Positions 1 to 64,000 of a DNA stretch of 64,000 nt are shown piece by piece. The DNA is from Qipengyuania sphaerica. Lineage in GTDB: Bacteria > Pseudomonadota > Alphaproteobacteria > Sphingomonadales > Sphingomonadaceae. The notes under the pieces are model-generated. The model worked only from the letters and a program-made list of their open reading frames with translations, did no database searches and had not been told where the DNA came from. A program made the translations under genes and the position numbers. Location: assembly GCF_019711595.1 (NCBI RefSeq), contig NZ_JAIGNR010000001.1, positions 496,001 through 560,000 on the forward strand, written 5' to 3'. Within the stretch, counting starts at the first letter, position 1, and each line of letters starts with the position of its first letter.

Positions 1-347
1 GCCTTGTGGTTGAAGCCGTAGGTCAAAGCGAGGCCTTGGTCGAAATAGCTTCGTGCCTCGCCGGTCAGGCCCGTGGCGGGGATGTCAAAGCGCCCGGTAT
101 TGCCGATAAGGCCGATGCTGGCGGACATGGCGAGCTGGCTTGCGCCATAGGTTTCGGCGAGCGCGAGCCGCTTGTCGAGCGCGTCGGCCCCGGTGAAGAA
201 GCCGCGGCAGGCGTTGCGGCCGGGCAGAGTCGGATCGAGCGCCGCGAGCTGGGCATCGCTCAGCGCGGCGGATGTCGGCGTGGACATCGAACCTGAAAGG
301 GCGAGGGGGGTAGCAAGGGCAAGGCCCAGAGTGGCTGTGGTTTTCAT
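1..347 (-). CDS. TPR-like secreted protein, N-terminal part only
   Basis: This is an open reading frame on the minus strand that runs off the left edge of the window, so only about 115 N-terminal residues are visible. It starts at an ATG preceded by GGAG at good spacing. The N-terminus (MKTTATLGLALATPLALSG) looks like an export signal. The last visible residues, around YFDQGLALTYGFNHK, match the first helix pair commonly seen in periplasmic tetratricopeptide-repeat proteins. The catalytic or binding role is unknown because the rest of the protein is missing. The TPR assignment is recognition of a short motif and is moderate at best. Confidence 0.55.
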   Translation of the reverse strand, partial: MKTTATLGLALATPLALSGSMSTPTSAALSDAQLAALDPTLPGRNACRGFFTGADALDKRLALAETYGASQLAMSASIGLIGNTGRFDIPATGLTGEARSYFDQGLALTYGFNHK

Positions 348-422
348 GGTCGGTCTCCGTGGGCGACCCATGAAACGGCTGTTTTCTTTTGGTCTTAGCA
401 GCCCGTGTACGAGTCGGCCAAA

Positions 423-911
423 TCAGGGGCCATACTTGCGCTCTTCCATCCGTTCACGGTTACGCCGTGCTGCCACGCGCGTTTCGAGTAGGAAAGAGGC
501 AAGGCCAGCCATCAGCAGGCCCATCGTCAGGACCCAGGTGAAAGCCACCAGCGTGCCGAGGGGGGCTTTCACGAAAGCGCTCACGAACAGCAGCATGATG
601 ACGATGCTAATGGTGAAAGCTGCCGCCGTGCTCAGCATCACCGCACGCTGCGCATGGATGCGGCGCTTTTCCAGCGCGGGCAGTTCGACGAGCAGCTCGT
701 TGGCCTCGTCTTCCTTGGTCGCCTTGAGGATCTTCTCGATCTTGTTTGCGACCCAGATCAGCCGGTTGGTCATCACGTTCATGACCGCGCCGATGCCCGC
801 CAGCAGGAAGGCGGGAGCCATCGACAATTGCACCACGTTCTGCACGCGGATCGAGGAGCTGGTGCGTTCGAGCAGCTCGAAACCGGGTATCACCAGCAGC
901 AGGTCAATCAC
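423..911 (-). CDS. DUF2721 family membrane protein
   Basis: The protein of about 162 residues matches DUF2721, an uncharacterised inner-membrane family. It has one hydrophobic stretch near the N-terminus (VQLSMAPAFLLAGIGAVM), a charged segment rich in Lys and Glu, and two closely spaced C-terminal membrane segments separated by FVKAPLG, followed by a basic tail. I chose the GTG whose first bases overlap the stop codon of der (GTGATTGA), because the longer ATG form at 959 would overlap der by 56 bases and adds only a low-complexity Ala run. It probably forms an operon with der. Its function is unknown. Confidence 0.8.
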   Translation of the reverse strand: MIDLLLVIPGFELLERTSSSIRVQNVVQLSMAPAFLLAGIGAVMNVMTNRLIWVANKIEKILKATKEDEANELLVELPALEKRRIHAQRAVMLSTAAAFTISIVIMLLFVSAFVKAPLGTLVAFTWVLTMGLLMAGLASFLLETRVAARRNRERMEERKYGP

Positions 912-2343
912 GGCCCTGACCGCCGCTGAACTTGCCGCCGCCGCCGCGATTGGCGTCATAGGGGTTCTTCGGGCTTTTCAGCACCACGCGCACCGGCACG
1001 GCATCGAAGCCGAGCTTGGCGCGGATGCCGTTGACGAGATAGCGCTCGTAGCTCTTGGGCAGGTCGTCCAGCCGCGTGCCGAAGACCACGAAACGCGGCG
1101 GGCGGGTGCTCGCCTGCGTGATGTAGCGCAGCTTGATCCGGCGACCGCCGGGCGCGGGCGGCGGGTTGGCGGCAAGCGCGTCGTCGAACCAGCGGTTGAG
1201 CGCAGCGGTCGGCACGCGGCGGCTCCACGCCTCGCGGATTTCGAAGGCGGCCGACAGCATGGTGTCGAGGCCCTTGCCGGTCTTGGCCGATACGGCGAAC
1301 AGCGGCACGCCGCGGACCTGGCTGAGGCCTTCATTCAATGCTTCGCGGATGCCGTTGAAAAGCGAGGAGGCGTTCTCGGCGATGTCCCACTTGTTGATGG
1401 CGACCATCAGCGCGCGGCCTTCCTCCAGCACCTGCGAAGCGATCTTGAGGTCCTGGTGTTCGAGCCCCTTGGTCGCATCGAGCAGCAGCACCACGACTTC
1501 GGCGAAGTCGATCGCGCGCTTCGCATCGGCGACCGATAGCTTCTCCAGCTTCTCGGTGACCTTGGCGCGTTTGCGCATGCCGGCGGTGTCGATCAGGCGG
1601 ATCTCGCGCTGTTCGTTCGCCTTGGGATCGAACCATTCCCAGTCGACCGCGATGGAATCGCGCGTGATGCCGGCTTCCGGACCGGTCAGCAGGCGGTCTT
1701 CACCGAGCAGTCGGTTGATGAGCGTCGACTTGCCCGCATTGGGCCGACCGACAATGGCGAGCTTGAGCGGACCGGACAGGTCTTCCTCGTCCAGCTCGGC
1801 CTCAAGTTCGGCAGCGGCTTCGGCCGCTTCCGATTTTGCGCCGATTATCGGCCACAATCCGCTGAACAGGTCGGCAATGCCTTCGCCGTGCTCGGCGCTG
1901 ATGCCCATGGGTTCGCCTAGGCCGAGGCTGTAGCTCTCGAGGATGCCCGGCTCGGCGGCCCTGCCTTCAGCCTTGTTGCACACCAGCACGACCGGCACGT
2001 CCTGCCCACGCAGCCAGCGGCCTATTTCCTCGTCGAGCGGGGTCAGCCCGGCACGCGCATCGACCACGAACAGCGCGGCATCCGCGCCTTCGAGGCTGAC
2101 TTCGGTCTGCTTGCGCATCCGGCCGGGCAGGCTGTCGGGGTCTTCGTCTTCCCAGCCTGCCGTATCGACGATGGTGAATTCCAGCCCCGCGATCTCTGCA
2201 TCGCCCATGCGGCGGTCGCGTGTCACCCCCGGCTGGTCGTCGACCAGCGCGAGCTTCTTGCCGACGAGCCTGTTGAACAGCGTCGACTTGCCGACGTTGG
2301 GCCGGCCGATGATGATGACGGTGGGTTTCTGGGTCGAGGTCAT
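904..2343 (-). CDS. der: Ribosome biogenesis GTPase Der (EngA)
   Basis: Der is an essential tandem-GTPase that acts in 50S ribosomal subunit maturation in the cytoplasm. The 479-residue product has two G domains. The first has its P-loop GRPNVGKS at residues 13-20 and a DTAGW G3 motif near 60. The second has GRPNAGKS at 199-206, DTAGMRKR near 275 and NKWD near 340. A KH-like C-terminal domain ends in a Gly-rich basic tail. An acidic linker (EAAAELEAELDEEDL) joins the two domains. The start chosen is the ATG of MTSTQKP; an in-frame upstream start would add 16 residues with no family resemblance. Length and architecture are normal for the family. Confidence 0.97.
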   Translation of the reverse strand: MTSTQKPTVIIIGRPNVGKSTLFNRLVGKKLALVDDQPGVTRDRRMGDAEIAGLEFTIVDTAGWEDEDPDSLPGRMRKQTEVSLEGADAALFVVDARAGLTPLDEEIGRWLRGQDVPVVLVCNKAEGRAAEPGILESYSLGLGEPMGISAEHGEGIADLFSGLWPIIGAKSEAAEAAAELEAELDEEDLSGPLKLAIVGRPNAGKSTLINRLLGEDRLLTGPEAGITRDSIAVDWEWFDPKANEQREIRLIDTAGMRKRAKVTEKLEKLSVADAKRAIDFAEVVVLLLDATKGLEHQDLKIASQVLEEGRALMVAINKWDIAENASSLFNGIREALNEGLSQVRGVPLFAVSAKTGKGLDTMLSAAFEIREAWSRRVPTAALNRWFDDALAANPPPAPGGRRIKLRYITQASTRPPRFVVFGTRLDDLPKSYERYLVNGIRAKLGFDAVPVRVVLKSPKNPYDANRGGGGKFSGGQGRD

Positions 2344-2442
2344 GGTGTGGTTTCCGGCCCCGCAGGTGGGGGACAAGCACTGCTTTGGCAAGCGTTGAAG
2401 GCGCGTCCTACAGGATGGAACAGATGGAACACGGTCTTGGGA

Positions 2443-2480
2443 ATAAAAATGCCGCCGGGCGAGACACTCGCTCCGGCGGC
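2443..2480 (-). terminator. Intrinsic terminator of the DUF3297 gene
   Basis: On the minus strand GCCGCCGGAGCGAG pairs with CTCGCCCGGCGGC (one bulged base, loop of three) and is followed directly by ATTTTTATT. It lies about 80 bases past the stop of the DUF3297 gene and upstream of der, so it separates the two units. Confidence 0.75.
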
Positions 2481-2560
2481 GGAATTGTGCGGTTTCGGGC
2501 GGTTGGGCTGGCGCATTCTGCCGGTCCTGCCACGCCTCGGCCAGAGTAGGAAAGCCGCGA

Positions 2561-2857
2561 TCAGTCGGCCTTGGCGACCGGCGGGTTTTCGCCCAGGTCT
2601 TCGAACCAGGCTTCGACCGGGCCGTTCAGTTTCAGCGTCAGCGGATTGCCCTTGCGGTCGACCGTCTTGCCCGCCTGCACGCGCACCCAGCCTTCGGGAA
2701 TGTTGTATTCCTCGATATCGGTACGGGTACGGCCCTTGAACCGGATGCCCACGCCGCGTTCGAGCACGCTCACGTCGAAATGATCGCTCTTCGGGTTCAC
2801 CGAAAGCTGCATCGGCGGGGTCTGGGGCTTGTCGTCGGACTTGGTATCTTCGCTCAT
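2561..2857 (-). CDS. DUF3297 family protein
   Basis: This small soluble protein of 98 residues matches DUF3297, a family of unknown function common in proteobacteria. The recognisable core runs from LSVNPKSDHFD through GVGIRFKGR, YNIPEGWVRV and GNPLTLKLNGPVEAW. It has no signal peptide or membrane segment. The gene stands alone between a small acidic ORF upstream and its own terminator downstream. The start ATG is preceded by AAAGGCG. The family is recognised with good confidence, but no reaction can be assigned. Confidence 0.88.
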   Translation of the reverse strand: MSEDTKSDDKPQTPPMQLSVNPKSDHFDVSVLERGVGIRFKGRTRTDIEEYNIPEGWVRVQAGKTVDRKGNPLTLKLNGPVEAWFEDLGENPPVAKAD

Positions 2858-2896
2858 GGCGCGCGCCTTTACTTGCCATCGGCCCCAGCGACAAGC

Positions 2897-3145
2897 TCAA
2901 TCGGGCGGCAGGGTGGTCGCCGCATCGAGCGCCTGCTCGCCTTCGCCCTCGCGTCCGCCGTCCATGGCCGGGCGCAATGCCTCTTCGGTCTCGATATCGA
3001 TTTCGTCGGGCTCGGTCCGATCGGCCAGCACGTCGCCCTCGGTTTCGCCTTCGGCTTCCATTTCGGCAGCGGTCTTGGGCTTTACATCGGGGTCGATCAC
3101 CGGCGGCGTTGCGGGCGGCACCTTGGGAGTTTCATAGTCGCTCAT
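2897..3145 (-). CDS. Small acidic hypothetical protein
   Basis: This 82-residue ORF is rich in Glu, Asp and Pro, with few hydrophobic residues (for example EMEAEGETEGDVLADRTEPD). It therefore looks intrinsically disordered and cytoplasmic. It is preceded by a good ribosome binding site (AAAGGATC) and shares direction with DUF3297, 39 bases downstream, so the two may be cotranscribed. I do not recognise a family. The ribosome binding site and position argue it is real, but coding evidence for such a short biased ORF is limited. Confidence 0.6.
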   Translation of the reverse strand: MSDYETPKVPPATPPVIDPDVKPKTAAEMEAEGETEGDVLADRTEPDEIDIETEEALRPAMDGGREGEGEQALDAATTLPPD

Positions 3146-3211
3146 CGTCGCGATCCTTTCGCCCGATCAACGCCTCGGCGCGAAAGGGTGTTCCTTGGAC
3201 CTTCGCCACGC

Positions 3212-3240
3212 TTGCCCTTTTCGCCGCATCCGACTAGAGG
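3212..3240 (+). promoter_or_regulatory. Candidate sigma-70 promoter of tRNA-Leu
   Basis: TTGCCC at 3212-3217 and TAGAGG at 3235-3240 are separated by 17 bases. This would start transcription near 3247, about 50 bases before the mature tRNA 5' end. The assignment rests on pattern and position only. Confidence 0.4.
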
Positions 3241-3295
3241 CACGCGCCTATATGCGCGGCGGGTCCCCGTCGGCGCAGCCTCGCTTTTGCGGTTT

Positions 3296-3380
3296 GCGGG
3301 CGTGGCGGAATTGGTAGACGCGCTGGTTTTAGGTACCAGTATCGAAAGATGTGGGGGTTCGAGTCCCTTCGCCCGCACCA
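3296..3380 (+). tRNA. tRNA-Leu (anticodon UAG), CCA encoded
   Basis: The 85-base tRNA has a 7-bp acceptor stem (GCGGGCG with CGCCCGC), a D-loop containing TTGGTAGACGC, an anticodon stem CTGGT/ACCAG around loop TTTAGGT (anticodon TAG at 3330-3332), a variable arm longer than in class I tRNAs, the T-arm GGGTTCGAGTCCC, and an encoded CCA end. It reads CUN leucine codons. Trigger factor begins 61 bases downstream on the same strand. Confidence 0.97.
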
Positions 3381-3441
3381 TTTCCGCTCCTGTCGCAGGC
3401 CTCTCGATCAGACAGACAGTAAACTTACGAGTTCCGACCCC

Positions 3442-5013
3442 ATGCAGATCAAAGAAACCACCAACGAAGGCCTCAAGCGGGCCTATGCGATCACCATTCC
3501 GGCCAAGGAAATCGATGCCCGCATCGATTCGGAAATCAAGAAGATCGCCCCGCAGGTGAAGATGCCCGGCTTCCGCCCCGGCAAGGTCCCGGCGAACCTG
3601 GTACGAAAGATGCATGGCGAGCAGCTGCACGCCGAAGCGGTCAATTCGATGATTCGCGAATCGGTCGACAAGACCATGGCCGACAACAAGCTGAAGCCGG
3701 CGATGCAGCCCAAGGTCGAACTCGGCGAAGGTTACGAGGAAGGCAAGGACGCCAGCCTCACCATCGAACTTGAAGTGTTGCCCGAAGTCGAAGCTCCGGC
3801 CACCGACGACATCAAGATCGAGCGCCTGACCGTTCCCGTGTCCGACGAGGAGGTCATGGACGCGATCGGCAAGCTTGCCGAGAACAACAAGAGCTACAAG
3901 GACGCCGCCAAGACCAAGAAGGCTGCAGACGGCGACCAGCTGATCATCGATTTCGTCGGCCGTGTGGACGGCGAGGAATTCGAAGGCGGCAAGGCCGAAG
4001 ACGCGGCGCTGGTGCTGGGTTCGGGCATGTTCATCCCCGGCTTCGAAGACCAGCTCGTCGGCGTGAAGACCGGCGATGCCAAGACCATCGAAGTGACCTT
4101 CCCCGAAGATTATCAGGCGACCCATCTCGCCGGCAAGAAGGCCGAATTCGACGTCACCGTGAAGCAGGTGAAGGTCGAGGGCGACACCAAGCTGGACGAC
4201 GATTTCGCCAAGAACTTCGGCCTCGACGGTATCGACAAGCTGAAGGAACTGCTGCGCGGCCAACTCGAGCAGGAAACTGCTGGCCTCACCCGCACGCAGA
4301 TGAAGCGCTCGCTGCTCGACCAGCTGGCAGCCGGCCATGACTTCGCTGTGCCGCAGGGCATGGTCGATGCGGAATTCGACGCCATCTGGACCCAGCTCCA
4401 GCAGGAAGCGGCTCGTTCGGAAAACCCCGAAGAGATGCTCAAGGAAATGGACGCCGAGAAGGACGACTACCGTTCGATCGCCGAACGCCGCGTGCGCCTC
4501 GGCCTGCTGCTGTCGGAAATCGGCCAGGCGAACAATGTCCAGGTGACCTCGCAGGAAATGAGCATGCTGATCCAGCAGGCCGCCCAGCAGTATCGCCCCG
4601 AAGATCGCGAACGGTTCATGCAGTACATCCAGCAGGAGCCGATGGCTGCTGCCCAGCTGCGCGCGCCGCTCTATGAAGACAAGGTCGTCGACTTCCTGTT
4701 CGACAAGGCCGAAATCACCGATCGCGAAGTGACTCGCGAGGAACTCGAAGCTGCGATCGAAGCGGAAGAGACCGAAGAGCCGAAGAAGGCCGCCAAGAAA
4801 AAGGCCCCGGCCAAGAAGGCAGCTGCTAAGAAGGCTCCGGCGAAGAAGGCTGACGAGAAGAAGCCTGCTGCCAAGAAGGCTGCCGCCAAGACCGAAGAAA
4901 AGAAGCCTACCGCCAAGAAGGCCGCTCCGAAGAAGGCCGCGGCCAAGTCGGACGACAAGAAGCCCGCTGCGAAGAAGGCTCCGGCCAAGAAGGCTGCCGC
5001 CAAGAAGAAGTAA
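3442..5013 (+). CDS. tig: Trigger factor with a long Lys/Ala/Pro-rich tail
   Basis: Trigger factor is the ribosome-associated chaperone and peptidyl-prolyl isomerase that meets nascent chains at the tunnel exit. The 523-residue product has the ribosome-binding domain with its signature loop (GFRPGKVP, about residues 44-51), an FKBP-type PPIase domain near residues 150-250 (DGDQLIIDFVGRVDGEEFEGG), and the helical C-terminal chaperone arms. Residues from about 446 to the end are a tail of repeated AAKKAPAKK-like units resembling histone H1 tails, which the E. coli protein (432 residues) lacks. The start is the ATG of MQIKETT; the longer frame runs back into the tRNA. tig is unlinked here from clpP-clpX, which lie about 9 kb away. 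Confidence 0.96.
   Translation: MQIKETTNEGLKRAYAITIPAKEIDARIDSEIKKIAPQVKMPGFRPGKVPANLVRKMHGEQLHAEAVNSMIRESVDKTMADNKLKPAMQPKVELGEGYEEGKDASLTIELEVLPEVEAPATDDIKIERLTVPVSDEEVMDAIGKLAENNKSYKDAAKTKKAADGDQLIIDFVGRVDGEEFEGGKAEDAALVLGSGMFIPGFEDQLVGVKTGDAKTIEVTFPEDYQATHLAGKKAEFDVTVKQVKVEGDTKLDDDFAKNFGLDGIDKLKELLRGQLEQETAGLTRTQMKRSLLDQLAAGHDFAVPQGMVDAEFDAIWTQLQQEAARSENPEEMLKEMDAEKDDYRSIAERRVRLGLLLSEIGQANNVQVTSQEMSMLIQQAAQQYRPEDRERFMQYIQQEPMAAAQLRAPLYEDKVVDFLFDKAEITDREVTREELEAAIEAEETEEPKKAAKKKAPAKKAAAKKAPAKKADEKKPAAKKAAAKTEEKKPTAKKAAPKKAAAKSDDKKPAAKKAPAKKAAAKKK
4778..5010 (+). repeat. Low-complexity AAG/GCC-rich coding repeat in the tig 3' end
   Basis: About 230 bases at the 3' end of tig consist of imperfect repeats built from AAGAAGGC and GCCAAGAAG, encoding Lys-Lys-Ala/Pro units. 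Such tracts can vary in length between strains through slippage or recombination. The protein stays in frame to a normal stop codon. Confidence 0.6.
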
Positions 5014-5038
5014 GCGGTCGGCTTCGGCCAGACATCAC

Positions 5039-5071
5039 AAGGGCGGCGGGAGCGATCCCGTCGCCCTTTTT
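5039..5071 (+). terminator. Intrinsic terminator after tig
   Basis: GGGCGGCGGGA and TCCCGTCGCCC form an 11-bp stem (one G-T pair) around a GCGA loop, followed by TTTTT. It lies 27 bases past the tig stop and just before the end of the convergent antiporter gene. Confidence 0.85.
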
Positions 5072-5082
5072 GCTGCGCTCGA

Positions 5083-6444
5083 TCAGGCCTTGTCGCTGGG
5101 GGTTGCGCCCTTTCGCGAACCGGCGGGCCGATGAGATGGCAGATCTTCAACTTCGCCGTGATGGATGTGCGCCCGCACGCGCTCGACATGGCGAATCAGC
5201 GGTCCGGCCACGATGCCGTGGACAATGATCGACAAGAGGATCGCGAAACTCGCGGTAGCCCACAGCACGTCCAGCCCCTCGAACTGACCATGGTTCTGGC
5301 CGTAGGCGAGGTAATAGATCGAGCCCATCCCGCGCACACCGAGGAATGCGACCGCTGCCTTGCCTATGAGCGGGAGGCCGCAGAAGCTTTCCGACACCAG
5401 GCCGGCCAGCGGGCGGATTATAAACACCAGCGCGATGCCGACCAGCGCGGCAGGCCAGGTCAACGCATCGAGCACACCGCTTGCCAGCATCGCGCCGAAA
5501 CCGAATAGCACAGCCACGAGCACGATCTGTTCGATCTGGTCGATGAAGTGGTGGCTGAGCTTGTGGTAGCGACTGCGGTTCTCTCGCTGGCGGGCGGTGA
5601 CCGCACCCACGAAGACGGCGAGGAATCCGTATCCTTCGGCAAGTTCCGCCAGCCCATAGGCGAGTAGCAGCGTGCCCAGCACTATCAGACCCTCGCTGGT
5701 CGAATATTTGGGCCGGTCGGCGCTGTCCGGCTTTTCCACCTCCGCCATGGGCGCATCGGCCTCGCGCTCGAACACATACCATGCGCCCGCGCGGCCTACG
5801 GCCCAGCCGACCGCCACACCCGCCGCTATGCGCCAGATAAGGTCGAGGGCAACCCACTCTAGCGTCCAGCCCCCGAGCGAGGTCATGCCGATTGCGGCGA
5901 TGGCGAGATAGGTGAAGGGGAAGGCAAGCCCGTCGTTGAGCCCAGCCTCGACAGTCAGCGAAAAGCGCACGTCGTGTCGCTGGTTGCCGCCCGGCGGACC
6001 GACCTGCACGCTGCGCGCAAGTACCGGATCGGTTGGAGCCATGGCTGCACCCAGCAGGATGGCGCTCGCCACCGGCAGTCCGAGCGCCCACCATCCCAGG
6101 AACGCCACTGCGGCTATCGTCAAGGGCATGGCGATGACCAGCAGCGGCCAGATCTGGCTCCAGTTTTTCCAGCTCACCGGCCGATCGATCGCGATGCCTG
6201 CCGCCATGAGCGAGGCGATGACGATGAATTCGGTCACATATTCCAATGCCAGTGCATCGAAGCCATCGGAGGTCGGGTTGATATTCGGCAGGTCGATCGG
6301 GACGGAATACAGGAGGAACCCCGCTGCGACGTAGACGATTGGCAGCGAAAGCCAGATCCGTGCGAGCAATTTTTCCAGTTTTACGGCGAGGACGAGTCCG
6401 AGACCGAGAAAGACGAACAGGAAGATGCGCGGTTCGAACTCCAT
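5083..6444 (-). CDS. CPA1-type cation:proton antiporter (NhaP-like)
   Basis: This 453-residue inner-membrane protein has about 12 hydrophobic segments and the features of monovalent cation:proton antiporters of the CPA1 family: APTDPVLARSVQVG near residue 140, and the Asn-Asp ion-binding pair in EAGLNDGLAFPF about 30 residues later. It should exchange Na+ or K+ for protons and help pH and salt homeostasis, in line with a marine or saline habitat. A hydrophilic insert with several acidic residues (ADAPMAEVEKPDSADRPKY) sits mid-protein. The C-terminal tail is short and lacks TrkA-type domains. It is convergent with tig and appears monocistronic. Ion specificity cannot be read from the sequence. 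Confidence 0.9.
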   Translation of the reverse strand: MEFEPRIFLFVFLGLGLVLAVKLEKLLARIWLSLPIVYVAAGFLLYSVPIDLPNINPTSDGFDALALEYVTEFIVIASLMAAGIAIDRPVSWKNWSQIWPLLVIAMPLTIAAVAFLGWWALGLPVASAILLGAAMAPTDPVLARSVQVGPPGGNQRHDVRFSLTVEAGLNDGLAFPFTYLAIAAIGMTSLGGWTLEWVALDLIWRIAAGVAVGWAVGRAGAWYVFEREADAPMAEVEKPDSADRPKYSTSEGLIVLGTLLLAYGLAELAEGYGFLAVFVGAVTARQRENRSRYHKLSHHFIDQIEQIVLVAVLFGFGAMLASGVLDALTWPAALVGIALVFIIRPLAGLVSESFCGLPLIGKAAVAFLGVRGMGSIYYLAYGQNHGQFEGLDVLWATASFAILLSIIVHGIVAGPLIRHVERVRAHIHHGEVEDLPSHRPAGSRKGATPSDKA

Positions 6445-6507
6445 GATCGCCTGAACGCGTCAGGGCTGCCAAGGTTCATTCGGCAGCGATCGAGAGACCG
6501 CGCAAAC

Positions 6508-8598
6508 CTAGAAGTCGCCGCTGAGCGAGAATGTGACGATCGGTCCGATCCGGCGATTCCTGTCTTCGATGAAGTCTATCTCGTCGCTCGGACGGGTTCC
6601 CGCATAGACCGTCCGGTAGAACTTGTTGCGCGCGCCCAGCACGTTGTTGACCCGCGCTGTGGCGGTGAGCCCGAACAAGTCTTTGTGCTCTGCAAAGAGA
6701 CCGAGGAAAACCGGACCTTCCCAGAACCTTCCGACTTCATAGCGGCGATAATAGGGGACTTGGTCGTTGGTGAAGATACTCGCGCCCCAGGCGTAGTCGG
6801 TATCCGGGACGTCGTGCCGGAAATTGCCTTCCAACCAACCTTCGACATCACCCGAATTGGCACGGGTCTCCCCGGTGAAGGGGTCGGTAAAGTACATGAA
6901 GCGTTCGACTGCCGTAAAATCGAGCCTCGCGCCCTTGAACCCCACGGGGTCGAAATTGATCGTGGCATCGACCTGCAACTGGAGCCGGTCGCCATCACCG
7001 ATGTTCCCGCGCGCTTCGCCGCCGTCCTCGGTCGGGACCCAATCGATGAAATCCTCGAACCAGGCCTGCAATGCGCTGAACTTTATCGATCCCCAGGGCC
7101 CCAGCCGTTTGTTAGCCACCAGCTCCAGGTTCCACGTCTGGTAGGGCACGAGATCGCTGTTGGAGCCCGATTGCTGGTCGTTATCGAGCTGGACGCTGCC
7201 GAGGAAGTCTCCGAATGTCAGCTGCCTGACCCGCCGTGCGAGTGTCAGCGATACGTCAAGATCGTCGCTCGGCTTCCACGTGCCGGCCAGTGAACCCTTG
7301 GGCCTGCGGAAACTACGCGAATTGGCATCCGATCCGGTCTGCTCGAGCTTGGAAAACTCCATCGCGCCGATCGCCTGCAGCGAAAGAGTGGACGACAATT
7401 CCTTCGAGACACTGAGGCTGCCCTCGTACCGGTCTTCAGTCACGCCGCCGGTACCGCCGGGAAAGGGAACGGGCACGAACGCGCCACTGCCGTCGAGGAC
7501 CGATAGCGCAGAGCGGCGATCAAGACGGTTAAACGCGGTTTCGCCGGCCACCTGCCAGTCGGAATCCAGCATGTTCCAGCCATATTCGAACCGTCCGATG
7601 CGCTCTCCGGTGGCGTCCACCTGGGTGAAATAGGACCCTTGATCGGGCGAGCCGTCGTCGAACGAGTCGACCAGCCTGAAGAAGAAATTGTCCCTCTCGA
7701 ACCGTTCCAGCCCGATGAGTTTGAGCCTGCCCGGGCCAAGGGCGAATTCCACATCGCCGCCGATCTCGTACTCGGGTCCGGTCCGCTTTTCCTTGGCGAG
7801 GCGGGTGCGCTGCGGCCCGCCCGCCGGCATACCGATTTCAGGGCGGTCGATATCGAGGAAATCCTCGCGATAGCTGAGGTTGAGATTGGCTATCGCGCCG
7901 CCGCCGAATGCATAACTGAAGTTGGTCGCCAGCCTGGGATTGTCATAAGCCCCGGACATCTTGGAGAACTGTTCTTCGAGCAGTTCGTCGTTGCCATCGG
8001 TGATGAGAGCGGGTCCATCTGCGCCGAAACGGTCGTTCGTATTGCTCAGCGCGACGGTGTAATCGAGCGCGCCGCTGCTGCCGGTGAGCGATACTTCGCC
8101 CCCGTATAATTGCGCTTCGGTATTATGGGGGCGGAAACCGGCGGTATACCGGAATTGGCCTGATGCGCCGCTGCTCTGGTAGACGACATTGGCTACCTGT
8201 CCGGTGAGGCCGGGAATATCGAGCGTGTTGCCGTCGATAATCTCGATGCGTGTCACGTCGCTTGCAGGGATGCGGCTGAGCTGATCGCGGACGCTGTCGG
8301 ACTTGCTCGAAAAGCGTGCGCCGTTGACGATGACATTCTGCGTGGCCTGGCCCAGACCGCGTTGTCCGTCATCATTGCCTCCTTCGATCGTGAAGCCGGG
8401 AATGCGCTCCACCATCTCCAGCGCATTGCGCGGAGCGAATTGGGCGAAATAGTCGGGTTCGAAGACGCGGGCGCCGGCCGTCACGGCTGGCGGTGCGGGA
8501 GGTTCGGACTGCGGGTCAGCCTCGTCCTGCGCAAGGACTGGACTGGTCGCACAGGCGACCATGGCAAGCGCGAAAAGGCTGGAAGTCGTTCTAAACAA
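6508..8598 (-). CDS. TonB-dependent outer-membrane receptor
   Basis: This 696-residue protein is a TonB-dependent receptor: a signal peptide ending near residue 23 (SPVLA-Q), a plug domain at about 55-150 (RNALEMVERIPGF, then DVTRIEIIDGNT), and a long beta-barrel rich in alternating aromatic residues that ends in Phe (FSLSGDF). I placed the start at TTG 8598. It directly precedes a good signal peptide and has GGAGAGA just upstream, whereas the only upstream ATG (8748) adds about 50 residues with no signal-like character. The substrate is unknown; no adjacent siderophore, B12 or sugar gene gives a clue. A TACA-TT-TGTA palindrome lies 33-42 bases upstream of the start. Confidence 0.9.
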   Translation of the reverse strand: MFRTTSSLFALAMVACATSPVLAQDEADPQSEPPAPPAVTAGARVFEPDYFAQFAPRNALEMVERIPGFTIEGGNDDGQRGLGQATQNVIVNGARFSSKSDSVRDQLSRIPASDVTRIEIIDGNTLDIPGLTGQVANVVYQSSGASGQFRYTAGFRPHNTEAQLYGGEVSLTGSSGALDYTVALSNTNDRFGADGPALITDGNDELLEEQFSKMSGAYDNPRLATNFSYAFGGGAIANLNLSYREDFLDIDRPEIGMPAGGPQRTRLAKEKRTGPEYEIGGDVEFALGPGRLKLIGLERFERDNFFFRLVDSFDDGSPDQGSYFTQVDATGERIGRFEYGWNMLDSDWQVAGETAFNRLDRRSALSVLDGSGAFVPVPFPGGTGGVTEDRYEGSLSVSKELSSTLSLQAIGAMEFSKLEQTGSDANSRSFRRPKGSLAGTWKPSDDLDVSLTLARRVRQLTFGDFLGSVQLDNDQQSGSNSDLVPYQTWNLELVANKRLGPWGSIKFSALQAWFEDFIDWVPTEDGGEARGNIGDGDRLQLQVDATINFDPVGFKGARLDFTAVERFMYFTDPFTGETRANSGDVEGWLEGNFRHDVPDTDYAWGASIFTNDQVPYYRRYEVGRFWEGPVFLGLFAEHKDLFGLTATARVNNVLGARNKFYRTVYAGTRPSDEIDFIEDRNRRIGPIVTFSLSGDF

Positions 8599-8953
8599 GG
8601 AGCTCTCTCCGGAAACTTTCCGGCTTCGTCTACATTTGTAGCCAAACGGCAAAGCGGGCGTCGATGAACGGCAATCCGATGCCGATGAAGAGCAAGTCCA
8701 ATCGATCAGCGTCGAGACGGGTTTCGTGTTAAAACCGGATCCCCCCACCTTTTGCGCGTGGTTAACGCTTCTCTTACCGCTTTGCGCATAGACCCTGAAT
8801 TGCGTCGCAGAGGGCTATGCCGCGCAAGCCGAAAAATCGGCGCGGCCTGCCCGAAATTACGCCACATCATGTCCGGGTCGCCGAGCGCCGCCAATCTACG
8901 CGCTGCGCAACGCTTCCCGCCTGTCCGAAGCTTCAAGCAAGCGAGAATGCCGC
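8599..8953. other. Divergent intergenic region, TonB receptor and chemoreceptor
   Basis: These 355 bases separate the divergently transcribed TonB receptor and chemoreceptor genes. They hold the receptor's ribosome binding site (8601-8610 on the minus strand) and the palindrome at 8630-8641. Short ORFs exist on both strands, but none has a convincing ribosome binding site or recognisable protein. I could not identify clear promoter boxes. Confidence 0.5.
8630..8641. promoter_or_regulatory. CTACA-TT-TGTAG palindrome, candidate operator
   Basis: The 12-base element has 5-bp inverted arms around TT and contains TACANNTGTA, the core operator form known for the CopY branch of BlaI/MecI/CopY repressors. 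It sits 33 bases upstream of the TonB receptor start codon, where a bound repressor could block transcription. No BlaI/CopY gene is in the window, so the regulator is unknown. Confidence 0.35.
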
Positions 8954-10672
8954 GTGTCCTTTTCCAGCGATTTCGATGCTCCCGCCGCGTCCGGTTTCAA
9001 GTCGGGCAAACGCTCGATCGCAGCCCAGATGAATGGCCTTTTCGCCTTTTGTGCCGCGGGCGTGGCGGTCTTGTGCCTTGTCGCGACGATAGGCTTCCAG
9101 CGGATTGAGCAACACGCGCAGGAACTCACCGGCATTACCGAGAGCGTGCTGCTGGTCTCGCGCACCAGCGCCAATGTCCATGCCTCGCAGGAGCGCTTGG
9201 GCAACTTCCTCGATGAGGGTAACCAGGCGCAGGATCTCGATACGGCAATCGACCTCGTCGACCAGGGCATGGAACACAACGCCCAGCTCGCTTCATATTA
9301 CCGTGAGCGAAACCCCGCCGGCCTCGAGGACGTGCAGGCGGTCGAGACCGAGTTGAAGGGCCTCAAGTCTTCGCTCCAGGCGCTCTACACCACGCCCCAA
9401 GACCAGATTTATGGTGCGGTCATACCGGCATTCAAACATGGCTATGCCGTCGGCGAAATTTCCAACGGTCTGCGCAATCGCGCCGAGGTCGACCTCTATC
9501 GGGTAAATCGCGCAGAGCAGGCCGCCATCGAGCTTTTCACGCTGGTGATGATTCTTCTGGGCATCGCCTCGCTGGTCACCGTATTCCTCGGCCGTAAGGT
9601 CATGGCGCGCCGCGTCGTGGCACCGATCCGCAATATCGGCGAGACCAGCGCGCTGCTCGCCGAGGGCGCAAGCGATCTCGAAATTCCCGAAATCCACCGC
9701 GAGGATGAAATCGGCGAGATGGCGCGGGCGCTCGAAAGCCTGCGCCTGATCCAGGAAGAAGCGCGCGCCAAGGCCGCTTCGGAACTCGAAGACCAAGTCG
9801 CCTCGGCCGAAGAACGCAACCGCAAGGTGGCGGTCATCCAGGACCTTGCCGATGCCTTCGAGCGCATGGTCAGCGGTGTCGCGCATGATGTCGCCGCCGC
9901 CAGCGGGCAACTCAAAGATGCGGCGCGCACCATGTCGGACAATGCCGAACAGTCCTCGCAGCGCGTGCTCAATGCCTCGCGCCTGCTTGCCGAAACGAGC
10001 GAAGGCGTGACGGGAGCCGCGGCGGCATCGGACGAATTCGTGATGTCGATCGGCGAAATCAGCCGCCAGGCCGCCTCCAGTGCAGAGCGCGCCGGGCAGG
10101 CCAATCATGCGGCGCATGATGCCGACCGCACGATCGGCGAACTCGACGCGATGGCGATCCATGTCGGCCAAGTGGTCGAACTGATCGGCCAGATCGCCCA
10201 GCGCACCAACCTCCTTGCACTCAATGCCAGCATCGAAGCGGCGCGCGGTGGCGAAGCAGGGCGCGGCTTTGCCGTGGTGGCTAGCGAAGTGAAGGAACTC
10301 GCTGCGCAGACCGCGCGTGCGACCGAGGAAGTCGAAGCGCAGATCAAGCAGATTCAGGCCTCGTCCTCGGCCAGCGCCGGTGCGCTGCGCAAGATTACCG
10401 AGGAAGTCGGCCAGTTGGGAGTCACCTCGACCTCGATCGCTGCGGCGGTCGACCAGCAGGCCGTCGCCGGGCAGGAACTGGCGCGCAGTATCGATGCAGC
10501 CGCGCGCAACACGGAAGCCGTGAGCGGCGACATGGACGAAGTCAGCCGGATGTCGATGGCGACCGGTGCTGCGGCAAGCCAGGTCCTTACCGGCTGCACC
10601 TCGCTCGAACAGCAGGCTGAAGTGCTCCGTGCGCAGGTCGCCGATTTCCTCGAGCATGTCCGAGCTGCCTGA
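8954..10672 (+). CDS. Methyl-accepting chemotaxis protein
   Basis: This 572-residue chemoreceptor has a first membrane segment at about residues 26-48, a periplasmic domain of roughly 140 residues predicted to be helical, a second membrane segment near 190-212, a HAMP domain (to about 265), and a long cytoplasmic coiled coil. The coil contains the conserved hairpin tip ([20 protein letters not shown], then [13 protein letters not shown]). It should signal to CheA through CheW. The start is GTG with only a weak ribosome binding site. No che or flagellar genes are in the window, so the receptor is an orphan here. The ligand is unknown, and no CheR-tethering pentapeptide is present at the C-terminus. 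Confidence 0.93.
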
Positions 10673-10734
10673 TTTCGCGGGGAAAAATCACGCGAAACCT
10701 TGCGCAGCGATGAACGTATCCCGACATTAGGCGC

Positions 10735-11883
10735 ATGGTATATATCACCGCATCGGGCCAGTTCCTTCCCGGAGAGCCCGTCGATAACGAGGCCATGGGC
10801 GACCATATCGGGCGTCTCTCTCCTCAAGCGGAGCGGATGGGCCGGCTGGTCCTTCGCCAGAACCGCATCGGTACTCGCCACTATGCGATGAAGCCGGACG
10901 GGACGACCGACTGGACCATTGCCAGGATGCTCGGCGAAGCGGTGCGTTCGACGCTCGACGATGCCGAAATCGATGCGAAGCAGGTGGGCTATCTCGCCAC
11001 TTCCACCACGCAGAACGACCTGATGGTTCCGGGCCTCGCGAGCCAGGTGCATGGCGAGCTGGGCCTGCCGCCGCTCGAGCTCGCGAGCATGCAGTCGGTC
11101 TGCGCCAGCTCGATGATGGCGCTGAAGAGCGCTTACCTCCAAGTGAAGTCGGGCGAGCACCGCGCGGCGCTGGTCGGCGGGGGCGAGTTTGCCAGCCGCT
11201 ATTTCCGCCCCGGTTTCTATGAGGGGACCGACAGCATCCTCGAAGACGGGGCGCTACCGAGCGATGCGGGCTTCCTGCGCTGGACGCTGAGCGACGGGGC
11301 GGCCGCAGTGCTGCTGGAAGATCGCCCGGCGAGCCGCGGCCTGTCGCTGCGGATCGATTGGGTCAGCCTGCGCAGTTTTGCGGACCGCTTCGAGCCGTGC
11401 ATGACCGCCGGTTCGGTGCGGGACGGGGATGGCGCGCTCACCCCGTGGTCGCACCACGCCGGCATTCGGGCCGCTGCGCAATCGGGTGCCTTCCAGCTGC
11501 GGCAGGATGTCGATGCGCTCTACCGGATGCTGCCTGTCTGGCTGGGCGAATTTATGCGGCTGGTCGACGAGGGACTGATCGAGCCCGACACTGTCGACTG
11601 GTTCGCCATCCACTATTCCGCCCATTCGCTGCGCGAGGAGATGATCCGGCAGGCGACCAAGGCGGGCTGCATGATCCCCGAGGAACGGTGGTATTCGAAC
11701 CTTGCGACCAAGGGGAATGTCGGCGCGGCCTCGATTTTCCTCATCCTCGACGACCTGCTGAAAGGCGGGACACTGGAAGAAGGGCAGACAGTGCTTTGCG
11801 CCGTGCCCGAAAGCGGGCAATGTGTGATGGCCTATGCCGGGATGACCGTGGTCGGCCCTGATGACAGGAGGGACGCGAAATGA
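10735..11883 (+). CDS. KAS III-like beta-ketoacyl synthase (StlD/DarB-like)
   Basis: This 382-residue thiolase-fold enzyme has the KAS III catalytic triad: Cys123 in QSVCASS, His293 in AIHYSAHS and Asn328 in TKGNVGAAS. It is longer than housekeeping FabH (about 317 residues) and resembles the StlD/DarB group, which condenses beta-ketoacyl thioesters with other acyl units. Expected chemistry is a decarboxylative or non-decarboxylative Claisen condensation of acyl-CoA or acyl-ACP; the substrate is not known. It is the first gene of a tightly overlapping trio (ATGA overlap with the next gene). No acyl carrier protein or aromatase is adjacent. KAS III fold is certain from the motifs; StlD/DarB subgrouping is my recognition. 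Confidence 0.85.
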   Translation: MVYITASGQFLPGEPVDNEAMGDHIGRLSPQAERMGRLVLRQNRIGTRHYAMKPDGTTDWTIARMLGEAVRSTLDDAEIDAKQVGYLATSTTQNDLMVPGLASQVHGELGLPPLELASMQSVCASSMMALKSAYLQVKSGEHRAALVGGGEFASRYFRPGFYEGTDSILEDGALPSDAGFLRWTLSDGAAAVLLEDRPASRGLSLRIDWVSLRSFADRFEPCMTAGSVRDGDGALTPWSHHAGIRAAAQSGAFQLRQDVDALYRMLPVWLGEFMRLVDEGLIEPDTVDWFAIHYSAHSLREEMIRQATKAGCMIPEERWYSNLATKGNVGAASIFLILDDLLKGGTLEEGQTVLCAVPESGQCVMAYAGMTVVGPDDRRDAK

Positions 11884-12569
11884 ACGCAGAAGCAGGACGG
11901 CCCGATGCGCCGCTCGCCAGGACGCACCGCCAGCTGGCGCAGGTGTGGATCGACTTCGAAAGCGCGCTGATGACCGTGCCGCTTGTGTCCCGGCTCCATG
12001 CGGGCAAGTGGCGGGTCGAGGATTACCAGGCGCTGCTGCGCAACCTGCGCCAGCAGGTGATCGAAGGCAGCCGCTGGATCGCGCGCGCCTCCTCCAGCCT
12101 CACCCCGGCGCATGAAGATTTGCGCAGCATGTTCCTGCACCATGCGCAGGAAGAACACCGCGATTTCCGGATGCTTGAGGATTGCTACGTCGCGGTCGGC
12201 GGCTCGCGCAAGGAAATCCAGAACGCCCCCAAAAACGTCGGTTCGGAAGCGCTCTCGGCTTTCATGTACCACGCTGCCTCAAAGCCCGACCCGGTTGGTC
12301 TGCTTGGCGCGATGTTCATCATCGAGGGGCTGGGCAACCGGATCGCCGGGCCGTGGTCGGAACTCATCCAGAAACAGCTCGACCTGCCCGACGAGGCGGT
12401 GAGGTTCTTCAAGTATCACTCGGTCAACGACAGCCACCATCTCGAAGAATTCGACGAGGCGATGGAAATGGCGGTCACCAGCGAAGAGGTTGGGACCGAT
12501 ATCGTGCGCCACGCAAAAATCGTCGCGCGTCTCTATCGCCTGCAGCTGGAAGAAATCGACAATGTCTGA
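11880..12569 (+). CDS. Iron-containing redox enzyme (heme-oxygenase-like fold)
   Basis: This 229-residue all-helical protein resembles the iron-containing redox enzyme or TenA/heme-oxygenase-like family, whose members include diiron oxidases such as the alkene-forming UndA. Possible metal ligands cluster in EEHRD (residues 91-95), the Glu of FIIEGLG (149), and DSHHLEEF (184-191). It starts at an ATG that overlaps the ketosynthase stop (ATGA) and overlaps the next gene by eight bases, so the three proteins are translationally coupled. Plausible role: oxidative tailoring of the ketosynthase product. The fold assignment is reasonably firm; the reaction and metal content are inference. Confidence 0.8.
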   Translation: MNAEAGRPDAPLARTHRQLAQVWIDFESALMTVPLVSRLHAGKWRVEDYQALLRNLRQQVIEGSRWIARASSSLTPAHEDLRSMFLHHAQEEHRDFRMLEDCYVAVGGSRKEIQNAPKNVGSEALSAFMYHAASKPDPVGLLGAMFIIEGLGNRIAGPWSELIQKQLDLPDEAVRFFKYHSVNDSHHLEEFDEAMEMAVTSEEVGTDIVRHAKIVARLYRLQLEEIDNV

Positions 12570-13494
12570 TGCGCGCCCCCATCCGGGCACGGCGCATGAC
12601 GAGCCGATCGTCCATGCCTTCGGCGTGCACGATCCCGCCGATCCGGACCCGTGGGCGGCACTGGCGATGGACCGCTCGCTGCCTTTCGACCCGGCCGCCA
12701 AGGCTGCGCTGCTTCGCGACCAGCGTTCGCCCAGCCGCCAGTTCCTGCTGCCCCTCGTGCGTCCGCTCGCGCGGCTGACGATCATCCTTGCGCAGGTGTT
12801 CAAATCGATCTTCCCGCGCTTCCCGCACGCGCCGAAATTCCTTCACTGGATGATCGCGACTGGCATGAAGCGATTCCTGACGCCCGATGCCAACTGGCTG
12901 ATCCTGCGGCATTTCCACCTCGGCTCGCAGATCCTGCGCTTCATTGCCGACAATGTGACGCCCGGTTTCCGCCCCGTGCTCGAACCGATGGATCCGAAGA
13001 ATGTCGACGGCGTGCGCGACAATCTTTTCCTCAAGCACGATCTGAACATCTACAACTTTCTGATCCAGCTTAATCACGAGATGGATAGGCGCGGGGTGAC
13101 GTTGCAAAAGGCGGAACGCCTCGATTTCAGCGCGATCGATCCCGATGCGGTGAAGATTGAGGAAATGCCCAAGGGCCGCCTCAACAAGATCGACCTGCAG
13201 ACTGCGATCGAGATGTACACGCCGGCCTATGCCTTCTGGTTGACCGATCGCGATTTCTGGCGAGCGGCCAATTCGCTGCAGCTGGACGAGACGATCGGGC
13301 TCTATTGTGCGCGGCTGACGGGCGAGGAAAAGCATCTCGCCATGGTCACCAACGCGCATCCGCTGGTGCCCGAAAGTACATTGAAAGCGGGTTTCCGCCT
13401 CATGCTCCACGGCCTTTCGACCGAGGTGCTTCACGGTTTCCTGGTGGAGCTGAAGCAGCGGCAGGCGGCAGCCGCAGCCGCCGCCCCGGCCTGA
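12562..13494 (+). CDS. Unrecognised conserved protein of the ketosynthase cassette
   Basis: This 310-residue protein starts at an ATG inside the end of the iron-enzyme gene, with GGAAGAAA upstream. I do not recognise a characterised family. It is predominantly helical. Visible features are an amphipathic or hydrophobic stretch near residues 55-80 ([20 protein letters not shown]), histidine-bearing segments [12 protein letters not shown] and [10 protein letters not shown] followed by LNHEM that could bind a metal or cofactor, and an Ala-rich C-terminus. No signal peptide or obvious membrane anchor is present. Gene coupling suggests it works with the ketosynthase and the iron enzyme. Confidence 0.8.
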
Positions 13495-13498
13495 GGGC

Positions 13499-14122
13499 TT
13501 AGAACTTTACCTCGCTCGCGTGGCTGATGACATTGCCGAGGATGCCGTATTCCTTGGCTTCCTTGGTATCCATCCAGAAATCGCGGTCGATGTCCTTGAG
13601 GACCTTTTCGTAGGTCTGGCCGGTCGCATCGGCGATCTTGCGCGCGATGCGCTCGCGCATCTTGACGATTTCCTGCGCCTGGATGGCGATGTCGCTGGCC
13701 TTGCCGCCCGCACCGCCCGAGGGCTGGTGGATCAGGAAGCGCGTGTTCGGCAGGCAGAAGCGACGCTCATGCGGGACCGAGAGGAAGATATGGGTCGCGA
13801 TGCTGGCCACCCAGCCGGTGCCGATGATGGCGACGGGCGAGGAGATGTAGCCGATAAGATCGTGGATCGTATCGCCCGATTCGACATGGCCGCCCGGCGA
13901 ATTGACGATCAGCTTGATCGGCTCGTTCGAGATGTGGTCGAGATAGAGCAGCTGCATCGAGATACGCTCGGCCAGTTTCTGGTCGACGCCGCCGAACAGC
14001 ATCACGGTGCGCGCTTCGAGAAACTTGCTCATCATTGCGGCGCGCAGGCCGTCGCCCTTGTTTTCGTCGTCATCCTCGTCGGCGCGGAACGGTGCAATTG
14101 GGGAGAACGGCGAAGACGACAT
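13499..14122 (-). CDS. ClpP-family protease, divergent paralogue
   Basis: This 207-residue protein is a ClpP-type serine protease subunit distinct from the canonical ClpP encoded divergently at 14258. The triad is intact: Ser107 in GWVASIAT, His132 in FLIHQPSGG and Asp181 in IDRDFW. The oxyanion glycines (NSPGG, 75-79) are present. The N-terminus is acidic ([11 protein letters not shown]), and the Ser region differs from the usual GQAASMG. Such second ClpPs occur in many alphaproteobacteria and may form homo- or hetero-oligomeric rings; whether ClpX or ClpA serves this one is unknown. The 135-base divergent region should hold both promoters. Confidence 0.92.
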
Positions 14123-14203
14123 GGTAAAGGCCCTTTTTTTGCGATTTCGTGCGGACTACCGCTAGGCCGCCTACATCGCGACCGTAATCTCTTTAATCAA
14201 GCC

Positions 14204-14232
14204 TTGAACCTTGCGGCGGCAGGACAGATATA
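14204..14232 (+). promoter_or_regulatory. Candidate clpP promoter
   Basis: TTGAAC (14204-14209) and GATATA (14227-14232) are separated by 17 bases, about 25 bases before the clpP start. The minus-35 box is preceded by C, giving CTTGAA as in heat-shock promoters, but I see no clear CCCCAT-type minus-10, so RpoH control is only a possibility. Confidence 0.5.
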
Positions 14233-14257
14233 CCCCGCAATCTCAGAAGGACACTCA

Positions 14258-14971
14258 ATGATCGATCTCTTCGGCACCGACGCCCATGCTTCCCAAGGAC
14301 AGTTCACCCGCGATCCCGTGACCGGCGCGCTGGTGCCCACCGTGGTCGAGCAGTCGAGCCGCGGCGAACGGGCCTTCGACATTTTCTCGCGCCTGCTGCG
14401 CGAACGCATCGTTTTCGTCACCGGCCAGGTGGAAGACGTGATGGCCTCGCTGATCGTGGCGCAGCTGCTGTTCCTCGAGAGCGAAAACCCCTCGAAGCCG
14501 ATCAGCATGTACATCAACTCGCCCGGCGGCGTTGTGACCGCAGGCATGGCGATCCACGACACCATGCAATATATCAAGCCGCGCGTTTCGACCGTGTGTA
14601 TCGGACAGGCCGCCTCGATGGGCAGCTTCCTGCTCGCAGCGGGCGAGCCGGGCATGCGCATCGCGCTGCCCAATGCACGCATCATGGTCCACCAGCCTTC
14701 GGGCGGTGCGCGCGGCATGGCCAGCGACATCGAAATCCAGGCGCGCGAGATCCTGCGCATCCGCCAGCGGATGAACGATCTCTACGTCCAGTACACCGGC
14801 AAGAGCCTCGACGAGATCGAGCAGGCGATGGACCGCGACACTTTCCTCGATGCAGAGGAAGCGATGAAATTCGGCATCGTCGACAAGGTCTTTGAGGCAC
14901 GCCCCGAAAACGAGGGCGACGACGAGCCGGTAAGCGATACGGACAAGGGTTCTGGCGGCGCGCCGGAGTAA
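14258..14971 (+). CDS. clpP: ATP-dependent Clp protease proteolytic subunit ClpP
   Basis: This is the canonical ClpP of 237 residues, the proteolytic tetradecamer partner of ClpX and ClpA. The triad is Ser120 (GQAASMGS), His145 (IMVHQPSGG) and Asp194 (MDRDTF). The N-terminus is about 20 residues longer than a typical mature ClpP and may include a processed propeptide. The C-terminus is acidic. The chosen ATG has AGAAGGA nine bases upstream; a long in-frame extension runs antisense through the divergent clpP paralogue and is not real. clpX follows 178 bases downstream with its own probable promoter. Confidence 0.97.
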
Positions 14972-15079
14972 TTTCGGCGCCCACACCCCGTCCCTTACCG
15001 GGACTGTGACAAATTTGTCCTAGGATTCCAGCAACCTTGCATCTTCAGCATATGGCAAGGGGTTGCTGATAGTGAGATA

Positions 15080-15107
15080 TTGACCGAATCCCGCCACGGC
15101 CTAGAGT
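15080..15107 (+). promoter_or_regulatory. Candidate clpX promoter
   Basis: TTGACC (15080-15085) and TAGAGT (15102-15107) have a 16-base spacer and lie 42 bases upstream of the clpX start. This supports transcription of clpX apart from clpP. Confidence 0.45.
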
Positions 15108-15149
15108 CGGCGAATCCCTCTCTTCGGGGCTAGCGGGGCAGAGCAGGAA

Positions 15150-16406
15150 ATGACGAAGTTGACCGGAACCGATAGCAAATCCACGCTGTACTGCAGCTTC
15201 TGCGGCAAGTCGCAGCATGAAGTGCGCAAGCTGATCGCGGGACCCACCGTGTTCATCTGCGACGAATGCGTCGAGTTGTGCAACGACATCATCCGCGAAG
15301 AAACCAAGGCCGGCATTTCGGGCAAGAAGGACGGCGACGTCCCGACCCCTTCGGAAATCTTCGAGACGCTGAACGATTATGTGATCGGCCAGGATCGCGC
15401 CAAGCGCGTGCTCTCGGTCGCGGTGCACAACCACTACAAGCGCCTGAAGCACGGCGGCAAGGCTGGCGATGTCGAACTCGCCAAGTCGAACATCCTGCTC
15501 GTCGGCCCGACCGGCTGCGGCAAAACGCTGCTCGCACAGACGCTGGCGCGCACCTTCGACGTGCCCTTCACCATGGCCGACGCCACCACGCTGACCGAAG
15601 CCGGTTACGTGGGCGAGGACGTGGAGAACATCATCCTGAAGCTGCTGCAGGCCAGCGACTACAATGTCGACAAGGCGCAGCACGGCATCGTCTACATCGA
15701 CGAGATCGACAAGATCACGCGCAAGGCGGAGAACCCCTCGATCACGCGCGACGTGTCGGGCGAGGGCGTGCAGCAGGCCCTGCTGAAGCTGATGGAAGGC
15801 ACCACGGCCTCGGTCCCGCCGCAGGGCGGTCGCAAGCATCCGCAACAGGAATTCTTGCAGGTCGACACGACGAACATCCTGTTCATTTGCGGCGGCGCTT
15901 TTGCGGGTCTTGAAAAGATCATTGCCGACCGTTTGCAGAAGCGGTCGATCGGCTTCGGCGCGCATGTCGCCGATCCGGACAAGCGTCGCATCGGCGAACT
16001 GCTTGAAAAGGGCGAGCCGGAAGATCTTCTCAAGTTCGGCCTGATCCCCGAATTCGTCGGGCGCCTGCCGGTGATCGCCACGCTGCGCGATCTCGATGTC
16101 GATGCGCTCATCACCATCCTGACCGAACCCAAGAACGCGCTGTGCAAGCAGTATGCGAAGCTGTTCGAACTCGAGAACGTCGAGCTGACCTTCAAGGAAG
16201 ATGCGCTCAAGCGCATCGCCGAGAAGGCCATCGAGCGCAAGACCGGCGCACGCGGCCTGCGGTCGATTGTCGAAGGCATCCTGCTCGACACGATGTTCGA
16301 CCTGCCCGACATGGACGGAGTCACCGAAATCGTGATCGATGCCGATGTGGTCGAAGGCAAGAAGGACCCGATCCAGGTCCACGGGCCCAAGGAAGAAGCG
16401 GCCTGA
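15150..16406 (+). CDS. clpX: ATP-dependent Clp protease ATP-binding subunit ClpX
   Basis: ClpX is the AAA+ unfoldase that recognises, unfolds and translocates substrates into ClpP. The 418-residue product has the N-terminal zinc-binding domain (Cys15, Cys18, Cys37, Cys40), Walker A GPTGCGKT (119-126), Walker B VYIDEID (181-187), the pore loop GYVGED (152-157), sensor regions, and the IGF loop (RSIGFGA) that docks on ClpP. Length is normal for the family. The next element downstream is a strong terminator. In alphaproteobacteria ClpXP also degrades cell-cycle regulators such as CtrA; chpT, part of that circuit, lies 10 kb away. Confidence 0.98.
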
Positions 16407-16431
16407 CGCCAGCTTTCCGGACTGATTAAAG

Positions 16432-16466
16432 AGCGCCGCGCTGTCCCCGGACCGCGCGGCGCTTTT
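16432..16466 (+). terminator. Intrinsic terminator after clpX
   Basis: A perfect 10-bp stem AGCGCCGCGC/GCGCGGCGCT with a 12-base loop is followed by TTT. It begins 26 bases after the clpX stop. Confidence 0.85.
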
Positions 16467-16479
16467 CATTCGGGCATTC

Positions 16480-16518
16480 AAAAGCCCCGCCAGGCCGATG
16501 GGATGGCCTGACGGGGCT
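16480..16518 (-). terminator. Intrinsic terminator after the fasciclin gene
   Basis: On the minus strand AGCCCCGTCAGGCC pairs with GGCCTGGCGGGGCT (one mismatch, 8-base loop) and is followed by TTTT. It lies about 60 bases past the stop of the fasciclin gene and ends the minus-strand unit. Confidence 0.8.
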
Positions 16519-16579
16519 CATGTGCCGCTCGCTCGAATGAGGGAAGTGACGCGAGCGGCGTGGCTGACCCGAAGGGCGA

Positions 16580-17149
<570 letters not shown>

Positions 17150-17232
17150 TCGTAAATCTCCTCTTTTCACAAGGCCCCGTCCTGCCTGTGCGAAGAGTTA
17201 CGAAGCCGCCGCGGGGGCGGATGCAAAAAATG

Positions 17233-17955
17233 TCAGATAATCTGCATGCGCCCTTCGGCGACCACCGGTCCGGCGTTGGCATCGGCGGGCTTGCCGCCCA
17301 ATGGCTCGCGAGTGAGGAGCAGGGCAGAGCCGTCTGCCATTTCCGCCGCGGTTGCAGAGTCGAGCGACACCCGACGTTCTTCCCCAGGCGCGATCACGCC
17401 GAGCGAGAGCAGCGGCGTGTCCTCGCTCTGCGGTACGAGCCACAATTCGTGGTCATGCACGCCGTCGGCAGTCAGGCCGCTCGCCGATACAAGCAATTCC
17501 TCTCGGTCGGGGAGGTAGGTTACGGCGATCCGCAAGTCAGTATCGGCAATCGGGATCGATGCGGCGAGCGGCGCTTCGGGCGTTGCCCGGCCGACCGGAG
17601 GCGCGGTGACCGATGGCGTGAGCACGAAGAGCGATACGGCTGCCACGGCTGCCGCCGCTGCCACGCCCGTCGCCATTTTCCACCTTCGCAGGCGCGCATT
17701 GAGCGAGATGATCTCGGCATCCCCGCTCGCGCCATCGAGCTCGGCTGCGATCCGTTGCCAGACTTCCTCGCGCGGTGTTTGCTGATCCACCTCGTCGAGC
17801 AGCGGCGCGAGGCGGTTCTGCCACCACGCAACTTCGGCCGCAAAAGCCGTGTCCGAAGCCTCGCGCCCACGCGCGGCGAGCAATTCCTCGCCCTCCAGCA
17901 AGCCGAGCGCATATTCGGCAGCGAGCATGTTTTCGGGGGTCGGATCGTCGGTCAT
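17233..17955 (-). CDS. Anti-sigma factor, RskA-like
   Basis: This 240-residue protein has an N-terminal helical region of about 90 residues expected to bind the sigma factor, one membrane segment at about residues 95-113 (VAAAAAVAAVSLFVL), and a C-terminal extracytoplasmic domain like the anti-sigma-K (RskA) family (DREELLVSASGLTADGVHDH). There is no His-Cys zinc motif of the ZAS type. Its ATG overlaps the stop of the sigma-factor gene (ATGA), so the pair is coupled. It probably holds its sigma factor at the inner membrane until a signal releases it. Confidence 0.88.
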   Translation of the reverse strand: MTDDPTPENMLAAEYALGLLEGEELLAARGREASDTAFAAEVAWWQNRLAPLLDEVDQQTPREEVWQRIAAELDGASGDAEIISLNARLRRWKMATGVAAAAAVAAVSLFVLTPSVTAPPVGRATPEAPLAASIPIADTDLRIAVTYLPDREELLVSASGLTADGVHDHELWLVPQSEDTPLLSLGVIAPGEERRVSLDSATAAEMADGSALLLTREPLGGKPADANAGPVVAEGRMQII

Positions 17956-18521
17956 TCACCCCTCTCCATACATGTCTTCAGTTTTTGCAGGCCACGCCGG
18001 ACCCAGCTTTTCATCGTACCCAGAGGTACCCCGTCAGCTTCGGCGATCTGGGCATAGGTCTGTCCGCCGAAAAAAGCGGTCCGTATGGCCTTGCGCGGTT
18101 TCTCATCGAGCGTTTCGAGGCAACTATGGACGCGCGCATCACGTTCGGCATCGATCATCAGGCTGTCTGCGAGCGGTGCCCTGTCCGCTACCGGCGCCGC
18201 TTCTTCTTCCGCCACGCCGCCGCCGCGCACCTTGCCGACACGCAGGCGATCCACGGCGCGATTGCGCGCGAAGGTGGCGAGCCAGCTGATCGGGCTGGCC
18301 CTTTCGGGGTCGTAGCGGTCCGCACGCCGCCAGAGATTGATATAGACGTCCTGCAAGGCGTCCTCGGCTTCCTTTTCGTCCTTCAAGATACGCAAGCAGA
18401 TTCCGAAAAGTTTCGCCGAGGTGCTGCGATAGATCTCTTCCAGTGCCTGCCGGTCGCCGCCAGCGAGGCGCGCCATTGCGGCCCTGAGCTTTTCGCGAGC
18501 GTCACTGCTGGCGGGCCGCAT
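17952..18521 (-). CDS. ECF RNA polymerase sigma factor, SigK-like
   Basis: This 189-residue group 4 sigma factor has region 2 (DALQDVYINLWRRADRYD, then SPISWLATFARNRAVDRLR) and region 4 with a helix-turn-helix (YAQIAEADGVPLGTMKSWVRRG). It directs RNA polymerase to a specific stress or envelope regulon. The ATG overlaps the CDF transporter stop (TGATG); a GTG two codons upstream is also possible. The downstream overlapping gene is its membrane anti-sigma factor and the gene after that is a secreted fasciclin protein, the likely target. The inducing signal is unknown; the upstream CDF exporter makes metal stress worth considering. Confidence 0.93.
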   Translation of the reverse strand: MRPASSDAREKLRAAMARLAGGDRQALEEIYRSTSAKLFGICLRILKDEKEAEDALQDVYINLWRRADRYDPERASPISWLATFARNRAVDRLRVGKVRGGGVAEEEAAPVADRAPLADSLMIDAERDARVHSCLETLDEKPRKAIRTAFFGGQTYAQIAEADGVPLGTMKSWVRRGLQKLKTCMERGE

Positions 18522-19441
18522 CAGCACCGGCCTGCGCAGTGAAGACGGGAATTTTCGATCTGGATGGTGGCATGGCCGATGCGGTGGTGGTGCAGCAATT
18601 CGTCGCTCACCTCCCTCAGAAATGCGTCACCGGGGTGGCCCTCCGGCATCACCAGATGCGCGGTGAGTGCGGTTTCGGTGGTCGACATTGGCCAGATATG
18701 CAGCTCGTGGATCTCGCTCACTCCCTCAAGCCCGGCCAGATAGCCGCGTACCTTGCTCTCCGATACGCCCTTGGGCACTCCGAGAAGGCTCATGGCTACG
18801 CTATCCTTGAGCAGCCCCCATGTTCCCCAGCCGATCACTGCTACGATGACCAGGCTGACGAGCGGGTCGATCCACAGTGCGTCGGTCAGCAAAATGGCCA
18901 GCCCCGCAATTACCACTCCCAGCGAGACCAGCGCATCGGCCGCCATGTGGAGGAAGGCGCCGCGAATATTGATGTCGTGTTCACGCCCGCGCAGAAACAG
19001 CAGGGCGGTGCCTGTGTTGATGAGAATTCCGATGCCCGCGACGATGATCATGGTCATTCCCTCGACCGGCTGCGGGTCCGCCATCCGGTGCAACGTCTCG
19101 AAGGTGATCGCCCCGATTGCGACCAGCAGCAGACCGGCATTGGCAAGGGCTGCAAGGATGGTCGAGCTCTTGTAACCATAGGTAAAGCGCTCAGTCGCCG
19201 GTCGTTTTGCAGCCACGCTCGCGCCCCAGGCCAGCAGCAGCGCGAGGACGTCGGAGAGGTTGTGTCCCGCATCGGCGATCAGCGCCATCGATCCCGAAAG
19301 CCAGCCGTAGACCGCCTCCACGATAACGAAGCCGGCGTTGAGGATGATGCCGATCAGGAAGGCGCGGCCGAAATCCTTCGGCGCGTGACTGTGGCCGTGC
19401 CCGCCCTCGTGACCATGATCGTGAGTGTGTCCGATACCCAC
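18521..19441 (-). CDS. Cation diffusion facilitator metal exporter
   Basis: This 306-residue inner-membrane protein belongs to the CDF family (CzcD/ZitB type), which exchanges Zn2+ or similar divalent metals for protons. It has a His-rich N-terminus (HTHDHGHEGGHGHSH), six membrane segments, the transport-site motifs ADAGHNLSD in helix 2 and HMAADALVS in helix 5, and a cytoplasmic metallochaperone-like C-terminal domain ending in two Cys. It is the first gene of the unit that continues through the sigma factor (one-base TGATG overlap), linking a metal exporter to an ECF regulator. Zn is the most likely substrate, not proven. Confidence 0.94.
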   Translation of the reverse strand: MGIGHTHDHGHEGGHGHSHAPKDFGRAFLIGIILNAGFVIVEAVYGWLSGSMALIADAGHNLSDVLALLLAWGASVAAKRPATERFTYGYKSSTILAALANAGLLLVAIGAITFETLHRMADPQPVEGMTMIIVAGIGILINTGTALLFLRGREHDINIRGAFLHMAADALVSLGVVIAGLAILLTDALWIDPLVSLVIVAVIGWGTWGLLKDSVAMSLLGVPKGVSESKVRGYLAGLEGVSEIHELHIWPMSTTETALTAHLVMPEGHPGDAFLREVSDELLHHHRIGHATIQIENSRLHCAGRC

Positions 19442-19645
19442 TTGCGGCGCCGTCCCCCTATCGTTTCCTTGTTGCCGGATTAGGCGAAATAGAAAGCGCC
19501 CTTCAAGAAAAATCCGCTAGGAATCAATGTGATACGGAATAACAAATCTGGCATGATATAACATTAATTCTTCGTGACAAGGGCGAAGGTGATGAAATCA
19601 TTGGATTCGACGTAGCTCTCAAGGGGGTGTGACGAAGTGCCCGGG

Positions 19646-20314
19646 TTACTCGTACACGCAGGCATCGAGCCCGTCGCGGCGGACCTGGCCGATGCGTGCG
19701 GCGATGGTGTTGCCGTGGCCGCGCAGCCAGCCCTTGGGGTTCTTCACCGAGCGTTCCTTGGGCAGCGGGAGGGCCGCCGCCATGCGCGCGGCCTCAAGCG
19801 GTGTCAGCGAGGCGGCGCCCTTGCCAAAATACCGCCGGGCGCCAGCTTCCGCGCCATAGGTCCCGATGCCGGTCTCCGCGACGTTGAGGTAGACTTCCAT
19901 GATCCGCCGCTTGCCCCAAACCTTCTCGATTAGCAGGGTGAAATAGGCTTCCAGACCTTTGCGGAAATATCCCCCGCCCTGCCAAAGGAAGACGTTCTTG
20001 GCGGTCTGCTGGCTGATCGTGGAGCCGCCGCGAATACGACCACCTTGCGCATTTTCTCGAATTGCTTGCTCGATCGCCTCGCGGTCGAAGCCGTCATGGC
20101 TGCAGAACTTGCCGTCCTCACTGGCGATTACTGCGCGCACGAGATTGCGATCGATATTGGAGAGGCTTTCCCAGTCCTTGGTAATGCCATTGCCGTCCAT
20201 CACCATCGTCGCGGTGACGGGAACGGGGACGAACTTGAAGAGGACCAGGAGGATCAGGCTGAGAGCCACGAAGCCCACCGCCAGCTTGACCAGGAACAGG
20301 GATATGCGCCGCAT
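19646..20314 (-). CDS. mtgA: Monofunctional peptidoglycan glycosyltransferase MtgA
   Basis: MtgA polymerises lipid II into glycan strands. The 222-residue protein has an N-terminal membrane anchor (about residues 8-30) and the GT51 motifs: the catalytic Glu66 in IASEDGKFCSHDGFD, RGGSTISQQTAKN near 95-107, and KRRIMEVYLN. No transpeptidase domain follows, which separates it from class A PBPs. The sortase gene lies 42 bases upstream in the same direction, and the two could be cotranscribed. Length and motifs are normal. Confidence 0.95.
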   Translation of the reverse strand: MRRISLFLVKLAVGFVALSLILLVLFKFVPVPVTATMVMDGNGITKDWESLSNIDRNLVRAVIASEDGKFCSHDGFDREAIEQAIRENAQGGRIRGGSTISQQTAKNVFLWQGGGYFRKGLEAYFTLLIEKVWGKRRIMEVYLNVAETGIGTYGAEAGARRYFGKGAASLTPLEAARMAAALPLPKERSVKNPKGWLRGHGNTIAARIGQVRRDGLDACVYE

Positions 20315-20356
20315 GGCGGCCAGCCTTAGGCGGCGCGCTGGGGCGGTGCAATCGGG

Positions 20357-20956
20357 TCATGCAATGCGCTCGGCGATGGCGATGCGGCGGAGCGGGCCGG
20401 GGCCCGAGGCATCGAAGGGATAGCAGGTCGCCAGGACCAGCGTTTCGCGGTGAAGCTGGGCGGGCACGGCGAAGCGGTCCCACTCGACCGTCTCCATCCG
20501 CGTGACCTCGTACTGCGTCGTGAAGCCATCCACCCCTTCCAGCTCGATCCGGTCGCCCACCTTGAGTTTGCGCATCCACGCGAAGTGCGAATCCCGGTGT
20601 GCGGCGAGGAGTTTCAGCCGGCCGTGCTGGCGTGTTGGGAACTCGGCGGGGCCGAATGCCATCGCTTCGCCCGACGCACCGGAAAGCACGATATCGCTCA
20701 CGCCAAGCCGATCGACGGTCAGCCGCGCGCTCGCCGAGATATCCGCCCAGGGCCAGGGGCGATGGTTGTGGCCCGTGGCAAGATTGGCCTCGAAATTCCG
20801 CTCGAGCAGCACCTGTGCCAGCGCGGCCTTGGCGGGCATCCATGCCGCGGGGATCGCAAGCGCTGCGCCACCCAGCAGCAGCGCCGCAGCGAAAAGCTGG
20901 GGGAGGGCGCGCCTCCAGCCGCGCCCTCCCGCTCCGCGGGAAATGGTCTCGTTCAT
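20357..20956 (-). CDS. Class GN sortase
   Basis: This 199-residue protein is a Gram-negative class GN sortase, a cysteine transpeptidase that cleaves and attaches or processes a single dedicated partner. It has an N-terminal membrane segment (residues 18-38) and the sortase triad: His120 in LLAAHRDSHF, Cys178 in LATCYPFD and Arg190 in GPLRRI. The ATG overlaps the target gene stop by ATGA, the usual two-gene arrangement. The start upstream of this ATG (MDALR) is disfavoured. The acceptor for the cleaved target in Gram-negative cells is not established. Confidence 0.94.
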   Translation of the reverse strand: MNETISRGAGGRGWRRALPQLFAAALLLGGAALAIPAAWMPAKAALAQVLLERNFEANLATGHNHRPWPWADISASARLTVDRLGVSDIVLSGASGEAMAFGPAEFPTRQHGRLKLLAAHRDSHFAWMRKLKVGDRIELEGVDGFTTQYEVTRMETVEWDRFAVPAQLHRETLVLATCYPFDASGPGPLRRIAIAERIA

Positions 20957-23046
20957 GCGAAGCGCATCCACCTGCGCCAGAGCAGCAAGGCGAGGCCGAG
21001 CACCACCAGCAGCAAGCCCTGCAGCAGCGCCATGCGGTAATCGAGCGAGCCGCGCGGCAGGTCGATCTGCTCCTGTTCCTCGCTCGCCGCATCGGGAGCC
21101 GCATGGCGGGCAGCCATTTGCTGGCCGAACAAATGGTCGAAATCCCAGCCCGCGGGCAGCAGCAGCGGCAGCTCTTCGCGCGTCAGGCGCTGGCCTTCGG
21201 GACGCGAGGGCGTCTCGTCCACCGCGACGAGACTGGTGCGGTCGGTAACGATGTGGAACGCCATGCCGAGCGTCTCGACCTTGGCATCAGCATCCTCGGC
21301 ATCGATCTGGTAGGACCAGCGCTGCGCCTCGATGTCGGAGATTTTCCGGCGGGCCCAGAGGCGGGCGATCGAGGGGCTCTCCTGCGCCCTGGCGAGATCG
21401 AGCGTGGTGCTCCAGCGCTTGCCACCCGCCATGCCCGAAACGGTCATTTTACCGCGCAGCCTGTCGGTACTACCGAGCAGGACCAGCGGTTCGCCTGCAT
21501 AAAGATCGGGAAGGATGGCGGGCGTCAGGTCGAGCGGCGAGCCTTCGACATTGACCGACAGTTCGGTCACCACCGGCTTGGCGAGACGGCCCAGCATGCG
21601 CCGCATCTCGCCGATAGCCTCGGAATCCTGACCGACATGGGTGAAGGTGCCGCGCCCGGCTTCGGCCATGCGCCGCATGAGATGGGTGTTCGGAGCCGAC
21701 CCGATGCCGACCATGAAGACCCGGCTGCGCCCGAGCGAACTCTTAATCTCCGCCATCATGGCGCGCTCGTTGGAAAGGTTGCCGTCGGTGAGGAAGATGA
21801 TCTGGCGCAGGCGATTGCCATGCGGATCGCTGTCACGCAGCGCCGCGCGCAGTGCGGGCAGCATCTCCGTGCCGCCTTCACCGCGCAGGCTCTCGGCATA
21901 GCGCCGTCCCTTGGCGATATTCTGCGGGCCGGCCGTGACGGCATCGGAAAACAGCATCGTCATCGTGTCGTCGAAGCGGATGATGTTGAAGCGGTCCACC
22001 GCGCGCAGCGTCGTAAGCGCGTAGACGAGGCTCTTGCTTGCCGCTTCCATCGATTCGCCAGCCATCGATCCGCTGTTGTCGATCACGAAGATCATTTCGC
22101 GCGGGGGCAATTTCGCCACCTGCGCCACGGCGGGCGGGGTGAGCGTCGCCATGACATAGTCCTTGCCCTCATAGGTCTGGCGGAAGAGGCCGAGCTGCGG
22201 GACCTCGCCCTTTGCGCCCCAATGGAGCACGAAGTCGCGATTGGCCGGGACCTCGCCCTTGTCGAGCGTAACCGAAGCCGTAAGCGCGGTGCGGGTGATG
22301 GCAACCGAGTGGTAAGGGCTCTCGATATCGACCGGCTCGAAACCGGGTGCCAGCGCGACCGAGATGGAGACGGGGTTGAGGCCATCCGAAATCGACGGGT
22401 CGGCAACCGGTGCAGTCATCGCCTGCGCGATCTTGGCTGCGGCCGCGGTGGTGAGCGTGTGCGGCGGGATGTAGCGCGGGCCGACGACTAGCGGCACGCG
22501 CAGCGAATAGCGCCCCTCGACCTGTTCGACCGGAGCCTGGAATTCGATCTGCACCAGCACGGTTTCGCCCGGGCCGATATTGGCGACCGAATTGCGGAAC
22601 ATGTTCGGGCGGAATTGTTCGACCAGCCCCGCTTTCTTGCCGCTCTCCATCGCCTCTTCGTAGATCTGGCGGGCCTCCTCGCGCGGCTTGATGCGGCCGA
22701 TGATGATCCGCTCGCCGACCACCATCCTGAGCGTATCGACAGCGCCATTGTCGGGCAGCGGATAGAGATAGGTCGCCTCCATCCACTCGTCCGAGGTGTT
22801 TCGGAAAGCCTGCGTCACCGTGACGCGCGCGACCTGGCCGGAGACCTCTGCCTTGATATCGGTGCCGAGGCGCACGGCGGGCACCTGCGTGGTGCTGCCC
22901 TTGGCCTTCAGCATCAGCCCGCCCTCGCGCGGCTCCGGCTCTTCGGCATGGAGCGCACCGGTCCATGCGAGCGAGGCGAAAAACAACCCGATCAAAAGGG
23001 TGAGAAGGAACCGGTCGGGGGCGGGCGGATTAACCATTCGTCGCAT
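20953..23046 (-). CDS. Marine proteobacterial sortase target (VIT and vWA domains)
   Basis: This 697-residue exported protein is the dedicated substrate of the adjacent GN sortase. It has a signal peptide (ending near LHA, residue 34), a VIT domain (about 50-180), a von Willebrand A domain whose MIDAS motif is DNSGS (in MIFVIDNSGSM), and a C-terminal sorting region: LPRGS at 663-667, a hydrophobic stretch of about 20 residues, then a basic RRWMR tail. Domain order and length match the TIGR03788 type. The start ATG has GGAG six bases upstream. The probable role is surface-anchored adhesion or metal-dependent protein binding. The sorting motif reading is inference. Confidence 0.93.
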   Translation of the reverse strand: MRRMVNPPAPDRFLLTLLIGLFFASLAWTGALHAEEPEPREGGLMLKAKGSTTQVPAVRLGTDIKAEVSGQVARVTVTQAFRNTSDEWMEATYLYPLPDNGAVDTLRMVVGERIIIGRIKPREEARQIYEEAMESGKKAGLVEQFRPNMFRNSVANIGPGETVLVQIEFQAPVEQVEGRYSLRVPLVVGPRYIPPHTLTTAAAAKIAQAMTAPVADPSISDGLNPVSISVALAPGFEPVDIESPYHSVAITRTALTASVTLDKGEVPANRDFVLHWGAKGEVPQLGLFRQTYEGKDYVMATLTPPAVAQVAKLPPREMIFVIDNSGSMAGESMEAASKSLVYALTTLRAVDRFNIIRFDDTMTMLFSDAVTAGPQNIAKGRRYAESLRGEGGTEMLPALRAALRDSDPHGNRLRQIIFLTDGNLSNERAMMAEIKSSLGRSRVFMVGIGSAPNTHLMRRMAEAGRGTFTHVGQDSEAIGEMRRMLGRLAKPVVTELSVNVEGSPLDLTPAILPDLYAGEPLVLLGSTDRLRGKMTVSGMAGGKRWSTTLDLARAQESPSIARLWARRKISDIEAQRWSYQIDAEDADAKVETLGMAFHIVTDRTSLVAVDETPSRPEGQRLTREELPLLLPAGWDFDHLFGQQMAARHAAPDAASEEQEQIDLPRGSLDYRMALLQGLLLVVLGLALLLWRRWMRFA

Positions 23047-23128
23047 GTAAGTCTCCGTTCATCTTGATTCGGCTAAGCGATAAATCGAGGGAACGGCGCA
23101 CCGCCACGGGATAGATCGGCCAGTTTCG

Positions 23129-23140
23129 GCCACCGGTGGC
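23129..23140. promoter_or_regulatory. Perfect palindrome GCCACCGGTGGC, candidate operator
   Basis: A 12-base perfect inverted repeat sits near the middle of the 160-base divergent region between the sortase target and the XRE regulator. This is a natural place for the regulator to control both directions. It is a pattern-only call. Confidence 0.35.
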
Positions 23141-23206
23141 AGGCAAATGGAGGACGGGTGCAGCCATGTGCGGTTTTGTCCGGAACCGTGCGGAAAGGGA
23201 GAAGAG

Positions 23207-23953
23207 ATGACGTTTGCGATGACCCACGATGCCTTCGACGACCACGCAGTCGGCCTGCGTCTACGGGAGGAAATCGCGCGTCGCCGAATGTCCCGCCAGA
23301 CGCTGGCGGAGAATGCGCGGCTGAGCCTCTCCACGCTCGAAAAGGCACTCGCGGGCAGGCGCCGCTTCACCCTGGCTACCGTCGTCCGGCTCGAAGAAGC
23401 TCTCGGCGCGTCACTGCGCGAGATCGATGAACCGCAGGCGCAGGTACCCATGCTCGCCCCGCCCGAAATGGGCTCCTACGCGAGGCCCGCGGTCCAGTGG
23501 ATCGAGGGCGAATACGTCACCCTGCGCGCCAGCTTCGGACAGGCCGACGCGATCTACGCCTACCGCACCCAAATCCGCTGGAGCGAGCGGAAGGGCCACC
23601 TCGTCTTTGCCGAGAGCGACCGGATCGACGACAGCTTCGAACAGGCCGGCTTCGTCTCGATGCCACACCTGAGCGGCCATGCCTATCTGATGACCGGCAC
23701 CTCGGGCCAATACCGCATGATCGTCCTCGGCCGTGCGACCCACGACGGGCGCATGTACGGTCTGCTCACTACCTTGCAGGTAGGCGTCGGCTCGCAGCTG
23801 GTGCCGGTGTCCTCGCCCGTGGCCTTCGTGCCAGCCGACCAGCTCGAAAACCTCCAGCCGGGTGTTCATACGCTCGAGACGGGATCGGGCCGTCTTGCTG
23901 CCGATATCCTCGACACCGCTACTTCGGCCGACTTCTGCCGCATGAAGATATGA
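23207..23953 (+). CDS. XRE-family transcriptional regulator
   Basis: This 248-residue protein has an N-terminal helix-turn-helix of the XRE type at about residues 15-70 (LREEIARRRMSRQTLAENARLSLSTLEKALAGRRRF) and a C-terminal domain of about 150 residues, mainly beta, without a recognisable ligand motif. It is divergent from the sortase target gene and ends at a terminator, so it may regulate that locus or itself. The ATG chosen has GGGAGAAGAG just upstream; an ORF extension to 23147 lacks a ribosome binding site. The two-component genes known from other marine sortase loci are absent here. Confidence 0.85.
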   Translation: MTFAMTHDAFDDHAVGLRLREEIARRRMSRQTLAENARLSLSTLEKALAGRRRFTLATVVRLEEALGASLREIDEPQAQVPMLAPPEMGSYARPAVQWIEGEYVTLRASFGQADAIYAYRTQIRWSERKGHLVFAESDRIDDSFEQAGFVSMPHLSGHAYLMTGTSGQYRMIVLGRATHDGRMYGLLTTLQVGVGSQLVPVSSPVAFVPADQLENLQPGVHTLETGSGRLAADILDTATSADFCRMKI

Positions 23954-23987
23954 AAAAGGCCCGCGCCGTGGTGGACGCGGGCCTTTT
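23954..23987. terminator. Bidirectional terminator, XRE regulator and rpoH
   Basis: AAAAGGCCCGCG and CGCGGGCCTTTT form a 12-bp perfect stem with a 10-base loop, giving T-runs in both directions. It sits at the stop of the XRE gene and 24 bases past the rpoH stop on the other strand. Confidence 0.88.
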
Positions 23988-24010
23988 CGATTTTCGTTAG
24001 GCTACCAGCT

Positions 24011-24913
24011 TCAGGCGACGCCCGGGAGAAGCCTTTCGCCGGCGATGGCCTTCATCGCCTTCTGCAGCTTTTCGAAGGCGCGCACCTCGATCTGGCGGAT
24101 GCGTTCGCGGCTGACGTTGTAGACCTGGCTGAGCTCTTCGAGCGTCTGCGGGTTTTCCGTCAGGCGGCGTTCGGTGAGAATGTGCTGTTCGCGCTCGTTC
24201 AAGGCTTCCATCGCCTCGCCCAGCATTTCGTGACGAACCTGCGCTTCCTCGGCATCGGCGACGGTCTCGTCCTGCAGCGGACGGTCGTCGGTCAGCCAGT
24301 CCTGCCATTCGCCCGAGCCTTCCTCGCCATTGCGCATCGGCACGTTCAGCGAGCCATCGCCGCCCATCATCATCCGGCGGTTCATGTTGACCACTTCCTG
24401 CTCGGGCACGCCGAGGGTAGTAGCGATCTCGTTCACATCGTCGGGATGGAGGTCGGTGTCCTCATAGGCATCGAGGTTCTTCTTCATCCGGCGCAGGTTG
24501 AAGAACAGCTTCTTCTGCGCGGCGGTGGTTCCCATCTTCACGAGAGACCACGAACGAAGGATATATTCCTGGATGCTCGCCTTGATCCACCACATGGCAT
24601 AGGTGGCGAGGCGGAAGCCGCGATCGGCTTCGAATTTCTTCACGCCCTGCATCAGGCCGACATTGCCTTCGGAAATGAGATCCGAAACAGGCAGGCCGTA
24701 GCCGCGATAGCCCATGGCGATCTTCGCCACGAGACGCAGGTGCGAGGTAACGAGCTGCGCCGCAGCTTCGCTGTCTTCATGTTCCTCGTAACGCTTGGCG
24801 AGCATATATTCCTGCTCTTGCGTCAGCACGGGGAACTTCTTGATTTCGGAGAGATAGCGGTTGAGGCTCTGCTCACCGCCGAGCGCCGGAACGCTCATAC
24901 TTCTTGTATTCAC
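24011..24913 (-). CDS. rpoH: Heat-shock sigma factor RpoH
   Basis: RpoH directs RNA polymerase to heat-shock promoters. The roughly 300-residue protein has the sigma-70 regions 2 (MGYRGYGLPVSDLISEGNVGL, RLATYAMWWIKASIQEYI) and 4 (LEELSQVYNVSRERIRQIEVRAFEKL), and between them the RpoH box QKKLFFNLRRMKK, diagnostic of this group. I chose the GTG of VNTRSMS, which has AGGGTAACA just upstream; the ATG five codons later is an alternative. It is monocistronic with a terminator immediately downstream. ClpP, ClpX and Tig encoded in this window belong to functions often within its regulon. Confidence 0.96.
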   Translation of the reverse strand: MNTRSMSVPALGGEQSLNRYLSEIKKFPVLTQEQEYMLAKRYEEHEDSEAAAQLVTSHLRLVAKIAMGYRGYGLPVSDLISEGNVGLMQGVKKFEADRGFRLATYAMWWIKASIQEYILRSWSLVKMGTTAAQKKLFFNLRRMKKNLDAYEDTDLHPDDVNEIATTLGVPEQEVVNMNRRMMMGGDGSLNVPMRNGEEGSGEWQDWLTDDRPLQDETVADAEEAQVRHEMLGEAMEALNEREQHILTERRLTENPQTLEELSQVYNVSRERIRQIEVRAFEKLQKAMKAIAGERLLPGVA

Positions 24914-25035
24914 TGTTACCCTGACCTTTCTAGCGTCGACCTCTATCGCCGGACCCCTGCTGGGCATCCGGTCTTTCGGGCCACTTCGTTACATATACCG
25001 CAAACGGCGCGAAATTGCATCAACTTTCGTCGATA

Positions 25036-25980
25036 TCAACGAGCGGTTTCGTCGATAAGTTCCACCATATCGGGGGGCAATTCGGCGCGGAAATCCAAGC
25101 TTTCACCGCTGATAGGATGTATGAATCCGAGGCGTGCCGCGTGGAGCGCCTGGCGGGCGAATTTCAACCTGTCGAGCACTGCACGAAGCGGCTTGGGAGT
25201 GCGTCCATAGACAGGGTCTCCCAATAGCGCATGGCCGATTGATGCGCAGTGAACGCGGACCTGGTGTGTGCGCCCGGTCTCGAGGCGACATTCGATGAGC
25301 GCGGCGTGGTTTAGGAGCCGGACAGTCTCGTAATGCGTGACGGCGTGTTTTCCGCGAGTGCTCCCGTCTGGAAGGACCGCCATCTTCTTGCGGTCCTTGT
25401 CTGAACGTCCAAGCCGACCCGACACGGTGCCCGAAGCCGGATTGGGATGGCCCGCGCACACCGCAAGGTAGCGGCGCGTGATTGAATGGTCAGCGAATTG
25501 CCTCGCGAGGCCTTCGTGAGCCGCATCGCTCTTGGCGACGACCAGCAGGCCGGAGGTATCCTTGTCGATCCGGTGCACGATCCCGGGCCTCGCAACTCCG
25601 TTGATGCCCGACAATTGCCCCTTGCAATGGTGCAGCAGCGCATTGACCAGCGTACCGTCCGGATTACCCGCTGCGGGGTGCACGACCATTCCCGCCGGCT
25701 TGTTGACCACCAGCAGGTTCTCGTCCTCGAAAACCAAGTCGAGCGGGATGTCCTGCGCGATCGTTTCGAGCGGCTCCGGCGGGGGCAGGTCGATGCGATA
25801 GCTCTCGCCGCCAGCCAGCTTAGCCGAGGCGGATTTTGCAGGTTTTCCTGAAATCGCCACCGCCCCGTCCGCAATCAGCCCCTTCACCCGCTCGCGCGAC
25901 AAACCCGTCGCTTCGGCCAGCGCCTTGTCGAGGCGGCCGGGGTTTTCGAGCGTTCCGGTGAGGACTTCGGGCGCGGACAT
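25036..25980 (-). CDS. rluD: RluD-type 23S rRNA pseudouridine synthase
   Basis: This 314-residue enzyme converts specific uridines in 23S rRNA helix 69 to pseudouridine, if its RluD assignment holds. It has an N-terminal S4 RNA-binding domain (RLDKALAEATGLSRERVKGLIADGAV), the catalytic Asp139 in GIVHRIDKDTSGLLVVAK, and the C-terminal motif GRTHQVRVH. The start ATG (25980) is the last in-frame one before the divergent M67 peptidase gene, whose start lies 17 bases away. A second RluA-family enzyme is encoded at 51945. The exact target uridines cannot be read from sequence alone. Confidence 0.92.
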   Translation of the reverse strand: MSAPEVLTGTLENPGRLDKALAEATGLSRERVKGLIADGAVAISGKPAKSASAKLAGGESYRIDLPPPEPLETIAQDIPLDLVFEDENLLVVNKPAGMVVHPAAGNPDGTLVNALLHHCKGQLSGINGVARPGIVHRIDKDTSGLLVVAKSDAAHEGLARQFADHSITRRYLAVCAGHPNPASGTVSGRLGRSDKDRKKMAVLPDGSTRGKHAVTHYETVRLLNHAALIECRLETGRTHQVRVHCASIGHALLGDPVYGRTPKPLRAVLDRLKFARQALHAARLGFIHPISGESLDFRAELPPDMVELIDETAR

Positions 25981-25996
25981 GCTAGGGCCATGCGCG

Positions 25997-26392
25997 ATGA
26001 CGCTGGAAGTCTCAAGCCAAGTTCTCGGCACACTGCTCGCCGAAGCGGATAGCGCACACCCGCGCGAATGCTGCGGCATCCTGCTGGGCGAGGGTGTGTG
26101 CATCGCTTCGGCAAAGCCTGCAGCCAACGTCCATCCCGAGCCCGAAACTCATTTCGAAATCGATCCGCAGGCGCTCGTCGATGCCCACCGCGAAGCCCGT
26201 AATGGGGGACCGCAGGTGATCGGATACTACCATTCGCATCCCAATGGCCTCGCGCGCCCTTCCGCCACCGATGAAGCCATGGCATCGGGCGAAGGGGCGA
26301 TCTGGGCGATTATCGCGGCGGGCGGCGTCACTTTCTGGCGCGAAGGGGGTGCAGGGTTCAGCCCGCTTCCCTATGAGGCTCGGCCTCGCTAG
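25997..26392 (+). CDS. M67 family (JAMM) metallopeptidase
   Basis: This 131-residue protein has the full JAMM zinc motif: Glu24 (RECCGILLG), then HSHPNG with His79 and His81, Ser89 and Asp92 (PSATDEAM). Bacterial single-domain JAMM proteins cleave isopeptide or terminal bonds, in some cases of ubiquitin-like sulfur carriers, but no such partner is adjacent. The start chosen (ATG of MTLEVSS) gives normal family length. It is divergent from rluD and is followed, 36 bases downstream, by chpT. Substrate unknown. Confidence 0.88.
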   Translation: MTLEVSSQVLGTLLAEADSAHPRECCGILLGEGVCIASAKPAANVHPEPETHFEIDPQALVDAHREARNGGPQVIGYYHSHPNGLARPSATDEAMASGEGAIWAIIAAGGVTFWREGGAGFSPLPYEARPR

Positions 26393-26428
26393 TAGATAAG
26401 TAAATTTCGCGTTTCCGACTGGATTTCA

Positions 26429-27088
26429 ATGAACGACCAAGACTCGATCGACCTCGCGGCCATGCTGTGCTCGCGCCTGTGCCACGACATGCTGAGCCCC
26501 GTGGGGGCGCTCAACAACGGGCTCGAGCTGCTGGCGATGGAAGACGATCCGGAAATGCGGCGCAACGTCATCGCCCTGCTCGAACAGAGCGCGCGGACCT
26601 CGACCAACAAGCTCAAGTTCTTCCGCCTCGCCTTCGGTGCAGCAGGCGGCTTTGGCGACCGTGTCGACGTGGCCGAACCCAAGGCGCTGATCGATGCGCT
26701 GGTGGGCGATAAGGACAAGGTCGAGATCAACTGGGCGATCGAGGGCGCCAACCTCGCCAAGCCCGCGGTAAAGGTGCTGCTGAACTTCGCGCAGATCGCC
26801 ATCGATGCGCTGGTGCGCGGCGGATCGCTCGATATCGGCGCAGAGGTTCGCGACGGGGCCTGCGAGATCGTGGTGCGGGCAACCGGCACCAAGATCGCCT
26901 TCGACGAGAATATCGGCAAGGCCATCGACGGTTCGCTGAATTCTTCCGAAATCTCCAGCCGCACTGCCGCTGCCCACATGATCCATTTGCTTGCCGAGCA
27001 GGCAGGCGGGGGCCTCCAGTTCGCGCGCACCGACGAAACGCTGGTTCTCGGCGCGGTGCTGCCCGAGGCGGAAGGACTTATCGGGTGA
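26429..27088 (+). CDS. chpT: Histidine phosphotransferase ChpT
   Basis: ChpT is the phosphotransferase that relays phosphate from the hybrid kinase CckA to CtrA and CpdR in the alphaproteobacterial cell-cycle circuit. The 219-residue protein has the dimerisation/phosphotransfer helices with the phospho-accepting His19 in CSRLCHDMLSPVGALNNGLELL, and a C-terminal degenerate ATPase-like domain. Length and motif match the family. The downstream amidase starts at a GTG overlapping its stop (GTGA), so the two are coupled; the functional link to cell-wall cleavage is not obvious. Confidence 0.93.
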   Translation: MNDQDSIDLAAMLCSRLCHDMLSPVGALNNGLELLAMEDDPEMRRNVIALLEQSARTSTNKLKFFRLAFGAAGGFGDRVDVAEPKALIDALVGDKDKVEINWAIEGANLAKPAVKVLLNFAQIAIDALVRGGSLDIGAEVRDGACEIVVRATGTKIAFDENIGKAIDGSLNSSEISSRTAAAHMIHLLAEQAGGGLQFARTDETLVLGAVLPEAEGLIG

Positions 27089-27834
27089 CGGGGGACTTCG
27101 GCGAACTGGGAGCCGGCCTTCCCGAAGCGAACGACGAACTCGTCGACCGCAAGATCCTCTCGCCCAACCATGACGAGCGCAAGCTCCCGATCTCCATGGT
27201 GGTGATCCACTATACCGAGATGAAGGACAAGGGCTTCGCCATCGAGCGGTTGTGCGATCCCGAAGCCAAGGTTTCGGCCAATTACCTGATCGGCAAGGGC
27301 GGCGAAGTCGTGCGGCTGGTGCCCGAAGACAAGCGCGCCTGGCATGCGGGCCTGTCCTACTGGCGCGGTATCAAGGACGTGAACTCGGCCAGCATCGGTA
27401 TCGAACTCGATCATCCGGGGCACAAATACGGCTATACCGAATTTCCCGATGCGCAATTCGAGGCGCTGGTCCCGCTGGTGGCGCGCATGGTCAAGCAATA
27501 CGACATCCCGCGCGCCAATGTGGTCGGCCATTCCGATGTCGCACCAGCGCGCAAGATCGATCCGGGCGAACTGTTTCCGTGGGATCGCCTCGCCGAATAC
27601 GGCCTGTGCCTGCCGCGCCCGAAGAAGCTCGAACGCGGCGACCCGTTCGACAATGACGCGAGCTTCTACCTCGCCCTCGAGCGCTTCGGTTACGACATCA
27701 CCGACGGCCACAAGGCGGTCGAAGCGTTCCAACGCCGGTGGCGTCCGGAAAAGATCGACGGCGTGATCGACGGACAGGTCAGGGCGATCCTGTTCCAGCT
27801 CTTGCTTGATCGCGACCGCGGACACGCTAGATAG
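27085..27834 (+). CDS. AmpD-like N-acetylmuramoyl-L-alanine amidase
   Basis: This 249-residue amidase_2 enzyme cleaves the bond between N-acetylmuramic acid and L-alanine in peptidoglycan fragments. Zinc ligands are His42 (VVIHYTEM), His149 (VVGHSDVAP) and Asp159 (RKIDPG), as in AmpD. The C-terminal part (about 190-249, with AVEAFQRRWRPEKIDGVID) resembles a peptidoglycan-binding domain. No signal peptide is evident, suggesting a cytoplasmic recycling role. It starts at GTG overlapping chpT. Its 3' end carries the probable rnpB promoter. Confidence 0.93.
   Translation: MTGDFGELGAGLPEANDELVDRKILSPNHDERKLPISMVVIHYTEMKDKGFAIERLCDPEAKVSANYLIGKGGEVVRLVPEDKRAWHAGLSYWRGIKDVNSASIGIELDHPGHKYGYTEFPDAQFEALVPLVARMVKQYDIPRANVVGHSDVAPARKIDPGELFPWDRLAEYGLCLPRPKKLERGDPFDNDASFYLALERFGYDITDGHKAVEAFQRRWRPEKIDGVIDGQVRAILFQLLLDRDRGHAR
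27806..27833 (+). promoter_or_regulatory. rnpB promoter
   Basis: TTGATC (27806-27811) and TAGATA (27828-27833) have a 16-base spacer. The predicted start near 27840 coincides with the 5' end of RNase P RNA helix P1, which supports the call. The promoter lies inside the last codons of the amidase gene. Confidence 0.65.
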
Positions 27835-27840
27835 GCTCTC

Positions 27841-28239
<399 letters not shown>

Positions 28240-28284
28240 ACTTCTTTGCGGAACCCGAGACCCTTCCCGGCGATTGGGCGGGGT

Positions 28285-29067
28285 ATGAGCTCTACCTTCG
28301 AACGCAGCCTCTCGCAGCGCCTCGCCATACTTCTTGCCGTAATTATCCAGATCGGCGCGACCTTTCTGCCGCAGCTAGGCTTGGGAGAGCCGATCGGTGA
28401 TCGATCCGACAGTGTAAGAACGCTTATCACACCTTCGGGCTGGGCCTTTGCGATCTGGGGACCGCTGTTTTTCGGTAGTGCGGTCTACGCCGTCTGGCAG
28501 ATCTTGCCCGGGCAGCGTGACAATACACTGCTCGCCCAAATCGGATGGCCATCGGTCATAGCTTTATCATTCCAGGGCCTGTGGGCGATCTACACCCAGT
28601 TCGCCAACCTGACTTTCGTTTCCGCTCTCATCATCCTGACATCGCTGGGCGCGCTGCTCACGATCCTGAACCGGCTGGTGAGTTTCGAGCGACCCTTCTC
28701 GCTCGCCGAGCGGTTGATCGTCACGATTACCTTCAGCGCACTCGCGGCATGGCTCACGGCGGCGAGCATCGTCAACATCAGTGCCTCGCTGGTCTATCAC
28801 GGGGTGGGTGGCAGCGGACAATACCCGCTCGTCACTGCCGCAATCGTCGCGGTTGGCGGCGTCATCGCGGCTATCGCTACGGCGCGGAGCCGCGGCAACC
28901 CCTGGTACGCGCTGGTGTTCTGCTGGGCGCTGCTGGCGATCTATTTTCGCGGCGGGCAGGAAAGCGGCGCCATCGCGCTGGCGACGCTCGTTTCGGGGCT
29001 ACTGGTAGTGGGGGCGGTAGTGGTCGGCCTCAAGGAAAAGGCCAACCGCCACCACTGGTTCGGTTGA
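28285..29067 (+). CDS. TspO/MBR-related membrane protein
   Basis: This 260-residue integral membrane protein has about seven hydrophobic segments and resembles the tryptophan-rich sensory protein (TspO/MBR) superfamily: TPSGWAFAIWGPLFFGSAVYAVWQ near residue 50 matches the Trp- and Pro-bearing second segment. It is longer than classical TspO (about 160 residues), like the plant and bacterial extended relatives. Ligand or transport function is unknown; TspO proteins bind porphyrins. It starts 46 bases after rnpB. The start ATG of MSSTFER is preceded by GGGCGGGG. Assignment to the superfamily is moderate. Confidence 0.78.
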   Translation: MSSTFERSLSQRLAILLAVIIQIGATFLPQLGLGEPIGDRSDSVRTLITPSGWAFAIWGPLFFGSAVYAVWQILPGQRDNTLLAQIGWPSVIALSFQGLWAIYTQFANLTFVSALIILTSLGALLTILNRLVSFERPFSLAERLIVTITFSALAAWLTAASIVNISASLVYHGVGGSGQYPLVTAAIVAVGGVIAAIATARSRGNPWYALVFCWALLAIYFRGGQESGAIALATLVSGLLVVGAVVVGLKEKANRHHWFG

Positions 29068-29073
29068 AACTGC

Positions 29074-30384
29074 TCAGTTCCGCCCGATGCTCGAATATTC
29101 GAACCCGGCTGCGCGGACTTCGTCCGGCCTGTAGATGTTGCGCAGGTCGACGAGGACAGGAGCCTTGGCCAGTTCCTTCACGCGACCGAGGTCAAGCGCG
29201 CGGAAGGCATCCCATTCGGTGACGATGGCGATGGCATCGGCATCCTTGATCGCGGCATAGGGTTCCTCGACCATGGTGACCTCGGGCATCAGAGGTGCTG
29301 CCAGTTCCATGCCTTCGGGATCGAAAGCGGCGACTTCCACCCCCGCATCGGTAAGCGTCTGCGCCACGGCGATCGCAGGGCTATCGCGCATGTCGTCGGT
29401 GTTGGGCTTGAAGGTCAGGCCGAGCAAGGCGACCTTCTTGCCGCGCGCCTTGTCTGCACCGCCCAGCGCGTCGAGCACCTTGCGGCCCATGGCGCGCTTG
29501 CGCGTGTCGTTCACCTTGACCACCGCTTCGACGATCCGCGTCGGGCTGTCATAGTCTTCTGCCGTCTTGAGCAGGGCGAGCGTGTCCTTGGGGAAGCACG
29601 AGCCGCCATAGCCGGGGCCGGCGTGAAGGAACTTGGCACCAATGCGGCCATCCATGCCGATGCCGCGGCTTACGTCCTGTACATCCGCGCCGACCTTTTC
29701 GCACAGGTCCGCCATTTCGTTGATGAAGGTGATCTTCGTCGCGAGGAAGGCGTTGGCAGCGTATTTGATGAGTTCGCTGGTGCGGCGGCCGGTGAAGAGG
29801 ATGGGCGATTCGTTGAGGAACAGCGGACGATAGACCGCGCTCATCACCTCGCGGCCGAAATCGTCTTCTGCGCCGATCACGATACGGTCGGGCCGCTTGA
29901 AATCGCCGATTGCCGCGCCTTCGCGCAGGAATTCGGGGTTGGAAACGACCGAGAATTTGTGGCTGGTGCCGCTGTCCTTGAGAATGCGCTCCACCTCGTC
30001 GCCCGTGCCGACGGGAACGGTGGACTTGGTCACCACCACGGCATCATTCGCCAAGTTCTCGCCGATCTCCTTCGCCACGGCATAGACGAAGGTCAGGTCG
30101 GCATGGCCATCGCCGCGGCGGCTGGGCGTGCCGACGGCGATGAAGATCGCATCGGCATCCTTGATGCCTTCGGCAAGGCTGGTGGTGAAGGTCAGGCGAC
30201 CGGCGCGCACATTCGCGCCGACCAGTTCGGCGAGGCCCGGCTCGTAGATCGGCATGATGCCATCGTGAAGCCGGTCGATCTTCGACTGGTCCTTGTCGAT
30301 GCAGACGACATCATGTCCGAAATCGGCGAAACACGCGCCCGAAACCAGGCCGACATAGCCCGAACCTACCATTGCGATCTTCAT
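29074..30384 (-). CDS. ugd: UDP-glucose 6-dehydrogenase
   Basis: This 436-residue enzyme oxidises UDP-glucose to UDP-glucuronate with two NAD+, supplying precursor for exopolysaccharide or lipid glycosylation. It has the N-terminal Rossmann motif (GSGYVGL, 7-13), the central helix, the catalytic Cys263 in GPGYGGSCFPKDT, and the C-terminal UDP-binding domain (GLTFKPNTDDMRDSP). GDP-mannose dehydrogenase is the main alternative, but the overall pattern favours Ugd. Its ATG abuts the stop of the upstream phosphatase (TAGATG), so the two form an operon. Confidence 0.93.
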   Translation of the reverse strand: MKIAMVGSGYVGLVSGACFADFGHDVVCIDKDQSKIDRLHDGIMPIYEPGLAELVGANVRAGRLTFTTSLAEGIKDADAIFIAVGTPSRRGDGHADLTFVYAVAKEIGENLANDAVVVTKSTVPVGTGDEVERILKDSGTSHKFSVVSNPEFLREGAAIGDFKRPDRIVIGAEDDFGREVMSAVYRPLFLNESPILFTGRRTSELIKYAANAFLATKITFINEMADLCEKVGADVQDVSRGIGMDGRIGAKFLHAGPGYGGSCFPKDTLALLKTAEDYDSPTRIVEAVVKVNDTRKRAMGRKVLDALGGADKARGKKVALLGLTFKPNTDDMRDSPAIAVAQTLTDAGVEVAAFDPEGMELAAPLMPEVTMVEEPYAAIKDADAIAIVTEWDAFRALDLGRVKELAKAPVLVDLRNIYRPDEVRAAGFEYSSIGRN

Positions 30385-31188
30385 CTACGCATCATCCTTC
30401 TCGACGCTGATTGCGCCATCTTCGGCTGCGACCGCCTTGATCGTGCGACGCCTGTCGCCCTCCAGCACCAGTGCCGTCAAGCGTCCCGTCCTGAACGCGC
30501 CGGTATCGATGCCGATCCTGTGCTGGGTATCGACCACGTCGTCGAAAATAGTGTGGCCATGCACGACGACATGGCTGAAAGGCTCTTCATGGCGCAGGAA
30601 GCGGTCGCGAATCCAGCGCAGGTCCGATGCCTTCTGTTCCCCGATCGCGTGTTTCGGGTTGATGCCCGCATGGACGAGCACATAATCGCCGACCACGATC
30701 AGGTCCTCGAAGCTTTCGAGAAACTCGCGGTCCTTTTTCGGCACGGCTTTCTCGAGCGCTTCCTGCACCTCGCCGACCTTCATCTTGTTGTAGGCCTTGC
30801 GGTCGATACCGTAGCTCAGCGCTGTCTCGCGCCCGCCATGCCTGAGGAAATGACGCGCCACTTCCTTGTCGGTGAAGCTCTCGAGGAACATTTCCTCGTG
30901 ATTGCCAGCAATATAGCGGACCTTGCGCTGCTTTCCCCACTTGCGCGCGAGCTTGATGACGCCCGCGCTATCGGGGCCGCGATCGACGAGGTCTCCGAGG
31001 AAAACCACTGTGGTTTCAGCCGGCGCGAGACCGGCGTCGTCCTCCTCGATCGCCTTCTGCAGGGCCTCGAGCAGATCGAGCCGCCCATGGATATCGCCGA
31101 TCACGTACCAGCGCTCGCCATCTGGCGCATGAGCGACACGGCGATCGTCCTGCGGTCGGGCAAAGATACGGCGGATGGAATCGAACAT
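30385..31188 (-). CDS. Metallophosphoesterase (serine/threonine phosphatase-like)
   Basis: This 267-residue protein has the calcineurin-like metal motifs in order: GDIHGR (31-36), GDLVDRGPDS (about 64-73), GNHE (about 98) and a late HGHT motif (VVVHGHTIF). Bacterial enzymes of this type dephosphorylate phosphoproteins or dinucleotide polyphosphates. The start ATG (MFDSIRR) gives normal family length; an upstream extension is Pro- and Arg-rich and unlikely. It is directly upstream of ugd on the same strand. Substrate unknown. Confidence 0.9.
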   Translation of the reverse strand: MFDSIRRIFARPQDDRRVAHAPDGERWYVIGDIHGRLDLLEALQKAIEEDDAGLAPAETTVVFLGDLVDRGPDSAGVIKLARKWGKQRKVRYIAGNHEEMFLESFTDKEVARHFLRHGGRETALSYGIDRKAYNKMKVGEVQEALEKAVPKKDREFLESFEDLIVVGDYVLVHAGINPKHAIGEQKASDLRWIRDRFLRHEEPFSHVVVHGHTIFDDVVDTQHRIGIDTGAFRTGRLTALVLEGDRRRTIKAVAAEDGAISVEKDDA

Positions 31189-31464
31189 CGGGGGCGAGGG
31201 GACCTGTCTTCCGGGGGCTGGCGGGCATTTAGGAGACTGTCGCGCAGGCGGCAAGGGAGCGTGACGCGGCCAGGTCACTTCGCAGTTGCACAATAGCCAC
31301 GCTATTTGCTGCAATAGCGAATAGTTTTCGCACGCAACTTGCTTCCTCCGCACGAATCATGCACGATTATGTCGAATTCGCCCGAGGAGCCTTTATATAA
31401 ACGAGGACCCGGCGAGTACGCAGGTGGGACGAAGCACACCAACGAACCAATCAGGAGTTCGATA

Positions 31465-32217
31465 ATGCTCACGTCCTTTCGCGGCCGTTTCGCCGCTTCG
31501 CTCGCCCTAGCCGGCGCCACGCTTGCCATCCCTTCCGCCGCGCTGGCGCAGGAAGAAGATGATGGCGGCCTCACCATCTCCGCCAACGCTGCGCTGACCA
31601 CGGACTATCGTTTCCGCGGTGTTTCGCTTTCTGGCGGCGACCCGGCCATCCAGGGCGGCGTCGACGTTGGCCACGAAAGCGGCTTCTACGTCGGCACCTG
31701 GGCAAGCTCGATCGATGGCGGCCCCGCCTATGGCGAGATGGAATTCGACATCTACGGCGGCTGGTCCGGCGACCTTGCCGAAGGCATCGCTCTCGATGTC
31801 GGCCTTCTCTATTACGCCTATCCCACCGAAGATCTCGGCGGCGATGTCAATTACTGGGAGCCCTACGCTTCGGTCGGCTTCGACCTCGGCGGAGCGGAAG
31901 CTACTGTCGGGGCCGCTTATGCCTGGGAACAGGATTCGCTGGGCGGGGAAGACAACCTCTACGTCTATACCGATCTCGGCTACTCGCTGCCTTCGACGCC
32001 GATCTCGCTCTCGGCCCACCTCGGTTATACCGACGGCGTCCTTGCACCGCCGCTTTTGGCGGGGACAACCGATGACAGCGGTTTTGACTGGTCGATCGGC
32101 GCCAGCCTATCCAAGGGCATTCTCGAAGTCGGTGTTGCCTACATCGGCGTCGAAGGTCCTTCGATCGATGGCTTCACCGATGACGCCATCGTCGGAACGA
32201 TCACCGCCAGCTTCTAG
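31465..32217 (+). CDS. TorF family putative porin
   Basis: This 250-residue outer-membrane protein has a signal peptide cleaved near AAL-AQ (residue 28) followed by beta-strands with alternating aromatic residues and the family motif LTTDYRFRGVSLSGGDPAIQGG. The C-terminus ends in Phe (ITASF), typical for barrels inserted by BamA. TorF-type proteins are thought to form small diffusion channels; the solute is unknown. AGGAG lies seven bases before the ATG. A terminator follows directly, so it is monocistronic. Confidence 0.93.
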   Translation: MLTSFRGRFAASLALAGATLAIPSAALAQEEDDGGLTISANAALTTDYRFRGVSLSGGDPAIQGGVDVGHESGFYVGTWASSIDGGPAYGEMEFDIYGGWSGDLAEGIALDVGLLYYAYPTEDLGGDVNYWEPYASVGFDLGGAEATVGAAYAWEQDSLGGEDNLYVYTDLGYSLPSTPISLSAHLGYTDGVLAPPLLAGTTDDSGFDWSIGASLSKGILEVGVAYIGVEGPSIDGFTDDAIVGTITASF

Positions 32218-32239
32218 AGAATTCACTGGCGAGGGTCAC

Positions 32240-32268
32240 GGGGGCGTGCCTGCGGGTGCGCCCCTTTT
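32240..32268 (+). terminator. Probable terminator after the porin
   Basis: GGGGCG (32241-32246) and CGCCCC (32259-32264), with additional weak pairing inside the loop, are followed by TTTTCC. It starts 23 bases after the porin stop. Confidence 0.6.
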
Positions 32269-32299
32269 CCTTTCCAGGCGGGCTCCCTAACTGGTCACA

Positions 32300-32737
32300 A
32301 TGACCCACTATCTTCACACCATGATCCGCGTCGCCGACCCGCAGAAGGCAATCGATTTCTTCAAGCTCATCGGGCTGGAGGAGGTCCGGCGAAAGGAAAG
32401 CGAAAAGGGGCGCTTCACGCTCATCTTTCTCGCTGCTCCCGGACAGGAAGGAACGGCCGAGTTGGAGCTCACCTACAACTGGCCGCCCGAAGACGGCAGC
32501 GCGCCCGAGCAATATGATGGCGGGCGAAACTTCGGCCATCTCGCTTACCGGGTCGAGAATATCTACGACACCTGCCAGCGGCTGATGGATGCGGGCCATA
32601 CGATCAACCGGCCTCCGCGCGACGGACACATGGCCTTCGTCCGCTCACCAGACGGGATTTCGGTCGAACTGCTGCAGGACGGCTATCTCGACCCGGCAGA
32701 GCCCTGGGCGAGCATGGGAAATACCGGCAGCTGGTAG
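32300..32737 (+). CDS. VOC-superfamily protein, glyoxalase I-like
   Basis: This 145-residue protein has the paired beta-alpha-beta-beta-beta modules of the vicinal oxygen chelate fold and the four metal ligands of glyoxalase I: a His in the first strand (HYLHTMIRV), Glu in ELELTYNW, His in NFGHLAYRV and Glu in GISVELLQ. It probably isomerises the methylglyoxal-glutathione hemithioacetal to S-lactoylglutathione, a cytoplasmic detoxification step. It stands alone between the porin and convergent nhaA. Other VOC reactions cannot be excluded. Confidence 0.88.
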
Positions 32738-32746
32738 GGGCGCCGG

Positions 32747-33958
32747 CTAGTCGACGTAGGGCGATTTTACGTCGTCGGGATGCGCCGTCGAAAGCCGCAG
32801 CACGACATAGCCCAACACCGCAGACAGGAGCGATCCTCCCAGAATCCCGAGCTTAGCCTCGTTGATGAGTTCCGCCTGCCCGGTAAATGCCAGGCCGCTG
32901 ATGAACAGCGACATGGTAAAGCCGATGCCGCACAGGATCGAAACACCCCAGATTTCCTGCCAGCTGGCCTGGTCGGGCCGGGGGGCGAAGCCGATCCGGT
33001 CCGCAATCCAGATTGCGGAAAAGATTCCGACCTGCTTGCCGAGGAACAGGCCTGCTGCGATCGCCAGCGGCAGCGGTGCCAGCAAGCCGTCGATGCCGAT
33101 ACCTGCCAGCGGGACGCCGGCATTGGCAAAGCCGAAAACCGGAACGATTAGATAGGCGCTCCACGGGGCGAGACTGTGCTCCATGGTTTCTACCATCGTC
33201 TCGTCATCCTTGCCTACCATCGGGATGGTCAGGGCTGCGGCGACACCGGCGATCGTGGCGTGGATGCCGCTGAACAGGACGAATACCCACAGGACCAGCG
33301 CCATGAGGACGAAGGGCCAATAACGGCTCACACCCATTCGGTTCATGGCCATCATTGCGATGACGACCACAGCAGAAGCTGCCAGCCAACCGAGCTTGAT
33401 TTCCTCGGTGTAGAAGGCGGCGATCACAAGGACTGCGCCGATATCGTCGACGATCGCAACCGTCAGCAGGAACAGGCGCAGCGACGCGGGACAGCGGTTG
33501 CCCAACAGGCCGAGCACGCCCATTGCGAAGGCGATATCGGTTGCCGCCGGGATTGCCCAGCCTCGCAGCAACTGCGCATCGCCGCCGACTACGCCGACAT
33601 AGAAAAGCGCGGGTATCGCCATGCCGGCTACTGCGGCCAGGATCGGCAATTTTCGCTGTTGCGAAGTGCTAAGCTGGCCCTCGATCCATTCGCGCTTCAC
33701 CTCTAGTCCGACCACGAAGAAGAAGATCGCCATCAATCCGTCGTTGATCCACAGATGCAGGTCGTAAAGCTTGGGGATCGGTGTCCAGGGAAGCTTGCCG
33801 TAGAACAGCTGCTGGTATTCGTCCGCGAACGGCGAATTGGCCGCCAGCATCGCGGCGACGGCCACCAGGATAAGCAGGATGCCGGCTGACGCGTCGCTAA
33901 CGAACAGCGCACGGACGGGGGCAAAGACGAGGCGGAAGGCTGAAGGGCGTTCGGTCAT
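32747..33958 (-). CDS. nhaA: Na+/H+ antiporter NhaA
   Basis: This 403-residue inner-membrane protein has 12 hydrophobic segments and the NhaA hallmarks: WINDGLMAIFFFVVGLEVKRE, AIPAATDIAFAMGVL with Asp141, and the ion-binding pair Asp171-Asp172 in IVDDIGAV. It exchanges protons for Na+ at alkaline pH. With the CPA1 antiporter at 5083 it suggests a saline habitat. The start ATG of MTERPSA gives the usual length; the upstream extension runs into the divergent glycosyltransferase gene. It is convergent with the VOC gene, nine bases away. Confidence 0.96.
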   Translation of the reverse strand: MTERPSAFRLVFAPVRALFVSDASAGILLILVAVAAMLAANSPFADEYQQLFYGKLPWTPIPKLYDLHLWINDGLMAIFFFVVGLEVKREWIEGQLSTSQQRKLPILAAVAGMAIPALFYVGVVGGDAQLLRGWAIPAATDIAFAMGVLGLLGNRCPASLRLFLLTVAIVDDIGAVLVIAAFYTEEIKLGWLAASAVVVIAMMAMNRMGVSRYWPFVLMALVLWVFVLFSGIHATIAGVAAALTIPMVGKDDETMVETMEHSLAPWSAYLIVPVFGFANAGVPLAGIGIDGLLAPLPLAIAAGLFLGKQVGIFSAIWIADRIGFAPRPDQASWQEIWGVSILCGIGFTMSLFISGLAFTGQAELINEAKLGILGGSLLSAVLGYVVLRLSTAHPDDVKSPYVD

Positions 33959-34040
33959 GTGGCTGCGCTCTCTTTCGCAAAGCAAAGCGCGTTGCAAGAC
34001 CCGAATCGGCGCGATAGGTAGATCGCAAGGGGAAAACGGG

Positions 34041-35441
34041 TTGCTAGCATCATACAATGTCGTCGCCGGGGCGTTTGCCGCGGCCCAGCTGGAACTGTTG
34101 CTGTTCGCAGCGGTCTTTTTCGCCATCGGCCTGGTGGACGAAGTTGCAGTCGACCTCCTGTATCTCTGGAACCGGATGACCGGCCGGATCGCAACGCCGC
34201 ATATCGACGAGCAGATCCTTGCCGAGGAAAACTTGTCCGGCATGGCCGCGCTTTTCATTCCCGCCTGGCAGGAAGCCGACGTGATCGGACCGACGCTCAG
34301 CCATGCACTCGAAGTCTGGCAGCAGAAAGACTTGCGGATCTATGTCGGCTGCTATCGCAACGATGCCGCAACGATAGCTTCGGTGTCGGTCGTAGCGCGG
34401 GGTGACGACCGGGTGCGGCTTGTCGTGGTCGGTGAGGATGGCCCGACCTGCAAGGCGCATTGCCTGAACCGCCTTTATGCCGCTCTGCGCGAGGACGAAA
34501 CACGCCGCGGCAAACGCGCACATATGGTCGTGCTGCACGATGCAGAGGATATGGTCGATGCTGCAGCTCTCCCGCTCCTCGACCATGCGATCTGGAACAG
34601 TGATTTCGTCCAACTGCCCGTCATGGCTCTGCCACCTTCGGATTCGCGCTGGATTGCGAGCCATTACTCGGATGAGTTCGCAGAAGCCCACGCCAAGGCA
34701 ATGGTTGTGCGCGACCGGCTCGGCTGCGCGATACCGGGGGCAGGCGTCGGTTGTGCCATCTCTCGCGGAATGCTCGCTAGGCTGTCGCGTGAAAATGAAG
34801 GCGGACCCTTCTCGGAAAACTCGCTCACCGAGGATTACGAGCTTGGCCACAAGATCCACGCGGCGGGCGGCCGGGGTCGATTCCTCAGGCTGCGCGCGCT
34901 CGACGGTCGCCTGATTGCTACGCGCGCTTATTTCCCTTCCGACATCGCACAATCGGTGCGCCAGAAGACGCGCTGGACGCATGGCATTGCCTTGCAGGGC
35001 TGGGACAGGCTCGGCTGGGAAGGTAACTTGCTGCAGCGCTGGATGACGCTGCGCGACCGGCGCGGGCCTCTTGCTGCCATATTGCTGGCGGTCGCCTATA
35101 CGCTGGTGTTGAGCGGCATGGTGCTCCACCTTGCGAGCGAGGCAGGCATGATCGAGCCGCTCATGCTGTCGAGCGAGCTCGAAGGCTTGCTCTGGCTGAC
35201 CTTTGCCGGCCTTGTCTGGCGAATCCTTTCCCGAGCGATATTTACGGCGCGCGAATACGGGTTGAAGCAGGGCCTCCTGGCGATACCAAGGGTCATGGTG
35301 TCGAATATCATCGCGATCATGAGCGGGCGGCGTGCGCTTGCAGCCTATCTGAAGACACTTCGCGGAGAGCCGGTGATCTGGGAGAAGACCACCCATTACA
35401 CGCATCCCGCCCTGGCCCGGCAGGCAGAGGCTCGCGCATGA
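34041..35441 (+). CDS. NfrB-like membrane glycosyltransferase
   Basis: This 466-residue protein resembles the glycosyltransferase part of the phage N4 adsorption protein NfrB: an N-terminal membrane segment, a GT2-type domain (AALFIPAWQEADVIGPTLSH; the DAEDMVD metal motif; the acceptor region SLTEDYELGHK; the RQKTRWTHGIALQGW motif, akin to QxxRW of processive synthases), and C-terminal membrane helices. It probably makes a surface or secreted polysaccharide. I chose TTG 34041, preceded by AAGGGG, because no ATG lies close before the first membrane segment. It overlaps the next small gene by ATGA. Product unknown. Confidence 0.87.
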   Translation: MLASYNVVAGAFAAAQLELLLFAAVFFAIGLVDEVAVDLLYLWNRMTGRIATPHIDEQILAEENLSGMAALFIPAWQEADVIGPTLSHALEVWQQKDLRIYVGCYRNDAATIASVSVVARGDDRVRLVVVGEDGPTCKAHCLNRLYAALREDETRRGKRAHMVVLHDAEDMVDAAALPLLDHAIWNSDFVQLPVMALPPSDSRWIASHYSDEFAEAHAKAMVVRDRLGCAIPGAGVGCAISRGMLARLSRENEGGPFSENSLTEDYELGHKIHAAGGRGRFLRLRALDGRLIATRAYFPSDIAQSVRQKTRWTHGIALQGWDRLGWEGNLLQRWMTLRDRRGPLAAILLAVAYTLVLSGMVLHLASEAGMIEPLMLSSELEGLLWLTFAGLVWRILSRAIFTAREYGLKQGLLAIPRVMVSNIIAIMSGRRALAAYLKTLRGEPVIWEKTTHYTHPALARQAEARA

Positions 35442-35854
35442 GCAGCGGCGCCATAGAAGGCAAGGGGCGTCCCTTACGGTTTTTGGCCGGGCTCGGTATC
35501 GCATGGATCGGCATGCGAGCGCTTTTCATCGGTACTCTTGCTGTCGAGCCAGACCAAACCGGGCAGCAATCGAACCGTACTGCCTTCACAACGACTACGA
35601 ACAATCGATCCGGCCCGGATGTCCATGATGCGCCCGGGACGGCCAGTGCCGATGTGATTACGCTGGAGAAATCGGGTTCGCCAGATGCCGCAGCCAGTTA
35701 CCCCGGCGTCGAGAACCTCGCACCTGCGCCCCCTGCACACATGGTCGCGCCGCTGCCGGATAATCCGGGTGCGATGCACAACATGCTGTGGATGAGCGCA
35801 TCGAACCCCGATATGGGGGTAGGCAAAGCGGCACCTGTCGAGTCCAAGCGCTAG
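35438..35854 (+). CDS. Small protein coupled to the NfrB-like glycosyltransferase
   Basis: This 138-residue protein starts at an ATG overlapping the glycosyltransferase stop. It has one hydrophobic segment near the N-terminus (RFLAGLGIAWIGMRALFIG) followed by a disordered region rich in Pro, Ser, Thr and Asn, ending in Met-rich residues. I do not recognise a family. In related genomes the position after an NfrB-like gene can hold a larger outer-membrane partner, so this may be a shortened version, but I cannot show that from one sequence. Confidence 0.65.
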   Translation: MSSGAIEGKGRPLRFLAGLGIAWIGMRALFIGTLAVEPDQTGQQSNRTAFTTTTNNRSGPDVHDAPGTASADVITLEKSGSPDAAASYPGVENLAPAPPAHMVAPLPDNPGAMHNMLWMSASNPDMGVGKAAPVESKR

Positions 35855-35919
35855 CCTCCGGACGAGAATTGAGCGCCGTCCACCTTTCGTAACGGCTTTC
35901 TCCGATATAGGGGCGGCAT

Positions 35920-36825
35920 ATGGACGTATACCTGCCCATCGCGAACCTGTCGGTGAACGGTCTGTGGATCGTGGCACTGGGTGCGCTGACGGGAGTATTG
36001 TCCGGCCTGTTCGGCGTGGGCGGAGGCTTCCTCACAACGCCATTGCTGATCTTCTACGGCATCCCGCCGACGGTTGCTGCCGCTTCGGCCTCGACGCAGG
36101 TCACCGGGGCAAGCGTGTCGGGCGTGGTGGCGCATAGCAAACGCAAGGGCGTCGATTATCGCATGGGCACGGTGATGGTCGCCGGCGGCGTGATCGGGGC
36201 AGGGATCGGCGCGCTGCTGTTCCGCTTCTTCCGTTCGATCGGACAGATCGATGTGGTCATCAACGCACTCTACGTTGTCCTGCTGGGCTCAATCGGCCTG
36301 TTGATGGCCAAGGAATCGGTGCAGGTCCTGCGCGGTACGGTCGGAAAGCAGGCCGCGCGACGCCGCCATCACCCTTTGGTTGCCAACCTGCCGTGGCGCT
36401 GGCGGTTCTACGGTTCGGGTCTGTACATCAGCCCGCTGGCGCCCGCGCTTGTCGGCGTCGTGGTGGGCATCCTCACCATGCTCATGGGCGTGGGTGGCGG
36501 GTTCATCTTGGTGCCGGCGATGCTCTACATCCTTGGCATGAGCGCCAATGTCGTGGTCGGCACCAGTCTCTACAACATCCTCTTCGTCACCATAGCGACG
36601 ACGATCATGCATTCGGTTACCACCCGCGCGGTCGACATCGTCCTGGTGGCATTGCTGCTGATCGGTTCGGTCACCGGCGCACAGTTCGGTTCGCAGCTGG
36701 CAGTGCGCGCAAAGCCGGAGATCCTGCGACTGGTTCTTGCAGCGATCGTCCTCCTGATCGCGTTCCGCATGCTGCTCGGCCTGTTCTACCAGCCCGACGA
36801 AATCTATACGGTCTATCCGCTGTGA
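35920..36825 (+). CDS. TauE/SafE family anion exporter
   Basis: This 301-residue inner-membrane protein has two repeats of the TauE/SafE domain, each with a Gly-rich motif (GVLSGLFGVGGGFLTTPLL and GILTMLMGVGGGFILVPA). The family is implicated in export of sulfite, sulfoacetate or related anions. The next gene, a TIGR02186 protein, starts at a GTG overlapping the stop codon (GTGA), so the two are translationally coupled, probably as partners. The start ATG begins a membrane segment soon after. Substrate not determined. Confidence 0.92.
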   Translation: MDVYLPIANLSVNGLWIVALGALTGVLSGLFGVGGGFLTTPLLIFYGIPPTVAAASASTQVTGASVSGVVAHSKRKGVDYRMGTVMVAGGVIGAGIGALLFRFFRSIGQIDVVINALYVVLLGSIGLLMAKESVQVLRGTVGKQAARRRHHPLVANLPWRWRFYGSGLYISPLAPALVGVVVGILTMLMGVGGGFILVPAMLYILGMSANVVVGTSLYNILFVTIATTIMHSVTTRAVDIVLVALLLIGSVTGAQFGSQLAVRAKPEILRLVLAAIVLLIAFRMLLGLFYQPDEIYTVYPL

Positions 36826-37571
36826 GGGCGCTGTTCCTCCTTCTTGCAGCCCTTCTGCTTTCGGGCCAGCGCGATCCGGTGCTCGTGCCTGAAGTCTCGC
36901 AGCATGACGTCCAGGTCAGGCAGGGTTTCACCGGCACCGAACTGCTCCTGTTCGGCGCGGTCCTCGATCCGGCCGGGCGGGCAGGGCAGGGCTACGATAT
37001 CGTGGTCGTCCTCAAGGGGCCGAGCGAGCCGATCCGACTGCGCGAGAAGGAGCGTTTCGCCGGCGTCTGGATCAATGCGGAAAGCAATGATTTCCGCTCG
37101 GTGCCGAGCTTCTTTGCCGTCGCCTCCTCGCGGCCGATCGAGCAGATCGTCGATGAAAAGACCGCAGCAATCTACGAATTCGGCACACGCTATATCCAGC
37201 TTTCGCCCAGCGGCAGCATCAATCCCGAACTGCAATTGCGCTTCGCCTCCGGTCTAGTCGACCTGAAACAGCGGCAGGGCCTCTACAAAGAGGATTTCGA
37301 CGGCGTGCAGATCAACGAGAACGTGCTGTACCAGGCGCGCATCTCGCTGCCGTCCAACGTCACCACTGGCACATACACGGCAGAAACCTTTGCGGTCAGC
37401 AACGGCCGTGTCATCGCCTCGGCAATGGCCGAGGTCGAGGTTCGCAAGGTCGGGTTCGAGCGTTTCGTCGCCCTGAGCGCCAACAATTGGGGGCTCGCAT
37501 ACGGGCTTATTGCCGTGCTGCTGTCGGTCGGAATGGGCTGGGGCGCCGGACGTCTTTTCGCCCGGCTATAA
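36822..37571 (+). CDS. TIGR02186 family protein, partner of TauE/SafE
   Basis: This 249-residue membrane-anchored protein has an N-terminal signal-like segment (LFLLLAALLLSG), a periplasmic beta-rich domain (QVRQGFTGTELLLFGAVLDP; DIVVVLKGP; QINENVLYQARISLP), and a single C-terminal membrane helix (LAYGLIAVLLSVGMGWGAGRLF). This matches the alphaproteobacterial family TIGR02186 of unknown function. The GTG start is coupled to the upstream exporter. It plausibly acts as a periplasmic accessory or ligand-binding subunit; this is inference from context. Confidence 0.88.
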   Translation: MRALFLLLAALLLSGQRDPVLVPEVSQHDVQVRQGFTGTELLLFGAVLDPAGRAGQGYDIVVVLKGPSEPIRLREKERFAGVWINAESNDFRSVPSFFAVASSRPIEQIVDEKTAAIYEFGTRYIQLSPSGSINPELQLRFASGLVDLKQRQGLYKEDFDGVQINENVLYQARISLPSNVTTGTYTAETFAVSNGRVIASAMAEVEVRKVGFERFVALSANNWGLAYGLIAVLLSVGMGWGAGRLFARL

Positions 37572-37668
37572 CAGGGCACTTGCGCGTTAACGTTGACCCG
37601 ATCTTAACCCTTATCCGCCACTACACTCGGCAGCTGCACCTGTGCAATTTTGGGGCGTTGAACGAGTT

Positions 37669-39654
37669 ATGAGCCAGATGGGTAACGGGAAATTCGGGGC
37701 ATTCGGCGCGGGACGCCAGATGGAGGCCGAGGAGGCCGGTCGTCGATCCTTGCGCGACCGGATCCGTGGCAATCACGATAACCAGGAAGCCGCCGCGCGC
37801 ACCTCCTCGCGATCGGGATACGTCCATCAGCAACCCGAAGGGCAGCCTCAGGCTGTACCGCAGCAGAAGGCAGAAGCGCCTGCAGCTCCCCAGCCGCAGC
37901 CCCAGCAACAGGGTGAAGCTCCGGTTACGAAACCCGCTACGCAGGCCGCTGCTGCCCCGAAATTGGGCGAAGCACCGCCGCGCCCCTCCGATCTCGCTCC
38001 CAAGCCTGCTCCTCAGCCGGAGCCGGAGCCCGATGCAGAAGACGCGCCGCCGAGCGAGAACGCCACCCAGCCGATCGGCGTGGTGCTCGAGATCGCCGGT
38101 TCGGGATCGATGATTGCCATCGACCTCCAGCGTCTTTCGGAATGCAGCCAGGACGAGGACCCGGCCATCGGCATGGCGGGCCAGGTCGGTTCGCAGATCA
38201 AGATCCGCGTCGGCAACAGCTGGCTGCTCGCCAGCGTGCGCAACCAGAAACAGGACCGCAAGGCGGGCAGCATCCTCGCCAACATCGACTTCCTCGGCGA
38301 AGGCGTGGAGGAAAAGCTCACCGGTCGCCTTCACGGTTTCCGCCGCGGTGTGACGCGTTACCCGATCCCGGGCGCGTTGGTGTATCCCGCCTCCACCGCC
38401 GACCTCAAGCAGGTCTATGCCAGCGACGGCCGCAGCGCGGTCACGATCGGCAAGGTGTACCCCACCAAGGACATTCGCGCGGGCCTTTATGTCGACGCGA
38501 TGCTCGGCAAGCATTTCGCTCTGCTGGGCTCCACCGGTACCGGTAAGTCGACCAGCGCCGCGCTGATCCTCCACCGTATTTGCGAGGCGGCGCCCGAAGG
38601 CCACATCGTCATGGTCGACCCGCACGGAGAATATTCGGCTGCTTTCCGCCAGACCGGCGTGATCCTCGACGTCTCGAACCTGCAGATGCCGTACTGGATC
38701 ATGAACTTCGAAGAACATTGCGAAGTGCTCCTCACCAGCAACGGCAACGAACGCCAGGTCGATTCCGACATCCTTGCGAAATGCCTTCTGAAAGCGCGCC
38801 AGAAAAGCCGCCTTGCCGAAAGCATGGGCAAGATCACGGTGGATTCGCCGATCCCTTACCTGCTCTCGGATCTCTCCAACGAGATTCAGGACCAGATGGG
38901 CAAGCTCGACAAGGCGACCAATTCCGCGCCTTACATGCGCATCAAGAACAAGCTGGAAGAATTGAAGGCCGACCCGCGCTACCAGTTCATGTTCTCCGGC
39001 ATGCTGGTCGCCGACACCATGACCGACTTCATCTCCAAGATCTTCCGCATGCCTTCGAACGGCAAGCCGATCTCGATCATCGACGTCTCGGGCGTGCCTT
39101 CGGACATTACTTCGACCGTGGTGGCGGTTCTCAGCCGCCTGGTTTTCGACTTTGCGATCTGGGGGCGTGAGGAAAAGACCACGCCGATCCTGCTGGTATG
39201 CGAAGAAGCCCACCGCTACGTGCCGAGCGAAAAGAACGCCGATGGCAACTCGGTGGGCACGATCCTTAGCCGTATCGCCAAGGAAGGCCGTAAGTACGGC
39301 ATCTCGCTGGGCCTCATCACGCAGCGTCCCTCCGATTTGGCCGAAGGCGTGCTGTCGCAGTGCGGTACGATCATCTCGATGCGCCTGAACAACGACCGCG
39401 ACCAGGAATTCGTCCGTGCGGCGATGCCCGAAGGTGCGCGCGGCTTCCTCGACGCGATCCCCGCGCTGCGCAACCGCGAGTGCATCATCTGCGGCGAGGG
39501 TGTCGCCATTCCGATCCGCGTGAGCTTCGACAACCTCGAGGAAGTCAAGCGCCCGGCATCGGAAGACCCGAGCTTCATCGAAATGTGGAACAACCCCGGC
39601 GGCGAAGAGGACATCGTCCTGCGCACCGTGCAGCGCTGGCGTTCGCAGGGATAA
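37669..39654 (+). CDS. HerA-like DUF87 ATPase
   Basis: This 661-residue protein is a HerA/FtsK-superfamily ATPase. An N-terminal region of about 130 residues is rich in Pro, Gln and Ala (disordered). A HAS-barrel-like beta domain (PIGVVLEIAGSGSMIAID) precedes the RecA-like core with Walker A GSTGTGKST at about 287-295, Walker B TPILLVCEEAHRYVP, and a late arginine motif (AKEGRKYGISLGLITQRPSDL). HerA enzymes translocate DNA, usually with the nuclease NurA; no nurA is near. A GTG nine codons upstream is an alternative start. Role here unknown. Confidence 0.9.
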   Translation: MSQMGNGKFGAFGAGRQMEAEEAGRRSLRDRIRGNHDNQEAAARTSSRSGYVHQQPEGQPQAVPQQKAEAPAAPQPQPQQQGEAPVTKPATQAAAAPKLGEAPPRPSDLAPKPAPQPEPEPDAEDAPPSENATQPIGVVLEIAGSGSMIAIDLQRLSECSQDEDPAIGMAGQVGSQIKIRVGNSWLLASVRNQKQDRKAGSILANIDFLGEGVEEKLTGRLHGFRRGVTRYPIPGALVYPASTADLKQVYASDGRSAVTIGKVYPTKDIRAGLYVDAMLGKHFALLGSTGTGKSTSAALILHRICEAAPEGHIVMVDPHGEYSAAFRQTGVILDVSNLQMPYWIMNFEEHCEVLLTSNGNERQVDSDILAKCLLKARQKSRLAESMGKITVDSPIPYLLSDLSNEIQDQMGKLDKATNSAPYMRIKNKLEELKADPRYQFMFSGMLVADTMTDFISKIFRMPSNGKPISIIDVSGVPSDITSTVVAVLSRLVFDFAIWGREEKTTPILLVCEEAHRYVPSEKNADGNSVGTILSRIAKEGRKYGISLGLITQRPSDLAEGVLSQCGTIISMRLNNDRDQEFVRAAMPEGARGFLDAIPALRNRECIICGEGVAIPIRVSFDNLEEVKRPASEDPSFIEMWNNPGGEEDIVLRTVQRWRSQG

Positions 39655-39755
39655 CCGAGCCGAAGGCGAGGCAGGGGCGACTGCCCGCCCGCAGCGGGTG
39701 CGGTTTGCCGCAGATCTAGCGAGGACGCACCGACGCAGGTCGGTGCGAAAAGCAA

Positions 39756-40490
39756 TTACGTCCCGCGGGTATCCCCGAACAGATGGATATGCAGGCGGTC
39801 GCTCAGGCGAAAGCCGTGTTCGAGGCATAGCGGGGCGAGCCATTTCTCCCGTGTACGCAAGGTCTCGCTGTCAGTCCCTTCGGGCATCAGGAAGACATGG
39901 CCGGGCTTGAAGCGGTAGCGGTCGCGAAGCGCCAGCACCTCGTCCACGTCCGCAGGCTCGGCAATCACGAATTTGAACCATGCGCGCGGGTCGGTGGCGT
40001 AGGCGTCGAGCCGCTCGGGCAGCAGCGCGAGATCTGCAGGATTGCCGCTGTGCGCCAGTTTCGGGCTGACGTTGAACTGGTCGATCCGGATATCGAGGGT
40101 CGCGGGCGCTTTAGTAGTGCCGTTGGTTTCGATCTCGACCGAGATATCGGGCAGCAGGTCGAGCAGCTTCGCCAGTGCCGGAGCCTGCAGCAGCGGTTCG
40201 CCCCCTGTGATCACCAGCCGGTTCTGGCCCAGCGACTGGATAATGGCAGCTACCTGTTCTTCGTCGAGCGTGACCTGGTTCGCCTTGCGCTCATAGGTCA
40301 CGCCGTCGCGGTGTGGTCGGTCGTCACCTTCGAAATGCCAGGTGTAGGCCGTGTCGCACCACACGCATGCAAGATTGCAGCGCGACAGGCGCATGAAGGC
40401 CACCGGGAGCCCCATGCTCGGCCCTTCGCCCTGGACCGAGGCGAAAATCTCCGGCCCTCCGGTGTCGTCGGTGGCGAGGACTAATGCCAT
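39756..40490 (-). CDS. queE: 7-carboxy-7-deazaguanine synthase QueE
   Basis: QueE is the radical SAM enzyme that contracts 6-carboxytetrahydropterin to 7-carboxy-7-deazaguanine in queuosine biosynthesis. The 244-residue protein has the CxxxCxxC cluster at Cys38, Cys42 and Cys45 (SRCNLACVWCDT), the substrate loop EIFASVQGEGPSMG, GGEPLL for SAM binding, and the late motif near HIHLFGDTRG. queC and queD are not in the window. Between it and the HerA gene (39655-39755) a short perfect hairpin (GCACCGAC/GTCGGTGC) is visible, without a clear T-run. Confidence 0.95.
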   Translation of the reverse strand: MALVLATDDTGGPEIFASVQGEGPSMGLPVAFMRLSRCNLACVWCDTAYTWHFEGDDRPHRDGVTYERKANQVTLDEEQVAAIIQSLGQNRLVITGGEPLLQAPALAKLLDLLPDISVEIETNGTTKAPATLDIRIDQFNVSPKLAHSGNPADLALLPERLDAYATDPRAWFKFVIAEPADVDEVLALRDRYRFKPGHVFLMPEGTDSETLRTREKWLAPLCLEHGFRLSDRLHIHLFGDTRGT

Positions 40491-40514
40491 GTTGAGTTCC
40501 AGCCGATAGTCATC

Positions 40515-41321
40515 TTAGCCCACCATCATTGAACCCTCGATGTCGCCTTCGGGAGACATCGATGCAACGATCGAGTGGCCAGCGAAGAGATCGCCATCGG
40601 CATAATAGATGCTTAGCGCGCCTGATCCGTCAACTTCCACGTCGGTCGGGGTGATCCGCGTAATCCACTCGGACCGGTCAAGGTCCTCGCCGTCATTGGC
40701 CCAGCCTTCAGCCCAGATACCATAATAGTCTTCGGTGATCCGTTGCCGAAATTGCGCGTCGATTTCCGCCTGCCTGTCCAGCGCATCCGAGAGATGATCG
40801 GCAGCCTTTGCGATCGAGTGCGCGCCCGGCTCGAGCGCCATCCTTACGGGAACACCGCACCATTTGCCGGTCGCTTCGAAGACATCGTGAAAGGTCTCTC
40901 CGGCTTTCAATGTGCCCAGCTTCGGATGCGTGTAATCGGGTGGATTGAGGATTTCGTGTGCTGCTTCGGAAAGCGCCGGATCGTGAGGCCGCCCCTGAAG
41001 GCGTAGCATTTCTACCGTCCTCATGATCTCTGGCGGTTTCTCCATGTCCCGCACCTTCAGCCTTATCGTCTGACCCTTACGGAGACGCCATCGCCACAGC
41101 GCAATCATATGTTCGCTCAGGATCGGCTTTTCGATACGCAGCGGATTCGTACATATCGGTCTATCTCCTTCCCGCCAAACGACTAGCTGGAAGGTGATCG
41201 ACCATTTTCCGCCGAGATCGCCTATTCCGGCAATGCCGAACGGGCCTACGATGCCGGTGACGATCCTTTGGGCTTGCTCGTCCATTCCGCCAGCTGGCGC
41301 GGTGATCGATTGATCGGTCAC
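40515..41321 (-). CDS. DUF2262-like protein coupled to valS
   Basis: This 268-residue soluble protein ends in a segment ([33 protein letters not shown]) that matches the C-terminal signature of DUF2262, a family of unknown function. The N-terminal part ([17 protein letters not shown]) is beta-rich. I chose the GTG that overlaps the valS stop (GTGA); an ATG 12 codons later is equally possible. A longer in-frame reading antisense-free into valS is a frame coincidence. Coupling to valS suggests constitutive expression; function unknown. Confidence 0.75.
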
Positions 41322-44026
41322 CCCAAGCGGGCCAGCGCCGCCGTCAGCCGCTCGATTTCGACGGTGTGATGCGCGAGATCGGCGCGGGCCTTTTCGACTG
41401 CTTCGGGCTTGGCTCGCTCGACGAAGTTGGCGTTGCCGAGGCGTCCTTCGAGCGATTTGGCTTCCTTGGCAGAAGCTTCCATCGCCTTGGTCAGGCGCGC
41501 CTTTTCGGCCTCGATGTCGATCACGCCTTCGAGCGGCACGATGAAGGCGTCCTCGCCCGCCGCCACCTGCATCGCCGCGCCGCCGGGCGCTTCGGCGAAA
41601 TGGATCGGCGTGAGCCGCGCGAGGCGTTCGATAGCAGCGGCGTTTTCTTCTGCAGTCTTGCGACCAAGAGCCGAGGGGGCAGGGCAATAAGCTTCCAGCT
41701 TCGCGCCGGGAGCAATGCCGAGCTCGTTCTTCGCCGTGCGCACTGCGCTGGTGAGCGCGATGAGCCAGTCGATCTCGGCCTTGGCCTGCGCATCGACTTC
41801 CGCCTGCGGCTCGGGCCATTTGGCGGTGATCAGCGGGTAGTCGGGCCGGTCGCCCTGCTTCGACCACAACTCTTCGGTGATGAAGGGCATGAAGGGATGC
41901 AGCATGACGAGGATCTGGTCGAGCGCCCAGCCGGCGACGGCCCTGGTTTCCTCGTCGAAATTGCCCTTGATCAGCTCGATATACCAGTCGCAGAACCGGT
42001 CCCACACGAAGTGGTAGATCGTGTTCGCGGCGGCATCGAAGCGCAAATCGGCCATCGCCTGTTCGAGCGCGTTCTTGGTCTCGACGACTTCGCCGATGAT
42101 CCACTTGTTGACGGCCTGCGTGGCAGCGGGCGCGGCGATGCTGGTGCTCGCGCCGATGCCGTTCGACTGGCAGAAACGTGTGGCATTCCAGAGCTTTGTC
42201 GCGAAGTTGCGATAGCCCTCGACGCGTTTCTCATCCATCTTGATGTCGCGGCCCTGGCTTTCCATCGCCGACATGAAGAAGCGCAGCGCATCGGCACCGT
42301 ACTGGTCGATGAGTCCCAGCGGGTCGACGACATTGCCCTTGGACTTGGACATCTTCGCCCCGTCGGCGGCGCGCACCAACCCGTGAAGGTACAGCCGCGG
42401 CCACGGCGCCTTTCCGGTCAGGTGCATGCCCTGCATCATCATGCGCGCATCCCAGAAGAACAGGATATCGAACCCGGAAATCAGCAGGTCGTTGGGATAG
42501 TGCTTGTCGAGCAGGTCGGTCTTCTCCGGCCAGCCGAGCGTGGCGAAGGGCCAGAGCGCGGAGGAGAACCACGTGTCGAGCACGTCGTCATCACGGGTCA
42601 GGGCAACGCCTTCGCCTGCCTGTGCCTGCGCCTCTTCCTCGGTCATGGCGACATAGGCCTTGCCCTCGGCATCATACCAGGCCGGGATCCGGTGACCCCA
42701 CCAGAGCTGGCGGCTGACGCACCAGGGCTGGATGTTCTCCATCCAGTTGAAGAAAGTCTTCTCCCAGCTCTTGGGGACAATTTCGATCGTGCCGTCCTTC
42801 ACCGCCTCGATGGGCGCCTTGGCAAGCTTTTCGGCATCGACATACCACTGGTCGGTCAGCCACGGTTCGATCACCACGCCGCCGCGGTCGCCGAAGGGCG
42901 TCGCGATGGTGCGCGGCTCGGCGTCGTGGAGGGTCTCGTTGCCTTCCTTGTCCTTGGTGACATGCGGGATGAGGAAGCCGAGCTCCTTCATCCGCGCGAC
43001 GACCAGTTCGCGCGCGCCGTCCACACCGTCACGCTTGAAGCGGTGCAGGCCGAGGAATTCGTCCGGCACCAGCCCGTCGGCGGTCTGGCAGACATTGCCC
43101 TCCGCATCGAGCATGTTGAGCATCTCGGCAGGCGCGAAACCGGCACGCTTGCCCACGTCGAAGTCGTTGAAATCGTGCCCCGGGGTGATCTTCACACAGC
43201 CCGAGCCGAGTTCGGGATCGGCATGCTCGTCGGCCACCACCTTGAAGCGGCGACCGGTTATCGGCTGGAGGATGTCCTTGCCGACGACCGATTTGTAGCG
43301 TTCGTCATCGGGGTGAACCGCAACGGCCATATCGGCTAGCATGGTCTCGGGGCGCGTGGTCGCGACGACAAGGTAATCCTTGCCTTCGGAGGTGGTCACG
43401 CCATCGGCCAGCGGGTAGCGGAAGTGCCAGAAGCCGCCCTTCACATCGGTGGTCTCGACTTCGAGATCCGAAATGGCGGTCTTGAGCTTCACGTCCCAGT
43501 TCACCAGCCGCTTGTCGCGGTAGATCAGCCCATCGTTATAGAGATCGACGAAGGTCTTGAGCACGGCTTGCGTGAAATGCGGGTCCATCGTGAACTGTTC
43601 GCGTGACCAGTCCATCGAGCAGCCTAGGCGGCGCAGCTGGCGGGTGATCTGGCCGCCGCTTTCCTCTTTCCATTCCCAGACCTTGTCGATGAAGTCCTCG
43701 CGCGAATAGTTGGTGCGCTTGTCCTGTTTCGCCTCCATCTGGCGCTCGACCACCATCTGCGTCGCGATCCCCGCATGGTCGACGCCCACGACCCACAGCG
43801 CATCCTTGCCGCGCAGGCGTTCGTAGCGGATCACCACGTCCTGCAGCGTGTTGTCGAGCGCGTGCCCGATATGGAGCGAGCCCGTAACGTTCGGCGGCGG
43901 GTTCACGATGGTGAAGGGCTCGGCATCGGGCCGCTCGGGCCGGAACAGGCCGTTTTCTTCCCAATGCGCGTACCAGCGCCGCTCGATATCGGCGGGATCG
44001 AAAGTCTTGGATAATTCGGTGGACAT
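41318..44026 (-). CDS. valS: Valyl-tRNA synthetase
   Basis: ValS attaches valine to tRNA-Val. The 902-residue class I synthetase has HIGH at residues 52-55 ([14 protein letters not shown]), a CP1 editing domain ([11 protein letters not shown] region), a KMSKS loop ([14 protein letters not shown]), the anticodon-binding helical domain, and a C-terminal coiled coil ([23 protein letters not shown]). I chose the ATG of MSTELSK; four codons upstream a second ATG is possible. It is followed by the coupled DUF2262-like gene and is divergent from the Mla permease. Normal length for the family. Confidence 0.98.
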
Positions 44027-44130
44027 GGGGAGGCCCATGCCAGCCAGAATTGTGCGATGCAACGCCGGATGGGCATGAGCGTTGTTACCCGCTTGTTTAG
44101 CAGCCGATTTCCCCGCATACCGCGCAGCGA

Positions 44131-45240
44131 ATGACAGGTCTGGCGGAATACGAACTGCACGAAGGCGAGGGGGGAGCGGTCTTGACGCTGACCGGACCCT
44201 ATCTCGTGTCGACTATCGGTGCGCTCGACGAAGAGCTGCGCGACCTGCCCGGCCCGATCGCCAAGGTCGATATTTCCGGCGTTACCGAGATCGATACCGT
44301 GGGCGCGTGGATGGCCTGCAGCATCTCGACCGATCATCAGGCGGAAATCACCGGAGCGAGCGACCGGGCCCAGCGCCTGCTGGGTGCGCTCGACGGCATC
44401 GATAGCGAGCAGGAACTGGCCGCCCCCCGGCTTCCGGTGTGGAGCCGCGTGCCCGAAGCCATGGGCGAGAAGATGTTCAACGCCCGGACCGGGATCGTCG
44501 GCGTCGTCAGCTTTCTCGGCGCGCTGCTGATCTCGGCCGGGACGCTGCTGCGCAATCCACGGCGGTTCCGGATGGTCGCGCTCGTCCACCAGATCGAACT
44601 GGTGGGCGTTTCCGCCTTGCCGATCATAGGCCTGATGAGTTTCCTCATCGGCATCGTGATCGCGCAGCAGGGCGCGGTCCAGCTGGCTGCATTCGGAGCG
44701 GAGACGCTCACGGTGAACCTCGTCGGGCGCATCACCTTGCGCGAACTGGGCGTGCTGATGACCGCGATCATGGTCGCAGGCCGCTCGGGTTCGGCCTTCG
44801 CGGCACAGCTCGGCACGATGAAGCTGACCGAGGAAGTCGACGCCATGCGCACGATCGGCATCTCGCCGATGGAAGCGCTGGTCATCCCGCGCATCATGGC
44901 CGCTGTCCTGATGATGCCGCTGCTCGGCTTCTATTCCTCCTGCGTTGCGATCATCGGAGGGGCCGTGGTCGGGGACCTGATGCTCGGCATTCCTTTCTGG
45001 ACCTTCCTAGCGCGCATCCAGGAAGTGGTGCCGACCTATGACGTGTGGGTGGGCCTCATCAAGGCACCGGTCTTCGGGCTGATCGTCGGCCTCGCAGGCT
45101 GCTATCACGGCCTTCAGGTGCGCGGTAATTCGGAAGAAGTCGGGACCCGAACGACAATGTCGGTCGTCTCGGCCATCTTCGCTGTCATCGTGCTCGATGC
45201 ATTCTTCGCCGTATTCTTCACCGAATTGGGTTGGGGCTGA
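44131..45240 (+). CDS. mlaE: MlaE-type ABC permease with an N-terminal STAS domain
   Basis: This 369-residue protein combines an N-terminal STAS-like domain (about residues 1-100, [16 protein letters not shown]) with the MlaE permease fold ([18 protein letters not shown], then [32 protein letters not shown] and [18 protein letters not shown]). It belongs to ABC systems moving phospholipids between the membranes. The fused STAS domain replaces the separate MlaB subunit of E. coli. It is the first gene of an operon with the ATPase, MCE protein and lipoprotein. The next gene overlaps by one base. Confidence 0.94.
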
Positions 45241-46148
45241 TGGCAGGAGACAATGGCACTGCAGCCCCAGGTCGGCACGAGCGCTTTCGCGGAGACAATC
45301 CCATCGTCGTTTCGGGACTGAAGAACCAGTTCGGCGACGCGGTCATTCACGAAGACCTCGACCTCAAGGTAAGGCGCGGCGAAATCCTCGGCGTGGTCGG
45401 CGGCTCTGGAACGGGCAAGTCGGTGCTGATGCGCTCGATCATCGGGCTGCAAATGCCGACCGCGGGCGATATCCATGTCTTCGGCAAGTCGATCGTCGAT
45501 GCCGAGCCGGACGAGGAAATCGGCGTGCGCGACCGCTGGGGCGTGCTGTTCCAGGGCGGCGCACTGTTCTCGACGCTTACCGTGGGCGAGAATGTCGAAG
45601 TTCCGCTGAAGCAGTTCTATCCGCAGATTTCGGACGAGCTTCGCCACGAAATCGCGCGCTTCAAGATCATTCTCTCGGGCCTGCCCGAGGAGGCGGTCAA
45701 CAAATATCCGAGCGAACTTTCGGGCGGCATGAAGAAGCGCGCAGGCCTTGCCCGCGCGCTGGCTCTCGACCCTGAACTGCTGTTCCTCGACGAGCCTACC
45801 GCGGGCCTCGACCCCATCGGTGCGGCGGCGTTCGACAATCTGACGCGCGAGCTGAAGGAAACGCTCGGTCTCACGGTGTTCCTGATCACTCACGATCTCG
45901 ATACGCTGCACGAGATTTGCGACCGGGTCGCGGTGATCGCCGACAAGAGGGTCATCGCGGTCGACACGGTTCCCAACCTGATGGAACTCGACCACCCCTG
46001 GATCCAGGAATATTTCAACGGCCCGCGCGGCCGGGCGGCGCTTACCGCGCAGGCGCTCGACGAATTGCGCCGGCACATGGACGAACCCGTGGCTGCGCAT
46101 GCCGTCAAAGCGTTGGACAAACCGCCTGCGGGCAAGGATAAGGCCTAA
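45240..46148 (+). CDS. mlaF: MlaF-type ABC ATPase
   Basis: This 302-residue ATPase energises the lipid transporter. Motifs: Walker A GGSGTGKS, signature ELSGGMKKRAGLARAL, Walker B LLFLDEPTAGLDP and the H-loop ITHDL. The start ATG overlaps the permease stop (TGATG); a TTG three codons upstream is disfavoured. About 25 extra residues precede the core, and the C-terminus extends past the typical end with an Ala-rich tail. It is followed three bases later by the MCE protein gene. Confidence 0.95.
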   Translation: MAGDNGTAAPGRHERFRGDNPIVVSGLKNQFGDAVIHEDLDLKVRRGEILGVVGGSGTGKSVLMRSIIGLQMPTAGDIHVFGKSIVDAEPDEEIGVRDRWGVLFQGGALFSTLTVGENVEVPLKQFYPQISDELRHEIARFKIILSGLPEEAVNKYPSELSGGMKKRAGLARALALDPELLFLDEPTAGLDPIGAAAFDNLTRELKETLGLTVFLITHDLDTLHEICDRVAVIADKRVIAVDTVPNLMELDHPWIQEYFNGPRGRAALTAQALDELRRHMDEPVAAHAVKALDKPPAGKDKA

Positions 46149-46151
46149 CCA

Positions 46152-47099
46152 ATGGAAACGCGGGCAAATTACGTTTGGGTGGGGGCGGTTACGCTCGCAG
46201 TGCTGGCGGCGCTGGCGCTGTTCATCGTCTGGATCGCGCGCTGGGGCGAAGGCGCACAGAAGGAATACGATATCTTCTTCAAGGAGAGCGTGTCGGGTCT
46301 CGCCAACGGCAGCCAGGTGAGTTTTGCCGGTGTCCCCGTGGGCCAGGTCAGCCAGATCGCCCTGTGGGACAAGGACCCCGAATTCGTGCGCGTGCGGATC
46401 AGCGTGAAGGACGAGGTTCCGATCCTTATCGGTACCACGGCGACCATTCAGGGCAGCTTTACCGGCGTTTCGACGATCCTCCTCGATGGCGCGCGCAGCG
46501 GTGCGCCGCCGATTTCTTGCGAGACAACCGCCTGCACCGAAGGCGTACCGATCATCCCGCCCAAGGATGGCGGCCTGAACGCGCTGCTGTCCAACGCCCC
46601 GCTGCTGCTCGAGCGGCTGGCAACGCTGACCGAGCGGCTTACGCAATTGCTCGACGACGAGAACCAGGGCGAGATCGCCGGTATCCTTGCCAACACCAAC
46701 CAGATGACCGCCGACCTCGCGCAGGCCGCTCCTCAGTTCGAGCGCACCATGGCCGAATTGCAGGTCACCCTTCGCGAAGCTTCCGAAGCGCTCGACGAGT
46801 TCGAGAAAGTTACCGCCTCGACCGATCGCCTTCTCAACCAGGAGGGCGCACAGCTCGCCCAGCAGCTGCGCGTGACGCTCAAGCAGGCTGGCGATGCATC
46901 GGAAGATTTGGGCGCATTGCTCGAAGAAGCGCGTCCGGCGACCAAGCAGCTGACCGAAAGCACGCTGCCCGCAGCCGAGGCCACGCTGCGCGATCTGCGC
47001 GCCACCAGCAAGGCGCTGCGCGACGTGACCGAAAAGATCGATGAAAAGGGCGCGGGCGCGCTGCTGAGCAGCCAGCCGCTTCCGGAATACGAGCCGTGA
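46152..47099 (+). CDS. mlaD: MlaD-like MCE protein
   Basis: This 315-residue protein has an N-terminal membrane anchor (YVWVGAVTLAVLAALALFIVW), one MCE domain (YDIFFKESVSGLANGSQVSFAGVPVGQV; TIQGSFTGVSTILLDG) and a long C-terminal helical region, probably coiled coil, ending near the periplasm-facing tail. MCE rings form the periplasmic conduit for phospholipids. The helical tail is longer than in E. coli MlaD and may span toward the outer membrane with the lipoprotein encoded next. Confidence 0.94.
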   Translation: METRANYVWVGAVTLAVLAALALFIVWIARWGEGAQKEYDIFFKESVSGLANGSQVSFAGVPVGQVSQIALWDKDPEFVRVRISVKDEVPILIGTTATIQGSFTGVSTILLDGARSGAPPISCETTACTEGVPIIPPKDGGLNALLSNAPLLLERLATLTERLTQLLDDENQGEIAGILANTNQMTADLAQAAPQFERTMAELQVTLREASEALDEFEKVTASTDRLLNQEGAQLAQQLRVTLKQAGDASEDLGALLEEARPATKQLTESTLPAAEATLRDLRATSKALRDVTEKIDEKGAGALLSSQPLPEYEP

Positions 47100-47116
47100 G
47101 AAGGGGCCGACCAGCG

Positions 47117-47701
47117 ATGATTAGCCAATTGAAATTCGCCATCCTCGCGCCCGCGCTCCTGCTCGGCGGCTGCATCAGTTTCGGCGAAGATCCGCCCGAA
47201 AGCTTGCTGACGCTTACGCCCAGCGCCTCGGCACCTGCGGGGACGGGGGGATCGTCCACTGCCGGCACCGCCATCGCGCTCACCGAATTCGAGGCTCCGT
47301 CCGCGATCGATGTGACGCGTGTGCCGGTGCAGGTCACCGATACCGAGCTCGCCTATCTCAAGGATGCGGTCTGGGTCGAAAAGCCCGCCCGCCTGTTTCG
47401 CCGCCTCGTTGCCGAGACCATCCGCACGCGCAGCAACCGCGTGGTGATCGATGGCGACGATCCCGGCGCGCTCGCCGAAAACCGCCTCACCGGCACGCTG
47501 CGCGCTTTCGGCTACGACGCGCGCGATGGCAGCGTGAAGGTGGTGTTCGACGCCGTGCGCCCGGGCGAGGGCAGCTCTGTCGAGACGCGCCGTTTCGAGG
47601 CCGTTGTGCCCGGCGTGGCTGCAGATGTTTCGAGCGTCGGTCCGGCACTCAACCAGGCGGCCAATGATGTCGCTGCCCAGATTGCGGAGTGGGTCGCTTA
47701 G
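47117..47701 (+). CDS. ABC-type transport auxiliary lipoprotein
   Basis: This 194-residue lipoprotein has a signal with the lipobox LLLGGC, so the mature protein would be anchored by Cys17 or so, then a Ser/Gly/Thr-rich linker and an ABC-auxiliary (PqiC/LetB-system-like) domain (YLKDAVWVEKPARLFRRLVAETI; LTGTLRAFGYDARDGSVKVVF). It probably forms the outer-membrane end of the Mla-type pathway. I chose ATG 47117; a GTG at 47096 overlapping the MCE stop (GTGA) is an alternative. Last gene of the operon. Confidence 0.88.
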   Translation: MISQLKFAILAPALLLGGCISFGEDPPESLLTLTPSASAPAGTGGSSTAGTAIALTEFEAPSAIDVTRVPVQVTDTELAYLKDAVWVEKPARLFRRLVAETIRTRSNRVVIDGDDPGALAENRLTGTLRAFGYDARDGSVKVVFDAVRPGEGSSVETRRFEAVVPGVAADVSSVGPALNQAANDVAAQIAEWVA

Positions 47702-47724
47702 TTTTCACTCGGGGGAGGTCCTAA

Positions 47725-49794
47725 ATGCGCGCACTGTTTCTTTCCGCCATGTTGCTGGCGAGCGCTCCTTCTGCGCTCATGGCTCACGAGGCCGAGCCGG
47801 AGGTTATCACCACAGAAGCGGTGGCGAAGGAGGACCTGCTCGTCCCGCCAGCCGACGCGACGCATTATTCGCTGATTTCCGAAGCCGGAAAACATGGCGA
47901 CCAGTGGGTATGGCAGCTGCCTGACGGTCGCACGGCCTATCGCTGGTCGCAGGAACTGCGCGGCTGGATCACCGAAATGGACCAGGTCGACACATACGAT
48001 GCCGACGGGATGCTCACCGACCTCGTCATTCGCGGCACGACGACGGCGGGAAATGCCGCCGAGGAATTCCATGTCTCGAACGGTCACGCCAGCTGGCGGA
48101 CCGCCGGCGAAAGCGGATCGGGTGAGGCGGGCGGCTATTACCTTCCCGTAACAGGCGTCGGCCTTTCCATGATGCCGCTCATCAACAAACTGGCGGCGGC
48201 AGGCGACGAGGGCGTGGCCCTGCTGCCGAGCGGACGGGCCTACCTCACGACTGCCGATCAGGTAACGATCGACGGCGCAGACGGTCCGAGGACAGTCACG
48301 CTCGCCTTCATCCGCGGGATGTCGCAGGCGCCGATGCCGGTATGGCTGAACGATGATGGCAGCGCCTTCGGTATCGTGAGCTGGCTTTCGCTGCTTCCCG
48401 AAGGTTACGAGGGCGCGCTCAAGCAATTGCGCGATGCGCAAGAGCAAGCGACCGCTGCCGACATTTCGGGGATTGCCGCCCGTTTCCTGACCGACGAGGC
48501 CCGTGCGCCCGTCCTTTTTGACAACGTCCAGCTTTTCGACGCGGAAGCCGGTCGCTTTCTCGGCGATCGTGCGGTTGTGGCGCAGGACGGCAAGATCACC
48601 GCGATTGGCGCAGCCGGATCGCTGGCGCTGCCCGTTGGAGGCCGCCGGATCGACGGGGCGGGCAAGACGCTCGTGCCGGGCATATGGGATAGCCACATGC
48701 ACATCGGCGACGACTGGTCCGTTCTCGCCAATATGGCCAACGGCATTACAAGCTTTCGCAGTCCGGGTACGACCTTCGATCGCGCGGTCGATGCTACTTC
48801 GCGTCGCGCCTCGGGCGACCTCCTGATGGGCGAGCCGTTCATCTCGGTCATCATCGACAAGAAGGACCCTCTGGCCGCGCAGGGTGCGCTTGTCGTGTCG
48901 AGCCTGGAAGAGACCCTCGATGCCATCCGCCGCGTCAAGGAAGCAGGCCTGTGGGGCGTAAAGTTCTACACCTCGATGAATCCGGCGTGGATCGCACCCG
49001 CCGCTGCGGAGGCACACCGGCTGGGCCTCCATGTCCACGGCCATGTGCCCGCCACCATGAAACCGAGCGAGGCAGTCGCCGCAGGCTATGACGAGCTGAC
49101 CCATATCAACTTCGTCGCCATGGAAGCCATGCCGAAGGATGTGATCGACCGCTCGAACACGCGCATGCGGATGGAAGGGCCGGCAAAATACTTCAAGGAC
49201 GTCGATCTCGACGGCCCGCTGATGAAAGGCTTCATCGCCGATCTCGCCGAACGGCAAACGGTGGTCGATCCGACTATCGTGATCTTCGAAAGCTTTTTCA
49301 CGCATGAAGGCGGGGCCCCCATTCCGGCCTATGCTCCTTACATGGGCATTGTGTCGCCCATCTTCGAACGGTCCAGTTTCTCGAGCGCGGGCTACCCGCT
49401 GGTCGATGGCTACACGCGCGACGATTACCGCGCGAGCTATCGCAAGCTGGTCGAACTCATCGGCAAGCTGCACGAGGCTGGCGTCCCCGTTGTCGCCGGA
49501 ACCGATGGCTGGGGTATCGAGCTGATACGCGAGCTGGAAATCTACCAGCAGGCGGGAATGACTGCCGAGGAGGCCCTGCAGAGCGCGACCATCCTTCCGG
49601 CGCGCATTGTCGGTGTCGACGATCGCACCGGCTCGATCGCGGTCGGCAAGGAAGCCGACTTGGTGCTGGTCGACGGAGATCCTTCGAGCGAGCTGGGCGC
49701 CTTGCGCCGCGTGCTGACCGTGGTCAGCGACGGCTACGTCATGGATGCGGACGATCTGCGCGAAGCGGCAGGCTTTACCGGCCGTCCGAAGTAG
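47725..49794 (+). CDS. Secreted amidohydrolase
   Basis: This 689-residue metal-dependent hydrolase has a signal peptide (ending near LMAH, residue 20), an N-terminal region of about 240 residues without a recognised fold, and an amidohydrolase barrel: DSHMHIG near residues 322-328 for the HxH pair, VKFYTS for the bridging Lys, HVHGHVP and THINF for the other His ligands, and GTDGW for the Asp. Members often hydrolyse amides or imides such as small peptides or isoAsp. Substrate unknown. It ends one base before the convergent ATP12 gene's stop. Confidence 0.9.
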   Translation: MRALFLSAMLLASAPSALMAHEAEPEVITTEAVAKEDLLVPPADATHYSLISEAGKHGDQWVWQLPDGRTAYRWSQELRGWITEMDQVDTYDADGMLTDLVIRGTTTAGNAAEEFHVSNGHASWRTAGESGSGEAGGYYLPVTGVGLSMMPLINKLAAAGDEGVALLPSGRAYLTTADQVTIDGADGPRTVTLAFIRGMSQAPMPVWLNDDGSAFGIVSWLSLLPEGYEGALKQLRDAQEQATAADISGIAARFLTDEARAPVLFDNVQLFDAEAGRFLGDRAVVAQDGKITAIGAAGSLALPVGGRRIDGAGKTLVPGIWDSHMHIGDDWSVLANMANGITSFRSPGTTFDRAVDATSRRASGDLLMGEPFISVIIDKKDPLAAQGALVVSSLEETLDAIRRVKEAGLWGVKFYTSMNPAWIAPAAAEAHRLGLHVHGHVPATMKPSEAVAAGYDELTHINFVAMEAMPKDVIDRSNTRMRMEGPAKYFKDVDLDGPLMKGFIADLAERQTVVDPTIVIFESFFTHEGGAPIPAYAPYMGIVSPIFERSSFSSAGYPLVDGYTRDDYRASYRKLVELIGKLHEAGVPVVAGTDGWGIELIRELEIYQQAGMTAEEALQSATILPARIVGVDDRTGSIAVGKEADLVLVDGDPSSELGALRRVLTVVSDGYVMDADDLREAAGFTGRPK

Positions 49795-49795
49795 G

Positions 49796-50494
49796 TCAGC
49801 TGGCGCTTGCCGCCCTTGCAAACTCCATCGCAGCGAGGAAATCGGCCTTGCGCCTTGCGCGTCGTTCCTCGGCCTCCCCGTCGCGCCCCCAGAGATCGGC
49901 CTGCCAGTCCTCTTCGAGATTGGCCGCGTTCCATAGCGCTTCGCCATCGGCTTGGGGTTGCAAGGCTTCCAGCCCGATGCACAAGGATGCGGCGAGCGAG
50001 GTCGCTTGCTCCAATGAGGCAAGGGTAAAGGGATCGAGCGCGTCCAGCCGCGCGGCCAGCGCAGCGCGCGTTTCTTCGGTCTGCGGGCGGTGTAGAACGC
50101 CGCTGATGCGGTGCAGTTTCACGCCTTCGCGCGCCTCCATCTCGGCTACGATGGGTTCCCACACTTCCTGCTGCCGGCGATAGAGCGCCTCTTCCGGATC
50201 GGCGCGGAAGCAGAGCGTGTCTGTCTCCGCATATCCGAGGAGTTTCTCGACCAGGGCCGCCTTGTCACGCGTCACAACGTCGAGCGCGTAATCTGCCGTA
50301 TCGCGGAAGCGGAAAGATGCGGGGTCGATTTTCTCGCCTTGTGCGCGCCATTCTGCGGCAAGCAATTCGGCCAGCGTCTCGCTCGGCAGGACCAGCGGCT
50401 GGCCACCCTGCGTCTTGATGGGCCGCCCGTCGAGCTGCACCGTCCATCCGAGACCGGTCTCGGAAGTGGTTACCTCCTTGTAGAAGCGCTTCAT
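49796..50494 (-). CDS. ATP12 family F1-ATPase assembly chaperone
   Basis: This 232-residue protein is the bacterial form of ATP12, which binds the alpha subunit of F1-ATPase before assembly and is characteristic of alphaproteobacteria and mitochondria. Recognisable blocks are MKRFYKEVT with LDGRPIKTQGGQPLVLPSETLAELLAAEW, the DTADYALDVV region and a C-terminal segment LASLEQATSLAASLCIGLEAL. I placed the start at ATG 50494 (MKRFYKE). It is the last gene of a six-gene minus-strand operon, two bases after a small membrane protein. Confidence 0.92.
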   Translation of the reverse strand: MKRFYKEVTTSETGLGWTVQLDGRPIKTQGGQPLVLPSETLAELLAAEWRAQGEKIDPASFRFRDTADYALDVVTRDKAALVEKLLGYAETDTLCFRADPEEALYRRQQEVWEPIVAEMEAREGVKLHRISGVLHRPQTEETRAALAARLDALDPFTLASLEQATSLAASLCIGLEALQPQADGEALWNAANLEEDWQADLWGRDGEAEERRARRKADFLAAMEFARAASAS

Positions 50495-50496
50495 GG

Positions 50497-50703
50497 CTAG
50501 TCCGATTTCCACGCCTTCGACAGCATCATCGGGACGATGAAGAACTCCGCCGCGCCAAGCACCAGCAGGATATAGCCGACCGGTTGCGGCACATTGATCA
50601 GCTGACCGATAATCGCCGCGCCTGCCAGGACCATCAGCACCGCGCCGAAGCGCGCAGCCTGAAGTATCCAGAAGCGACGGACTGCGGGATCGGGTTCACT
50701 CAC
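50497..50703 (-). CDS. Small two-helix membrane protein
   Basis: This 68-residue protein has two hydrophobic segments (RFGAVLMVLAGAAIIGQLI and VGYILLVLGAAEFFIVPMML) joined by a short Pro-containing loop, with charged ends. It starts eight bases inside the end of the HAD hydrolase gene and precedes the ATP12 gene by two bases. Conservation of position suggests it is real. Function unknown; it could aid membrane assembly of ATP synthase, but that is speculation from context. Confidence 0.75.
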   Translation of the reverse strand: MSEPDPAVRRFWILQAARFGAVLMVLAGAAIIGQLINVPQPVGYILLVLGAAEFFIVPMMLSKAWKSD

Positions 50704-51349
50704 CGATCATCTCCTCGAGTTGTTCCATGGTTTCGGCAACGCCTTGTGCCCCTGCATTCAGCAATTCGCGTGGCTCGTGATAGCCCCAGGCGACGCCGAT
50801 CGCCCGCACTCCGGCAGCGCGGGCCATATCGATGTCGAAGGTGGTGTCGCCGATCATCACGGCATCGGCAGCGGCTACTCCCCCCTCGCTGAGGGCCTCT
50901 TCGAGCATCGCCGGGTGCGGTTTGGACGGATGGCGATCTGCCGTTTGCAGCGTGCAGAAATGGTGCTTGATGCCGTGCGTATCGAGACAGGCGTGAAGGC
51001 CCCTGTCGCTCTTGCCCGTGGCAACGCCGAGCAGCCATCCGGCCCCGGCGAGGCGCTCGATCAGCGCGGCCATGCCGTCATACAGCGGTTCCTGCAACGA
51101 ACCCGACATGCGCAAGCCGCGATAGCCCGATTTATATGCCTCCACCGCCAGTTCGCGCTGTTCTTCGCTGGCATCGGGGGCAAGGTGGCGCAGCGCCAGC
51201 GGCAGGCTAAGGCCGACCATGCGGCGGACCTCGTTGCGATCGGGCGCGGGCAGCCTTGCGGCGGCGAACGCCTCGGCCATCGTGTCGCAGATTGCGGCCT
51301 GTCCGTCGACCAGCGTCCCGTCGCAGTCGAAGATGACCATCCGGCTCAT
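50696..51349 (-). CDS. HAD-IA family hydrolase
   Basis: This 217-residue haloacid dehalogenase-type phosphatase has motif I DCDGTLVDG (nucleophile Asp8, general acid Asp10), a cap domain, motif II/III (VATGKSDRGL with Lys, KPHPAML) and motif IV GDTTFDIDMARAAG. It resembles phosphoglycolate phosphatase or related sugar-phosphate phosphatases; substrate unknown. The ATG overlaps the preceding PaiB-like gene by ATGA. Operon neighbours are unrelated in function. Confidence 0.9.
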   Translation of the reverse strand: MSRMVIFDCDGTLVDGQAAICDTMAEAFAAARLPAPDRNEVRRMVGLSLPLALRHLAPDASEEQRELAVEAYKSGYRGLRMSGSLQEPLYDGMAALIERLAGAGWLLGVATGKSDRGLHACLDTHGIKHHFCTLQTADRHPSKPHPAMLEEALSEGGVAAADAVMIGDTTFDIDMARAAGVRAIGVAWGYHEPRELLNAGAQGVAETMEQLEEMIGE

Positions 51350-51945
51350 GCGGCAAGCTCGCGCATCAGATGGGCGAGCGCGGCGCTGCCCGATTGCTCG
51401 AGCCCCAGCGCGATGCGCGCACGCTCTTCGGCGGTTTTCTTTTGCGACAGCTTGAGCGTCGGGCGCCACGCAGTGACTTCGAGTTCGAACCCGCGGATAC
51501 CCGCAAGCAGGCGCTTCCACATGCTCTCGCTCGCTTCGGAAGCATCCCAGCCCTCGCCTGCAAGGCGGTTCTCGTGCTTGTCGATGAGGTCATAAAGAAA
51601 TGCGTCGAGCGCCACCTCATCCAGCTGGACGACCCGCCCTTCCATTTCGAGCGCGACGTAATCCCAGGTCGGAACGGTGTCGCGGTTCTCGTACCAGCGC
51701 GGCGAGACATAGGCATCGGGTCCGTTCAGCGTCACCAGTGCTGTCGCGCCGTCGAGATGTTTCGTCAGCGCATTCCCGCGCGCCAAGTGGAAACGCAGTT
51801 TGCCGTAATCGCCCCACAGGAGCGGTGTGTGGGCCACGCGCGGGCCGTCGGGGGTGGTCAGGAATACCATGCCGAAGCCGATTTCCTCGACCAGTGCGCG
51901 CATCAAATCCTTGTCTTCGCTGCGGAAGAGCGGGTTGGGGTGCAT
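51346..51945 (-). CDS. PaiB-like FMN-binding protein
   Basis: This 199-residue protein matches the FMN-binding negative transcriptional regulator (PaiB) family, a split-barrel fold: HPNPLFRSEDKDLMRALVEEIGFGMVFL, TPLLWGDYGKLRFHLARGNALTKHL, and PDAYVSPRWYENRDTVPTWDYVALEMEG. In Bacillus PaiB affects sporulation and degradative enzyme genes; many relatives are more likely oxidoreductases or flavin carriers. It overlaps both neighbours in the operon by one and four bases. Confidence 0.9.
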   Translation of the reverse strand: MHPNPLFRSEDKDLMRALVEEIGFGMVFLTTPDGPRVAHTPLLWGDYGKLRFHLARGNALTKHLDGATALVTLNGPDAYVSPRWYENRDTVPTWDYVALEMEGRVVQLDEVALDAFLYDLIDKHENRLAGEGWDASEASESMWKRLLAGIRGFELEVTAWRPTLKLSQKKTAEERARIALGLEQSGSAALAHLMRELAA

Positions 51946-53078
51946 CAGCGCTTGCCCTTGGGCTTAGGGCGCGGTTTTGGCTTGCCGGCTGCCCCGCCGC
52001 GAGCACGGCGCGGACCGCGCTGCGATTTCTTGTAATTCTTCGCATGCTGGCGAGCCTTTTGCTTCTTCTCCTCGCGCGTTGCGGGAGGAGGATCGTCGCG
52101 CATGGGGGTGGCGTCGCTGGCGTTCTCGTCGAAGCCGATCTGCTCCATGCTTGCGGCAAAATGCTCAGGCAATTTGGCAGTCACGTCGAGCTTTCCGCCA
52201 TCCGGACTGTCGATGATCAGGCGGCGCGCGTGGAGATGCATCTTGCGGCTGATCGAGCCGGTGAGGAAAGCTTCCTTGCCGCCATATTTGCCGTCGCCCA
52301 CGATCGGATGGCCCATCGCCGCGCAATGGACGCGCAGCTGGTGGGTGCGGCCCGTCATGGGCTGCAATTCGAGCCAGGCGACTTTCTTGCCCGCGCTTTC
52401 GACCACGCGATACTTGGTCTTGGCGGGCTGCCCGCCTTCGTGGTCGACATGCATCTTCTCGCCGCCCGAACCGGGCTGCTTGGCGAGCGGGGCTTCGATT
52501 ACGCCTTCCCTGATATCTGGCACTCCGACAACCAGCGCCCAGTAGATCTTCTTGGCGCTGCGTCCGGAGAAGCGCTTGGAGAAGAACGCCGCGCTTCCCG
52601 GGGTGCGCGCGACCAGCAGCACGCCCGACGTATCCTTGTCGAGCCGGTGCACGAGGCGCGGACGCTGCTCGTCGCCCTCGTCCATATAGGCATCGAGCAG
52701 CCCGTCGACGTGGTTGAACGTATTTGTCCCGCCCTGCGTCGCCAGCCCCGGCGGCTTGTTGATGACGAGCGCGCTCTTGGTCTGCTCGATGAGCATCGCC
52801 TCGGCCTGTTCGTGCTCCGCCTTGGTAAGCTCGCGCTTGGGCTTGGCTTTCTTGTGCGGCGCATCGCCCCCGGGGGGCACGCGGATCTGCTGGCCCTTGG
52901 CAAGCCGGTCGTCGGGTTTGGCGCGGCCGCCGTCGACGCGGATCTGCCCGGTGCGCGCCCATTTGCTGACCGTGCCGAAACCGATCTGCGGCAGGTGGCG
53001 CTTGAACCAGCGGTCGAGCCTGATCCCGTCGTCATCCGCCTCGACGGTGAAATTGCGGACTTCGTCGGATGTCTTCAT
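51945..53078 (-). CDS. RluA-family pseudouridine synthase (RluC-like)
   Basis: This 377-residue enzyme has an S4 domain (RLDRWFKRHLPQIGFGTVSKWARTGQIRVDG), the catalytic block RLVHRLDKDTSGVLLVARTPG, and the C-terminal GRTHQLRVHCAAMGHP motif. It probably modifies 23S rRNA at RluC-type sites. The C-terminus carries an unusual basic tail of about 60 residues ending in KPKPRPKPKGKR, which may bind rRNA. It overlaps crcB by ATGA. A long spacer between the S4 and catalytic domains contains a Lys-rich segment (PHKKAKPKRELTKAEHE). Confidence 0.9.
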   Translation of the reverse strand: MKTSDEVRNFTVEADDDGIRLDRWFKRHLPQIGFGTVSKWARTGQIRVDGGRAKPDDRLAKGQQIRVPPGGDAPHKKAKPKRELTKAEHEQAEAMLIEQTKSALVINKPPGLATQGGTNTFNHVDGLLDAYMDEGDEQRPRLVHRLDKDTSGVLLVARTPGSAAFFSKRFSGRSAKKIYWALVVGVPDIREGVIEAPLAKQPGSGGEKMHVDHEGGQPAKTKYRVVESAGKKVAWLELQPMTGRTHQLRVHCAAMGHPIVGDGKYGGKEAFLTGSISRKMHLHARRLIIDSPDGGKLDVTAKLPEHFAASMEQIGFDENASDATPMRDDPPPATREEKKQKARQHAKNYKKSQRGPRRARGGAAGKPKPRPKPKGKR

Positions 53079-53485
53079 GCTGCGACCCTCATTATGGCGA
53101 GCCCTGCCATCAGCCCGGTGAGGCCAAGCGCGAAGGACAGGATCGCATACAGGGTAGCGAAGAGATACTGCCCGCGCTGGATCATCAGCACCATTTCGAG
53201 GCTGAAGGCGCTGAAGGTGGTAAACCCGCCGAGCAGGCCGACGCCGAGCAGCAGGCGCAATTGTTCGTTGCCTTCGCCGCCGCTGCGCACCAGCCAGCCA
53301 GCCAGCAATCCCATCAGCAGGCTGCCGAAGGCGTTCACCGCCAGAGTGGCGAAGGGGAACGTGCTGACCGCCTGCGGGCCGAGCCATTGCGTCATCGCGC
53401 GGCCCGTCTGGTAGCGCAGCACGGCGCCGACACCGCCGCCGAGGGCGACATGCAGCGTTGCGACGAGGGGGGAAAGGGTGGACAT
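53075..53485 (-). CDS. crcB: CrcB fluoride channel
   Basis: CrcB (Fluc) is a dual-topology fluoride channel that lets F- leave the cell. The 136-residue protein has four membrane segments and conserved residues: GGGVGAVLRY, the Asn of TLAVNAFGS and the FTTFSAFSLE motif with the Phe box. Upstream on the minus strand is a good ribosome binding site (AGAGGAG), but I do not see the conserved core of a fluoride riboswitch. It is the first gene of a six-gene operon. Confidence 0.95.
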   Translation of the reverse strand: MSTLSPLVATLHVALGGGVGAVLRYQTGRAMTQWLGPQAVSTFPFATLAVNAFGSLLMGLLAGWLVRSGGEGNEQLRLLLGVGLLGGFTTFSAFSLEMVLMIQRGQYLFATLYAILSFALGLTGLMAGLAIMRVAA

Positions 53486-53688
53486 TGCCGCTCCTCTAGC
53501 GGCAAGTGCGCAATTGCGAAAGGAGGGCTTTCACGCTTGCCTTTTGGCCCCCGAATCCGTATGTGCGCCTCAGTTCGAGCCGATCCGGAACGGATTCGGC
53601 GCGTTTTTCGTTGTATTAGCGAAACCGTTTTCAAGGAGGCATACCCGCAGCGGCGGGCTCTGTCCCGCAAGTCGAGGTGTTTTAGTTT

Positions 53689-53895
53689 ATGCAGATCATC
53701 GTTCGCGATAACAATGTCGACCAGGCCCTGCGCGCGCTCAAGAAGAAGCTGCAGCGTGAAGGCGTATATCGCGAAATGAAGCTGCGTCGTCACTTCGAAA
53801 AGCCCAGCGAAAAGCGCGCCCGTGAAAAGGCTGCAGCCGTTCGCCGCGCTCGCAAGATGGAGCGCAAGCGCATGGAGCGCGACGGCATCAAGTAA
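53689..53895 (+). CDS. rpsU: 30S ribosomal protein S21
   Basis: This 68-residue basic protein is S21 ([25 protein letters not shown]; then [21 protein letters not shown]), which binds the 3' minor domain of 16S rRNA during initiation. Length matches alphaproteobacterial S21. It is divergent from crcB; the 203-base region between holds its promoter, and AGGTG lies about nine bases before the ATG. A perfect hairpin follows its stop codon. Confidence 0.97.
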
Positions 53896-53925
53896 GCCGT
53901 TGCCAGCACCATCAAGCTAAGCCAT

Positions 53926-53951
53926 GAGGGCGCGGAGAAATCCGCGCCCTC
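53926..53951 (+). terminator. Hairpin between rpsU and the FKBP gene
   Basis: GAGGGCGCGGA and TCCGCGCCCTC form a perfect 11-bp stem capped by a GAAA tetraloop, 30 bases past the rpsU stop. No T-run follows (TGCGTATC), so it may be an attenuator or mRNA-stabilising 3' end rather than a full terminator. Confidence 0.5.
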
Positions 53952-53973
53952 TGCGTATCAGGACAGTGAATTC

Positions 53974-54540
53974 ATGACCGAGATTACCCGCGTACCGCTC
54001 CAGCCAATCAAGAAGGGCTCGCTGACGAAGCTCTGGCTTGGCGTGATTGTCGCTATCCTTCTGGGGGCGGGTCTTGCATGGGCCGCCGCGCCCAAGGCGA
54101 TGGGAGTCGAGGTCCTTAGCGAAGGCACCGGCGAATCGCCGCAGATCGGTGACGTGGTCTTCGTGAACTATGTCGGCACGCTCGACGACGGGACCGAATT
54201 CGATCGTTCGCGTCCGCTGCCTATCCCGCCCGGCGTTTTCCCCGAAGGCAGCCCGCTGCTGCTCGAAGAGGGGGCAATCATCCCCGGCTTCCTCGAAGGC
54301 CTCAAGCAGATGAAGAAAGGCGGCAAGTATCGCCTGACCATTCCGGGCGACCAAGCCTATGGCGCAGAGCCGCCGCCCGGATCGGACATCCCGCCCAATG
54401 CCGACCTTACTTTCGAGGTCGAAGTGGTCGATTTCCTGGCGCGCGAAGAATTCGAGGCCAAGGCTCGCCAGTTGCAGGCGCTGATGGGCGCAATGGGTGG
54501 GCCGCAGGGAACCGAGCCCGCGCCGGTCCCTGCCGAATAA
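53974..54540 (+). CDS. FKBP-type peptidyl-prolyl isomerase, membrane-anchored
   Basis: This 188-residue protein has an N-terminal membrane anchor (KLWLGVIVAILLGAGLAWAA) and one FKBP domain (GDVVFVNYVGTLDDGTEFDRS; IPGFLEGLKQMKKGGKYRLTIPGDQAYG; FEVEVVDFL). It should catalyse cis-trans isomerisation of Xaa-Pro bonds in the periplasm or at the membrane surface. The C-terminal tail is Gly-, Met- and Pro-rich. The tandem to rpsU is common in this lineage as far as I recall. An FkpA or SlyD role is less likely given topology. Confidence 0.92.
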   Translation: MTEITRVPLQPIKKGSLTKLWLGVIVAILLGAGLAWAAAPKAMGVEVLSEGTGESPQIGDVVFVNYVGTLDDGTEFDRSRPLPIPPGVFPEGSPLLLEEGAIIPGFLEGLKQMKKGGKYRLTIPGDQAYGAEPPPGSDIPPNADLTFEVEVVDFLAREEFEAKARQLQALMGAMGGPQGTEPAPVPAE

Positions 54541-54621
54541 TTTCCACCGAAAGCTGCTCTCGCGCTCATGCGCGGGTAAGGTTCACAGGCTAACCCTTCC
54601 GCTATCGAGGGAGGGAAAGCC

Positions 54622-56325
54622 ATGACCGATAACGAGAGCACGCACATTTCCGACTGGTCGATGAGACCGTGGGTGCTTGCCGCCATGCTTGGCATTGCCG
54701 GGCTGCTGGTATGGTACCTGACCGATGTCCCGCAGCGTGAGTTCACGCCCTGGCGCGCCGCGCTGGGGGCTTTCGTGTTCTTCGGCGCGGGTGGATTCGC
54801 CCTCACGGTCGACCGCGCGAACTGGAAACGGCCACTCGCATTCTCGCTCCTTATTGGCGCAATCATGGCGGGTATCGCCTGGCGCGTGGCAGGCGCCGAC
54901 GACCATTATTCGGATGCCGGATACTGGATGGCAGCGGGCGTCGTATCGATCGTGCTGGCCATTCCGCTATTCCAATCGGGCTTCCACCGGTTGCGTTGGG
55001 CGACGCCCTATAAGGAAACGCATTTCCACGTCTGGACCGATGCCATAAGCGTCGCGGGTGCGCTGGCGTTCTTTGCGCTGTCATGGCTGCTCGCCAACCT
55101 GCTGGCTGAGCTGTTCGCCGCCATCGAGATCGATCTGTTGCGCGAACTGCTCCGCGATGACTGGTTCAACGCCAGTTTCGCCGGCGTGACCATCGGTGCG
55201 GCGCTGGGCGTGTTGCGCAACCAGCTGAAGGTTATCGGCACGCTGCAATCGGTAGTGATGCTGGTCTTTTCCCTGATCGCCGTGCCCTTTGCCGCTACGC
55301 TCGTCATCTTCATCCTCGCCGTGTTGGTCAGCGGGCTGGACGTGCTTTGGGGCGCGACACGCAGTCCGACGCCCTTGCTGCTGTCCTGCGCCGCGGCAAG
55401 CTTCGTTCTGGTCAATTCGGTCGTCCGCAATGGCGATGAGGAGGCGAGCGGGAACCGCGTGATGCGCTGGGCGGCACTTGTGCTCGCTCTCGGCATCCTG
55501 CCCCTGGCGATCATGGCGGCGATATCGACCGGTACCCGCATCGCCGAATACGGCCTCAGCCCCGAACGCATCTGGGGTCTCGTCGCCATCGTGGTAGCAG
55601 TCGCCTATGGCGTAGCCTATTTCGTCGCCCCGATCCGTGGGCGGATGGCACATTGGATGGACCGGGTACGCACGGCCAATTTGCACCTTGCGGTCGGCAC
55701 CTGCGTGCTGACGTTCCTGCTCGCCCTGCCGATCCTCGATTTCGGCGCGATCTCGACGCGCGACCAATTGGACAGGCTTGCATCGGGCAAGGTCGAAACC
55801 GACGAGTTCGACTTCTCCGCATTGCGCTGGGATTTCGGCGATGCGGGCCGCGCGGCGCTGGATCGGCTTGCGAAGAGCGACGACGAGCAGATTGCCGAAA
55901 TGGCCGCCAGCGCGGCGGCGCAGAATACCAGGACCTATCGCCGCGTGGAGGGGCGAAGCCAGCGTGACGAACGGATGGATCATTTGCGGATCGCATTCCG
56001 GGACGAATCCCTTCGCCAGCGCGTAGAGCAGCGCATTCGTGACACCTCTTGGCTATGCAATATGCCGTGCGTCGCGCTCGATGCGGGCGACCAGGATAAC
56101 GACCGAAGGATGGTGGCCATCGTCGAGAACGGGCACGTGCAGTGGCTGGACTTCGACCTTGCGAATCCCGATGCGGCCAGTGTGGGCGCAGTGGATATCG
56201 AGGAGTCGGAATTCGTGCGAAATCCGATCCCGCCGCAGCACCCCGGTTCGAGTGTGGAAATCCGTGAATGGCACGGTCGCCGCATCTATGTCGACGGCAA
56301 GCCCGCCGGACAGCCGTTCGAATAG
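54622..56325 (+). CDS. DUF4153 membrane protein
   Basis: This 567-residue protein has about ten membrane segments in its first two thirds and a soluble C-terminal domain of about 190 residues. It fits DUF4153, a family of unknown function with many transmembrane helices (GVTIGAALGVLRNQL, FHVWTDAISVAGALAFF). The C-terminal part (RRVEGRSQRDERMDHLR; EIREWHGRRIYVDGKP) lacks known motifs. Upstream intergenic bases hold a plain ribosome binding site (GAGGGAGGG). It is followed by gatC 57 bases downstream. Confidence 0.85.
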   Translation: MTDNESTHISDWSMRPWVLAAMLGIAGLLVWYLTDVPQREFTPWRAALGAFVFFGAGGFALTVDRANWKRPLAFSLLIGAIMAGIAWRVAGADDHYSDAGYWMAAGVVSIVLAIPLFQSGFHRLRWATPYKETHFHVWTDAISVAGALAFFALSWLLANLLAELFAAIEIDLLRELLRDDWFNASFAGVTIGAALGVLRNQLKVIGTLQSVVMLVFSLIAVPFAATLVIFILAVLVSGLDVLWGATRSPTPLLLSCAAASFVLVNSVVRNGDEEASGNRVMRWAALVLALGILPLAIMAAISTGTRIAEYGLSPERIWGLVAIVVAVAYGVAYFVAPIRGRMAHWMDRVRTANLHLAVGTCVLTFLLALPILDFGAISTRDQLDRLASGKVETDEFDFSALRWDFGDAGRAALDRLAKSDDEQIAEMAASAAAQNTRTYRRVEGRSQRDERMDHLRIAFRDESLRQRVEQRIRDTSWLCNMPCVALDAGDQDNDRRMVAIVENGHVQWLDFDLANPDAASVGAVDIEESEFVRNPIPPQHPGSSVEIREWHGRRIYVDGKPAGQPFE

Positions 56326-56382
56326 CATTTCACGCCGCCAATCCGCTTGAAGCGCAGGGCCAGCGCCGCTAACGCGCCCTGC

Positions 56383-56685
56383 ATGTCAGTCACACGCGAA
56401 GAAGTGGCCAAGATCGCCTCGCTCGCCCGCATAAAAATGGGCGATGCCGAGCTCGACAAGATGGTCCCCGAACTCAACAATATCCTCGACTGGGTCGAAC
56501 AGCTGGGCGAGGTCGATACCAGCGGCGTCGAGCCGATGACCGCAGTCATCCCCAACAGCTTGCGCCTGCGCGACGACGTGGTCGATGCCATCCCCGAAAC
56601 TTCGGGGGGCCGGCGCGATGATGTCCTCGCCAATGCACCGGTGGCCGAACACGGCTTCTTCGGCGTACCCAAGGTGATCGAATAA
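56383..56685 (+). CDS. gatC: Aspartyl/glutamyl-tRNA amidotransferase subunit C
   Basis: GatC is the small scaffold subunit of GatCAB, which converts Glu-tRNA-Gln and Asp-tRNA-Asn into the correct aminoacyl-tRNAs. The 100-residue protein has the typical start ([19 protein letters not shown]), the helical linker region ([17 protein letters not shown]) and the GatA-wrapping tail ([30 protein letters not shown]). It overlaps gatA by one base (TAATG). Confidence 0.97.
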
Positions 56686-58166
56686 TGACCGATTTCACAC
56701 AGCTTGGCGTGAAGGACATCCGTGACGGCGTGGCCGGCGGCGACTTCACTGCGCGCGAAGTGGCCGAAAGCTTCAACGCTGCCGTCGCTGCAGCTGCCGA
56801 ACTCAACGCCTTCATCGTCACCACGCCCGACCATGCCCTTGCCGCTGCGGACGCTGTCGATGCAAAGCGCGCGAAGGGTGAGAGCCTCGGCAAGATGGGC
56901 GGCGTGCCAATCGGCATGAAGGACCTCTTCGCTACCAAGGGCGTGCAGACCACTGCCGCCAGCCACATCCTCGAAGGCTTCAAGCCCGAGTATGAAAGCA
57001 CCGTCAGCCAGAACCTCTGGGATGCGGGTGCAGGCATGCTGGGCAAGCTCAATCTCGACCAGTTCGCGATGGGCAGCTCGAACGAGACCTCCTACTTCGG
57101 CAACGTCAATTCGCCGTGGAAGAAGGAAGGCACCAATTCCGCGATGAGCCCGGGCGGTTCTTCTGGCGGCTCCTCCTCCGCCGTGGCCGCACGCATCGCG
57201 CCTGCCGCGACGGGCACTGATACTGGCGGCTCGATCCGCCAGCCCGCCGCATTCACCGGTATTTGCGGTATCAAGCCGACCTATGGCCGATGCAGCCGCT
57301 GGGGCGTGGTGGCTTTCGCCAGCAGCCTCGACCAGGCAGGCCCCATGGCTCGCTCGGTAGAAGACTGTGCGATCATGCTCGAGGCGATGGCCGGCTTCGA
57401 TCCGAAGGACGCAACCAGCCTCCAGATGGATGTGCCCAATTGGGAAGCGGCGCTCAACGCCGACCTCAAGGGCAAGAAAGTCGGTATCCCCAAGGAATAC
57501 CGCATGGACGGCACCGACCAGGCGATCCTCGACAGCTGGGAGCAGGGCAAGGCCATGCTGCGCGATGCCGGAGCGGAGATCGTAGACGTCTCGCTGCCGC
57601 ACACGAAATACGCGCTGCCCGCCTATTACATCATCGCTCCTGCCGAAGCCTCGTCCAACCTCGCGCGCTATGACGGCGTGCGGTATGGCCTGCGCGATCT
57701 GCCCGACGGGGCGGGCCTGCAGGACATGTATGCCGCCACCCGCGCCGCCGGGTTCGGCGACGAGGTGAAGCGCCGCGTGCTGATCGGTACGTATGTGCTC
57801 TCCGCAGGTTTCTACGACGCCTATTACACTCAGGCGCAGAAGATCCGCACGCTGGTTGCGCAGGACTTCGAAAAGGCTTTCGCCGAATGCGATGTCATCC
57901 TCGCACCGACGACGCCGACCGCCAGCTTCCCGCTCGGCAGCCTCGATGCCGACCCGCTGACGATGTATCTGAACGACGTCTTCGCCGTTCCCGCATCGCT
58001 CGCCGGCCTGCCCGCGATGAGCGTGCCCGCCATGCTCAATCCCGATGGCCTGCCGCTCGGCCTGCAGCTCGTCGGCAAGCCCTTCGACGAGCAGGGTGTG
58101 CTCGACGCGGGCCTTGCGATCCAGCAGCGTGCAGGGTTCGAAGCGCAGCCGGAGAAGTGGTGGTAA
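56685..58166 (+). CDS. gatA: Aspartyl/glutamyl-tRNA amidotransferase subunit A
   Basis: GatA is the glutaminase subunit. The 493-residue amidase-signature enzyme has the Ser-cisSer-Lys apparatus: Lys in [14 protein letters not shown], the Gly/Ser-rich stretch [18 protein letters not shown], and the nucleophile Ser in [15 protein letters not shown]. Length and motifs are normal. The stop codon overlaps the start of the FkbM methyltransferase gene (TAATG), an unusual insertion before gatB. Confidence 0.97.
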
Positions 58167-58939
58167 TGCTGAAAGGCGTCGCACTCGAAACGGCCAAGGA
58201 CCTGCTTCGCGGCGGGCCGGCCTTCACTGCGCGCGCCAAGCTGGGGTCGGTGCTTCCGCTGGGAGGGGGCGAATCCATCCGCGTGCGGCGCGGCACCAGC
58301 GATCTCGAGGTCGTCCGCCAGATCTACCGCGACGAGCAATATGTTCTCCCGCAGGATGTCCAGACCCGGCGCGCCAAGCGCTTCGAAACGGCGATCCGCT
58401 CATCGGGCAAGGTTCCGGTGATTGTCGATGCAGGCGCGAATATCGGCGCGGCGGCGCTCTGGTTTGCGCGCGAATATCCGCAAGCCCGGATCGTCGGGGT
58501 AGAGCCTGATAGTTCGAACGCGGCCATGGCGCGCGCGAATTGCGCGGGCAACGATCGCATCGAAATCGTCGAGGCGGCCATCGGCGGGGAGCCGGGTTTC
58601 GTTTCGGTCGAAAGCGATGTCGCAGCCTATGCCGTGACGACCGAACGCGCCGAAAGCGGCTGCCGCATCGTGACCGTCGACGAGTGTGTCGGCATGGTCG
58701 AGAATGGCGAGTTGTTTGCGGTGAAGATCGATATCGAGGGTTTCGAGGACGACCTTTTTGCCGCCAACACCGATTGGCTCGACTGCGCGAAGCTCGTCTA
58801 TATCGAGCCGCACGACCACATCTTCCCCGAAAGGGCAACCAGCAGGAATTTCCAGGCGGAAATGGGCAGGCGCGATTTCGACCTGCTGATCAAGGGCGAG
58901 AACCTGATCTATGTCCGCCGCGAGGAGCAGAAGAAATGA
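58166..58939 (+). CDS. FkbM family SAM-dependent methyltransferase inserted in the gat operon
   Basis: This 257-residue protein has the FkbM methyltransferase fold: the SAM-binding motif [17 protein letters not shown], the acidic loop [16 protein letters not shown], and the later motif [14 protein letters not shown]. FkbM enzymes usually O-methylate sugars or polyketides. It starts at an ATG that overlaps the gatA stop and ends with ATGA overlapping gatB, so it is translated as part of gatCAB. No tRNA link is known; the substrate is unknown. The core is certain; the role is open. Confidence 0.93.
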
Positions 58940-60435
58940 GTACCTATCGTATCCAGGGCGCCACGGGCGAATGGGAGGTCGTGATCGGCCTCGAAGTGCA
59001 CGCGCAGGTGACTTCCAATGCCAAGCTCTTCTCTGGCGCGTCGACCGCTTTCGGTGCCGAACCAAATACGCAGGTCAGCCTTGTCGACGCGGCGATGCCC
59101 GGCATGCTGCCCGTACCGAACCGCGAATGCATCCGGCAGGCCGTGCGCACCGGCATGGCGATCGAGGCACAGATCAACGCCTGGAGCCGGTTCGACCGCA
59201 AGAACTACTTCTATGCCGACCTGCCGCAGGGCTACCAGATCAGCCAGCTTTACCATCCGATCGTGGGCGAGGGACAGCTGACCATCGAAGCCGACGAAAA
59301 GGCAGGCATTCCGGAAGACAAGGTCATCGGCATCGAGCGCATCCATGTCGAACAGGATGCGGGCAAGCTGATGCACGACCAGCATCCGACCATGTCCTAT
59401 GTCGACCTCAATCGCGTCGGTATCGCGCTGATGGAGATCGTCTCCAAGCCCGATATGCGCAGCCCCGCCGAAGCCGGGGCCTATGTCCGCAAGCTGCGCT
59501 CGATCCTTCGCTATGTCGGCTCGTGCGACGGGAACATGGAAGAAGGCTCGATGCGCGCCGACGTTAACGTCAGCGTCCGCAAGCCGGGCGAGGAATTTGG
59601 CACGCGGACCGAAACCAAGAACGTGAACTCGGTGCGTTTCGTCATGCAGGTCATCGAATACGAGGCCAACCGCCAGGTCGATGTGCTGGAAAACGGCGGC
59701 ACGGTGGACCAGGAAACGCGCCTGTTCGATCCCGGCACCGGCACCACGCGCACCATGCGCAGCAAGGAAGATGCGCATGACTATCGCTACTTCCCCGATC
59801 CGGACCTGCTTCCGCTCGAACTCGAAGACAGCTTCCTCGAGGAATGCCGCGCCTCGCTGCCCGAACTACCCGACGCCAAGCGTGCGCGCTACGAAAACGA
59901 ACTGGGCCTCACGCCTTACAATGCGCGCGAGCTGACCGCCGAGGTCGAGACCTTCGGCCGCTTCGAAACCCTGCTTGCGGCGGCATCGGCAAAAATCGGC
60001 CAGCCCGAGGCCAAGGTCGCCACGCAGGTTGCCAACTGGGCGCTGTCGGTAGCTCCCGGCGTGGTCAAATCGCTCGGTGACGAAGCGAACATGGCGAATG
60101 CCACCGCCGAGGCACAGGCGGCTATCCTCGCGATGCAGGACAAGGGCGAAATCTCCGGCGGCCAGGCCAAGGAGATCTACGAGATCGTCCTCAAGGAGGG
60201 CGGCGAGCCCGAAGCCATCGCCGACGAGCGCGGCCTCAAGCAGGTCAGCGACACGGGCGCGATCGAGGCCAAAATCGACGAGATCATCGCCGCGAACGAG
60301 GACAAGGTCGCCGAATATCGCGGCGGCAAGGACAAGCTGTTCGGCTTCTTCGTCGGCCAGACGATGAAGGCTATGCAGGGCAAGGCCAATCCGGCCGTGG
60401 TCAACCAGCTGCTCAAGGCCAAGCTCGACGGCTGA
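58936..60435 (+). CDS. gatB: Aspartyl/glutamyl-tRNA amidotransferase subunit B
   Basis: GatB is the kinase/amidotransferase subunit that activates the tRNA-bound Glu or Asp. The 499-residue protein has the N-terminal cradle domain ([51 protein letters not shown]-type region), the [14 protein letters not shown] block, and the C-terminal YqeY-like helical domain ([16 protein letters not shown]). The ATG overlaps the FkbM stop by ATGA. Longer in-frame extension runs into fkbM and is not used. Confidence 0.97.
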
Positions 60436-60553
60436 CCTCCCCCCTGGCATCGGACGATGCGGTAGCTGAACAGGGGGAACCGTCGTATGTCAGCGACGGT
60501 TCATCCCTATTATGCGACTGTTTTCGCTCCCAATCATGCAAGGGTCGCCTGTC

Positions 60554-61405
60554 ATGCGCAAAATTCTTGCGGCATTTGCCGTCGTGTCACTTTCGCTGGC
60601 CGCTGCCCAGCCTGCCGTCGCACAATTCGGCGGGCTCGAGCGCACGGAGGTCAAGGAAGGCTACCAGATTCGTCCCGGGCAGCAGAACATCCTTGTTTTC
60701 CGCCCCAGTGTCAGCGTGGGCGAGCAGACCACCGGCGGGATGAACGAACCGAACGCCGAATGGTCCGAAACGGCCAAGGCCAACCTCATCGGCGCGCTTT
60801 CGCAGATGCACGGCGCCAACGGCATCGAACTCGTCATGGTCCCCGACCAGGAAGGCGAGATGGGCGAGACGGTGGAAGAATATACCGCTCTCTTCGGCAC
60901 GGTTGCGGGCGCAGTGCTCCAGCACAAGATGACCTATGGCAACCGCCTGCCGACCAAGAAGGACAGCTTCGACTGGACGCTGGGAGAGGACGCCGCACGG
61001 CTGAAGGAACTGGGCGGGGATTACGGCCTCTTCTTCTACACTTTCGACAGCTACGGCTCGACCGGCCGCAAGGTCCTCCAGGGTCTTGCGCTTGTGCTCG
61101 GCGGAGGCTTCGTGCCTTCGGGCGTGCATGTCGGCTATGCCGGACTGGTCGATCTCGAAAATGGCGATCTCGTCTGGCTCAACATCGACACATCGATGGG
61201 CGGCGATCCGCGCACGGTGGAAGGCGCGCAGAAGCGCGTGGCGCAATTGATGGAGGAGTTCCCGACCAAGGCACCCGACGTCGATGGCGAAGAGCCTGCG
61301 GGCTCGGTGATCGTCCTCCCGCCGGTCACGAATGACGAGGGCGAGGTATTGCCGGCCGAGGATGGGGCCGACCAGCCCGCTACGAACGAGGAGGACGGAG
61401 AATGA
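60554..61405 (+). CDS. Secreted protein of the M48 operon, unrecognised
   Basis: This 283-residue protein has a signal peptide (MRKILAAFAVVSLSLAAAQPAVA, cleavage near residue 24) and a mixed alpha/beta domain with no family I recognise. Residues 120-200 contain Gly-rich loops (VLQGLALVLGGGFVPSG). The acidic C-terminus may be disordered. It begins a three-gene run in which each start overlaps the previous stop (ATGA, then GTGA), so the proteins are coexpressed. The chosen ATG follows an in-frame shorter leader starting at 60512. Export is inferred. Confidence 0.78.
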   Translation: MRKILAAFAVVSLSLAAAQPAVAQFGGLERTEVKEGYQIRPGQQNILVFRPSVSVGEQTTGGMNEPNAEWSETAKANLIGALSQMHGANGIELVMVPDQEGEMGETVEEYTALFGTVAGAVLQHKMTYGNRLPTKKDSFDWTLGEDAARLKELGGDYGLFFYTFDSYGSTGRKVLQGLALVLGGGFVPSGVHVGYAGLVDLENGDLVWLNIDTSMGGDPRTVEGAQKRVAQLMEEFPTKAPDVDGEEPAGSVIVLPPVTNDEGEVLPAEDGADQPATNEEDGE

Positions 61406-62634
61406 AGCGTCTCTTAGCCAGTGTAGCCTTCGCCGGTCTGGTCGCGCAGCCCCTCGCTGCGCAGGACACCGAAACCGAGGGCGCCGAAGCGCAGGCAGCT
61501 ACGGAGAAGCAACTCCCGAGCGCCTACGGCTACGAGCCGCAGGACGATCTCGAGAAGGGTCTGTGGTACCAGATGGACGAGGCCGAGCGCCGCCTGAAGG
61601 AATCGCGTTTCCTTATCGAGGATCCGGAGCTCAACGAATACGTCCGCTCGGTCACCTGCAAGACAGTGGGCGAAGCGCGCTGCCAGGCAACGCGCATCTA
61701 CCTCGTGCGCACTCCGGTCTTCAATGCAAGCATGGCTCCCAACGGAGTGATGCTGGTCTATTCAGGGCTGCTGCTGCGCATGCGTGACGAGGCGCAGCTG
61801 GCGGCGGTGCTGGCACATGAGTTTACCCACTTCGAAAAGCAGCACTCGCTGCGCCTGTTCCGCAACTGGCGCAGCAAGACCGACCTCCTGAGCTGGCTCT
61901 CCGTCATTCCCGTGCGCGTGCCCTATGCGGTCGGCATGGCGACGCAGGTCGCTGTGCTAGGCAACATGTTCTCCTTCAACCGCGAGATGGAGCGCGAGGC
62001 GGATGCGGGCTCGATCGAGGAACTGGTCGAAGCGGGCTACGATCCGCGTGCCGCATCGGCCATCTGGTCGCAGCTGGGCGCCGAGATGGACGCAACTGCC
62101 GAGGAGCGCGGCCATCGCAGTGACAAGAACCGTAACGGCGGACTTTTCGCCACGCACCCGCGCTCAACCGACCGCATGGGCAGGCTCGCCCAGATGGCGC
62201 GCGAGGCGATGGGGGAACAGGCTGAGGAACGCTATCGCGGCGCGGCCGAATATCGCGCGGCGCTGGCCAGCTGGTGGCCCGAACTGATCGAGGACCAGAT
62301 TGCCCTCAAGGATTTCGGCGGCACCGAATATTTGCTGGCGACGCTGGCCGGAGACGATCCGATGGGCTGGACCGGCGACCTGCTCTATGCGCGCGCCGAA
62401 CTTTACCGTGCGCGCGCCGAAGAGGGCGATTTCGCGCAGGCTGCCGAGTTTTACCGACAGGCCATCGCCACGGGCGAGGCTCCGGCAGAAAGCTGGCGCG
62501 GACTCGGCCTGGCTCTGATGCGTGACGGTTTCAAGCCCGAAGGGCAGGCTGCACTGCGCAGCTATCTCGAACTCGAACCCGACGCGCCCGATGCGGCGCT
62601 GCTCGCCTCGATGGCAGGGGAGGTGCAATCGTGA
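61402..62634 (+). CDS. M48 family zinc metallopeptidase
   Basis: This 410-residue exported protein has a signal peptide (ending near AQPLAAQ, residue 20), a catalytic domain with the zinc site HEFTH (about residues 139-143, in LAHEFTHFEKQHS) and the third ligand Glu in REMEREADAGSIEE, and a C-terminal TPR-like region (YARAELYRARAEEGDFAQAAEFYRQAI). This matches BepA/YfgC-like periplasmic M48 proteases that monitor outer-membrane protein assembly. It is flanked by two secreted proteins of unknown function in an overlapping operon. Confidence 0.92.
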   Translation: MKRLLASVAFAGLVAQPLAAQDTETEGAEAQAATEKQLPSAYGYEPQDDLEKGLWYQMDEAERRLKESRFLIEDPELNEYVRSVTCKTVGEARCQATRIYLVRTPVFNASMAPNGVMLVYSGLLLRMRDEAQLAAVLAHEFTHFEKQHSLRLFRNWRSKTDLLSWLSVIPVRVPYAVGMATQVAVLGNMFSFNREMEREADAGSIEELVEAGYDPRAASAIWSQLGAEMDATAEERGHRSDKNRNGGLFATHPRSTDRMGRLAQMAREAMGEQAEERYRGAAEYRAALASWWPELIEDQIALKDFGGTEYLLATLAGDDPMGWTGDLLYARAELYRARAEEGDFAQAAEFYRQAIATGEAPAESWRGLGLALMRDGFKPEGQAALRSYLELEPDAPDAALLASMAGEVQS

Positions 62635-63230
62635 AGACCTGGATGAAACTGGCAGGGCCGCTGGCGCTTGCCTCAATGCTGGCCGCTGCTCCGGCAGAAG
62701 CCGGCTGGCGACTGGTGGAGGAGGGCGAAACGCGCAAGGTCGCCCGATCCAGCATGCGCGTAACAGCTCCCGTCGACTGGAACCGCGCCACCGAGCGTCC
62801 CACCAGCCGCAGCGAGATCTGGACGCAGGACGGCGTCGCGCTGTCCGAACTGATGTTCTATGCCAAGATCAAGGACGGCGAGACGCTGTTCAAGAAGCAT
62901 CAGCGAAAGCGCAATCCTTTGCCCGAATTCAGCAAGGACATGCTGCTGACCGATCTCGTCGAATGGTACGAGGACACGGCCAATGTGGCGCTCGGCGGAT
63001 CGCTGTTCGAGATCGTCGAGGTCAAGCCGGCGACGCTTGCGGGATACGAAGGCGTGCACTTCAGCTACAGCTACACCGGCGGCGACAATGTCGCGCGGCT
63101 GGGCGAAGCGCGCGCTGCGATCATCGACGAGAAACTCTATCTGATCAGCTTCGAGGCACCGCGGATTCACTATTTCGACCGCTATATCGCGGGCGTGCGC
63201 GCCATGATGGACAGCGCCCGCTTCGAATAA
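62631..63230 (+). CDS. Secreted protein downstream of the M48 peptidase
   Basis: This 199-residue protein starts at a GTG overlapping the M48 stop (GTGA). It has a signal peptide (ending near AEAG, residue 24) and a compact domain with the sequence EGETRKVARSSMRVTAPVDW and a later segment VKPATLAGYEGVHFSYSYTGGDN. I do not recognise a family, although the layout resembles small periplasmic proteins of the DUF type. Translational coupling to the protease suggests it is a partner or substrate. Function unknown. Confidence 0.8.
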   Translation: MKTWMKLAGPLALASMLAAAPAEAGWRLVEEGETRKVARSSMRVTAPVDWNRATERPTSRSEIWTQDGVALSELMFYAKIKDGETLFKKHQRKRNPLPEFSKDMLLTDLVEWYEDTANVALGGSLFEIVEVKPATLAGYEGVHFSYSYTGGDNVARLGEARAAIIDEKLYLISFEAPRIHYFDRYIAGVRAMMDSARFE

Positions 63231-63236
63231 TCCGGG

Positions 63237-63947
63237 TCAGCCCCCCTCGATCAGGGCATCGACCATGACATAGGTCTCGGGTCCAAAGCGAATTGTGATC
63301 CGGTCGCCGTCGCGGGTGGAGCTGAAGTCCCATCCGGCAGAGCCATCGGCCTGCGCGCTGTCCGCGCCGTAAGGCTCGGTTCCGTTGAAGAAGATCGCGC
63401 GCTTGCGGCCATCCGGCTTGGTGACCTCGACGAGGTTGGTCCCGTCATCGCCCCAGTTGCGCTTCACGCCCGCATCGCAGTTCTGCGTCGGCGCCTTGTT
63501 GTCGAAGCCGCAGGGCAGGGTGGTCGTCGCATGGTATCCGGTTGCCGCGTCCATGGCGTCGCCCTCGCCATAGGCGGGCTGGCTTACGGAGGTTCTTGCC
63601 TGTGCCTCGACCATGCCTGCATTCGCATCGCCCGTCGGGATGGTGACGATACTAACTCCGTCGACGACGTCGACAATCGCGCCGCCGATTGCCGCTGCGC
63701 TGGCTGGGCTCGGACATCCTACGAGCACGGCGCTGTCATCAAGATATTGCGAGGTGGCCGGACTTTCTCCCAGATTGAAGCAGGGATCCCCAGCATTGGG
63801 ATAGCCTTCACCGAAAGGCGCGAGGCTTTCCGGGATGACTGCAACCTCTCCTGCTGTTGCGTCCTCTTGTGCGGGCGCGTCGCCAGCTCCGTTACAGGCG
63901 GATAGGACGAGGGCGGCAGCGCTCGCCAGACATGTTGGAACCCGCAT
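63237..63947 (-). CDS. Hypothetical lipoprotein
   Basis: This 236-residue protein has a lipoprotein signal peptide with the lipobox LVLSAC (Cys18) and an acidic, Gly/Ala-rich mature part. Four further Cys (in DPCFNL, VGCPSP, LPCGFD and NCDAG) could form disulfides. It is convergent with the M48 operon, six bases away, and close to the right edge of the window. I do not recognise a family. Its position at a window edge means upstream context is not visible. Confidence 0.78.
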   Translation of the reverse strand: MRVPTCLASAAALVLSACNGAGDAPAQEDATAGEVAVIPESLAPFGEGYPNAGDPCFNLGESPATSQYLDDSAVLVGCPSPASAAAIGGAIVDVVDGVSIVTIPTGDANAGMVEAQARTSVSQPAYGEGDAMDAATGYHATTTLPCGFDNKAPTQNCDAGVKRNWGDDGTNLVEVTKPDGRKRAIFFNGTEPYGADSAQADGSAGWDFSSTRDGDRITIRFGPETYVMVDALIEGG

Positions 63948-64000
63948 GCTTGCTCTCTCCTGTCTTCAGCGCCGGTCGCGGCGTATGTCGATGCGACCTC

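What the first reader, a model, noticed from the sequence alone, without database searches (positions are those of the whole stretch)
10735..13494. Coupled KAS III, iron-oxygenase-fold and unknown protein cassette
Three genes overlap end to end (ATGA, then eight bases): a ketosynthase with an intact Cys123/His293/Asn328 triad that is longer than housekeeping FabH, a heme-oxygenase-fold protein with His/Glu/Asp clusters, and a helical protein I cannot place. Seen directly: the overlaps and motifs. Known: StlD/DarB-type ketosynthases make resorcinol or related acyl products, and some heme-oxygenase-fold diiron enzymes oxidise fatty acids (UndA). Inference: a small biosynthetic unit making an oxidised lipid-derived metabolite, without an obvious carrier protein, cyclase or transporter. 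This is my best candidate for an undescribed system in the window.
Basis: partly seen in the sequence, partly recalled or inferred. Interest (0 to 1): 0.62.

Follow-up and report, generated by a model that had tools for sequence, protein, structure and literature searches.

The report
Ketosynthase, oxidase-fold and DUF6999 cassette
Three neighbouring genes form a little-studied cassette found in distantly related bacteria; in many of them a carbon-joining enzyme and an iron-oxidase-like protein are fused into one, probably to build and then oxidise a fatty-acid-derived product.

Summary
KAS (10735-11883), a heme-oxygenase-fold protein (HO, 11880-12569) and a third gene (12562-13494, Pfam DUF6999) overlap as described. 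The trio is a real unit: of 80 named-genome loci fetched (best 80 of 485), 80 have HO beside DUF6999 and 79 KAS beside HO; in the other, KAS lies about 8 kb upstream on the same contig. KAS and HO are one open reading frame in 66 of 88 loci. In Burkholderiales and Cellvibrio a fatty-acid hydroxylase and desaturase lie directly upstream (37 of 38 named loci). HO has a confident model and seven invariant His/Glu/Asp residues (90 of 90 rows), but the helix position that is His in its relatives read here is Asp. KAS resembles StlD/DarB but scores below the curated cut-off, and a DarA-like aromatase candidate is missing from 16 of 18 trio genomes, so a 'resorcinol' label is doubtful. DUF6999 has no detected fold relative in the PDB. 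Best reading: a ketosynthase hands its product to a tethered dimetal oxidase; product, metal and chemistry are unknown. The cassette is sparse (9 of 398 genomes in a phylum sample). New variant of a known kind.

The parts
10735..11883 (+). Ketosynthase of KAS III type, distant relative of StlD/DarB; C123/H293/N328
11880..12569 (+). Heme-oxygenase-fold protein (PF14518); candidate metal-site residues H88, E92, D95, E149, H180, D184, H187; overlaps KAS by 4 bases
12562..13494 (+). DUF6999 protein (PF22523), mainly helical; invariant polar residues include H117, H159, D160, D242, H283, E288; overlaps HO by 8 bases
8954..10672 (+). Methyl-accepting chemotaxis protein gene directly upstream (context, not claimed as part of the pathway)
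13499..14122 (-). Second, divergent Clp protease gene downstream (context only); not beside the trio in L020

Best explanation
A small biosynthetic module. The KAS III-type ketosynthase joins a fatty acyl thioester to a second acyl unit through Cys123/His293/Asn328. The heme-oxygenase-fold protein, fused to the ketosynthase in most loci seen and translationally coupled to it here, binds a dimetal (probably diiron) site and uses O2 to oxidise or cleave the ketosynthase product. DUF6999, the next gene, is a third regular part; a lipid-facing partner or further enzyme is a guess. In Burkholderiales and Cellvibrio a fatty-acid hydroxylase and desaturase modify the chain as well. Shown: gene order, fusion, co-occurrence, fold of HO, conserved residues, lipid-gene neighbours. 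Inferred: substrate class, metal, O2 use, order of steps, role of DUF6999. The product is unknown.
For: 80 of 80 named loci (best 80 of 485 hits to DUF6999) have HO beside DUF6999 and 79 of 80 have KAS beside HO; in L024 the one KAS match is on the same-length contig about 8 kb upstream. KAS and HO are one ORF in 66 of 88 loci (L018 and L038 are one place counted twice). In a 398-genome phylum sample the 9 genomes with DUF6999 are the 9 with the close HO subfamily (E below 1e-85; next hit 2e-27; the profile was built from trio HO proteins). HO model pLDDT 93.8; PDB neighbours 3dde Z 27.8, CtCADD 24.1, HrmI 21.6, UndA 19.9. Seven residues invariant in 90 of 90 rows. KAS aligns end to end with StlD. 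FA hydroxylase and desaturase upstream in 37 of 38 Burkholderiales/Cellvibrio named loci. An acyltransferase/AMP-binding/MFS protein directly downstream in 5 of 20 sphingomonad-type loci.
Against: No product, metal or activity is known. The position that is His in 3dde and in three sister proteins is Asp in 90 of 90 rows, so the site may be mononuclear or not redox active. In the 22 Paenibacillaceae-type loci the hydroxylase was found in 2 and the desaturase in none, and neither in the 20 sphingomonad-type loci, so they are not core. No carrier protein was noticed beside the trio, but none was searched for. The same fold serves PqqC and TenA, which need no metal (passages of PMC11363339) and match nearly as well (Z 21.5 and 21.4).
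Confidence: 0.6

Rival explanations
1. Canonical dialkylresorcinol pathway: KAS acts as DarB/StlD, a DarA-type aromatase elsewhere completes the ring, and HO and DUF6999 only decorate the product.
For: KAS is closest to StlD/DarB models and to StlD structures. Achromobacter genomes are reported with an antiSMASH 'resorcinol' cluster (passages of PMC9045304 and PMC9168490), in the first with core gene DarB, and A. xylosoxidans B_1 (G438) has a single such ketosynthase at E 1e-30, the trio's.
Against: The DarA candidate is missing from 16 of 18 trio genomes; the two that have it carry a separate DarB-like protein at 585-587 bits, against 302-430 for the 18 trio ketosynthases, cut-off 450. Caveats: DarA was named by its place only, and that DarB-like protein is itself below the stricter DarB model (463.8 vs 550 bits).
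Confidence: 0.1
2. A special case of the best explanation: HO replaces DarA and oxidises a KAS-made cyclohexanedione to an alkylresorcinol, hydroxyquinol or quinone.
For: A StlD/DarB-like KAS mostly without the DarA candidate, tethered to an oxidase-fold protein; lipid-modifying genes upstream in Burkholderiales/Cellvibrio.
Against: Nothing shows that this KAS cyclises. The HDO reaction types named in the passages read are C-C cleavage, N-oxygenation, rearrangement and radical transfer, not ring aromatisation (PMC13108848).
Confidence: 0.22
3. Another special case: UndA-like. KAS makes a beta-keto acid and HO cleaves a C-C bond, giving an olefin, ketone or aldehyde.
For: UndA (Z 19.9) cleaves C-C bonds of fatty acids (passages of PMC13108848).
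Against: The conserved residues differ from those of 3dde and three sister proteins on the first core helix; identity to UndA is 15%.
Confidence: 0.22
4. HO is not a metal oxidase: it works like PqqC or TenA without metal, or only holds the ketosynthase product.
For: PqqC (Z 21.5) and TenA (Z 21.4) match almost as well as HDOs, and the residue pattern is altered.
Against: H88, E92, D95, E149, H180, D184 and H187 are invariant in 90 of 90 rows, and the Glu, His, Asp, His of the second and third core helices follow the published motif.
Confidence: 0.12

Closest known systems
StlD / DarB ketosynthases
   Same: KAS III family; full-length alignment to StlD; Cys/His/Asn triad kept
   Different: Below the curated cut-offs of PRK06816 (332 vs 450 bits) and DarB (300 vs 550); DarA candidate missing from 16 of 18 trio genomes; fused or coupled to an HO-fold protein
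Heme-oxygenase-like dimetal oxidases/oxygenases (HDO: UndA, CADD, HrmI, FlcD)
   Same: Fold; Glu on the second core helix and His-Asp-His on the third, as in the motif given in passages of PMC11363339
   Different: On the first core helix the conserved order is H88-E92-D95, not Glu-His; linked to a ketosynthase
Sden_3740 (PDB 3dde), uncharacterised
   Same: Closest solved structure to HO: Z 27.8, rmsd 1.7 over 217 residues, 20% identity; profile E 2.8e-13; also has His at position 88
   Different: His where the trio proteins have Asp95; its gene neighbours were not examined
DUF6999 (PF22523)
   Same: 393.7 bits over the whole domain
   Different: No function is given for the family; 0 papers hold the word in the library searched
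antiSMASH 'resorcinol' clusters of Achromobacter
   Same: Probably this locus: A. xylosoxidans B_1 has only the trio's StlD/DarB-like ketosynthase at E 1e-30; not checked by locus tag
   Different: The DarA candidate was not found in that genome

Membership tests
PF14518 Haem_oxygenas_2 | Score above the Pfam cut-off | tested here: met
   50.1 vs 28.9 bits
HDO superfamily | Heme-oxygenase-like helical fold | tested here: met
   pLDDT 93.8; Z 24.1 to CtCADD, 21.6 to HrmI, 19.9 to UndA. PqqC and TenA share the fold
HDO superfamily | Metal motif E-H-E-H-(D/E)-H in that order | tested here: not met
   By sequence only: no conserved His follows E92 on the first core helix; position 95 is Asp in 90 of 90 rows (motif from passages of PMC11363339). 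Position 93 is His in 35 of 49 rows of A4 and Gln in 14. H88 could serve as the ligand; geometry not measured. Filed as HDO-like, not as a member
HDO superfamily | Dinuclear metal and O2 activation | not testable with these tools
   needs purified protein
StlD/DarB ketosynthases | Curated subfamily cut-off (PRK06816) | tested here: not met
   332 vs 450 bits; trio ketosynthases of 18 genomes 302-430
StlD/DarB ketosynthases | Catalytic Cys-His-Asn triad | tested here: met
   C 88 of 89, H and N 89 of 89 rows
Dialkylresorcinol (dar) pathway | DarA aromatase in the genome | tested here: not met
   No match in G000 or in 15 others of 18 trio genomes at E 0.001 (16 of 18 in all). The query was taken as DarA from its place next to DarB, as in the Azoarcus locus; it matches no NCBIfam or Pfam model
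Dialkylresorcinol (dar) pathway | Dedicated carrier protein (DarC) | not tested
   no search was made
DUF6999 (PF22523) | Score above the Pfam cut-off | tested here: met
   393.7 vs 27 bits

The most novel reading that the evidence does not exclude
A new lipid-building logic: a ketosynthase wired to a dimetal oxygenase with a rearranged ligand set (His and carboxylate exchanged on the first core helix) that oxidises the carbon-carbon product in place, plus DUF6999 as a second helical metal enzyme of a new fold (three invariant His and several invariant carboxylates on different helices), making a class of membrane or signal lipid shared by proteobacteria and Paenibacillaceae.
Probability: 0.25. 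Interest if true: 0.85.

Novelty: new variant of a known kind. Interest (0 to 1): 0.62.

Why it matters
The cassette is sparse (9 of 398 genomes in a phylum sample; 3 of 120 in the family of G417) but crosses phyla, with 485 hits in one scan of species-level genomes. No description was found in the searches made. It would add a ketosynthase-fused HDO-like enzyme with an altered conserved site, help give DUF6999 a function, and probably correct an Achromobacter cluster now labelled 'resorcinol' that was reported as induced early in plants (passage of PMC9168490). It may be testable in a laboratory strain: the control genome of Caulobacter vibrioides rings for DUF6999 and for a StlD/DarB-like ketosynthase; whether they are neighbours there was not seen.

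Tried and rejected
Rejected: ordinary FabH (FabH-type models 58.9 and 78.2 bits, cut-offs 292 and 249). Rejected as the main reading: canonical dialkylresorcinol pathway (with the caveat on how DarA was named). Little help: viral contigs (no relative found; a single-protein query finds close relatives only) and plasmids (one record, 28% identity, on an 801-kb Pseudoalteromonas replicon).

Led nowhere: DUF6999 fold search: no PDB match with Foldseek E at or below 0.001, best VIA-align Z 4.0, mostly GPCR rows; a missing match does not prove a new fold. Order of fusion and splitting: the split gamma sequences group with the fused Beta/Gamma ones in the KAS tree (support 0.98) but with the split alphas in the HO tree (0.99), so no direction is claimed. 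Paper searches listed nothing. Ligand residue numbers were sought in PMC11965152 and not found; PMC11278768 was looked at and gave nothing used. DUF6999 hydropathy: best 19-residue mean 1.59, within residues 61-80, too weak to call it a membrane protein. NF035922 was recalled as the DarA model and is not; that search is discarded. The stretch between KAS and the rest in L024 was listed as ORFs but not identified.

Full report
What is there. Three genes on the + strand, 10735-11883, 11880-12569 and 12562-13494, overlap by 4 and 8 bases. Pfam names them a KAS III-type ketosynthase, PF14518 'iron-containing redox enzyme' of heme-oxygenase fold, and PF22523 DUF6999.

The trio is a real unit. One scan of named genomes with a DUF6999 alignment found 485 encoding stretches; the best 80 were kept. 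HO sits directly upstream of DUF6999 in 80 of 80, KAS upstream of HO in 79 of 80. In the exception, L024 (Novosphingobium profundi), the one KAS match lies on the contig of the same length, about 8 kb upstream (distance computed from contig coordinates). The 80 come from sphingomonads and one Roseiarcaceae genome, Burkholderiales, Cellvibrio and Paenibacillaceae, and are the best hits to a query headed by the window protein, so not a random sample. Nine further loci (eight genomes of a phylum sample, one Pseudoalteromonas plasmid) have the same order. Of these 89 loci L018 and L038 are one place.

Independent co-occurrence. In a 398-genome phylum sample 9 genomes have DUF6999. The HO profile, built from trio proteins, hits 85 of 398 in two tiers: 9 genomes at E below 1e-85, the other 76 from 2e-27. 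The nine of the first tier are the nine with DUF6999. The trio is patchy: DUF6999 is in 0 of 24 other same-genus genomes and 3 of 120 in the family of G417.

Fusion. A script asked whether the KAS and HO matches share a frame without a stop between them. Of 88 loci with both, 66 are fused and 22 split. All 60 named loci L040-L099 are fused. Split are the 19 testable loci of L020-L039 (sphingomonads, L036 Roseiarcaceae, L039 titled Bacillus), L011, L018 and L019, and the window. Trees of the three proteins agree on the main groups but not on the deep order, so it is open whether fusion or split came first.

Neighbours. A fatty-acid hydroxylase (PF04116) and desaturase (PF00487) were named by Pfam in L042 and L087. 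By tblastn (E 1e-8) both lie upstream of KAS in 37 of 38 named Burkholderiales and Cellvibrio loci; in the other, L040, the contig ends 136 bases before the KAS match. In 22 Paenibacillaceae-type loci the hydroxylase is found in 2 and the desaturase in none. Of the 20 loci L020-L039, 10 have a TetR-family gene in the fetched stretch and 5 a protein with MFS, acyltransferase and AMP-binding domains directly downstream; that this is LplT-Aas is recalled. L011 and L019 have a 185-aa His-rich protein upstream without a Pfam or NCBIfam match in L011. None of these was noticed beside the trio in the window's ORF list; the loci were not scanned gene by gene.

The HO protein. AlphaFold2 gives pLDDT 93.8. 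VIA-align puts 3dde (Sden_3740) first, Z 27.8, then 1rcw (CT610; that this is CADD is recalled) 24.9, CtCADD 24.1, HrmI 21.6, PqqC 21.5, TenA 21.4; UndA has 19.9. Passages of PMC11363339 give the known motif as E-H-E-H-(D/E)-H on three core helices. E149, H180, D184 and H187 fit the last four. On the first helix the trio has H88, E92 and D95. All seven are invariant in 90 of 90 rows (window and 89 loci); position 62 is Glu or Asp in all. At position 95 there is His in 3dde and in the three sister proteins read, out of 76 sister hits; position 88 is Tyr in those three but His in 3dde. E92 as ligand, and H88 standing in for the missing His, are inference.

The ketosynthase. It aligns over its full length with StlD and keeps the triad. 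It is below the StlD/DarB cut-off (332 vs 450); five other trio ketosynthases (three as fusions) score 322-428. Of 18 trio genomes two carry a second such ketosynthase at 585-587 bits and 16 only one, at E 1e-30 or better. The second protein of G417 passes the StlD/DarB model but not the stricter DarB one (463.8 vs 550). Beside it lies a 348-aa protein taken as DarA from its place, as in the Azoarcus dar locus (passages of PMC3949708); no NCBIfam or Pfam model names it. It occurs in only those two of 18 genomes.

DUF6999. pLDDT 88.1, mainly helical; no Foldseek match at E 0.001 or below, best VIA-align Z 4.0. Thirteen polar residues were counted and all are invariant in 90 of 90 rows; H117, H159, D160, D242, H283 and E288 lie on four different helices. 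A metal site is possible but untested.

How it came here. In 12 of 13 same-genus loci read, a gene like window 6508-8748 (TonB plug domain) sits directly before clpP1; in the 13th the Na/H exchanger gene does. In the window 5.2 kb (MCP, trio, second Clp protease) lie between them. L020 (Qipengyuania polymorpha, trio proteins 92-95% identical) aligns through MCP and trio at the same place but has about 100 bases where the second clpP would be. So the block was gained, or lost by the others.

Literature. Searches for DUF6999 and for HDO or iron-redox terms with ketosynthase, desaturase or fusion terms listed 0 papers. Passages of PMC9045304 report an antiSMASH 'resorcinol' cluster with core gene DarB in Achromobacter mucicolens; a passage of PMC9168490 one induced early in plants in A. 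xylosoxidans. A. xylosoxidans B_1 (G438) has only the trio's ketosynthase, so that cluster is probably this locus; strains differ and locus tags were not checked.

Verdict. A conserved, apparently undescribed module: a ketosynthase wired to an oxidase-fold protein with an altered conserved site, plus DUF6999. The parts belong to known families; the combination is new as far as these searches show. The chemistry is not known. The rivals with a dar-like ring or UndA-like cleavage are special cases of the best explanation, so their odds overlap with it.

Noticed in passing
window 8954-14122: MCP gene, trio and a second clpP lie between a TonB-plug-domain gene and clpP1; in 12 of 13 same-genus loci read the two flanking genes are adjacent.
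   Followed up: partly
window 13499-14122: Second Clp protease, 37-39% identical to clpP1 of relatives in the rows; no match at E 1e-60 in 14 other same-genus genomes and not beside the trio in L020.
   Followed up: partly
L021: Pontixanthobacter luteolus has the trio in the same region but beside the Na/H exchanger gene, not at the clpP1 site.
   Followed up: no
L039: Record titled Bacillus sp. 2B10 groups within sphingomonads in the three trees and is probably mislabelled or contaminated.
   Followed up: no
L011:7618-8175, L019: 185-aa His-rich protein upstream of the split gamma trios; no Pfam or NCBIfam match for the L011 copy.
   Followed up: partly
L110 and other second-tier hits: Several sister HO proteins lie in open frames of 640-772 aa, perhaps other fusions; not examined.
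   Followed up: no
G417, G442: Two genomes carry both a dar-like locus (DarA candidate and DarB-like; DarH-like and ABC transporter scanned in G417 only) and the trio.
   Followed up: partly
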